Virus record (IMG/VR): IMGVR_UViG_3300038695_000041
Coordinates: 1 to 33,267 of that record
From: a virus
Direction: 5' to 3' (one strand)
DNA length: 33,267 bases
Made by a program: the position numbers and the translations under genes. This document shows, one piece after another, positions 1-33,267 of the stretch. Numbering within the stretch: position 1 is the first letter of the stretch; each line of letters begins with the position of its first letter. The notes under the pieces are model-generated. The model had not been told where the DNA came from. It was given only the letters and a program-made list of their open reading frames with translations, and ran no database searches.

Positions 1-1695
1 TGCACCATTAAACATAGCATACATACTAGTAACACTACTCACATCCCAATTTGAAGTGTCTGGATTGGCTATTGATGCAAAATAAAACATAGCAAACATA
101 TCAGTAACACTACTCACATCCCAATTTGAAGTATCTGGATTAGCTGATGATGCACCAGAAAACATATATCTCATATTAGTAACACTACTCACAACCCAAT
201 TTGTTGTATCTGGATTTGCTGATGTTGCATTAGCAAACATAAAACTCATATTCGTAACACTACTAACAACCCAATTTGAAACATCAGGATTTGCTGATGA
301 TGCCCTAGAAAACATCCTATTCATATTAGTAACTAAACTTAAATTTGGTACATCTGTAGCAGTTATTAACATATTTGAACAACCAAAAAAAGCATTTTCA
401 AAACTACTCCAAGCAATAGTCCCCCAATTTTTTATATCTGTAATCTTATCCTTATCTCCACCATTATCAAAAGCAATTTTATTAAATCCATTTGTAGCTT
501 TTGGTGTAATTTCTAGAACATACACACCAGAACTAGGTAAGGTAATAGTCTGTTGATTAGATAAATCATTAAAAGTTTGCACAACAGAACCGCCTTGTTT
601 TGCTACGACGTCATAATCTCCTACAGCTCCTGTAAATTCAAATTGTTCTGAATTAGATATTCCAGCTTTAGTTGTATCAACTTCTATGATAAATGGTACA
701 CTTGTAACTCCACCGTCTGTAATAGTCCAATTATATGTATTAACTAATATATCTCTACCTGTTTGACCCGAAAAATTATATTTGATTGTCCCTGCACCAA
801 ACTCCACATTTTGTTTCAATGATAGTTGTGACCAATTCTCATATATAGCTGTTAAGTTTTCTACTGATAGGTTTGAATCACGAAATATATTACCCATTCT
901 ATCAACATTACTTACATCCCAATTAGAAACATCTGGATTTGCTGATGAAGCACCGTCAAACATTCTATACATATTATCAACACTACTTACATCCCAATTA
1001 GAAACATCAGGATTTGCGATTGAAGCATCCTCAAACATACTTCTCATTATAGTTACATTACTTACATCCCAGTTAGAAACATTTGGATTTGCTGATGTTG
1101 CATTACGAAACATTAAATACATATTATCAACACTACTTACATCCCAGTTTGAAACGTCTGGATTTGCTGATGTTGCACTGAAAAACATACTTCTCATATC
1201 ATTAACATTACTTACGTCCCAATTTGAAGTATCTGGGTTTGCGGATGAAGCACCACGAAACATTTCTTCCATAACAGTAACTAAACTCAAATTAGGAATA
1301 TCGGTTGCTGTTACTGTCATATTTTCAGAATCCCTAAAAGCAGCATCAAAAGTAGACCAAACAACATCTCCCCATTGCTTAATGTCTGTAATTTTTAGCT
1401 TATCCCCTCCCCTATCAAATCGTATTCTATTAAATCCATTTGTAGCTTTTGGTGTAATTTCTAAATTATAAACACCACTACCACCACTAAATGTAATAGT
1501 TTCTTGATTAGATAAATCATTAAAAGTTTGCACAACAGAACCGCCTTGTTTTGCTACTACGTCATAATCTCCTACAGCTCCTGTAAATTCAAAAGCATCT
1601 GAAGCACTTCCAGCCTTTGAAGTGTCAACTTCAATAATAAAAGGATTTAAAGCTGCTGCTCTCAATCTACTAGCTGCTATAATTCCCATGTTCAT
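1..1695 (-). CDS. BspA-like/DUF285 repeat surface protein, 3' end cut by window edge
   Basis: An open frame of 565 codons begins at the ATG at 1695 (MNMGIIAASRLRAAA) and stays open to base 1, so the C-terminus is missing. It holds two copies of a module of about 317 residues. Each copy has an Ig-like or lectin-like start (FEFTGAVGDYDVVAKQGGSV, then LEITPKATNGFN), a linker with ITDIKxWG, and five or more tandem units of about 24 residues of the form ANPDxSNWDVSxVxxMxxMF. Those units are the hallmark of the DUF285/BspA leucine-rich-like surface repeat. In bacteria the repeat mediates surface binding. Here, downstream of tail-fibre genes and starting 1 nt after the stop of the 757-aa protein, a virion-borne adhesin is the natural inference. 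Translation is probably coupled to the preceding gene. A BspA-type fold is clear; attachment to the tail is inferred. Confidence 0.85.
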   Translation of the reverse strand, partial: MNMGIIAASRLRAAALNPFIIEVDTSKAGSASDAFEFTGAVGDYDVVAKQGGSVVQTFNDLSNQETITFSGGSGVYNLEITPKATNGFNRIRFDRGGDKLKITDIKQWGDVVWSTFDAAFRDSENMTVTATDIPNLSLVTVMEEMFRGASSANPDTSNWDVSNVNDMRSMFFSATSANPDVSNWDVSSVDNMYLMFRNATSANPNVSNWDVSNVTIMRSMFEDASIANPDVSNWDVSSVDNMYRMFDGASSANPDVSNWDVSNVDRMGNIFRDSNLSVENLTAIYENWSQLSLKQNVEFGAGTIKYNFSGQTGRDILVNTYNWTITDGGVTSVPFIIEVDTTKAGISNSEQFEFTGAVGDYDVVAKQGGSVVQTFNDLSNQQTITLPSSGVYVLEITPKATNGFNKIAFDNGGDKDKITDIKNWGTIAWSSFENAFFGCSNMLITATDVPNLSLVTNMNRMFSRASSANPDVSNWVVSSVTNMSFMFANATSANPDTTNWVVSSVTNMRYMFSGASSANPDTSNWDVSSVTDMFAMFYFASIANPDTSNWDVSSVTSMYAMFNGA

Positions 1696-1696
1696 A

Positions 1697-3970
1697 TTAA
1701 GCTAATTTTAAAGTTCCTAAGATTGTGCTTACATCGCTCCCATCGGTTCTGATTCCAAAGAAACAATGCTGTTCTGCTGTCTCTGCTAAGAATACTGAAG
1801 GCACGTTTAAAGTTCCTCCTGATTCTGCTGAAAATGTGACTTGACCTGTACCTCCTTGCTTGCCTTGAAACTCTAAGTTAGCAGCTAGCCCATTAGGTAC
1901 TACAACCGTACACGCATTAGAGAATATTAAAAACTTATCTACATCGGTAGCTAATAGAATATAACTAGATGCTGTAACTGTTTTGTTGGTTCTTGCTGTA
2001 AGATCTTCGCCTGCAGGTCCTGTTTCTCCTTGTGGTCCTGTTTCTCCTTGTATTCCTTGAGGTCCCGTGTCTCCTGTGTCTCCTTTAGGTCCTTGTGGTC
2101 CAGTTAATGAATCTATAAAATCCTGTTGACTTCCAGTGTTGCCAGCATTTAGCCATACTTGATAAGCTGAATCACCGTCAGCACCATCAGAACCAATAGC
2201 ACCATCCTCTCCTTTAATTGAATCTATAAAGTCTTGCTCAGTTCCTGTATTTCCATTTGCTAACCAAACATCATAAGCAGAATCACCAACACTTCCATCA
2301 TTTCCATCGTCTCCTTTAGGTCCTATTAAACTAGGAGTAGTAAAAGTAGTTCCATCTATATATGTAAATGTTAAAGTTCCATCACCATTATCTTCAATAT
2401 TTTCTATAGAGTTTCTATCTGTAAGATTAACTAAAGTACTTTCTAAATTAGTTATAGCACTAATAGGATGAGAATTTACTTCATCACGTCCTCTTAATTG
2501 TGAGTGAATAATTTGTAAAGGTGTAGTAACATAACTCCCGTTACCATTTCCAACTTGAAAAGTTACAGTTACATTACTAGTCCTTGTTGTATTTGCATAA
2601 ATTTTGATTCCTAATCTATCAGTCTCATTTGTGTCATAAGCAGGTTTAAAGATTTGACTAGCAACCATTTCCGCTATAGAGTTATTTATTTCTCTACTAT
2701 CAAAAGTAAATAAAATCGTTTCAGTACCACCTACTGTTCTTTTAAATACTTCATATCTTAATTTTGTAATTCCTTGTGAAGCAGTTGTACTTACAAAAGA
2801 ATTAAGCACCCACAACCCCGAAGGTATTTGGGTAGTTGCTAAATCAGTATTAAAGATGTAATCTTGTACTAAGACTTCGTTATCGTTTACTACTGTATTA
2901 ATGGTAGTTGCATTATTATCATCTGAATAGCTTAATTGTTTATAAGCTGGTACATTTATACTATCTAAATTAGTAAAATAAACGTTACCTGCGTAACCTC
3001 CTGAACCAACGCTTTCATTTAACTTTGTCCTTACTTCTGGACTTAGCTTTGGCTCTGTTACTGCATCATCATCTATTTCCGCAGTTGACACCGTGTCTAA
3101 CTCAGATAAGTCTCCAAAACTAGGTAGGTTTTCTATTACATTTACATCTATTTTTTTACCTTCTTTGGGTCTTATTGTTGTAGCTGTATCTGCTTCCCAT
3201 TTACAGTAGTCTAATAACTCTTCATCGGTTATTCTACTAAAATCTTCTTCCGTTGGTTCATATACTCCGAGCCCTACTGGACCAGTATCTCCTGAGTATA
3301 ACCATGCTTGGTTACTTCCATTTTGCTCTGCTCTGAATATAGTGTAGGCTTCAGTTTCATCTTGTAAATTATAAGGTGGTGTTTTTGCACTTACAAATTC
3401 CCAAATTTCTTGTGAACCTATATCTCCTACATCTATTGTCTCTGTATTTCCCCCTTCTAGACTTCCTGTAGAAAGAAGTTCTTTTGATATTACTTGTATT
3501 TGAAAAGCCTCTACTGTATTATTCCCCTCTCCATAGTCTCCTGCTACTACGTCTTTTCTTTGAAACACGCATATAGCAAATATGTCTTTGAATATTGTAG
3601 TAAAAAAAGGAACTTCATTTTTAGATATGGTGAAAGGATTTCTTCTATTTATATCAAAAGCTATTTGTTGAGCTAGTACTGTACTATCTCCGAAAATCAA
3701 TCCCGATGAAGGTACATTTATAGAACTAGTAAAAATTCCTGCACTATTTTCTTTTAATACTAATTCACTATCAGCAGTCCCTGTATTCCACCAATACTCT
3801 AAAACCTCTCCGTCCTCTACAACACCTACAGTTTTGCCTACTTTTCTTACAGCTTGAGGTACCCTGGACTTTGCTTCAGCCAAAGAGTTCCAAACACCAT
3901 AGTAAAAGTCAACATTTGACTCAGGGTTTACTACTTTTATAGTATTCGCTAAATTAAAAGTGTTATCCAT
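1697..3970 (-). CDS. tail fibre-like protein with collagen-like repeats
   Basis: A 757-residue protein. The N-terminal ~75 residues (NLANTIKVVNPESNVDFYYG, then VPQAVR, GKTVGV and EYWW) closely match the N-terminus of the next gene upstream and probably form a common particle-attachment domain. The middle (about 330-500) is beta-rich and unassigned. From about residue 545 there are Gly-X-Y collagen-like stretches (GPKGDDGNDG, GPQGPKGDTGDTGPQG, GPQGETGPAG). They alternate with two copies of a helical insert GDSAYxVWLxxGNTGxxQDFIDS, a motif common in collagen-like phage fibres. The final ~90 residues would be a trimeric beta tip (VVVPNGLAANLEFQGKQGG). The likely role is a trimeric adsorption fibre. 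Start is the ATG at 3970, 4 nt after the previous stop. Receptor unknown. Confidence 0.85.
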   Translation of the reverse strand: MDNTFNLANTIKVVNPESNVDFYYGVWNSLAEAKSRVPQAVRKVGKTVGVVEDGEVLEYWWNTGTADSELVLKENSAGIFTSSINVPSSGLIFGDSTVLAQQIAFDINRRNPFTISKNEVPFFTTIFKDIFAICVFQRKDVVAGDYGEGNNTVEAFQIQVISKELLSTGSLEGGNTETIDVGDIGSQEIWEFVSAKTPPYNLQDETEAYTIFRAEQNGSNQAWLYSGDTGPVGLGVYEPTEEDFSRITDEELLDYCKWEADTATTIRPKEGKKIDVNVIENLPSFGDLSELDTVSTAEIDDDAVTEPKLSPEVRTKLNESVGSGGYAGNVYFTNLDSINVPAYKQLSYSDDNNATTINTVVNDNEVLVQDYIFNTDLATTQIPSGLWVLNSFVSTTASQGITKLRYEVFKRTVGGTETILFTFDSREINNSIAEMVASQIFKPAYDTNETDRLGIKIYANTTRTSNVTVTFQVGNGNGSYVTTPLQIIHSQLRGRDEVNSHPISAITNLESTLVNLTDRNSIENIEDNGDGTLTFTYIDGTTFTTPSLIGPKGDDGNDGSVGDSAYDVWLANGNTGTEQDFIDSIKGEDGAIGSDGADGDSAYQVWLNAGNTGSQQDFIDSLTGPQGPKGDTGDTGPQGIQGETGPQGETGPAGEDLTARTNKTVTASSYILLATDVDKFLIFSNACTVVVPNGLAANLEFQGKQGGTGQVTFSAESGGTLNVPSVFLAETAEQHCFFGIRTDGSDVSTILGTLKLA

Positions 3971-3974
3971 TTTC

Positions 3975-5120
3975 TTAACTTAATGTTATCTCTGCCATTA
4001 CATTCAAAGGAATTGCTGTTTGTAGATTAAAAATCTTATAATTTACTAGATTTCCTCCTCCATCTTCCACACTTATAGTAGATTCTAAAAAGTTACCTGT
4101 TATATTTTCGTTGTTCTGTGTCGTCACATTCACCAAGTCTTTAGTATCTGGGATTACAATAGTAAATCTAGTGGTATTTATATTTACCGTAAACCTATCT
4201 GTGTTACTAAAGTTTGAGTTTAAACTCCTTATTGCTGAAGAAGTTGTCGGAAAGTTTGCAACTGAACCAAAAAATTGCCTGTACCTTCCTACAAGTTGCA
4301 CATTGTTATCACCTATAGTTCCCGCTGAAAAAGGGAAATTAAAATTATTCCCTTCACTGTTTAATGGCTGCGGTCCTATTTGATGAGTCACTATAGACTC
4401 AAACTCGTTTTGTCCTTCTGTTACCACATGAGAAAAAGATATAGTATCGCCCGCCTGACTAGTTCCATCAAAGCTATACCCTGATGCTGCTCCTGCTCTT
4501 AAGTCTTGGGTGGCATTTGGGCTCCATGATCCTGAAACCAAGTCCCCTCTTATAAGGCCTCTATTAAATTGTCCTGTGAGGGTTATGTTGGCTGTAGAAC
4601 CTACCTCTCTAATTCCTGTTATAGAAGTAGACAAGTTATAAGATGGTGATATCAAAGTTGGTTCGTAAGTAGAGAGTAGTAGTAATTTTACGAAATCTGT
4701 AAAAGACAGGCCTTCTTCTAATATATCACCTATATTTATGTTACCCGCTACAATTTGTGCAGGAACTTCTTCTTCTAAATTTGCTAGTTGATCTAAATCA
4801 AGATTTTCTAATAAAGTGTCAACTTGGTCAGATGTATAGTAATTATTCAGTAATTGATTTATTTGAGTGCTAGTCAGATATTCAGATAAATCAACTTCAA
4901 CTCCTTTTTCTATTAAATCAGAGTCTTCTGTACCATCTTTCCACCAGTACTCGACAACACTAGTGCCATCTAATACACCTACTGTTTTACCTTTTGCTCT
5001 TACAGCTTGTGGTACATTTAATACTGCGTCTGTGACGTTATCCCAAACTCCGTAGTAGAAATCCACGTTTGAAGAAGGGTTTACTATTTTTACTAAATTG
5101 GCTAAATTGAAAGTGCTCAT
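3975..5120 (-). CDS. tail fibre/receptor-binding-like protein, hybrid of its neighbours
   Basis: A 381-residue protein. Residues 1-75 (STFNLANLVKIVNPSSNVDF, then FYYGVW, VPQAVR, GKTVGV, EYWWKDGTEDSDL) are paralogous to the N-terminus of the 757-aa fibre. Residues about 95-135 look helical or coiled (TSTQINQLLNNYYTSDQVDT). The last ~220 residues, including VGRYRQFFGS, FTIVIPD and the ending AIPLNVMAEITLS, are paralogous to the C-terminus of the protein encoded just upstream. The three consecutive genes therefore look like products of module exchange: attachment head plus tip. A minor tail or receptor-binding role is inferred from the context and the shared attachment module. No enzymatic motif seen. 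Confidence 0.8.
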   Translation of the reverse strand: MSTFNLANLVKIVNPSSNVDFYYGVWDNVTDAVLNVPQAVRAKGKTVGVLDGTSVVEYWWKDGTEDSDLIEKGVEVDLSEYLTSTQINQLLNNYYTSDQVDTLLENLDLDQLANLEEEVPAQIVAGNINIGDILEEGLSFTDFVKLLLLSTYEPTLISPSYNLSTSITGIREVGSTANITLTGQFNRGLIRGDLVSGSWSPNATQDLRAGAASGYSFDGTSQAGDTISFSHVVTEGQNEFESIVTHQIGPQPLNSEGNNFNFPFSAGTIGDNNVQLVGRYRQFFGSVANFPTTSSAIRSLNSNFSNTDRFTVNINTTRFTIVIPDTKDLVNVTTQNNENITGNFLESTISVEDGGGNLVNYKIFNLQTAIPLNVMAEITLS

Positions 5121-5129
5121 TGGTATATT

Positions 5130-6083
5130 TTAAAGGGTTACATTTACAGTTACCTCTAATGGTATTGCTGTGGAGTATTCTAATAAGTTGTAAGTTACAG
5201 GGTTAAAGTCTGCATCTGTTATTGTAAGTGTTCTTTGATTGTCTAAGAAGTTTTGAGTAAGCGTTTCGTTGTTGGAAGTAGTTATTTTTATGCTGTTTGT
5301 ATTTATAACTTGAGGTATAGCTATAGTCATAAACCTTTGGTTAGCATTAAAATAAAAATAGTTAGAGTTTTCGAATACGGAACTTAAATCTTGTCTTATA
5401 TCTGCTCCTTGTGTAAAAAAAGAGGTACTGCTTCCAAAAAATATATTATATCTTCCCACTATGCTTTTATTTGAAGTTATTGTTCCTGCTTGTATTCTTC
5501 CTGTTGAGTCCTCTTCTCCTATGTTGTTCTGTTTTAAGCCTCCTTGCTCGTAAGTTATTTCACTAGAATGAGTGACTGTTTCTCTTCCTATAATAAAAGA
5601 ATCTCCTCCTGCCAAAACATTTTGGTTTGTGTCTGTATCTGCGATTATAGTACTATCTCTGAACAGTTTGATGTTTGTTACTTCTCCTGCATCATTCCTG
5701 AAAAAGTTTGTGCTCAGTATCCTACTTAAATTTGTTCCTGCTTCTACAACTGTAGGATTCCCAAAATCAACTGTAGAAGATGGTGGTACATAGTTTGGTG
5801 GTTGAATTATAGCATTTTTCAAAGATTCAATGTCGTCCAAGATAGAACTACTAACTTCTAGTTCAACTACTTCTCCATTTAAGTTAACTTCAACAGTTCC
5901 ATTTGGAGATTGAATGTTTGCTATAGAGTCTGCATCACCAGCTATTAGAAAAATGTTTTTCCTAGAATCTGTAACATACATCTCTACCCCTAAAGCTTCT
6001 CTTAAAAAATAAACTGCATTTGCACATCTATCTTCTTTAGCAGGCAAGGCCATTACAAAAAAATGAGGTGTTTGTTTTGACAT
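5130..6083 (-). CDS. tail-associated protein sharing the C-terminal module of its neighbour
   Basis: A 317-residue protein starting MSKQTPHFFVMALPAKEDRC. I chose the ATG at 6083 rather than the upstream ATG at 6107: it overlaps the previous stop as TAATG, which suits translational coupling, and the longer form only adds residues that overlap the neighbour. The N-terminus (about 1-70) differs from the other fibre genes. From about residue 100 on it is beta-rich and ends VGRYNIFFGS, then AIPLEVTVNVTL, which parallels the 381-aa protein. Probably a structural or receptor-facing tail protein. No catalytic residues seen. Confidence 0.75.
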   Translation of the reverse strand: MSKQTPHFFVMALPAKEDRCANAVYFLREALGVEMYVTDSRKNIFLIAGDADSIANIQSPNGTVEVNLNGEVVELEVSSSILDDIESLKNAIIQPPNYVPPSSTVDFGNPTVVEAGTNLSRILSTNFFRNDAGEVTNIKLFRDSTIIADTDTNQNVLAGGDSFIIGRETVTHSSEITYEQGGLKQNNIGEEDSTGRIQAGTITSNKSIVGRYNIFFGSSTSFFTQGADIRQDLSSVFENSNYFYFNANQRFMTIAIPQVINTNSIKITTSNNETLTQNFLDNQRTLTITDADFNPVTYNLLEYSTAIPLEVTVNVTL

Positions 6084-6436
6084 TACCACTCTATTTTTGG
6101 CACACAATTTCCTATTATATTACAGGATTCTTCTTGTGTTGGTTCGTTTGTTTCTTGTTTGTAAACTTGTATAGCTGTATAAAAACCTTTACTTTTTGGT
6201 GGGCACTTGTCTTGAAGTTTGCCTTCTATTTTGTCCCATATGTAATCTAGCATTGAACAACTTTCTGGACAAGTTTTGTCATACATCATGAAGGTTTGTA
6301 AAAATCTTCCTTCATCCATTTTTTCGCCTAACATAAACCTCTTCCACATATTCTCTTTTTCTACAAATTTGAGAAGTCTGTTCTCATATTTATCTCTATA
6401 ATATTCGGGGGAAATTGTGTTTATACTTTGTGGCAT
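6083..6436 (-). CDS. conserved small phage protein of unknown function
   Basis: A 117-residue protein (MPQSINTISPEYYRDKYENR...) with four cysteines in the second half (CPESC, CPPKSK, SCNIIGNC region). It looks mostly helical. It is packed between the 181-aa gene (1-nt gap) and the fibre genes, with TAATG overlap into the next gene. The pairing of a small Cys-containing protein with the 181-aa protein upstream suggests a structural or tail-adaptor role, but I do not recognise the family. Confidence 0.7.
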   Translation of the reverse strand: MPQSINTISPEYYRDKYENRLLKFVEKENMWKRFMLGEKMDEGRFLQTFMMYDKTCPESCSMLDYIWDKIEGKLQDKCPPKSKGFYTAIQVYKQETNEPTQEESCNIIGNCVPKIEW

Positions 6437-6437
6437 C

Positions 6438-6983
6438 TTATATACAGTCTTTACATTCTTTATAAGCTTTCAATCTAGTAGTTGCTAATTTGAACGCATC
6501 TTTGGCTTGTGGAATTAATCCTTTTCTAGCATTAGCAGAGGCAGCTCTAAGTAAGCCTTCAATAACTAATAGTTTGTTCATTATTTCTGTATTGAATATA
6601 CTATATTCTAAATCTAGCTTTATCCAAACTTCATCTAAATCGTTTTGAAAGTTGTCCTTTTTAAGGTAATTCTTTTCTAGAACTCTTTCTCCATCTTTAC
6701 CTGCTTTAAGCTGTATATTGTATATACCATCAGGTAATTTTTCAGTGTTTTCTTCGCAGTCAATGTGTGAAGATAAGTTCAAACTTAAAGAATTAAAACC
6801 GTTAGTTTTTTCTTTGGCAAATACAGAAACTATAGGTTCATCTCTATTAGGCGTTTTTATTTCTAGATAAGCGGGCATATTTTTTATGACACGCCATCTA
6901 GAATAATCTGCAACTAATAGAATTTCAGGATCCCCTGAGTCTAAAACTTGAAAGTTTAATTTTATTTTACCTATGTCTGACAT
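6438..6983 (-). CDS. putative virion protein, unknown family
   Basis: A 181-residue protein. Residues 1-120 read as a beta-sandwich-like domain (KIKLNFQVLDSGDPEILLVA, LSLNLSSHIDC, GIYNIQLKAG). Residues 125-178 are helical (NKLLVIEGLLRAASANARKG), ending in YKECKDCI with a CxxC-like pair. The order after the lysis genes and directly before fibre genes suggests a baseplate- or tail-linked structural protein. No confident homology from sequence alone. Confidence 0.7.
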   Translation of the reverse strand: MSDIGKIKLNFQVLDSGDPEILLVADYSRWRVIKNMPAYLEIKTPNRDEPIVSVFAKEKTNGFNSLSLNLSSHIDCEENTEKLPDGIYNIQLKAGKDGERVLEKNYLKKDNFQNDLDEVWIKLDLEYSIFNTEIMNKLLVIEGLLRAASANARKGLIPQAKDAFKLATTRLKAYKECKDCI

Positions 6984-6992
6984 TGTGAATTA

Positions 6993-7136
6993 TTAAGGTG
7001 TCTCTACTATATCTACTCTGCCTTCTAGTACGGTTAAGTCTTCTTGTAAAGATTGCTTCTCTAATTCAAGAGTATCTATTTTTTCCATTAGGTCTGTGAC
7101 CATTGCGGGAAGATTGAACCAAGTTACTTTTTCCAT
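6993..7136 (-). CDS. 47-aa coiled-coil protein
   Basis: A short frame from the ATG at 7136: MEKVTWFNLPAMVTDLMEKI, continuing with DTLELEKQSLQEDLTVLEGR and ending VDIVETP. It fills an otherwise empty gap of about 165 nt between the 163-aa and 181-aa genes, on the same strand and with tight spacing. The heptad pattern of Leu/Ile from residue 16 to 44 predicts a coiled coil. Function unknown; perhaps an oligomerising accessory in the lysis or tail region. The collinear tight packing is the main evidence that it is real. Confidence 0.6.
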   Translation of the reverse strand: MEKVTWFNLPAMVTDLMEKIDTLELEKQSLQEDLTVLEGRVDIVETP

Positions 7137-7148
7137 TTTAATTGTTAT

Positions 7149-7640
7149 TTAATTGTTTTTAGATATTTTTTTAAATTTTTCTACTCCTCTAGAACCAAAG
7201 TAAGCTAAACATACAGTTATTAAAAGATTTTTTAATAGTTCTACCCACTCAGGGGCAACTATAAAAGTCTTTATAGAACTATCAAGCATTACAAATATGA
7301 ACATGCAAGCCATTAAAAATGCTAGTACCAGCGGTCTTATATTTTTACTTAGCCAACTATCCGAAGTCATGTCGGCTTCCCATCTCTTTGTAACGTTAAG
7401 CATATCTTGCTTATCCATTTCAATTTCAGCCTGTAGCATTATTTTCTCACTTTCTGTGAGTTCTTCTGTTCCTGCTATTTTATCTGATAACTTTTTAAGT
7501 CCTTCTATCCCTGTAATACTTCCTGCTATGTCTAGTAATCCAGGTGCTACATTTTTACCTTGTTTTACCAACCAACGAAGTGAATCACCGACTCTTGTAC
7601 TTCCATTGCGTTCTTTATATGTTAGTTTATCGTCTGGCAT
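7149..7640 (-). CDS. holin-like membrane protein (GTA holin 3TM type)
   Basis: A 163-residue protein. The cytoplasmic N-terminal part is amphipathic and charged (residues 1-90). It is followed by WEADMTSDSWLSKNIRPLVL, a signature arrangement of the GTA-type holin family. Two hydrophobic segments follow (about 105-125 LAFLMACMFIFVMLD; about 135-152 LLKNLLITVCLAYFGSRG) and then a basic tail. It lies immediately after the peptidase gene with a 1-nt overlap, so membrane permeabilisation at lysis is the likely role. Family assignment is by motif memory; membrane topology is seen directly. Confidence 0.75.
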   Translation of the reverse strand: MPDDKLTYKERNGSTRVGDSLRWLVKQGKNVAPGLLDIAGSITGIEGLKKLSDKIAGTEELTESEKIMLQAEIEMDKQDMLNVTKRWEADMTSDSWLSKNIRPLVLAFLMACMFIFVMLDSSIKTFIVAPEWVELLKNLLITVCLAYFGSRGVEKFKKISKNN

Positions 7641-8152
7641 TATATATCAAATAAATATACTTTTGGGTTTTTTGGATCATCACACACATCTAAATGTACC
7701 CACGTAATAGGTTTTCCTTTTAATTTGTGTTCTAATCTTATAGGGTGTGGTAGTTCTTCCTGTACAGACAAAAGCCAATTTCTATGTTCTTCGGCTGTTT
7801 CTGCCTCAACATCATAGTCTAAAGCCATAGCTAATACGTGACCACTTAACCAAGAGTCATCCCTAGTAGCCCTTTTTTGAACCATAGGTGTTGAAGTATC
7901 TCTTATGCCTCTTTCATCAAAGATTCCATTCCATAACCATGTGTTAACAGTTATAGACTTTCCTTTTTTTATTCTTACCCAAAGTATTGTTTGTAATAAT
8001 CTTCTATCAAATCTAGATAAAAATAAATTATCGCCAAAATGCTTGTATTTTTTGTAAGCCCCTGGACTAACTAATTCTCGTATATCAAAATACCCTAGTA
8101 CACCTTTGTAAAGGTCTTCAGTACTTATATTTAATATTTGAGCTTTAGTCAT
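7640..8152 (-). CDS. peptidase M15-like endolysin
   Basis: A 170-residue protein. It carries the M15/VanY-like zinc motif layout: SGHVLAMALDYDV gives His105 and Asp112, and WVHLDV gives His153, the three expected metal ligands. Length fits a single-domain D-Ala-D-Ala carboxypeptidase/endopeptidase. It would cut peptidoglycan cross-links. Its neighbours are a holin gene upstream (8-nt overlap) and a second holin-like gene downstream (1-nt overlap). No signal peptide is seen, consistent with holin-dependent release. Some phage M15 proteins are virion-associated, so a structural role is the alternative. Confidence 0.85.
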   Translation of the reverse strand: MTKAQILNISTEDLYKGVLGYFDIRELVSPGAYKKYKHFGDNLFLSRFDRRLLQTILWVRIKKGKSITVNTWLWNGIFDERGIRDTSTPMVQKRATRDDSWLSGHVLAMALDYDVEAETAEEHRNWLLSVQEELPHPIRLEHKLKGKPITWVHLDVCDDPKNPKVYLFDI

Positions 8153-8642
8153 TTTTATCTTTTTTGTTAATATCGTATACTGCTTTTTTTAAATATGATT
8201 CTAGAAACTTTCTTAGACCTTTTAGTATGTCGGATATATAATCAGTGTTTTCTATATTTTCTTTTTTCCTAATACTTAATATATTTGTTATAGAGCTTAT
8301 ACCTTCGCTAATCACTAATATTCTGAGGACTAAGACTATTAACCATTTAAAGTCAAATCCTAAACCTAGTGCTACTAAAGCCAAAACCATTGGTATGGTA
8401 AGTATTGTAGCTTTTGAAATCAGTCCCCATAGTAATCTTTCAAAGGTAAATCTTAAGTCTTTTAAGTATACTGCTTTTATGGCCCCTAGTGCCGTATCTG
8501 CCATCATTAATATAGACAAAATTTTCACTATATCTAAATCTACATTTAAAAAAACAAACAGTAAGTAGATTGCTGTTTTTGCTTCCTGCCAATAATCTCC
8601 TAAAAGATGTGCTTTATTGTACAAGTAGTTCTCAATTCTCAT
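8145..8642 (-). CDS. phage holin, Phage_holin_4 (TcdE/Hol44)-like
   Basis: A 165-residue membrane protein with about four hydrophobic segments (about 25-40, 42-60, 75-95, 98-118). They are followed by SEGISSITNILSIRK, which matches the conserved E-x-S-I-x-E/T-N region of this holin family, and a highly charged C-terminus (YLKKAVYDINKKDKND). It is the first gene of the lysis cassette after the terminator at 8675-8696, so lysis genes may be expressed mostly by readthrough. Role: timed inner-membrane permeabilisation. Confidence 0.8.
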   Translation of the reverse strand: MRIENYLYNKAHLLGDYWQEAKTAIYLLFVFLNVDLDIVKILSILMMADTALGAIKAVYLKDLRFTFERLLWGLISKATILTIPMVLALVALGLGFDFKWLIVLVLRILVISEGISSITNILSIRKKENIENTDYISDILKGLRKFLESYLKKAVYDINKKDKND

Positions 8643-8664
8643 ATAGACTGTGTAGGATGTCAGG

Positions 8665-8696
8665 TTATTAAAAGAAAGGGGTTTTTACACCCCTTT
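8665..8696 (-). terminator. terminator/attenuator between virion module and lysis cassette
   Basis: Perfect 7-bp arms AAAGGGG (8675-8681) and CCCCTTT (8690-8696) with an 8-nt loop. On the minus strand the hairpin is followed by CTTTTAAT. It sits just after the stop of the 549-aa gene. The U-tract is short, so partial readthrough into the lysis genes is expected. Confidence 0.65.
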
Positions 8697-8711
8697 GTTC
8701 ATTTTTCAACT

Positions 8712-10361
8712 TTAGCTTGCGGATACTGTAGGAATTCCAACCGCTGTAGCTACTGCGTTAAGTAACGCCTCTACTCCTGCTTGTTTTCCTGTTTCTACTG
8801 CAATTGTATAATTGAAAGCTTCTTCTAATTGTCCTGCAAATCCTTGTGAGAATGATTTAGGTTGCACTTTAAGTGTGTACACAATATATTGAGAACTTCC
8901 TTTTAGTACAGTCTCTTCGCCTAACGATAACTTAATGTATTCGTTTTGGTGTCCGTCAACATTTCTATGTCTAGAATACCCTTGAAAATAAGTAAAGTCT
9001 CTGTCTTCAAGTCCCCAAAGGTCTCCACCTAAATTTTCTAGGTCTTCTGCTCTTTGTAAAACTTTTACAGCAAATCTATCTCCTGAACCTTCTACGAAAG
9101 AAGAGAATACAGAACTTCTAAATCCACCTGCAACACTCACTCTTACAGAAGTGTCAATAAATGGCACACTGTCTCTAATAGATTCTCCTGGTACATTTAC
9201 AGTTTCTTTTCCTTCAATTTTAATTCCCATCAAAGCTGTTTCACTGTAAGTTTTTGAACCTTTCTCCCAATCTGTAAATCCAAATCTTTTTGGAGCTTCA
9301 GTTTCAAAAGTATTTCTTAAGATAGGGTCACAGTCTTCACATACAATGTTTGAAGCAATTGTAGTTGAATATACTGTTTGACATCCACCTGCTACGTTTG
9401 AAGACTCTACTTCTTTAACCACAATGGTTAAATCAGGAAAAGCTTCTTCTAGCTCTGTAAGTCTATCTCCCTCAGCATCTTCATCAGCTAATTGAATTAT
9501 ATACTCTTCACTAATTGCATTACACTCTTCCCCAGCAGTCCATGAAATATCTGTTCCTGTCTCTGGTGAAAAGTCTGCAGGAACCCCCGAAGCATCAATT
9601 GTAGGAAGTAATAGAGTATATACAGAAGTTTGTCCATCACGATCTGTTCTTTCTACTTTAGTTCCAAATTGCGCTTGTACCTCTGCTAGAGCATTTGAAC
9701 CCCCTGCATCTTGTACACTCAAATTATAGAATGTGTGAGCAATAGGATCGGCTGGTGTAGATGGTGACTCACTGTTGATAACAGAAACATTTATAGCATC
9801 TGTAACAGGTATCATCTCTTTTAATACGTCTCTTCTTAGAGCTTCTACAGCCTTTTCTACAACCTCTTGGTTAGTTTGGTCTGCACTCTCTTTTTCAAAG
9901 TGTAGATTTAACGTAGTACATCCATACTCATAACCTAACACTTCAATGATACCTCCTTCTAACTTAATAGATAAGATTTCAGGTTCATTTACATTAAAAG
10001 TTAATGCTTTTGATTCGTTGATACCATCATAACCAATAAGAAACTTATCAGTCTTTTTTACTTGGTTTGGTACGAATACATCTAAACCTTTAACTTCGGA
10101 AAGTCTAAATGCACGACTCTCTTTGTTCTTATTAGATAGTCCTCGTGTAACACCAATTTCGTTGTTACCTAGACGAAGCTGAAACAAGTCATTTGCTCCT
10201 GCTGAGGAAAAGTCGTCTACCGCAACTAAACCATCTTTAGTTTTATCTTTGATGTCAAAGATGCCTAATTGTCCCTTTGCAAGATTTAAAGAGCCTCCTG
10301 AAGTCATAACGTTTCCGTTAAGAGTAGGCATAAATCTTGACCACGGTGCATGTAATCCCAT
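8712..10361 (-). CDS. major structural protein (tail tube/connector-region), unknown family
   Basis: A 549-residue protein beginning MGLHAPWSRFMPTLNGNVMT. Three parts are visible: an N-terminal beta-rich region (about 1-150), a middle with possible Ig-like stretches and many Cys (CNAISEEY, GGCQTVYS, IVCEDCD, about 275-345), and a C-terminal domain (350-549) with VSVAGGFRSSVFSSFVEGSG, then YTIAVETGKQAGVEALLNAV. It follows the putative connector gene. It shares with the major capsid gene a 17-bp leader motif, and it has its own terminator, suggesting high expression. Candidates are tail tube, sheath-like or capsid fibre protein; I cannot choose among them from the sequence. Confidence 0.75.
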   Translation of the reverse strand: MGLHAPWSRFMPTLNGNVMTSGGSLNLAKGQLGIFDIKDKTKDGLVAVDDFSSAGANDLFQLRLGNNEIGVTRGLSNKNKESRAFRLSEVKGLDVFVPNQVKKTDKFLIGYDGINESKALTFNVNEPEILSIKLEGGIIEVLGYEYGCTTLNLHFEKESADQTNQEVVEKAVEALRRDVLKEMIPVTDAINVSVINSESPSTPADPIAHTFYNLSVQDAGGSNALAEVQAQFGTKVERTDRDGQTSVYTLLLPTIDASGVPADFSPETGTDISWTAGEECNAISEEYIIQLADEDAEGDRLTELEEAFPDLTIVVKEVESSNVAGGCQTVYSTTIASNIVCEDCDPILRNTFETEAPKRFGFTDWEKGSKTYSETALMGIKIEGKETVNVPGESIRDSVPFIDTSVRVSVAGGFRSSVFSSFVEGSGDRFAVKVLQRAEDLENLGGDLWGLEDRDFTYFQGYSRHRNVDGHQNEYIKLSLGEETVLKGSSQYIVYTLKVQPKSFSQGFAGQLEEAFNYTIAVETGKQAGVEALLNAVATAVGIPTVSAS

Positions 10362-10381
10362 AATTTTTAATTTTTAATTGT

Positions 10382-10398
10382 TAATAGTAGTGATTATT
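10382..10398 (-). promoter_or_regulatory. 17-bp leader motif shared with capsid gene
   Basis: TAATAGTAGTGATTATT as written on the plus strand (minus: AATAATCACTACTATTA). It lies 21 nt upstream of the ATG at 10361 and matches the element before the capsid gene at 13853-13869 in 16 of 17 positions. There is no -33/-7 promoter here, so a translational or mRNA-processing element is more likely. Confidence 0.5.
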
Positions 10399-10399
10399 G

Positions 10400-11071
10400 T
10401 TATTGAACGTTCTCGTTCTGTCGAAATTTTTCTATCTCGTAAGTGGGGTCAGAAGTGTTAATCTTGAAGTCGCCCACCATTCCTGATATAATTCTGTCAA
10501 CTATATGTTCAGGAAGTTCTATTTCTGTATCCTCAAATTGTGACTCTGGGTTTTCAGTGTCTTGAAGTATTATTTTTTTTGGATACTTGTAATAAGTAAG
10601 TAATAATTCTGTTATTGTCATTTCTTCTTCCGTATACACTTTTATATTGTTTTCAGTGTAATTGTAAGGTGCTTCTCTAAAAGCAAATGACGGTTTAAAA
10701 AATGTGTTATTTGTAAAATCTGCTCTATCTTCGTCTCTTATCTCGTACAAACCTATGTCTTGCTCTGTACACTCTCCTTTTGAAGCTTTAGCTTTAGCAA
10801 AAGACCATGATAAAAAATTTGGAGGCAACTGAAAGCTTTTAAAATCTTCTTGAGATATATCAGGTGTTAAAGGTAAGTCATTTATCAATAACACCTGTAT
10901 ATCTTTTAAATTATCAAAGTTTCTGTTATTTAAAAAAAGCTTTATGAACCTAACTGATATTTCATTATACAACTCAGCAAACTTTCCTCTATCTGTAGAG
11001 AAATTATCATTGGTGGAGTTTTTTTCTACCTTTATAAGGTATTTTTCGTATAACCTGTTTGGGTTCATCAA
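10400..11071 (-). CDS. putative head-tail connector/adaptor
   Basis: A 223-residue acidic, mostly helical protein (start MMNPNRLYEKYLIKVEKNST). It lies between the capsid-proximal genes and the abundant structural gene. Residues about 150-170 read EEMTITELLLTYYKYPKKII, a pattern I associate with Bacteroidota phage connector-region proteins. Position in the order terminase-portal-scaffold-capsid-X-this fits a neck/adaptor protein. The assignment rests mainly on synteny. Confidence 0.6.
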   Translation of the reverse strand: MMNPNRLYEKYLIKVEKNSTNDNFSTDRGKFAELYNEISVRFIKLFLNNRNFDNLKDIQVLLINDLPLTPDISQEDFKSFQLPPNFLSWSFAKAKASKGECTEQDIGLYEIRDEDRADFTNNTFFKPSFAFREAPYNYTENNIKVYTEEEMTITELLLTYYKYPKKIILQDTENPESQFEDTEIELPEHIVDRIISGMVGDFKINTSDPTYEIEKFRQNENVQ

Positions 11072-11075
11072 CTAT

Positions 11076-12053
11076 TTAATTTTCTTGTCTGAGCTCGTCT
11101 ACTTGCTGTTGCATTGTAGTCTTTTTAGAAATAAATTTAGCGGCTGCTTTTAAGTTACTTCCTACTTCTGTTTCTCCTATAACATAAGAATCTCCTTCTT
11201 TTTTGAGCTTGCCTTTGTTCAACAGATCTATAAGATAAGAATAATATATAATTTCTTTTCTTCCACTCTTGGTGCTTTCTAAAGATACTGCATCCAAGAA
11301 TAGTTTTTTGTTTTGATAAGCTTGTTCTTTGTCCTCAACAAAACGTTTGAAAAGTGTTATAGCCAACTCTTTGTTTTCTACATTTATGTTCTTAACTCCT
11401 ATATAAGTTAAAATAGGTTGCAACGTTTTAGGTTGACTTAGTAAAGAGTAGAATTTACCATTTACTTCCATATCTATCATGTCCGTCTCCACTTTTGTAC
11501 TTCTTACTTCTTCTTTGTTTTCAATACAAAATTGAGCTTTTCTAAATTTTGGAGAGCTTTCGTGCTTTTTAGGTGCCAAGTCTTTATTAGATAAACAGAC
11601 AAAAAGTTGAAGTAAGTCTAGAGGATTTTTAGTCTTGAATAATTTTCCTTGATATAAATCTACTTTGAAAGAAGTAGAGTCTGTATAATTCCAAAATTCA
11701 GAATCTTTATCTCTAGGATTTAATTTACCTTCTCCATATATTCTTTCGAAAGGTTTTACTATGAGATCTTCTATCTTATTGCCTAAAGAATTTTTAGCTT
11801 CTTCACTTAGTCCTCTGTACATTGGGCTGTCTTTGTAAAGACCCGTATCCCATAATACTAAATCTCTGTCAAATAACGCTGATACTGTATTCTTTCCTGC
11901 ATCGAAGTCTAATAGCTTAGTAGTTCGATTGTTTCTGAATCCATCAGGGGCATCCGCATCATACTTGGGGACTACCTCATAAACTGTGTCTTCTGTTTCA
12001 AAAGGGATACCGTGAATTTTAATTACGGTTTCTTTTTCTTTGGTTTCTTGCAT
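11076..12053 (-). CDS. hypothetical virion-module protein
   Basis: A 325-residue charged protein (start MQETKEKETVIKIHGIPFET) with mixed alpha/beta composition and a C-terminal helix (FISKKTTMQQQVDELRQEN). It follows the capsid gene after a strong terminator hairpin and is 4 nt from the connector gene. No motif recognised. It could be a head-completion or assembly factor; that is inference from location only. Confidence 0.65.
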   Translation of the reverse strand: MQETKEKETVIKIHGIPFETEDTVYEVVPKYDADAPDGFRNNRTTKLLDFDAGKNTVSALFDRDLVLWDTGLYKDSPMYRGLSEEAKNSLGNKIEDLIVKPFERIYGEGKLNPRDKDSEFWNYTDSTSFKVDLYQGKLFKTKNPLDLLQLFVCLSNKDLAPKKHESSPKFRKAQFCIENKEEVRSTKVETDMIDMEVNGKFYSLLSQPKTLQPILTYIGVKNINVENKELAITLFKRFVEDKEQAYQNKKLFLDAVSLESTKSGRKEIIYYSYLIDLLNKGKLKKEGDSYVIGETEVGSNLKAAAKFISKKTTMQQQVDELRQEN

Positions 12054-12066
12054 CTTTTTTGTGGTT

Positions 12067-12108
12067 TAGTTAAAATAATCTCCCCTAGTTGTTGGGACTA
12101 AGGGAGAT
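12067..12108 (-). terminator. terminator after the major capsid gene
   Basis: A 12-bp hairpin (arms 12078-12089 and 12097-12108; one G-T pair) with a 7-nt loop, followed on the minus strand by TATTTTAAC. It lies 14 nt beyond the capsid stop codon. It would boost capsid mRNA over the downstream genes by partial termination or by protecting the 3' end. Confidence 0.75.
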
Positions 12109-12121
12109 GTTTATTTAATCT

Positions 12122-13837
12122 CTATTGAAATCCTTTTCTTGCTTGTGGTTTCAATTCAATCATTACAACTTTACTTGGGTCTGGCATCCAAACATCAAGT
12201 CCTGCTGCCCATGCGAAGTATTCTTCTCCCATGTATTTACTGGTAGCCATAATATCAGAAGAACGTCTTGAATCATAACGACCAGTACTTCTTCCTGAGT
12301 GAATTAATGAACCTTCAGGCTTGACCAAAAACATACTAGAGTTAGCGTTTCCACCTTCTACAAGATTAGCACCTTGAGGAATATCTGACATGTTGTTAGA
12401 ATAAGATTGGTTAGTTACATCCCAAATAACCATTGTGTGAGTTGTGTGGGATCTACCGTGTGGTTGCATGCCTGTTTCAAATCTATCACCTCTTAAACCG
12501 AAGTCTAGAGAAGGGTCATGTTCGATTTCAACTTGACCTATTTGTGCGATATATACATCTGTAAATCTTACTGCCTCTAGTTTTAGGTTACGCAGGTCTC
12601 CTGAAACTGGATTGCTAGAAAGAACTCTGTCTGCTCCTAATAGTGCCGCTAAGTTTGATACTTGTGCGTTAACTTCTTCTTTGAAAATTTCAAGCACATT
12701 GTAGAATGCTTCCATACCACACTTGAACTTAACTCTTCTGTTTTCAAACTGCATATCAGGCTTTTTTCTGAACACATACTCAACAGCTTCTCTAATATGT
12801 TGACGAGTAATTCCGCCTGATTTTCCATACTCAATGATACGTCCTCTACGTGCTTGTTTCCAAAGACCTTCGTTGAATCTTAGTACACCATTTGTAGTTT
12901 TTATTTCCCCTGCGCTTTGGAACATAAGTTTTGTCCCTAACAATTTATGTAAATACTTTTCAGTTAGGTGCTCCATTGTTAGGCCGATATTAGCAGTCTC
13001 TCTTAGTGGAGCTCCGTTAGAATCTAAATCCATACGTACAGCAAACTCACCATAACCGTTTGAGTCCATTTCTTGCTTTACCTTGTTCATGTATTCTTTG
13101 GTTCCTGCAGTAATTATTCCATCAGCCATAGAAGCTGAAGCAGCTTTTGCTGTAACATAACTTTCTACACCAATAGCAGAACCTAGTCTGAATTCAAATT
13201 TCATTGAACCTGGTGCATCTGGCATTTGGACTTGTGCAAACTTAGTACCATATTCAGATACTCCATGACCAACTTCAAAATATTCAATACCTCTTCCTAA
13301 AAGAGCTGAATCAAAGAAATCAGATTTGTTTTGTGTGTTTAATACTACAGGGTGTTTGTAACCTGTACCTGTTGGTAATACGTCTTCTTCTTCAGAAACA
13401 ACAATTTGTTGTCCATCAAAATCATCATAAGTAAGTACTGTACCTGGTGCAAACTCTCTGTTTAAAGTAATATAAAAAATACTTCCGTCTATACCTGGAA
13501 CATCTTGAGCTGACATGTCAGTTTCTGTATAGACACCTTTGCGCTCCTTGATAGGAACAGAATAGGTAAATCTGCCTTCTTGTCCACTTACTTCAATTAC
13601 GGACTTAGAAGTCAGCAATTCGTCGAACAAACTAGTAGGTTTCTTTTCTCTATCTTGCTGATTCCAGAAAGACATTAAACCTAAGTGGTTGTTGTTTGGG
13701 TCTTCTTCATACCATGTACGAAGGGAAGCATTGTCCATATATCCTTGGAAATGCTTTGACACCTCTTTTTGTTTCATAAAAGCAATGGCTTGATTGCCAT
13801 TTCTTATAGTAGGGATTCCTTTTGATTGTAGAGTCAT
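12122..13837 (-). CDS. major capsid protein
   Basis: A 571-residue protein (start MTLQSKGIPTIRNGNQAIAF). It has the low-Cys, mixed alpha/beta composition of phage capsid proteins. It lies directly after the acidic coiled-coil scaffold gene, is framed by a special leader motif and a strong terminator, and has a length within the range for large HK97-fold capsid proteins. A C-terminal region with VKPEGSLIHSGRSTGRYDSR and the ending MIELKPQARKGFQ is consistent with a major virion protein. No HK97 motif can be proved by eye; the call is by order and expression signals. Confidence 0.8.
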   Translation of the reverse strand: MTLQSKGIPTIRNGNQAIAFMKQKEVSKHFQGYMDNASLRTWYEEDPNNNHLGLMSFWNQQDREKKPTSLFDELLTSKSVIEVSGQEGRFTYSVPIKERKGVYTETDMSAQDVPGIDGSIFYITLNREFAPGTVLTYDDFDGQQIVVSEEEDVLPTGTGYKHPVVLNTQNKSDFFDSALLGRGIEYFEVGHGVSEYGTKFAQVQMPDAPGSMKFEFRLGSAIGVESYVTAKAASASMADGIITAGTKEYMNKVKQEMDSNGYGEFAVRMDLDSNGAPLRETANIGLTMEHLTEKYLHKLLGTKLMFQSAGEIKTTNGVLRFNEGLWKQARRGRIIEYGKSGGITRQHIREAVEYVFRKKPDMQFENRRVKFKCGMEAFYNVLEIFKEEVNAQVSNLAALLGADRVLSSNPVSGDLRNLKLEAVRFTDVYIAQIGQVEIEHDPSLDFGLRGDRFETGMQPHGRSHTTHTMVIWDVTNQSYSNNMSDIPQGANLVEGGNANSSMFLVKPEGSLIHSGRSTGRYDSRRSSDIMATSKYMGEEYFAWAAGLDVWMPDPSKVVMIELKPQARKGFQ

Positions 13838-13852
13838 TTTTATTTATTTAAA

Positions 13853-13869
13853 TATTAGTAGTGATTATT
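13853..13869 (-). promoter_or_regulatory. 17-bp leader motif upstream of the capsid gene
   Basis: TATTAGTAGTGATTATT on the plus strand (minus: AATAATCACTACTAATA), 15 nt upstream of the capsid ATG. It is almost identical to the element at 10382-10398. It overlaps no -33/-7 promoter, so it may be a translation enhancer or RNA-processing site. Confidence 0.5.
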
Positions 13870-13870
13870 T

Positions 13871-15016
13871 TTATAGAAATTTTAGTTCTTTACTTAAATC
13901 TTCAGAAGGATTGACTTTTTTACTACTTGCCTTTTTGCCTTCTGTGTGTTTACCTCTCGCAATGTTTAGTTTGACCAAAGTGTCTTTTTTAGCTTTAGAA
14001 GTCTGTTTCTCGCTTATCAGCTTATTATAGTCTTCTCTATTATTTTTCCAAAGTAAAAATTCAGCTAGTTCCTCTGGATTTTGTTTCATTTCTCTAAACT
14101 GATTATCTACAGTAAAGCCATTCTCTGTTTCTTTTGTTACAGAGTCTAATAAAGGTCTTAAAGCTGAATCGTTCTTGATACCCAAGTTAGTTAAGTGCTC
14201 TCTTAAGTCTTTTCTAAGAGTTTTTCTATTTTGCTGTTCTTGCTCTCTTAATTTGGAAGCTTCCTCTTTTTTCTTATCTAACATACTGTGATAAGATTTC
14301 TTGAGGTTATCTGCAAAATCTCTAGCTTTAGCGTCTAATTCCAAATCTACTTTATCCGCTTCGACTAGTCTGTCTATTTGCTTGTCAGATATTTTTGGAT
14401 TGTCCAACCTATACATCTGTCTAACTAAATCCTCTTGATGCATTTCATCTTCAAGATTGTAAGTGTTGAGGTTGTCAATGTATGTTTCTTTTGCTTTTAA
14501 AACATCTTTTATGTCTCCACCATTCTTAGAAATTTCAATAATCTTTAAGGAGATATCATCTAAATCCTCTTTGTTGATGAAATTCTTATCTATTTCGGTG
14601 TTTTTTTCTTTATCTTGAGCTTTAACTATTTCTAAGAACGTTTCTTCGTCTAGGTCTTCTAATTCTGAAAGTGTTACTGATTCTCCGTCTATTTCAACTT
14701 CAGCATCTTTCCAAGTACCTAATTCTATGTATTTTTTAGCTAATGAAGAATAATTATTTTGACTTGAAGGTCTTTCTTTTTTGAACTCTTCCTCTTCCTC
14801 AACTTCATCAGGAGTTTCTTTTTTAGAATTATTGTCTTCGACTAATTCTTCATCCGCTCCTTCTTCAATATCTTCTTCCTCTTCTTTTTCCTCTTTTTCT
14901 GGTTCAGGTAAGTCTAAGTCTCTTACTTCTTCCTCTTGACTTTCCTTTTCTCCCATTAATTCTGAGAAATCATAAAATCCTGCTCCTTGTTCTTCTTGGT
15001 TTTCTAGTCTTGCCAT
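13871..15016 (-). CDS. capsid scaffolding protein
   Basis: A 381-residue protein. The first ~90 residues are extremely acidic (DLPEPEKEEKEEEEDIEEGA). A long charged coiled-coil region follows (about 190-290: KVDLELDAKARDFADNLKKS, KKKEEASKLREQEQQNRKTL), then a basic C-terminus (ARGKHTEGKKASSKKVNPSE) as seen in scaffolds that bind capsid subunits. It sits between portal and capsid genes. It has its own promoter at 15025-15056. No protease motif is seen, so it is probably removed from the prohead by release or by an unlinked protease. Confidence 0.8.
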   Translation of the reverse strand: MARLENQEEQGAGFYDFSELMGEKESQEEEVRDLDLPEPEKEEKEEEEDIEEGADEELVEDNNSKKETPDEVEEEEEFKKERPSSQNNYSSLAKKYIELGTWKDAEVEIDGESVTLSELEDLDEETFLEIVKAQDKEKNTEIDKNFINKEDLDDISLKIIEISKNGGDIKDVLKAKETYIDNLNTYNLEDEMHQEDLVRQMYRLDNPKISDKQIDRLVEADKVDLELDAKARDFADNLKKSYHSMLDKKKEEASKLREQEQQNRKTLRKDLREHLTNLGIKNDSALRPLLDSVTKETENGFTVDNQFREMKQNPEELAEFLLWKNNREDYNKLISEKQTSKAKKDTLVKLNIARGKHTEGKKASSKKVNPSEDLSKELKFL

Positions 15017-15024
15017 TGTTGGTA

Positions 15025-15056
15025 CAAATATATAGTTATTGTTTCGTTATCACAAA
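15025..15056 (-). promoter_or_regulatory. Bacteroidota-type promoter for scaffold/capsid genes
   Basis: On the minus strand: TTTG (15053-15056), 20-nt spacer, TATATTTG (15025-15032). The match to the -33/-7 consensus is exact. The -7 ends 8 nt before the ATG, so the transcript is nearly leaderless. Confidence 0.8.
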
Positions 15057-15091
15057 TTAATAAAATTTTAACTTGTCATGTTAAAAAATAT

Positions 15092-17920
15092 TTAATTTTT
15101 ATTTACTACATCGCCAAATGTTTTGGCTCTTATAGCTTCTCTTTTTATTTGGTTGTTTTCTCTTTTTATTCTTAACTCTTCCATTTTAGCTTTAAGATTA
15201 CCTATAGCTACTTCATTTTTCTGGTTTTGATCTTGCTCTTTAAGCTCTATTTTTTTAACTTCGTTTTGACTTTTAGCTTCATCTTTGAGATACTGTGCTG
15301 CTACTTTATCCACGGCTTCAGAGTCTCCATTTTCTTCATTCCTATCTTTGACTCTTCCTGCTGTTTGAATATGCGCCACCTCTAGCCTATTATCAAGCTC
15401 TTCTTTTTGTTTTGTTAGTTGGTATTGTCTTTCTTTTTGTGTTCTTTCTGCTTCAGCTTGATTATTTCTGTCTACTAAGTCTTTTTCGTGATTTCGTTTT
15501 ATTTCGTCTTGTTTTAGCCTTTGTCTTTGAGATTCTTTTAGTATTCCGTTTACTTTGGAAAAGCTGTCAGATGTAATTACTTCTGATATATCAGATAAAT
15601 CATTTTGTATAGCATTATTGCTTAATAGGTAACTTTTGAACTGTTCTAGCTCTTTCTTTCTTTTAGAGTCGGCCACTGGTAGCAGTCCAAATTGTCTTAA
15701 ATGAAAGTTATCATCACTAAACACTTGTCTTACTAAAGCTATCTCTTCATCAGAACTTGTAAACCCTAAACTTATATCTTTTTCGTCTACTTGACAGTGT
15801 TGTGTTATAGCTAAACCTATTTCTAAATCTTTTAACCTAGAGTTGTCCATCTTCTCAAAGATATGCTCTATTTGAGAGAAAGAGTTTTGTTGACCTAGTT
15901 TTATTCCTTCTGCTGTTGCATACTCAGAAGGTGTTTTCATATCTTGGTTAGTGATACCAATTTGTTCCAACGCCAAGCTTTTATAGTATTCAGCTAATTG
16001 CATTTTTTGTTGTATCTGTGGGACAAAGGATATATCTTGTGCCATCATTGAGTTGAACTGTTGGCCTGAACGTCCTCTCATATTCTGTTTGGACATATCT
16101 AAAGGTACAAGGCCTACATCTCTAGCCATGTCAGTTACGTTAAGTAAAATTTCTCTTGCATCTCCCATACCATCAAACTCCGAAGGAAGCAAGCTTATAT
16201 CAAATAACCAAAATATACCTATTTCTTTCTCTGTTAGCGAGTGCATGAGGTTCATTTGATAATTGTATTCTACTTGGTAAGGTCTTATTTTTTTAGCCTC
16301 TGAGTTTGTTATAATACCTGTTACAGGAAGTTTAACATCATATATATTAGATTCTCCTCCTTTAATCTGTAAAGGCATTGGTTCTACTTCTAAATATAAA
16401 TCTTTTTTAAGTATTGAGTTGGTTCCTGCAGCTTTTACTCCTTTCCATACTCTAGGTGCATACGTCCATACTATACTGTTTGGCTCTAATGTACCGTTGT
16501 CGTGCTCGTTAATAAATTCTTGTAAACTTTTATTAGTTACTTTATTTATGTCGAATTCTTTTAAGAACTCTTGGTCTAGTTCATCTGTAACCCAATCTAA
16601 ACTCGTTATACCTGATTCATTTTCTCTATATATTAGACCTATCTTATCCCAAGACCTCCAATAAGCTTGTACAACTCTTATGGTGTCTTCTCTTACATCA
16701 ATATCTCTTCTTAAGAATTTAGATATGTTGTATAGTCCTGTATTTTGGAAATCATAATTGGGAACCCACGCATCTCTTGTTTTTTCATTACCATCTGCGT
16801 CATAGAAAGTTTCTTCACCTAAAGGCATGTTTAATGCTGACTGCAATTCTGTTGTAGATTGTCTGTCATAGTAGTTTTCATCTGGAACTAATACTGTGTC
16901 CCCTGTGAAAGCGTCTTCTATTCCTTTACCAGGTTTTTTGTTTAATGTGTCAGAGCCTCCACCTGCATAGTCAAAAGCATTAAGAATTTCTTTAATGTCT
17001 TTCTCCTTCATTAGATGTCCAAACTTGTTTACAAACTTTGAAGGTGACATCTCTTGTATGTTACCTACGTACTCACCGTCTTGAGGGTATTTTATATCAG
17101 CGTCTTCTGAAAAGAAAGTTTCAACTGGATGCCATCTTTCTGGCATGTAGTAATCGTGACCTATGAAATAATGTTTGAAGTATCTACCTGTAAGAAAAAA
17201 GTCTTTAAAGTGCTCTCTTTCCATTTCATCAAGAGAGTACCTTTTTCTATCTCTAGCTAGTACATTTTGAGCCCACTTTGCAGCTATCGGTTTCCATTGG
17301 GTACTCATAGCTGTTTTAATATCAGGAGGGGTATCGTATTTTTGTTTTTGTTGTTCTAAAAACTGTAGATACTGTTGCTTTTCTTCTTCTGACTTAAACT
17401 CTTTTTGTAGTGAGACACCGCTTCTAAGAAGTCTTAATTCCAATTCAGTACTGAATGCTTTTTGTGTAAACTCAAATATTCTGTTTGAAAATTCTCTGTC
17501 GTACTCATTTTTACTTACATCATCAAAAAAGTTAACTACAAACTTATGTTTTGTATCGTTGTATTTTCCTTGTAAGTGTTTTGTTATTTGTCCTATTAAA
17601 TCAAAATGCCTTACATAAGAAGGTATGTCGGCTTTCTGCCTTATATCGGCTACGTTCTTTAGTATTTCTGGTTGTTCTTCATAATCTGTATAAGCTAGGT
17701 CTCCTTCAACCATTCTATAGTACTCGTCATAAATAATGTTTTTTCTTATTTGTGTTAGTCCTATTTCTTCTAGCCTATCTAAATTATCTTTAGCAAACTT
17801 TTCTTTCTTTCTATAAGAGGGCAACGCTTGGGGAGGTAAAGAAGTAGATATTCTACTATTATCTCCTAAGCCTTTGTATACGTTATTATATAGATTACCC
17901 GAATCGGATCCTAAAGACAT
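15092..17920 (-). CDS. portal protein
   Basis: A 942-residue protein located between large terminase and scaffold. The N-terminal and middle parts (about 60-780) have the long alpha/beta composition of large portal proteins. The segment DMKTPSEYATAEGIKLGQQN (about residue 655) resembles the region preceding the portal's crown. The last ~150 residues form a long Lys/Glu/Gln coiled coil (RNNQAEAERTQKERQYQLTK). It forms the dodecameric ring for DNA passage and terminase docking. Start ATG at 17920. The call is by synteny and size, without a discrete active-site motif. Confidence 0.8.
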   Translation of the reverse strand: MSLGSDSGNLYNNVYKGLGDNSRISTSLPPQALPSYRKKEKFAKDNLDRLEEIGLTQIRKNIIYDEYYRMVEGDLAYTDYEEQPEILKNVADIRQKADIPSYVRHFDLIGQITKHLQGKYNDTKHKFVVNFFDDVSKNEYDREFSNRIFEFTQKAFSTELELRLLRSGVSLQKEFKSEEEKQQYLQFLEQQKQKYDTPPDIKTAMSTQWKPIAAKWAQNVLARDRKRYSLDEMEREHFKDFFLTGRYFKHYFIGHDYYMPERWHPVETFFSEDADIKYPQDGEYVGNIQEMSPSKFVNKFGHLMKEKDIKEILNAFDYAGGGSDTLNKKPGKGIEDAFTGDTVLVPDENYYDRQSTTELQSALNMPLGEETFYDADGNEKTRDAWVPNYDFQNTGLYNISKFLRRDIDVREDTIRVVQAYWRSWDKIGLIYRENESGITSLDWVTDELDQEFLKEFDINKVTNKSLQEFINEHDNGTLEPNSIVWTYAPRVWKGVKAAGTNSILKKDLYLEVEPMPLQIKGGESNIYDVKLPVTGIITNSEAKKIRPYQVEYNYQMNLMHSLTEKEIGIFWLFDISLLPSEFDGMGDAREILLNVTDMARDVGLVPLDMSKQNMRGRSGQQFNSMMAQDISFVPQIQQKMQLAEYYKSLALEQIGITNQDMKTPSEYATAEGIKLGQQNSFSQIEHIFEKMDNSRLKDLEIGLAITQHCQVDEKDISLGFTSSDEEIALVRQVFSDDNFHLRQFGLLPVADSKRKKELEQFKSYLLSNNAIQNDLSDISEVITSDSFSKVNGILKESQRQRLKQDEIKRNHEKDLVDRNNQAEAERTQKERQYQLTKQKEELDNRLEVAHIQTAGRVKDRNEENGDSEAVDKVAAQYLKDEAKSQNEVKKIELKEQDQNQKNEVAIGNLKAKMEELRIKRENNQIKREAIRAKTFGDVVNKN

Positions 17921-17943
17921 GTGGCAGTTATGTTAATTTTATA

Positions 17944-17975
17944 CAAAAATAGTTATATTATTTGGTAAAACCAAA
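17944..17975 (-). promoter_or_regulatory. promoter for the portal gene with overlapping palindrome
   Basis: On the minus strand: TTTG (17972-17975), 20-nt spacer, TATTTTTG (17944-17951). A perfect inverted repeat TTTGGT-AAA-ACCAAA (17961-17975) covers the -33 element and is a candidate operator for a dimeric regulator. Confidence 0.75.
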
Positions 17976-17993
17976 ATTGTTAAACTTTATGTG

Positions 17994-20711
17994 TTACCAA
18001 AGCCTACCTTTTCGTCTACTTTCTGGAAACATTCCTCTTTTCCTAGAGTTTGTTTTTTTCTTATCTAGCATTTGTTTTTTTCTCTTTTTTTCCTCTTCCG
18101 TCATAGGTTTATCTGGTGCTTGACCTGTGACAGTTAAATAATAGTCATAGCCATAAGCTGACATAAGTGCCGTTAAACCGTCGAAATTACCTCCTGGTCT
18201 ATAATTTATCATTTCGTCTAATAATCTGACGTCATTTATCAGTCTTTCAAATTTATACCTAGTTCTTATCTTTCCTTCTAAATCTTCGTAGTCTTCCTTC
18301 TTAGTTAATATTTTAAACATTATATTAAAAATATAAGCTTTATTTTTAGTTGTAGGTTGCCAACCGTATTGTCTTCTTTGATTTGCATCGTAGTTTACAT
18401 CTCCTAAGAAGTCTACGCTTTTAAGTATATATTCGTCTGTTACTTCTAATCTGTCTGTAAATTCTTTGAACCCCATATCGGCATTCTCCATAAATACAGG
18501 GCCATTATATAGTTCACATAATAGCTTACCTTGCTCATGGAGTTTACCGTGAGGGTCAGGTCTAGAATGGTATGTGGCTACAACCTTCTCTGTATCCCTC
18601 CTTATGACAACAAATGAACCTACAGAGTCTGAACTTGCTTCTTCTTGTTTGTAGTCATCTAGTCCTACTATACAAAATTCAAAAGGAGCATTAGGTAAAG
18701 GATCTTCATAAATTGTAACAGGTGAGTCATGAAATCCTCCTGCGTAGGGAAAATCTGCTACCTCTTTTGATGTTAGGTCGTATTCTACCTTTTGAGTTTT
18801 TTCGTTAAAGAATAACTCTACATTTTTTCCAACGTTACCTTCTTCTATTATCCTTTCTTTGTGTCTTCTTAAAGCTTCTCTTGGGAAAGGGTTTTCTTTA
18901 CCTGACAAAAATATTTCTTCGGGATCTATTGGGTAATAAGCTTTTTCTTTGTTTAAAGATTTTTTATCATCTTTAATAGCTTCTCTATCTTTTAATATTA
19001 TATCAATGGACTTATCCCACTGCGTTACCATTATTCTCATGGGTTTTATTGCTTTTGTTTCCTCTATACCCAAATATTCGGCTAAACCTATTTCTCTCTT
19101 AACCATTCCTGTTTTTGAACTCATTTGTGCAGGAATATATGTACCAAAATCCCTTCTCTTCCAAGTTATGTATTTCTCGGGTATATTTCTTTCTAGGGCT
19201 TTCCAATCCATCACATGAATATTATATGACTCTGGTTTTTTAAGCATCAGGTGGGCATCTTCTGTAAGCTCTTCATTTGCGGAACCTGTACCACTTAAAA
19301 TGGGTACTAACCTTTTACCGTAAGGTGAGTCAAACGAAGGTTTTGCCCCATCTAATTGTGTCTTGAATGGACTTTTCATAGCTTCATCAAGAACAAAAGC
19401 ATTAGGCGTAAAACCTGCTAAAATTTCAGATTTTTTATCTGCACCACTATCTAAGTTTATTACAGCTAGAAAACAAGGGTTTATGTTTTTTTGGTTTTTC
19501 TTTTTTACTCCAAGTCCGACCATCTTAGACCAATCGTTAGTAATATTGGGATAATAAAATGCAGGATTTGAATGAAGCATTGTTTTTTTAAAGTTTTTTT
19601 CTATCTGCCCTAAATCTTTTGCCGAACCACCTGCAACTACAAGCTCTCCACCTTTATCAAGCGCAGTCCACTGTAGCAATGAAGCTATAAGAGTAGTCTT
19701 AGCCGCCCTCCTAGTCGCACATAAAAAAAGCATTTTATCTAACTTTTTTGCTTTTACAAAATTGTCTTGTATAATAAACCACTCGTTATCTCTTAATGGC
19801 GGATTCATTATTACATCCTTAGACGAAAAACTACCATCTAACTCTTCCACCTCTGTAGGTATGTCTGTTTTAAACACGTTTAGATGTGAATACATCCAAG
19901 GGGAAATAAATACACTTCCTAGCTTTATCCCTCTCCTTAGTTTTTTAAATTCGTCAACATAGAATTGTAGTGTTTTTTTATCTTGTTCAAAATAATGTTT
20001 GTCTGGATTCCATACAGGTGGATTTTTTACATGTATTAACATTTCATTTTTAGGAGGTGAATCGAAATCTATTCCTAATGTTTCCACATACTCTTTTATA
20101 TGGGGGTATTCAGCCTCTACGGCATCTCTCATAGCAAGAGGTGCTTTCGAATTACCATGTAACTCTAAAAGACTGTGTTCTTTATCTTGATTTAAGTCTA
20201 GCTTATTTATTTTATCGGATATATCAGACTTATCTCCGTAAAGCAAATTGTCAAATTCTATGTCTTCCGACTGAAAATCTTTTTCAGTTTTTTCTGAAGA
20301 ATCACTGGTTTGTTTTAATTCAAGAGAATCACTATTTCTTATATAATTATCAACTCGCTTTAAGTGACATTCTATTAGGTCAACCATTTTGTCAACCATA
20401 TTATCCACAGATTTAGACTTGCCTATATCTGATTCAACTACCGAGTGGAAGTGTTTTAGGCGGTCTACTATAGTTTTTACAATCTTAGCTTGTATTTTAT
20501 ACTCTGATTCTTTGCCTTCGTGTAATAGTACGTAAGCTCCTTTTTGTTTGACCTTTACATCTTTTACATAATAATATTTAGATGTAGATATATTTCCTTC
20601 AGTATCTTTATTTAATACAGGTATACTCCAATCATTTTCTTTGAAATACTTTTTGTATTTCTCAACTTGAGGCTTGTTGTCTTTTATAAAGCTTTTTACA
20701 AAATTATACAA
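17994..20711 (-). CDS. terL: terminase large subunit with long N-terminal extension
   Basis: A 905-residue protein. ATPase: Walker A-like ATRRAAKT at 332-339 (Lys338), Walker B AFVLDEA at 438-444 with catalytic Glu443, and LSGTGS at about 477 as coupling motif III. Nuclease: CIVGLDDYKQ (about 650-660), VFMENADMGF and a C-terminal FDGLTALMSAYGYDYYL supply the acidic residues of the RNase H-like domain. It ends in a basic tail (KKKQMLDKKKTNSRKRGMFP). It drives DNA packaging and cleavage. The ATPase core starts about 320 residues in, considerably later than usual, leaving an unassigned, partly acidic N-terminal region. No separate small terminase is recognisable in the window. Confidence 0.9.
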   Translation of the reverse strand: MYNFVKSFIKDNKPQVEKYKKYFKENDWSIPVLNKDTEGNISTSKYYYVKDVKVKQKGAYVLLHEGKESEYKIQAKIVKTIVDRLKHFHSVVESDIGKSKSVDNMVDKMVDLIECHLKRVDNYIRNSDSLELKQTSDSSEKTEKDFQSEDIEFDNLLYGDKSDISDKINKLDLNQDKEHSLLELHGNSKAPLAMRDAVEAEYPHIKEYVETLGIDFDSPPKNEMLIHVKNPPVWNPDKHYFEQDKKTLQFYVDEFKKLRRGIKLGSVFISPWMYSHLNVFKTDIPTEVEELDGSFSSKDVIMNPPLRDNEWFIIQDNFVKAKKLDKMLFLCATRRAAKTTLIASLLQWTALDKGGELVVAGGSAKDLGQIEKNFKKTMLHSNPAFYYPNITNDWSKMVGLGVKKKNQKNINPCFLAVINLDSGADKKSEILAGFTPNAFVLDEAMKSPFKTQLDGAKPSFDSPYGKRLVPILSGTGSANEELTEDAHLMLKKPESYNIHVMDWKALERNIPEKYITWKRRDFGTYIPAQMSSKTGMVKREIGLAEYLGIEETKAIKPMRIMVTQWDKSIDIILKDREAIKDDKKSLNKEKAYYPIDPEEIFLSGKENPFPREALRRHKERIIEEGNVGKNVELFFNEKTQKVEYDLTSKEVADFPYAGGFHDSPVTIYEDPLPNAPFEFCIVGLDDYKQEEASSDSVGSFVVIRRDTEKVVATYHSRPDPHGKLHEQGKLLCELYNGPVFMENADMGFKEFTDRLEVTDEYILKSVDFLGDVNYDANQRRQYGWQPTTKNKAYIFNIMFKILTKKEDYEDLEGKIRTRYKFERLINDVRLLDEMINYRPGGNFDGLTALMSAYGYDYYLTVTGQAPDKPMTEEEKKRKKQMLDKKKTNSRKRGMFPESRRKGRLW

Positions 20712-20727
20712 TTCTTATTTTTTTGTG

Positions 20728-20759
20728 TAAAGATACTACAACTAAATTAATTGTTAAAA
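20728..20759 (-). promoter_or_regulatory. probable promoter for terminase gene
   Basis: On the minus strand: TTTT (20756-20759), 20-nt spacer, TATCTTTA (20728-20735), 16 nt before the terminase ATG. It keeps the spacing seen at the clearer promoters but deviates at the last base of each element. Confidence 0.5.
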
Positions 20760-20774
20760 TATGTTAAACATTTA

Positions 20775-20803
20775 ATCAAAAAACCGAGGTGGTGTGCCTC
20801 GGT
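20775..20803 (-). terminator. rho-independent terminator ending the small-gene operon
   Basis: Perfect 7-bp G+C-rich hairpin ACCGAGG (20783-20789), loop TGGTGTG, CCTCGGT (20797-20803). On the minus strand it is followed by a T run. It isolates the small-gene block from the terminase gene, which has its own promoter. Confidence 0.85.
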
Positions 20804-20859
20804 CTAAAAGTGTTTGTACAGTTGTTTAATTTTACGTATACGATTATGCTTTTGAAATT

Positions 20860-21324
20860 TTACCCTTTTAAATTATCAGAAAGCATCTTCATAATAGCAT
20901 CGTATTGAGGTGATTCTTTTATTTCGTTGATTGCTTTCTCTTGCGTTCCATTAATTCTTTCTTCTAAGCCATCTTCTGTTGGCACAAAAGTTAGTTTTCG
21001 TTTAGACTCTTTTAATTTTTCAACTTTCTCTATCAAGTCTTCATCCAACTTATCTTTTATGTCTAGTGTTGAAGTAAGAGAATATAGTGCAACTAGATCT
21101 TGTACAATAGATCTTACGTCTTGCATTTTGATTTGATAACCAAACATAAGAAATTCCATTTCTTCTTGAAACTCTTCAAAGCTTTTTCCTTTCTCTAAGG
21201 ATTTTGCTATTTCTTTTTTCTTTTTTTCTACCTCTTCTCTTTCTTTGTCGAAAAATTTAGCGTAGTCTTGGTAATCTTTAAATACCGCTTGTATTCTATC
21301 TATAATTTTATCTTCAGTTGTCAT
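20860..21324 (-). CDS. coiled-coil protein of unknown function
   Basis: A 154-residue, highly charged, almost entirely helical protein (MTTEDKIIDRIQAVFKDYQD; EREEVEKKKKEIAKSLEKGK at about 27-46). It is the last gene before the terminator and overlaps the previous gene by 11 nt. It lies just ahead of the terminase gene, where small terminases often sit, but no DNA-binding motif is visible, so I leave it unassigned. Confidence 0.65.
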   Translation of the reverse strand: MTTEDKIIDRIQAVFKDYQDYAKFFDKEREEVEKKKKEIAKSLEKGKSFEEFQEEMEFLMFGYQIKMQDVRSIVQDLVALYSLTSTLDIKDKLDEDLIEKVEKLKESKRKLTFVPTEDGLEERINGTQEKAINEIKESPQYDAIMKMLSDNLKG

Positions 21325-21529
21325 TTTCTACGATTTTTGCTTTTTCTATTTTGTTTAATATCTGTGAGTCTGTCTTTTCTAATAGTATGCTTACATTTCT
21401 ATTTTCTTCTTTACCCATAGGTCTACAAAAACTGTAAAGGATTTGTCCTAATGTAAGATCTTTTCTCTCGTGAATAAACTCTGATAGCTCTGCTATAAAA
21501 GCTACTCTTTCTGCTGTATTTTGTTGCAT
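21314..21529 (-). CDS. small helical protein, unknown
   Basis: A 71-residue protein (MQQNTAERVAFIAELSEFIH; then LTLGQILYSFCRPMGKEENR). The 'LTLGQILYSF' segment resembles a recurrent small Bacteroidota phage protein, but its function is not known to me. It overlaps both neighbours by a few bases, indicating translation as part of the operon. Confidence 0.65.
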   Translation of the reverse strand: MQQNTAERVAFIAELSEFIHERKDLTLGQILYSFCRPMGKEENRNVSILLEKTDSQILNKIEKAKIVENDN

Positions 21530-21831
21530 TATTTTATTTTTCCTGTTAGTTTTATATCTATTTTATTTTCTCCTTCAAATATATATACGTGTTTAAGGAT
21601 CCTGCCTAATAAACTAGTATTATAGTTTATAAATATCATATCATCTTTTACCCAAGCTTTCGTACATCCTCCACAAGAAGTTTTTACTTTTATATCTTCA
21701 CTATCTGTTTCAAACTTTAGTTTCAGGTCTGGGTCAGATTTATGTTTTATATCCCCAAAGTCTAGGTTGTAATTCAAGTTGTCTATTTTGGTTAGAGTTG
21801 ACATCTCTGGTTTTAAGTTCTCTAGTTTCAT
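21529..21831 (-). CDS. small protein with CxxC motif, DUF1573-like
   Basis: A 100-residue protein. A beta-rich core carries VKTSCGGCTKAWVKDDMIFI (about 50-69), reminiscent of the TxCGC(T) motif of DUF1573/Ig-like domains common in Bacteroidota. No signal peptide is visible, so it would be cytoplasmic or particle-associated. It shares 1 nt with the 71-aa gene downstream. Family resemblance is tentative. Confidence 0.6.
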   Translation of the reverse strand: MKLENLKPEMSTLTKIDNLNYNLDFGDIKHKSDPDLKLKFETDSEDIKVKTSCGGCTKAWVKDDMIFINYNTSLLGRILKHVYIFEGENKIDIKLTGKIK

Positions 21832-21858
21832 TTTATATTTAATTGTTTTAATAATTTT

Positions 21859-21993
21859 TTAAGTTCTGATTTTTTTTTTGATACTTCCTGCAAATGACAC
21901 TTCAGATTCTTCATCACTTATAATCCATCTCCAATCTTTTTCATTTTCTTTATATAACCAATATCTTTCATTTTTATAGTCGTACTCAATCAT
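21859..21993 (-). CDS. 44-aa acidic/aromatic small protein
   Basis: A short frame from the ATG at 21993: MIEYDYKNERYWLYKENEKD, then WRWIISDEESEVSFAGSIKK, ending KIRT. It begins inside the stop of the 79-aa gene (ATGATTGA overlap), the coupling pattern seen throughout this operon. It contains a run of ten A residues on its coding strand near the 3' end. Function unknown. Confidence 0.5.
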   Translation of the reverse strand: MIEYDYKNERYWLYKENEKDWRWIISDEESEVSFAGSIKKKIRT

Positions 21994-22225
21994 TATGAGT
22001 CATAGACTTTTTAAAACCTAAACTTTCTATATCTTCTTTGTATATGTATTTAACTAATGGTTCATTTTTTATTATTTCATAAAAATCTGTAACTCCTTGA
22101 TAATCTCCATAATTTAACTCATCTTCTTTAATTACATGAATTATTCTTTTATTGAAATGATTATAAGTAACTTCAAATCCAACATGAAACTCTTCTATTT
22201 CTGGTGTGTAATATTTATTTTTCAT
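21986..22225 (-). CDS. hypothetical small protein
   Basis: A 79-residue protein (MKNKYYTPEIEEFHVGFEVT; ending LGFKKSMTHND). The opening 'YTPEIEEFHVGFE' is a motif I recognise from many small Bacteroidota phage hypothetical proteins, with no known activity. It overlaps the next upstream gene by 11 nt and the 44-aa gene by 8 nt. Confidence 0.7.
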   Translation of the reverse strand: MKNKYYTPEIEEFHVGFEVTYNHFNKRIIHVIKEDELNYGDYQGVTDFYEIIKNEPLVKYIYKEDIESLGFKKSMTHND

Positions 22226-22505
22226 GTATGTCCCATTTTATTTCTTTTCCTATGTTTTCTAAAGAGCAATACTCATCTTTTATTTTGGTTTTAAATATTA
22301 TTCCACAGTTGCAAATTGTGCATTGATTATTAAAACCGTTTAAAAAATACCACCAATAGTCTTTAAATGTACGCTCGCTTAACTTTTTGTTTCCAAAGTT
22401 ATATTTGCACCCATTGCATATTTCACGCCTCTTACGTACCCATTTTGGCACTTTCTGGTTATACATAACCCTAGACATAAGTATCCTTTTAAGTTTTTCA
22501 ATCAT
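22215..22505 (-). CDS. zinc-ribbon-like Cys-rich protein
   Basis: A 96-residue basic protein with Cys30-x2-Cys33, Cys62-x2-Cys65-x-Cys67 and Cys80 (ICNGCKY; QCTICNCGIIFKTK; DEYCSL). The spacing and the 'CxxCxCxIxxKT' block match a frequent Bacteroidota phage zinc-ribbon protein. Nucleic-acid binding is plausible but unproven. It overlaps the preceding gene by 4 nt. Confidence 0.75.
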   Translation of the reverse strand: MIEKLKRILMSRVMYNQKVPKWVRKRREICNGCKYNFGNKKLSERTFKDYWWYFLNGFNNQCTICNCGIIFKTKIKDEYCSLENIGKEIKWDIHEK

Positions 22506-22978
22506 TTGATGTTGTTTTGAATTTCTTCTGTTTCTTTTGAACTAATCTTTCTTCTTTTTATAGCTCTTCTTAAGTTTTGTATTATTGGTGGAAAGAGATG
22601 TTTTTTACTTACATTTTCTTTTGGTCTATACAGTTCGTACTCCATTTTTATATCATCGTATCTCTGCTGCCATACCTCAACCTGTTTTTTTATGACTTCT
22701 TTTGCTTTATCTGAAATATTTTCATAATGAAGCATATTCTTTTTAACAGTTTTTACTTTATTTGTGTCATAAAGATGGTAATAAGCCCTACCTATAGGGT
22801 AAAGGTTTATAGCACAGTAAGGCTCTTCATTAAATACTTTCTTTGTATTCTTAGCTGAAAACTCATAAACTCTTTTTAGTTGATGTATGTCTGTTTCTAC
22901 TCCTTCCTCTTTTAGTATCTCTAAGGCTTTTTCAAATACATCTTCATCGTAAGCAACCCCGCTATTAAATTTACTCAT
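22502..22978 (-). CDS. hypothetical protein
   Basis: A 158-residue helical, basic protein (MSKFNSGVAYDEDVFEKALE; C-terminal NLRRAIKRRKISSKETEEIQ). It overlaps the first gene of the operon by 8 nt. The basic C-terminal segment could bind nucleic acid. No family recognised. Confidence 0.65.
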   Translation of the reverse strand: MSKFNSGVAYDEDVFEKALEILKEEGVETDIHQLKRVYEFSAKNTKKVFNEEPYCAINLYPIGRAYYHLYDTNKVKTVKKNMLHYENISDKAKEVIKKQVEVWQQRYDDIKMEYELYRPKENVSKKHLFPPIIQNLRRAIKRRKISSKETEEIQNNIK

Positions 22979-23345
22979 CTGTGTGTATAAATCCTATAGT
23001 GAATATTCTGTTTCTTTTTTTGAATAGTTGTTCTTGGCAGTTTAGTAATTCGTCTGATAGCCTTTTTTTATGTGTTTTGGGGTCAATAATTAAATAGCCA
23101 TTGTTTTTTAACATATTAATTATGACTCTTACATAACTGTTTTTAATTTGTTGAGATAAAGAAAAAGTAAGACTTTTTTCACCCTCTTTAGAGTAACCAT
23201 AAACCAAAAAATAAGCAAGTGCTTCTTTGGCTCTCTCAACCAAAGTATGTTGTGGAGGTTTAGCTATCATATATATTTGTAGAAAACTTTTTGCCAAGTC
23301 TATTTTGTTATCAAACTTCAAAGGTATACCGAATTGTTTAGCCAT
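22971..23345 (-). CDS. hypothetical protein, possible winged-helix regulator
   Basis: A 124-residue basic protein and the first gene of the leftward early-type operon (promoter 23365-23396). Residues about 60-95 (SLTFSLSQQIKNSYVRVIIN, then MLKNNGYLIIDPKTHKKRL) read like a helix-turn-helix plus wing, as in replication-initiator or regulatory proteins. That is an inference from pattern only. It is placed at the divergent control region, where a regulator would be expected. Confidence 0.6.
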   Translation of the reverse strand: MAKQFGIPLKFDNKIDLAKSFLQIYMIAKPPQHTLVERAKEALAYFLVYGYSKEGEKSLTFSLSQQIKNSYVRVIINMLKNNGYLIIDPKTHKKRLSDELLNCQEQLFKKRNRIFTIGFIHTDE

Positions 23346-23364
23346 GCTATATAATTATATATTG

Positions 23365-23396
23365 CAAATATATATTATTTAATTGTTAACTCCAAG
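23365..23396 (-). promoter_or_regulatory. leftward promoter of the divergent pair
   Basis: On the minus strand: CTTG (23393-23396), 20-nt spacer, TATATTTG (23365-23372), 20 nt before the ATG at 23345. Its -33 lies about 40 bp from that of the rightward promoter, so one bound regulator could control both. Confidence 0.7.
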
Positions 23397-23426
23397 CATT
23401 TTAACATTTAATTTTGATTAGGAATC

Positions 23427-23468
23427 TTTAATTTATTTGGTGGTTATATTTATTATGATTATATTTGC
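23427..23468 (+). promoter_or_regulatory. rightward promoter P1, copy 1 of a 42-bp repeat
   Basis: TTTG (23436-23439), 20-nt spacer, TATATTTG (23460-23467). The whole 42-bp block recurs at 23839-23880 with only a few mismatches, including the upstream TTTAATTTA. It drives the 88-aa gene. Confidence 0.85.
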
Positions 23469-23488
23469 TCACAACAAAAATTAAAACC

Positions 23489-23755
23489 ATGAAAGATTCA
23501 AAACTTAATATACATGAATTTTTTGATGAATTGCTTTTCTTAACGGACGAAAACATTTTTTCAAATATTTACATAGACGAAAATATAGAATTTTTTAAAG
23601 AAATAAATTTATATTTATATGAGCATTATTTAGAAGATAGAATGACTCTAAATTTAGCCTCTAATATTTTAGAAAGTTTCATAAAGTCGATGCTCAAACA
23701 TACTCCAAGTTTACATAATGTATTAAGAGACGATTTTGGAAATATAGAAGAATAA
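23489..23755 (+). CDS. 88-aa acidic early protein, unknown
   Basis: Starts MKDSKLNIHEFFDELLFLTD. I chose the ATG at 23489 because the in-frame TTG at 23465 lies inside the -7 box and could not be transcribed. The protein is acidic and helical, rich in Asp/Glu/Phe/Tyr, with no recognised domain. It is a monocistronic unit with a strong promoter and its own terminator. First position after the divergent promoters suggests an early regulator, anti-host protein or DNA mimic; this is speculation. Confidence 0.7.
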   Translation: MKDSKLNIHEFFDELLFLTDENIFSNIYIDENIEFFKEINLYLYEHYLEDRMTLNLASNILESFIKSMLKHTPSLHNVLRDDFGNIEE

Positions 23756-23762
23756 TTTTTGA

Positions 23763-23783
23763 GTAGTAGTAGTAGTAGTAGTG
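23763..23783. repeat. short (TAG)n trinucleotide tract
   Basis: Seven consecutive AGT/TAG units directly after the stop of the 88-aa gene. The 3' part (TAGTAGTAGTGATTTTT, 23773-23789) resembles the leader motif found before the two major structural genes. Confidence 0.6.
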
Positions 23784-23795
23784 ATTTTTGACAGG

Positions 23796-23827
23796 CCTCC
23801 TTATTTTAAGGGGGTTTTTCTTTTTTT
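23796..23827 (+). terminator. rho-independent terminator
   Basis: Arms CCTCCTT (23796-23802) and AAGGGGG (23808-23814, one G-T pair), ATTTT loop, followed by T5-C-T7. It ends the 88-aa transcript before promoter P2. Confidence 0.85.
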
Positions 23828-23838
23828 GTAAAATAAGA

Positions 23839-23880
23839 TTTAATTTATTTGGTAGCTATATTTATTATTGCTATATTTGC
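23839..23880 (+). promoter_or_regulatory. rightward promoter P2, copy 2 of a 42-bp repeat
   Basis: TTTG (23848-23851), 20-nt spacer, TATATTTG (23872-23879): an exact consensus match. Predicted transcription start is about 23885, immediately before a 7-bp hairpin and with no ORF downstream for about 600 nt. Confidence 0.85.
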
Positions 23881-23884
23881 ATTG

Positions 23885-24412
23885 TGAGAGATATTGTATC
23901 TTTCTAGTAACAACGGTAATCAAACCATTACACCCTTATCAGTCACCTTGAAAAAGTGCATGTGGGGTCAGAAGTCGGGTTAATAATTGCAGGATTTAAA
24001 TAATATCTAAACATAGCGATGAAGTTCTCCCCGATAGTTACGGAAAATTGCCTAAATATAAGCAGGAGGGCACGATAAGACGATACGGACTGAAAAGGGT
24101 AGTATTGCAGTGTGTGGGTGTAAAGAGAAGTCAACGAAATTTCTCAAACGTACAGCTCCTTAGTTAAAGTTTAGGTTGAAATCGCCACTAAGTAATTAGA
24201 GGGTCAATAGATTATGAAAATTTTCTAAAGGGGTTTCCTCTGTCCAACACACAAACACAACAACAGTTTTTCACTCTAACGCATTTTCGGTTTTATACAG
24301 TACTTAACACTACAAGTAGAGGGTACTAAAACGGATATTGTTACAAGCGAAGTTACAGTTTAACGGTGTGTTGCTAACCGACTCTTTGCGGTCTGGGAGT
24401 TTCTATTTTTTA
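23885..24412 (+). ncRNA. candidate large structured non-coding RNA (about 530 nt)
   Basis: The stretch begins right after an exact-consensus promoter and ends at a U-rich tract before the next promoter. The longest plus-strand ATG frame I find is about 19 codons (24019). The base composition looks less A+T-rich than its surroundings. Local pairing I can see: a 5' hairpin GAGAGAT/ATCTTTC (23886-23892 with 23898-23904); GTAAT/ATTAC (23916-23920, 23927-23931); TCGGG/CCCGA (23975-23979, 24030-24034); long-range GTGTGTGG (24110-24117) with CCAACACAC (24244-24252, one bulge); TACTT/AAGTA (24301-24305, 24314-24318). At the 3' end, ACCG/CGGT (24377-24380, 24389-24392) interlocks with ACTC/GAGT (24381-24384, 24397-24400) like a pseudoknot. 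Large phage ncRNAs such as GOLLD and ROOL have similar size and context, but I cannot match this to either. It could instead be an origin or packaging region. Confidence 0.6.
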
Positions 24413-24433
24413 TCTAAGTTTTAACAGTTTTTA

Positions 24434-24465
24434 TTTGGTATTATGACTAAATATGCTTATATTTA
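24434..24465 (+). promoter_or_regulatory. promoter of the replication operon
   Basis: TTTG (24434-24437), 20-nt spacer, TATATTTA (24458-24465), 23 nt before the helicase ATG. It resembles P1 and P2 (TTATTTGGT at the -33) but diverges in the spacer. Confidence 0.75.
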
Positions 24466-24488
24466 TATATTAAAAAATATTTGTAAAA

Positions 24489-25946
24489 ATGTACAAACCT
24501 TATCCAATACAACAGTTAGAGATTGATAAAATCACAGAGTTTATAAAAAAGGATACTAACAGAAAAGCTGTATTTGCTTATCCAGTTTCTTTTGGTAAAA
24601 CAATACTTATAGCAAATGTTGCTATCAACTTTCCTAACAAATACTTTATAAATGTAGCACCTAATAAAGAACTAGTAGAACAGAACCACGAAACCTATAC
24701 TTCGTATGGATATGATGCGTCTATTTGTTCAGCTTCCTTAAACTCTAATGAAGTTTCTCAAGTTACGTTTGCAACTATTGGTACTCTTAAAAAACACATA
24801 GACTTTTTCAAAGATAAGGATGTAATTTTATTACAAGACGAAGCACATGACAGTTCACTCAAAAAAAGTGAGATAGGTAAGTTTTATAAACAGTTAAAAA
24901 AGTGCAAACTGCTCGGTTTTACCGCAACTCCTATGAGACTAAACAACTCTGCAAGCGGAACTAAACTGTCAATGATGAATAGACAGAAAGATTGTATTTA
25001 TAGCTCCATAGAAAGCGTCATACAAGTTTCCGATGTGATAGATAATAACATGTGGTCAAAGCTTGTGTATGACGTTGAAAACGTAGATGAGAGTAAATTA
25101 AAATTAAACACAACAGGATCAGATTATACTTTAAAATCTCTAGAAGCTTTTTCTGAAGCTAATAATATAGTCCAAAAATGTGTAGAATCTGTTTACAGGC
25201 TAAGAGAAGAAGATAGAGAGAGTTGTATCGTGTATGTTACTTCAATAGATGAAGCAGAAAGAGTGGCTTCTAAAATAGAAGATTCTGCAGTATTGCATTC
25301 CAAGCTAAAAAAAACAGAAAGAGATAGGGTAATTACAGAATTTAAGGCAGGTAATATAAAAACTGTTGTTAACGTAGGAATTCTGAAACAAGGTTTTAAT
25401 TATCCAGAGCTTTCCTCTATTGTTTTTGCTCGTCCTACAAATTCTTATACACTTTATTATCAAGTTCTTGGTAGAGTTATACGTAAACACGAAGATAAAA
25501 TAGATGGCAAGGTCATAGATATTTCTGGTAACTACAATAAGTTTGGAGCGATAGAAGACCTAGAATTTATAAATGAAGAGTGGTGTGGTGGTTGGGCGGC
25601 TTTTAGTGGCAACAGGCTGCTTACAGGTTACGCTTTAGGGGGAAGTTTAGTACCTACAAAGCAAAGTTTAAAACACTATTTTAATGAGGTAACAACAGGA
25701 GATAATTTACCCAAAGACCCTAAATTTAATTTTGGTAAACACAAAGGAGTTCCTGTTTCAGTAGTTAAGAGAAAACACGAGAGTTATTTATTCTGGATAG
25801 TGGATCCTGAAACAAAATTTACGTTCAGAGGAAAAAACGGATTGGCACTTAAAAGAGCTATATACCGACAACTAAAATTACCTTTGAACAAACTAAGAGA
25901 TGTAGATTTAGATTATAGTAAATCTCAATTACCTTTTAATTTATAA
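24489..25946 (+). CDS. SF2 DEAH-type helicase with C-terminal DUF3820-like domain
   Basis: A 485-residue protein. Q-like Tyr5-Pro-Ile-Gln8; motif I SFGKT (34-38); motif II DEAH (117-120); motif III TATP (145-148); motif VI QVLGRVIR (325-332). The order and spacing match UvsW/RAD25-like phage helicases. These unwind branched or duplex DNA in replication and recombination. The tail from about 413 (FNFGKHKGVPVSVV, then YLFWI) resembles the short FGKHKG domain of DUF3820, which is often attached to exonucleases or helicases. First gene of the rightward operon, 2 nt from the NinG-like gene. Confidence 0.9.
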   Translation: MYKPYPIQQLEIDKITEFIKKDTNRKAVFAYPVSFGKTILIANVAINFPNKYFINVAPNKELVEQNHETYTSYGYDASICSASLNSNEVSQVTFATIGTLKKHIDFFKDKDVILLQDEAHDSSLKKSEIGKFYKQLKKCKLLGFTATPMRLNNSASGTKLSMMNRQKDCIYSSIESVIQVSDVIDNNMWSKLVYDVENVDESKLKLNTTGSDYTLKSLEAFSEANNIVQKCVESVYRLREEDRESCIVYVTSIDEAERVASKIEDSAVLHSKLKKTERDRVITEFKAGNIKTVVNVGILKQGFNYPELSSIVFARPTNSYTLYYQVLGRVIRKHEDKIDGKVIDISGNYNKFGAIEDLEFINEEWCGGWAAFSGNRLLTGYALGGSLVPTKQSLKHYFNEVTTGDNLPKDPKFNFGKHKGVPVSVVKRKHESYLFWIVDPETKFTFRGKNGLALKRAIYRQLKLPLNKLRDVDLDYSKSQLPFNL

Positions 25947-25948
25947 CT

Positions 25949-26383
25949 ATGTTTATAGACTTTGAAACAGAAGATTATGATAATTTAAAAAATGGACAGT
26001 TAAAAAGAATGGCTGATTTTTGGCAGAGACGATATTTATTAAAGAATGCAAAAAGAAACGGTTATAATCAAGTATGGTGTCCTGTAAAAGAAAGATATTA
26101 TAACGAAAATAAAATGGAAGCCTCTCACTTTATAGATAGAAGCGTAATGTGTACAAGGTACGATAAAGATAATGTATGGTTAATATCGAAACAAAGTAAT
26201 ACTTGGGATGCTAGAGAACAAGTAGAAGGATACAAATCTTTGCATCATAAAGAGTTTGAAGAGCTTTTGGTAAAAAAAATAGGAGAAAAAAATATTAAAA
26301 AACTCTTGGCTAAGAGTAAAAGTTTGACTATATTTGCAAATAAAGATTATATAGACAAAATAAAAAAATTTAGAGATGAGTGA
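25949..26383 (+). CDS. NinG-like recombination protein lacking zinc cysteines
   Basis: A 144-residue protein. The stretch MEASHFIDRSVMCTRYDKDN (56-75), followed by NVWLISKQSN and a helical HKEFEELLVKKIGEKNIKKL, aligns in pattern with lambda NinG/HNH-type proteins (a/GHF..R.....TRY...N). The paired CxxC and QCxxCN cysteines of that family are reduced to Cys44 and Cys68, with QSN replacing the second pair. It may be a structure-specific nuclease or recombination accessory. Placed between helicase and recombinase. Start MFIDFETEDY; overlaps the next gene by 8 nt. Confidence 0.65.
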   Translation: MFIDFETEDYDNLKNGQLKRMADFWQRRYLLKNAKRNGYNQVWCPVKERYYNENKMEASHFIDRSVMCTRYDKDNVWLISKQSNTWDAREQVEGYKSLHHKEFEELLVKKIGEKNIKKLLAKSKSLTIFANKDYIDKIKKFRDE

Positions 26384-26786
26384 TACAAAACACCCCTTTT
26401 TAAGGTTATCCGACCTAATACAAGAGTATGATAATAAGAAAGAGTCCTTCTCTGTAAAAGAGCTCCAAGATATGAGGGAAAATATATCACTTACACTATT
26501 TTATTTGTCTGACAGTGCTTCAACTGCATTATCTAAATATGACAAAGCTGATTGGGAAAGAAAAAGAAGTTTTGCAGAACTCATAGAAGAAAATAAATAC
26601 GATGATAATGGCGATAAAAATACTGTGGCTGTAATGGAAAGTTTAGCCCGTATAGCAAACAAAGAAAAAGAAGAAGCAGTAGTTGAAGCATTAAGACAAA
26701 AAGAAAGAGTTAGAATAATACTAAATTCTACACAACAAATATTAAATGCTATAGCGTCAAGATTAAGTTCAATACAACAAAAATAA
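26376..26786 (+). CDS. helical protein of unknown function in the recombination operon
   Basis: A 136-residue protein (MSDTKHPFLRLSDLIQEYDN) predicted to be almost all helix, with Ala/Glu/Lys-rich segments (SLARIANKEKEEAVVEALRQ). It sits 4 nt upstream of the recombinase gene, the position often held by mediator or loader proteins; function not established. Confidence 0.7.
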   Translation: MSDTKHPFLRLSDLIQEYDNKKESFSVKELQDMRENISLTLFYLSDSASTALSKYDKADWERKRSFAELIEENKYDDNGDKNTVAVMESLARIANKEKEEAVVEALRQKERVRIILNSTQQILNAIASRLSSIQQK

Positions 26787-26790
26787 CTAT

Positions 26791-27780
26791 ATGTCAGAAG
26801 AAATAAACGAAGCATTAGAGTCTTTTAACTCATTATACAAGGGGGGAGGCATTGTAAATTTAGGAGAAAACCCTAGATTTCCAAAGAAAAAAAAGACAGG
26901 TAGACCTTCTATAGATTTTGTAACGGATGGGGGAGTTCCAAAAGGAAGACTGATACTTATTGCAGGAGAACCCTCTGCAGGTAAATCCTCTTTGACTATA
27001 CAGATAGTAGAAAAATTAGGTAAGAAGATTTTGTATGTAGATACTGAAATGACATTAACAACGGATTATTTAGAGTCATTGGGGTCTACACCCCATAAAT
27101 TTTCACATGTCATTCCAACAACAACAGAGGAAATGTGTAATATAATTCGAGAACAAATTCCTAACTTTGATGTTATTGTGGTGGATTCTATAAACAACAG
27201 TGCTAGTGGAGAACAGATGCAAAAAACAGCAGAAGAGAGAACAATGGCAAACAGAGCTATAGTTTTATCTTCACAATTACCTATAATTGTAGGTCTTTGT
27301 AATCAGTATGACACCACACTAATTATATTATCTCAAGTTCGAGACAATATGAACAAAGTGAACAAATATTCACCAGACACAGTTATTCCTGGTGGAAGAT
27401 CTTTACACCATAATAGCTCAATGACTTTAGAGCTATTTAAATCAACAAAAAAGAAGTCTAAAGAGGAAGAAAAACTTAGTAATAAAAAGGAAACTATTGA
27501 GGGTAATTTAATTAGAATTAAGTGCACTAAAAACAAAGTAGGCAAAGTAAACAGAGAAGTTTCTGTAGAGTTTACTTACGGAGAGGGCTTTACTATAGAA
27601 TCCGATGTAGCATCTTCAGCAGTAAGACTAGGAATTATAGAAAAAGCGGGAAGCTGGTTGAAATACAACGGCTCGTCTATATCGCAAGGTATAGATAATT
27701 TAGTTCCAGTGTTAAAAGACAACCCTGATTTACTGCAAGAGTTAATAGAAAAAATAGAAACCATTAAAACAGAGAATTAA
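26791..27780 (+). CDS. RecA/UvsX-like recombinase
   Basis: A 329-residue protein. Walker A GEPSAGKSS (59-67), catalytic Glu86 in YVDTEMT, Walker B VIVVDS (128-133), and LSQVRDN (180-186) followed by a basic region and GGRSLHHNSSMTLEL (201-215) as the L2/ATP-coupling part. It polymerises on ssDNA and promotes strand exchange for phage replication and repair. The shorter C-terminus than bacterial RecA fits phage UvsX-type proteins. Downstream gene starts 1 nt after its stop. Confidence 0.88.
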   Translation: MSEEINEALESFNSLYKGGGIVNLGENPRFPKKKKTGRPSIDFVTDGGVPKGRLILIAGEPSAGKSSLTIQIVEKLGKKILYVDTEMTLTTDYLESLGSTPHKFSHVIPTTTEEMCNIIREQIPNFDVIVVDSINNSASGEQMQKTAEERTMANRAIVLSSQLPIIVGLCNQYDTTLIILSQVRDNMNKVNKYSPDTVIPGGRSLHHNSSMTLELFKSTKKKSKEEEKLSNKKETIEGNLIRIKCTKNKVGKVNREVSVEFTYGEGFTIESDVASSAVRLGIIEKAGSWLKYNGSSISQGIDNLVPVLKDNPDLLQELIEKIETIKTEN

Positions 27781-27781
27781 T

Positions 27782-28099
27782 ATGAGATTACAAAGACCAC
27801 CAAAGCAAAAAAGAGGATACATTCTAGTAAAACTTCTAGATGAAGAAATACAGAAAACAAAGTCAGGTATTTATATGCCTACTGAAATAACAGAAAACTC
27901 TTTTTTCAGAAAAGCTGAGGTCGTGACTGTAGGTGAAAACAGTAAAGACTATGAAATGCAAACTAAAGAAGGGGATATAATTTTAGTTAAGAAGTCTTTG
28001 GCACAGATGTCAGACTTAACTTTGACTGTAGACGACATACCCCATTATATAATCAGAGAAGAACAAGGGTTTTACGGATGGCCGCAGGACGAACAGTAG
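27782..28099 (+). CDS. GroES-like co-chaperonin
   Basis: A 105-residue protein. RGYILVKLLDEEIQKTKSGI (11-30) then YMP matches the GroES N-terminal strand and mobile-loop region (IVE/D...KSAGGIVLP). KAEVVTVG (44-51), then KEGDIILVKK (62-71) and HYIIREEQGFYG (88-99) match the remaining Cpn10 barrel strands. It would cap host GroEL and widen its chamber for phage proteins, as T4 gp31 does for the capsid protein. Overlaps the following gene by 22 nt. The homology is by pattern and convincing in order and spacing. Confidence 0.75.
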   Translation: MRLQRPPKQKRGYILVKLLDEEIQKTKSGIYMPTEITENSFFRKAEVVTVGENSKDYEMQTKEGDIILVKKSLAQMSDLTLTVDDIPHYIIREEQGFYGWPQDEQ

Positions 28100-28578
28100 A
28101 ATGGACACATAAGGGTAAAAAAGTTTCAACTCTGGATGACATACCTGAAGGAGTTGAACACTTTGTTTATCTTATAACAGACATTAACGGAAGGAAATAC
28201 GTAGGTAAGAAACAGATAATGTCTACCCGTAAAGTTGAGATTTCAGAGAAAGCTTATAGGAAATTAAAAAAAGAAGGAGAAGCCGTTACCAAAACCAAAA
28301 ACAAAGCTAAAAGTAAGAAAGGTAATATTGTATGGCGATTTAAAAAAATAGTAGTTAAGGGTAATAAATGGGAAGGCTACACAGGATCTTGCATACCGCT
28401 CAATAAAGAAATTAAAAAAGGTATGAGTTACAAAAAAGAAATATTATATTTTTGTAGAACAAAGAAGCAAGCTACATACTTTGAATTAAAAGAACAGTTT
28501 ACAAGAGGTGTAATAGAAAACGACCTTTATTGGAATAAAAACATAATGAATAAATTCTTTAAAAAAGATCTGCCATAA
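28078..28578 (+). CDS. SegE/GIY-YIG-like putative endonuclease
   Basis: A 166-residue basic protein. HFVYLITDINGRKYVGKKQI (28-47) holds the GIY-YIG-type signature (VYLI ... KYVGK). NKWEGYTGSC (95-104) then YKKEILYFCRTKKQATYFEL (115-134) matches the SegE-type pattern, in which Glu residues complete the active site. The long Lys-rich insert (KTKNKAKSKKGN) would contact DNA. It may act as a free-standing homing or DNA-processing nuclease. Overlap with the GroES-like gene suggests integration in the operon rather than recent insertion. Confidence 0.72.
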   Translation: MAAGRTVEWTHKGKKVSTLDDIPEGVEHFVYLITDINGRKYVGKKQIMSTRKVEISEKAYRKLKKEGEAVTKTKNKAKSKKGNIVWRFKKIVVKGNKWEGYTGSCIPLNKEIKKGMSYKKEILYFCRTKKQATYFELKEQFTRGVIENDLYWNKNIMNKFFKKDLP

Positions 28579-28590
28579 AAGTTTAATTTA

Positions 28591-28622
28591 TTTCTTTACA
28601 TTATATATTTTTCGTATATTTG
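28591..28622 (+). promoter_or_regulatory. promoter for PhoH-like gene
   Basis: TTTC (28591-28594), 20-nt spacer, TATATTTG (28615-28622), 22 nt before the ATG at 28645. The -33 deviates by one base. Confidence 0.65.
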
Positions 28623-28644
28623 GGTCAGTCCAAAAATATGTAAA

Positions 28645-29301
28645 ATGTCTACAAAAGAAAACAAAGAAAAAAGAAAATTGAAAAGCGAACCAAGATTCAA
28701 ACTGCAACTTAATGAAGAACAAAAAGAAGCAGCAGCCGACTTTTATGAATACGATGTAAATTTTTTTCATGGAGATTTTGGCAGCGGAAAAACTCTTTTA
28801 TCATGCTATCTAGCTTTATCATTTTTTAGAAAAAAGATGTGCAATAAAATAATCATAGCAAGACCTATTACTAAAAATTCAGTAGGACTTCTTCCAGGGG
28901 ATATTTCAGAAAAACTCAATCCTTACATTGCACCCATAGTACACAACTTTAATATGTTACAAGCAGCGTCTTCTACACAGAAAATGATGGATAACAAAGA
29001 TATAGAAATACTTCCTGTAGATTTTGCTAAGGGTATTACTTACACGGATGCTGTAGTTATTATTGATGAGTATGAAGATTTAAATTACGAAGATTTTAGG
29101 ATGATGCTTTCACGGTTGGGTAGAGACAGTAAAATTATTTTTTGTGGGTCAAAAGAACAAATCCACAGAAGCATCAATAGCAAAAGTTGTATATTTGCTA
29201 CAATGAAATTAGAAGACAGCGGTATTGTAGGTTATCATACACTGAAAGCAAATCACAGAAACCCAATTATTAAAAAAGTAACAGATTTTTTAGAAAGATG
29301 A
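28645..29301 (+). CDS. phoH: PhoH-like P-loop ATPase
   Basis: A 218-residue protein. Walker A GDFGSGKT (43-50), IIIARPITKNSVGLLPGDIS (69-88), the typical PhoH 'lPGd' block, Walker B VVIIDE (137-142), and SRLGRDSKIIFCGSKEQ (156-172), where PhoH proteins usually carry GD..Q. PhoH-like proteins are common in phages; the family is predicted to act on RNA with ATP hydrolysis. In this phage it has its own promoter and overlaps the next gene by 4 nt. A Ser replaces the usual Asp in the last motif. Confidence 0.85.
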   Translation: MSTKENKEKRKLKSEPRFKLQLNEEQKEAAADFYEYDVNFFHGDFGSGKTLLSCYLALSFFRKKMCNKIIIARPITKNSVGLLPGDISEKLNPYIAPIVHNFNMLQAASSTQKMMDNKDIEILPVDFAKGITYTDAVVIIDEYEDLNYEDFRMMLSRLGRDSKIIFCGSKEQIHRSINSKSCIFATMKLEDSGIVGYHTLKANHRNPIIKKVTDFLER

Positions 29302-29945
29302 AAATACACGTAAGAGGAGAAGAAATAAAGTTAAGAGGTCTTTTAGGATATATGAAAGATATAGGATATGCTACTAGTACTGTTAGAGGATCTTTTAAAG
29401 GGCTGGAAATAAAAACTCTAGATAAAAAAGCTAAACCACTTTGTATTTGTGACAAAGGTTTTGATGTAGAAGAAGATGCAGATAAAATATTTTCTTTTAT
29501 TGATAGTTATATGGACTATTTACCAGAAGAAGAGGAACAATATGATTTTTGCGAGACAGCAACTGTCATAACAGATGGATGGGGGGACGATCGTCCAAAA
29601 AGGCTTAACCCAAAAACAGAAAAAAAAGGGGTAAAACACAACGAAGGCAAACTACCTTTAGATAAAGTTATGTTTACACAGTTTCCTAAAGCGATACAGG
29701 CTGTTTCTAAATGCAGTCTCTATGGACACTCAAAACAGTATGAAGATGCTGACTCGGATTGGCTAAACTTTAAAAGAGTATATGGTGGCAGTCAAACCTA
29801 TGCAGATGCTTCTTTGCGACACTCTATAGACAAAGAAAAATTAAATGATAGTGGTTTACCACATATATTCCATAAAGCTTGGAATGTATTAGCAGAGTTA
29901 GAATTATTTATAGAAGAAAATGACATTAAATTAAAAGACTTTTAA
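29298..29945 (+). CDS. protein with C-terminal dATP/dGTP diphosphohydrolase (DUF5664-type) domain
   Basis: A 215-residue protein. Residues 1-100 are unassigned. From 113 on, KHNEGKLPLDKVMFTQFPKA, then YGHSKQYEDADSDWLNFKRV, ASLRHSIDKEKLNDSGLPHI and FHKAWNVLAELEL match the all-alpha dATP/dGTP diphosphohydrolase N-terminal domain (GxKY...W, RH...D..SG.pH..HA..n). Such enzymes shape dNTP pools; members act in 2-aminoadenine genome pathways together with PurZ. No PurZ-like gene is present here, so genome modification is not implied by this gene alone. Confidence 0.7.
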   Translation: MKIHVRGEEIKLRGLLGYMKDIGYATSTVRGSFKGLEIKTLDKKAKPLCICDKGFDVEEDADKIFSFIDSYMDYLPEEEEQYDFCETATVITDGWGDDRPKRLNPKTEKKGVKHNEGKLPLDKVMFTQFPKAIQAVSKCSLYGHSKQYEDADSDWLNFKRVYGGSQTYADASLRHSIDKEKLNDSGLPHIFHKAWNVLAELELFIEENDIKLKDF

Positions 29946-29946
29946 A

Positions 29947-30084
29947 ATGGCAGGAAAAAGAATTAGCTGGAAGTGGGGAGACAAAACATATTATGGTACA
30001 GAAATACCTTCCAGAGAAACATCTACGCATAAGTTTGCAAGAACAGAAAATGGTAAAATTAAGAAAATCAAAAAGAAAAAATAA
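29947..30084 (+). CDS. 45-aa basic small protein
   Basis: A short frame MAGKRISWKWGDKTYYGTEI, then PSRETSTHKFARTENGKIKK, ending IKKKK. It starts one base after the previous stop and its TAA shares an A with the next ATG (TAATG), so it sits exactly in the operon. The very basic C-terminus suggests RNA or DNA binding. Function unknown. Confidence 0.6.
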   Translation: MAGKRISWKWGDKTYYGTEIPSRETSTHKFARTENGKIKKIKKKK

Positions 30085-30467
30085 TGCTTATACCAATTAC
30101 ATATATAGATTCTAAATATTCTGAAACAGGAGAAGCAAAATTAAACGAAAGTTTATCTGACGATGTCGAACTAACGGCAGAAGAAAAAGAAAAAAGAGAG
30201 GAAAAACTCAGACAAAGAGAAATAGATAGAATTATTGGAAAAGTAGATGAAGAGGAAGAATTTCTTCATAAAGAACCAGAAATAGAGTTTAGGATAATTA
30301 AATTTCAAGATGATGATTTCATTTTCACAGAAAGAAAGGCATGTATAGATACTGAAGAAGTATCTTATGCACATGAAACAGAACAGGGTTATACATCTAT
30401 ACTTACAAAAGGTAATAACACAATTTTAATAAAAGAATCTGTAGATTACTTGTTAAATCTAAAATAA
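30084..30467 (+). CDS. acidic hypothetical protein
   Basis: A 127-residue protein (MLIPITYIDSKYSETGEAKL), rich in Glu (ELTAEEKEKREEKLRQREID at about 31-50), with a beta-rich C-terminal half (FRIIKFQDDDFIFTERKACI). No motif recognised. Its last bases carry the -33 of the SSB promoter. Confidence 0.7.
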   Translation: MLIPITYIDSKYSETGEAKLNESLSDDVELTAEEKEKREEKLRQREIDRIIGKVDEEEEFLHKEPEIEFRIIKFQDDDFIFTERKACIDTEEVSYAHETEQGYTSILTKGNNTILIKESVDYLLNLK

Positions 30468-30480
30468 ATTCGTATATTTA
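30449..30480 (+). promoter_or_regulatory. promoter for SSB-like gene
   Basis: CTTG (30449-30452), 20-nt spacer, TATATTTA (30473-30480), 23 nt before the ATG. Consistent with a separately boosted supply of ssDNA-binding protein. Confidence 0.6.
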
Positions 30481-30503
30481 CAACAAATAATAAAACTATA
30501 ATA

Positions 30504-31202
30504 ATGGCAGATAACAATTTAATGAAAGTAAATATTAAAAAGGGTACTTTCTATATTTCTTCTAAAGAAGATAAAGGCGAAGGTTGGGAAAAGAATGAGT
30601 TTCCTAATCCTCAAAACAAAGATGAAACTTTAGTTAGGTATCATAGAACTTTAAGTATTGAAGGTCGTTTAAACTATGTAGCTATAAAAAACGATAAGTA
30701 TCAAGGTAAAGTCCTATCCCTAATAATAGGTGGTGAAAACGAAAGTTACTCTTTAGAAATACCTATTATGAGCACAGGAAGTTCTGTAAAGACCACCAAT
30801 CAGTATTTTAACTCTGTAATCGGAGCCTTAGAAAACTTAAAAAAAGGAGATACAGTTACGATGTTCGTCAACAGTAAAAACGAAGACAAAAATGGAAGAC
30901 TTTATAGAAATATTATAGTTTTAGACAGTAATGGCAAACTTGTCAAATCAAACTTTACTTTCGGTGAACTTCCTAAGTGGAAAAGTGAAGAAGTAGAAGA
31001 TGAATTTGGAGATAAAGAAGTCAAGTGGGATGCTTCACCTACAAATAAATTTTATATTGATCTACTTAACAAAGTAGTAGATAACTTTGGAACACCTCAA
31101 AAAGATGAAGCGTCTAAACCTAATGATCAATCTAAGTCAAGTAATTCTGCTCCCCCTCCTTATCAGTCAAGCAAAGATGATGAAGACGACCTTCCATTTT
31201 AA
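30504..31202 (+). CDS. ssb: single-stranded DNA-binding protein
   Basis: A 232-residue protein. Residues about 1-140 have the beta-rich character of an OB fold (KVNIKKGTFYISSKEDKGEG, RLNYVAIKNDKYQGKVLSLI). A low-complexity, Ser/Pro/Asp-rich linker follows, with an acidic tip DDEDDLPF at the C-terminus like the SSB tip (DDDIPF) that recruits partners. Located after recombinase, helicase and nucleotide enzymes. The fold is inferred from the tip plus context; it could be a T7 gp2.5- or T4 gp32-like analogue. Confidence 0.75.
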   Translation: MADNNLMKVNIKKGTFYISSKEDKGEGWEKNEFPNPQNKDETLVRYHRTLSIEGRLNYVAIKNDKYQGKVLSLIIGGENESYSLEIPIMSTGSSVKTTNQYFNSVIGALENLKKGDTVTMFVNSKNEDKNGRLYRNIIVLDSNGKLVKSNFTFGELPKWKSEEVEDEFGDKEVKWDASPTNKFYIDLLNKVVDNFGTPQKDEASKPNDQSKSSNSAPPPYQSSKDDEDDLPF

Positions 31203-31244
31203 GAATTAGTGTCCCATTAACATATTAAGTTTTAACAGTCAAAT

Positions 31245-31268
31245 CAGAGGGTGAAAATATTCCCTCTG
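31245..31268 (+). terminator. hairpin after the SSB gene
   Basis: Perfect 7-bp arms CAGAGGG (31245-31251) and CCCTCTG (31262-31268) with a 10-nt loop, but followed by TTCCCTGG rather than a T run. It may be an attenuator, an mRNA-end protector or an RNA-binding target, rather than a standard terminator. Confidence 0.45.
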
Positions 31269-31298
31269 TTCCCTGGATAAACCGATAAATAAAAAACC

Positions 31299-31580
31299 AT
31301 GAATATAGAGCAAAAAAAACAAATGGAAGCAAATTGGATGATTCCAATGTTATTTCACAAATCAAACTTAAACCGAGTAAAAAAAGGTACAGGTGCTTAC
31401 CATGTTATACATGTGAAAAATCATGTAAGAAAAAAAGGTGGTAAAGTAGACTGTTTACTTATCCGTGGGGAAGAAGGTGAGGTAAAGTACGGTGGTAGTG
31501 GTAAAGACTTCAACCAATGGACAGAAGAAGATTATACAAACGCTATAAACAGCTATAATAATGAGTTCAGCAAAAATTAA
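31299..31580 (+). CDS. small basic hypothetical protein
   Basis: A 93-residue protein (MNIEQKKQMEANWMIPMLFH) with a KKGGKVDCLLIRGEEGEVKY stretch (about 45-64). No known motif. The following gene starts inside it (20-nt overlap). Confidence 0.6.
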   Translation: MNIEQKKQMEANWMIPMLFHKSNLNRVKKGTGAYHVIHVKNHVRKKGGKVDCLLIRGEEGEVKYGGSGKDFNQWTEEDYTNAINSYNNEFSKN

Positions 31581-31716
31581 AGACACTTACGACTCTTTGC
31601 TTAAAAACGGTGATCTACTAGACATGTTTCCGATGTTAGAAGGGCAGTGGCCAAAAGATAAAGACACGTTTACAGAAATGTTTCTATTAAATTCTGAAAT
31701 TTTAAATGAAGATTGA
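31561..31716 (+). CDS. 51-aa acidic protein
   Basis: Starts MSSAKIKDTYDSLLKNGDLL, continues DMFPMLEGQWPKDKDTFTEM and ends FLLNSEILNED. It overlaps genes at both ends (the next ATG is at 31706), the coupling pattern of this operon. Function unknown. Confidence 0.55.
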   Translation: MSSAKIKDTYDSLLKNGDLLDMFPMLEGQWPKDKDTFTEMFLLNSEILNED

Positions 31717-31969
31717 TGTTATTTTACTTACGAAAATAATAAAAGAAGCCAATATAAACACAAATAAATTGGAAATAAATACTGTTGTAAGACATCTTGA
31801 AAACAACACTGAAGAGCACATAATCTACAAATATGCAGACAAAGATTACATGGCCGCTGTAATAAAATACTTTGAAGAAATTGAAAATTACAAAAAGTGT
31901 CAAAGTCTCTATTATTTAGTTGACACTTACAATAAACTTCACGGAGAAAATATAAAAACTAAATTGTAG
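31706..31969 (+). CDS. small hypothetical protein
   Basis: An 87-residue protein (MKIDVILLTKIIKEANINTN; ending YNKLHGENIKTKL). Mixed helix/strand, no recognised domain. Last gene before the terminator at 31992-32019. Confidence 0.6.
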   Translation: MKIDVILLTKIIKEANINTNKLEINTVVRHLENNTEEHIIYKYADKDYMAAVIKYFEEIENYKKCQSLYYLVDTYNKLHGENIKTKL

Positions 31970-31991
31970 CAAATAAATAGAATTTAATTCG

Positions 31992-32019
31992 AACCCTTAA
32001 TTAATTTTAAGGGTTTTTT
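31992..32019 (+). terminator. rho-independent terminator
   Basis: Arms AACCCTTAA (31992-32000) and TTAAGGGTT (32007-32015), 6-nt loop, T run from 32014 to 32019. Ends the replication operon transcript. Confidence 0.85.
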
Positions 32020-32044
32020 AACGTCTAAACTTAAAGTTTATTTG

Positions 32045-32052
32045 TATATTTG
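32045..32052 (+). promoter_or_regulatory. -7 element of a promoter
   Basis: TATATTTG, 17 nt before the GTG at 32069. No good TTTG is visible at the expected -33 distance, so it is probably a weak or regulator-dependent promoter. Confidence 0.4.
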
Positions 32053-32068
32053 TAAAAAACATTAGATA

Positions 32069-32323
32069 GTGGATATTTATAAAAAAATAGAGCAAGAGCT
32101 ACAATACGAAGAGTTACAAAAAGAAAATATAAAACTATATACGTTGTCTCACGACATAGGTATAACTTTTTCCAAATTTAAAGCATATTTTCCAGAAGAA
32201 GTTTTAGATGAAGATGATTGGATAATGATGTTTGAAGGATGGTGTCACTATTTAAAAAGTGTAAAAGAAAAGTATAGAAATGTAGAAGCCTACAAGAAAG
32301 AATTAGACTTAAACCTCGAATAG
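32069..32323 (+). CDS. small hypothetical protein, GTG start
   Basis: An 84-residue acidic helical protein. GTG (32069) gives MDIYKKIEQELQYEELQKEN and is the only suitable start after the -7 box. It continues YKKELDLNLE at the end. A short hairpin (TCGAAT/ATTCGA, 32316-32335) overlaps its stop codon. The 85-nt gap to the next gene shows no clear promoter. Confidence 0.55.
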   Translation: MDIYKKIEQELQYEELQKENIKLYTLSHDIGITFSKFKAYFPEEVLDEDDWIMMFEGWCHYLKSVKEKYRNVEAYKKELDLNLE

Positions 32324-32408
32324 TTGAAAATTCGATTATAACCTCAATTTTAACGTTTTTTGTATACATCGCAAACCTTAAATTGTAAACAACTTAAATA
32401 GATGCAAA

Positions 32409-32743
32409 ATGAATAAATTAAAATCAATTACTCGCTATGTATTGTATATGGTGTTAGGGTGCGTTATTTTATTAGGATGCAACCACCTTGAAGAAGGAAC
32501 TGTAGTTAATAAACATTATGAACCAATGGAAAAACTACAACCACGATAATGATGTCTTAACTTGTAACTGATAACGAAGATTACGTTTTGCATATTAAAG
32601 GAATTCATAAAGGTGAAGAAGTTACAGAAAAAGTATATACTTCTAAAGGATGCTACTAATCTATGAAAAATGGAGATAAATGGGCTAAAACTCAATATTG
32701 TAGTTTTTCTGACAACAATAACACTAAAGAGCGTAGGGACTAA
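32409..32743 (+). pseudogene. broken small lipoprotein gene
   Basis: The first frame (32409-32549, 46 codons) starts MNKLKSITRYVLYMVLGCVI and has a lipobox LLGC (Cys24), then GTVVNKHYEPM. After a break, a second frame gives KNYNHDNDVLTC, and a third frame from 32561 gives LVTDNEDYVLHIKGIHKGEE, then VTEKVYTSKGCY. An in-frame TAA (32657-32659) interrupts it, and it resumes SMKNGDKWAKTQYCSF to the TAA at 32741. Together they resemble the small GTVVNKHYEP-type lipoproteins I associate with Bacteroidota phages. At least two frameshifts and one stop are required. Either true decay or base-calling errors. Confidence 0.6.
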
Positions 32744-32805
32744 TGTACCCTAACGTGTTGAATATGGTGCGTTGTGATTTTGAATAATGACTTTAATTAA
32801 TAGAT

Positions 32806-33078
32806 ATGGAAAAAGATAAAGGAATAACAATTACCAATGTAGATAATCAAAAGTAATGTGATGTGCACGTTGTCACCGATAGTATTTGGTTAATAGAACA
32901 AATTTGGCTAGATCACCTAGAAACATTCGGGAAAGAAAAAGATGGCAGTCATTGTGATAGGTGGGAATTCTGTTATTTCTGCGAAGTCTATGGTGCTTTA
33001 TACTACATAAAAACATTAAAAGATATGCCAGACTTAAAAAACGTCTACAAAGCAATAACGGATAGAGAACTTAAATAA
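32806..33078 (+). pseudogene. small acidic protein gene with in-frame TAA
   Basis: ATG at 32806 encodes MEKDKGITITNVDNQK, then TAA (32854-32856). The same frame continues CDVHVVTDSIWLIEQIWLDH, then LETFGKEKDGSHCDRWEFCY and on to ITDRELK at 33078. The downstream part alone could initiate at GTG 32863, giving 71 residues. Since both halves are in one frame and coding-like, a nonsense change (for example GAA to TAA) or a sequencing error is the simplest reading. No family recognised. Confidence 0.5.
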
Positions 33079-33267
33079 CTTTGTTTTTGATGCTACAAAA
33101 ACCTCAAGAATACCCCTTACCTAATAATACATAAAGAAAAGACTAGCTTAGTCTACACTAGAGACAAGCCCCTTAAAAGTTGTGTGTGCTTTAAAAAAGT
33201 TGTGTGTGTTTTAAAAAATTTGTGTGCGGGGGCAACTGCAGACCTACTATATACAAGCGGGCGGGGG
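33079..33267. other. non-coding terminal stretch, probably contig end
   Basis: No ORF. It contains a degenerate tandem repeat (below) and ends in the G-rich GCGGGCGGGGG, which is unlike the rest of the window. I see no gene, tRNA or clear attachment site here. Confidence 0.5.
33175..33226. repeat. degenerate 20-bp tandem repeat, about 2.6 copies
   Basis: The core GTTGTGTGTG followed by T/C and A runs recurs at 33179 and 33199, with a partial third (TTTGTGTG) at about 33219, at a 20-bp period. Confidence 0.65.

What the first reader, a model, noticed from the sequence alone, without database searches (positions are those of the whole stretch)
23839..24412. Candidate undescribed large structured ncRNA with its own consensus promoter
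About 530 nt with no ORF (best ATG frame about 19 codons), between an exact TTTG-N20-TATATTTG promoter and a U-rich end. A 7-bp hairpin starts at the predicted transcript 5' end, several local and long-range complementarities are visible, and a pseudoknot-like interlock lies at the 3' end. It sits at the early/late switch point of a phage genome that otherwise packs genes with 1-10 nt gaps, so 530 nt of non-coding DNA must be under selection. GOLLD and ROOL RNAs are phage-borne RNAs of similar size.
Basis: partly seen in the sequence, partly recalled or inferred. Interest (0 to 1): 0.88.

Follow-up and report, generated by a model that had tools for sequence, protein, structure and literature searches.

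The report
New structured RNA of Bacteroidota phages
The stretch holds the gene of a structured, non-coding RNA that turns out to be one member of an undescribed RNA family, carried by many unrelated phages of Bacteroidota and by small integrated elements in bacterial chromosomes; what it does is still unknown.

Summary
Window 23848-24412 is a promoter-driven non-coding gene with no open frame worth the name. Degenerate-pattern scans of IMG/VR found about 12 divergent lineages of homologues, among them the Cellulophaga phages phi4:1/phi17:2, which carry it in the same slot beside a large tRNA array. A covariance model of a 75-nt core, built without the window and without phi4:1, finds the window at 91.9 bits (E 1e-21) and phi4:1 at 35.4 bits (E 2.5e-6). 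Three core helices are paired in 98.6% of cells, 8 of 15 pairs have two-sided changes, and 0 of 500 shuffles match. G-U pairs outnumber A-C mismatches 45 to 2, so it is an RNA read on the + strand. Further helices covary outside the core. Nothing in Rfam 15 matches. One copy per phage genome; also in 6 Bacteroidia genomes, mostly beside serine-recombinase genes. Neighbouring genes differ between lineages, so it most likely acts in trans, as GOLLD and ROOL are thought to, but it is not homologous to either at Rfam thresholds. Function and transcript are not shown.

The parts
23848..23879 (+). Bacteroidota-type promoter TTTG-N20-TATATTTG of the RNA
   Evidence: exact match; the same exact promoter, spacer 20, lies 50-241 nt upstream of the core in phi4:1, L036, L023, L022 and L062
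23882..24412 (+). predicted structured non-coding RNA, about 531 nt
   Evidence: no ORF; homologues and covariation; ends inferred from promoter and T run, not measured
23886..23904 (+). 5' terminal hairpin (8 bp)
   Evidence: fold; not tested by covariation
23970..24044 (+). conserved 75-nt core of the family
   Evidence: model R1, built without the window, 91.9 bits, E 1e-21
23974..23979 (+). core helix Pa, 5' strand GUCGGG, pairs with CCCGAU at 24030-24035
   Evidence: covariation; two double changes even between window and L036
24030..24035 (+). core helix Pa, 3' strand
23986..23990 (+). core helix Pb, 5' strand AUUGC, pairs with GCGAU at 24016-24020
   Evidence: C-G to U-A exchange in 6 of 15 rows; the bacterial copies read AUCUGU/ACGGAU, one pair longer on both sides
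24016..24020 (+). core helix Pb, 3' strand, within the conserved AACAUAGCGRUGA
23992..23995 (+). core helix Pc, 5' strand GGAU, pairs with AUCU at 24005-24008; loop around AAUAAU conserved
   Evidence: all four pairs show two-sided changes
24005..24008 (+). core helix Pc, 3' strand
24081..24107 (+). hairpin CGAUAC/GUAUUG with loop ..UGAAAAGGGUA
   Evidence: L036 has CGUAAC/GUUACG with the same UGAAAAGGGUA, two double changes
24125..24145 (+). hairpin GAGAA/UUCUC with AACGAAA loop
   Evidence: phi4:1 has AGUAG/CUACU around an identical AACGAAA; read by eye
24227..24236 (+). conserved 3' motif AAAGGGGUUU
   Evidence: identical in L036; AAAGGGGGAU in the marine group, UAAGGGGUUU in bacterial copies, AAAGNRGUGUU-like in L023/L061/L062
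24377..24412 (+). 3' pseudoknot-like element and T run (possible terminator)
   Evidence: window ACCGACUCUUUGCGGUCUGGGAGUUUC, L036 GACACUCUUUGUCUACAGAGUUUCC; pairing inferred
24434..24465 (+). promoter-like site of the downstream helicase gene, separating it from the RNA
   Evidence: TTTG-N20-TATATTTA

Best explanation
The stretch encodes a structured non-coding RNA (about 531 nt here, roughly 280-530 nt in relatives) that belongs to a family not in Rfam 15. Shown here: homologues in about 12 divergent lineages, conserved and covarying structure read on the + strand, single copy per phage genome, no conserved protein frame, exact Bacteroidota promoters in six of the lineages. Inferred from these: it is transcribed as its own unit and acts in trans, because the genes next to it differ from lineage to lineage (helicase, HNH endonuclease, amidase, tail or structural gene, small island genes). 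Inferred with less support: it is an accessory of mobile genetic elements that works on the host cell during infection or element maintenance, as a folded RNA or ribonucleoprotein that binds a host component (host take-over or counter-defence), in the manner supposed for GOLLD and ROOL. My split: structured ncRNA family 0.95; trans-acting rather than a cis leader 0.8; host-directed accessory function 0.45; the particular target is unknown.
For: Model R1 from 11 homologues, window and phi4:1 left out: window 91.9 bits E 1e-21, phi4:1 and phi17:2 35.4 bits E 2.5e-6. Structure-blind alignments: 100% then 98.6% of cells paired, 7 then 8 of 15 pairs with two-sided changes, 0/500 shuffles on covariation score, slid controls 32-53% paired. 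Marine group: 7 more covarying pairs in three stems after the core. Window against L036 (62% identity): 5 shared helices with at least two double changes, null mean 0.79, 0/200. 45 G-U against 2 A-C cells fixes the RNA strand as +. Exact promoters with spacer 20 in six lineages. Different neighbours, one copy per phage record. Same slot in phi4:1 beside a large tRNA array. In Bacteroidia: 3 of 395 class genomes and 3 more in two families, beside resolvase and large serine recombinase genes; 0 of 300 genomes of another class.
Against: No transcript data. MFE of the window alone no better than shuffles. phi4:1 matches only the inner 50 positions of the core. The marine group, L061 and the bacterial islands have no recognisable TTTG/TAnnTTTG promoter, so there the RNA may be part of a longer transcript. 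No protein partner is shared by the lineages, so host-directed action is by elimination.
Confidence: 0.72

Rival explanations
1. Cis-acting leader: a riboswitch or attenuator that controls the gene downstream, so that the RNA works only as part of that mRNA.
For: The next gene often starts 15-170 nt after the RNA, and in the marine group and the bacterial islands it lies on the same strand right behind it. AAAGGGG resembles a Shine-Dalgarno sequence.
Against: Downstream genes are unrelated between lineages. In the window the helicase has its own promoter-like site after the RNA. Only one copy per phage genome.
Confidence: 0.15
2. RNA component of a mobility system: it belongs with homing endonucleases or serine recombinases and helps its own spread (as bridge RNA does for IS110, or as an intron does with its endonuclease).
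For: GIY-YIG genes directly upstream in L034 and L062, NUMOD4-HNH directly downstream in L023/L028/L031, serine recombinases in the bacterial elements, two of which sit at the 3' end of glmS.
Against: Window, phi4:1, L049, L050 and the marine group have no such gene beside the RNA; the nuclease types differ; homing endonucleases often settle beside conserved sequences; flanking genes are not interrupted, so nothing would be spliced; Rfam intron and HEARO models do not match.
Confidence: 0.12
3. DNA-level element such as a replication origin, packaging site or attachment site, conserved as DNA and not transcribed for function.
For: It often lies at the divergent junction of gene blocks (window, phi4:1, L034, L049, L050, L062).
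Against: Helices contain 45 G-U cells against 2 A-C cells, which fits RNA of one strand and not a DNA cruciform; an invariant U-G pair in Pb; promoters point into it.
Confidence: 0.04
4. Divergent or decayed member of a known RNA family (GOLLD, ROOL, OLE, HEARO, RNase P, tmRNA, group I or II intron) or a decayed tRNA array.
For: Same slot as the tRNA array of phi4:1; size like ROOL.
Against: No Rfam match at gathering score in the window and about 20 loci, none meaningful with permissive filters on three of the RNAs; ARAGORN finds nothing in the window; the core is conserved, not decayed.
Confidence: 0.05
5. Protein-coding gene missed because of short or overlapping frames.
For: Antisense frames of 40-158 codons exist in places and look alike because the DNA is alike.
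Against: No ATG frame of note is shared; 1-, 8- and about 25-nt insertions and deletions within the conserved core break every frame; compensatory changes would alter the peptide; phi4:1 gp078 and its phi17:2 counterpart, which overlap the RNA, differ in length.
Confidence: 0.02

Closest known systems
GOLLD RNA (Rfam)
   Same: phage-borne, structured, hundreds of nt, unknown function, found near tRNA islands (PMC12286853); the phi4:1 copy also lies beside a tRNA array
   Different: no match to the Rfam GOLLD model in any member; GOLLD members often exceed 800 nt (PMC12286853), these are about 280-530 nt; different conserved core
ROOL RNA (Rfam)
   Same: phage/prophage-borne, similar size, no known protein partner, near tRNA islands (PMC12286853)
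   Different: no match to the Rfam ROOL model; octameric cage not tested here
HEARO / IscB omega RNAs
   Same: large structured RNA beside nuclease genes in some lineages
   Different: no Rfam HEARO match; no IscB/TnpB gene seen beside it; nuclease type differs or is absent
IS110 bridge RNA
   Same: non-coding RNA near the end of a recombinase-bearing mobile element in the bacterial copies
   Different: bridge RNAs go with IS110 DEDD recombinases (own knowledge); here serine recombinases, and phage copies have none nearby

Membership tests
GOLLD | match to the Rfam covariance model at gathering score | tested here: not met
GOLLD | 14-mer RNA cage | not testable with these tools
   needs cryo-EM
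ROOL | match to the Rfam covariance model at gathering score | tested here: not met
ROOL | 8-mer RNA nanocage | not testable with these tools
   needs cryo-EM
OLE / HEARO / group I and II introns / RNase P RNA | match to the Rfam covariance models | tested here: not met
tRNA / tmRNA | ARAGORN or Rfam tRNA match in the window region | tested here: not met
New family defined here (model R1) | core helices Pa, Pb, Pc with an AAUAAU-type loop and AACAUAGCGRUGA | tested here: met
   window 91.9 bits, E 1e-21 with a model that left it out
New family defined here (model R1) | discrete transcript | not testable with these tools
   no RNA-seq at hand

The most novel reading that the evidence does not exclude
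A new class of large functional RNA (ribozyme, RNA-only assembly or ribonucleoprotein core) shared by crAss-like and other phages of Bacteroidota and by serine-recombinase islands in their hosts' chromosomes, possibly a common tool or a weapon in the conflict between phages and satellite-like elements.
Probability: 0.3. Interest if true: 0.92.

Novelty: new variant of a known kind. Interest (0 to 1): 0.82.

Why it matters
Large phage-borne RNAs are few (GOLLD and ROOL are the known examples) and their jobs are unknown. A family with a strongly conserved core, spread over about a dozen mobile-element lineages, present in a cultured and tractable phage-host pair (phi4:1 on Cellulophaga baltica) and in bacterial islands, makes the question of what such RNAs do open to genetics. 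It also explains an unannotated gap in a published crAss-like type of genome and gives a covariance model that can be used to annotate others.

Tried and rejected
Single-sequence MFE: no signal (z +1.25 on the + strand, +0.48 on the - strand). BLASTN of the region and of homologues against 50,697 phage records: only chance and promoter hits outside phi4:1/phi17:2 themselves, so the family is invisible to ordinary similarity search. Permissive Smith-Waterman between window and phi4:1 was uninformative; a strict one gave 3-6 of 1000 shuffles for the slot, which started the pattern approach. Pattern hits L024, L025, L030 (coding), L064 and L065 (coding) and L067 (coding, 19 bits) were rejected as chance. 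Co-occurrence with GroES: present in window, phi4:1 and the marine group but not found by Pfam in others, not a constant partner. Search for a shared neighbour protein over 18 loci: only phylogenetic neighbours, no constant partner. Idea of a pairing between the 3' AAAGGGG motif and the core CUCCCC: fits the marine group, fails in L062, not claimed. Idea of anti-Shine-Dalgarno binding by AAAGGGG: fails in L061/L062, kept only as a lead. Other crAss-like or Bacteroidota phages (phi38:1, phi14:2, crAss001, BS-TP2, PTm1, csAssE-Sib) have no match.

Full report
What is in the window. The record is a 33,267-base virus fragment. Its proteins resemble those of the Cellulophaga phages phi4:1 and phi17:2: structural protein 42%, helicase 54%, terminase and portal of PHROG families 6681 and 6547. 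Genes left of 23345 run on the minus strand, genes from 23465 on the plus strand. Between an orf96 gene with its own promoter and terminator (to 23825) and the helicase (24489) lies the reported stretch. It starts with an exact TTTG-N20-TATATTTG promoter (23848-23879), has no ATG frame over 19 codons across its core on the plus strand, and ends in a pseudoknot-like element and a T run at 24412; a further promoter-like site at 24434 belongs to the helicase.

First tests were negative or neutral. Rfam 15 has no match, ARAGORN none, and the minimum free energy is no better than that of shuffles (z +1.25). BLASTN against phage records finds nothing but chance and promoter hits. Close relatives in IMG/VR are 99% identical and say little.

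The lead came from synteny. In phi4:1 the slot between the orf96 homologue and the helicase holds a tRNA array of more than 20 genes followed by several hundred mostly unannotated bases right before the helicase. A strict local alignment of the two slots gave one 50-nt block at 3-6 of 1000 shuffles, and by eye its central hairpin was GGAU/AUCU in one and CCUU/AAGG in the other, with like loops. A degenerate pattern that left those stem bases free was scanned over IMG/VR: besides coding chance hits it returned L022, L023, L028 and L031, all with CUAC/GUAG at that place. Further patterns brought the marine group (L033, L037-L048), L032/L034/L035, L036, L049, L050, L061/L063 and L062. A scan of 84,980 bacterial and archaeal genomes with one pattern found nothing, and with another only one true match, the Bacteroidia contig behind L066/L077.

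Covariation. On a structure-blind alignment of 11 homologues the three helices Pa, Pb and Pc are paired in 100% of cells, 7 of 15 pairs have two-sided changes, and no shuffle reaches the covariation score. With window, phi4:1, L061, L062 and L066 in the set: 98.6%, 8 pairs, 35 two-sided cells, 0/500, while the slid controls pair 32-53%. RNAalifold on the larger set finds the same three helices unasked. The stem bases of Pc were free in all patterns. The bacterial copies extend Pb by one pair on both sides (AUCUGU/ACGGAU). L061 keeps Pa as GGAGUG/CACUUC, a sequence almost wholly different from GUCGGG/CCCGAU. Outside the core, the marine group shows 7 covarying pairs in three nested stems, and window against L036 (62% identity) gives 5 shared helices with at least two double changes where shuffled columns give 0.79 on average and never 5 in 200. 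G-U cells number 45 and A-C cells 2: the functional molecule is RNA of the plus strand, the strand the promoter serves.

A model test. Model R1 was built from homologues only, with window and phi4:1 left out. It finds the window at 91.9 bits (E 1e-21) and phi4:1 and phi17:2 at 35.4 bits (E 2.5e-6). Caution: window and phi4:1 guided the first pattern, so they are not wholly independent of the set; but the stems were never specified, and the later patterns were tightened on the homologues themselves. One copy is found per phage record. Phages phi38:1, phi14:2, crAss001, BS-TP2, PTm1 and csAssE-Sib give none.

Distribution and setting. Exact promoters with spacer 20 lie 50-241 nt upstream of the core in the window, phi4:1, L036, L023, L022 and L062; 9/10 matches in L049, L032, L050 and L077, which are not unusual for their AT-rich background; none in the marine group, L061 and the bacterial islands. 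Neighbours differ: helicase; amidase; tail or structural gene; PAPS reductase; NUMOD4-HNH; small unknown genes. In several lineages the RNA is at or near the start of a gene block after a divergent junction. Homing endonucleases lie directly beside it in L034, L062 and L023/L028/L031. In Bacteroidia genomes it is rare: 3 of 395 in a class-wide draw, three more in two families, 1 of 395 phylum-wide; 0 of 300 in the class of a Lysinibacillus (a control only). Four of the bacterial copies (L075, L090, L091, L092) are followed by related small genes, one an HTH_17/excisionase-like protein, and L075, L091 and L092 also hold resolvase or large serine recombinase genes. In L091 and L076 the RNA lies at the 3' end of glmS.

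Mechanism. Shown: a conserved structured RNA, its strand, single copy, promoters, lack of coding frame. Inferred: a separate transcript that acts in trans, because nothing downstream is constant. Supposed: a host-directed accessory of mobile elements. There is no constant protein partner, which leaves an RNA-only particle or a complex with a host component. Ribosomes have been pulled down with GOLLD (reported in PMC12286853); the AAAGGGG motif near the 3' end could be read as ribosome-binding, but L061 and L062 lack it in that form.

Comparison. GOLLD and ROOL are like in setting (phage-borne, near tRNA islands, unknown function; PMC12286853) but no member matches their Rfam models, so the RNA is not filed with them. 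A paper with thousands of candidate structured RNAs from human microbiomes exists (PMC8040213); its supplementary lists could not be read here, so an unnamed earlier sighting is not excluded.

Noticed in passing
L075, L090, L091, L092 (bacterial genomes G071, G917, G932, G938): A family of chromosomal islands: the RNA, an about 85-aa protein, an 81-aa HTH_17/excisionase-like protein, often a 166-aa protein, cargo, and resolvase plus large serine recombinase. In L091 the island appears to have disrupted the last codons of glmS, and L076 has the RNA after glmS, the site Tn7 also uses.
   Followed up: partly
L008 about 6630-6915 (phi4:1): Two unannotated tRNA-like genes with long inserts between the halves, between the tRNA array and the RNA.
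   Followed up: no
L008 7717-7851 and L009 7715-7837: Annotated hypothetical proteins phi4:1 gp078 and phi17:2 gp080 overlap the RNA and differ in length; probably not genes.
   Followed up: partly
L034 815-1615, L062 915-1742, L031 6752-7117: Homing endonucleases of two types (GIY-YIG, NUMOD4-HNH) settled directly beside the RNA in unrelated phages.
   Followed up: partly
window 23764-23781: A run of TAG repeats just after the orf96 stop, before a terminator.
   Followed up: no
window 23436-23467 and 23848-23879: The promoters of orf96 and of the RNA are near-identical over about 42 bases (88%), suggesting co-regulation or duplication.
   Followed up: no
L007 1860-1480 (minus strand): In a more distant relative the same slot after orf96 holds other structured-looking, terminator-rich stretches without an R1 match.
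   Followed up: partly
L039 about 7235-7260 and relatives: In the marine group a Shine-Dalgarno-like AAAGGGGG is followed by an ATG and a frame of only 3-11 codons at the 3' end of the RNA.
   Followed up: no
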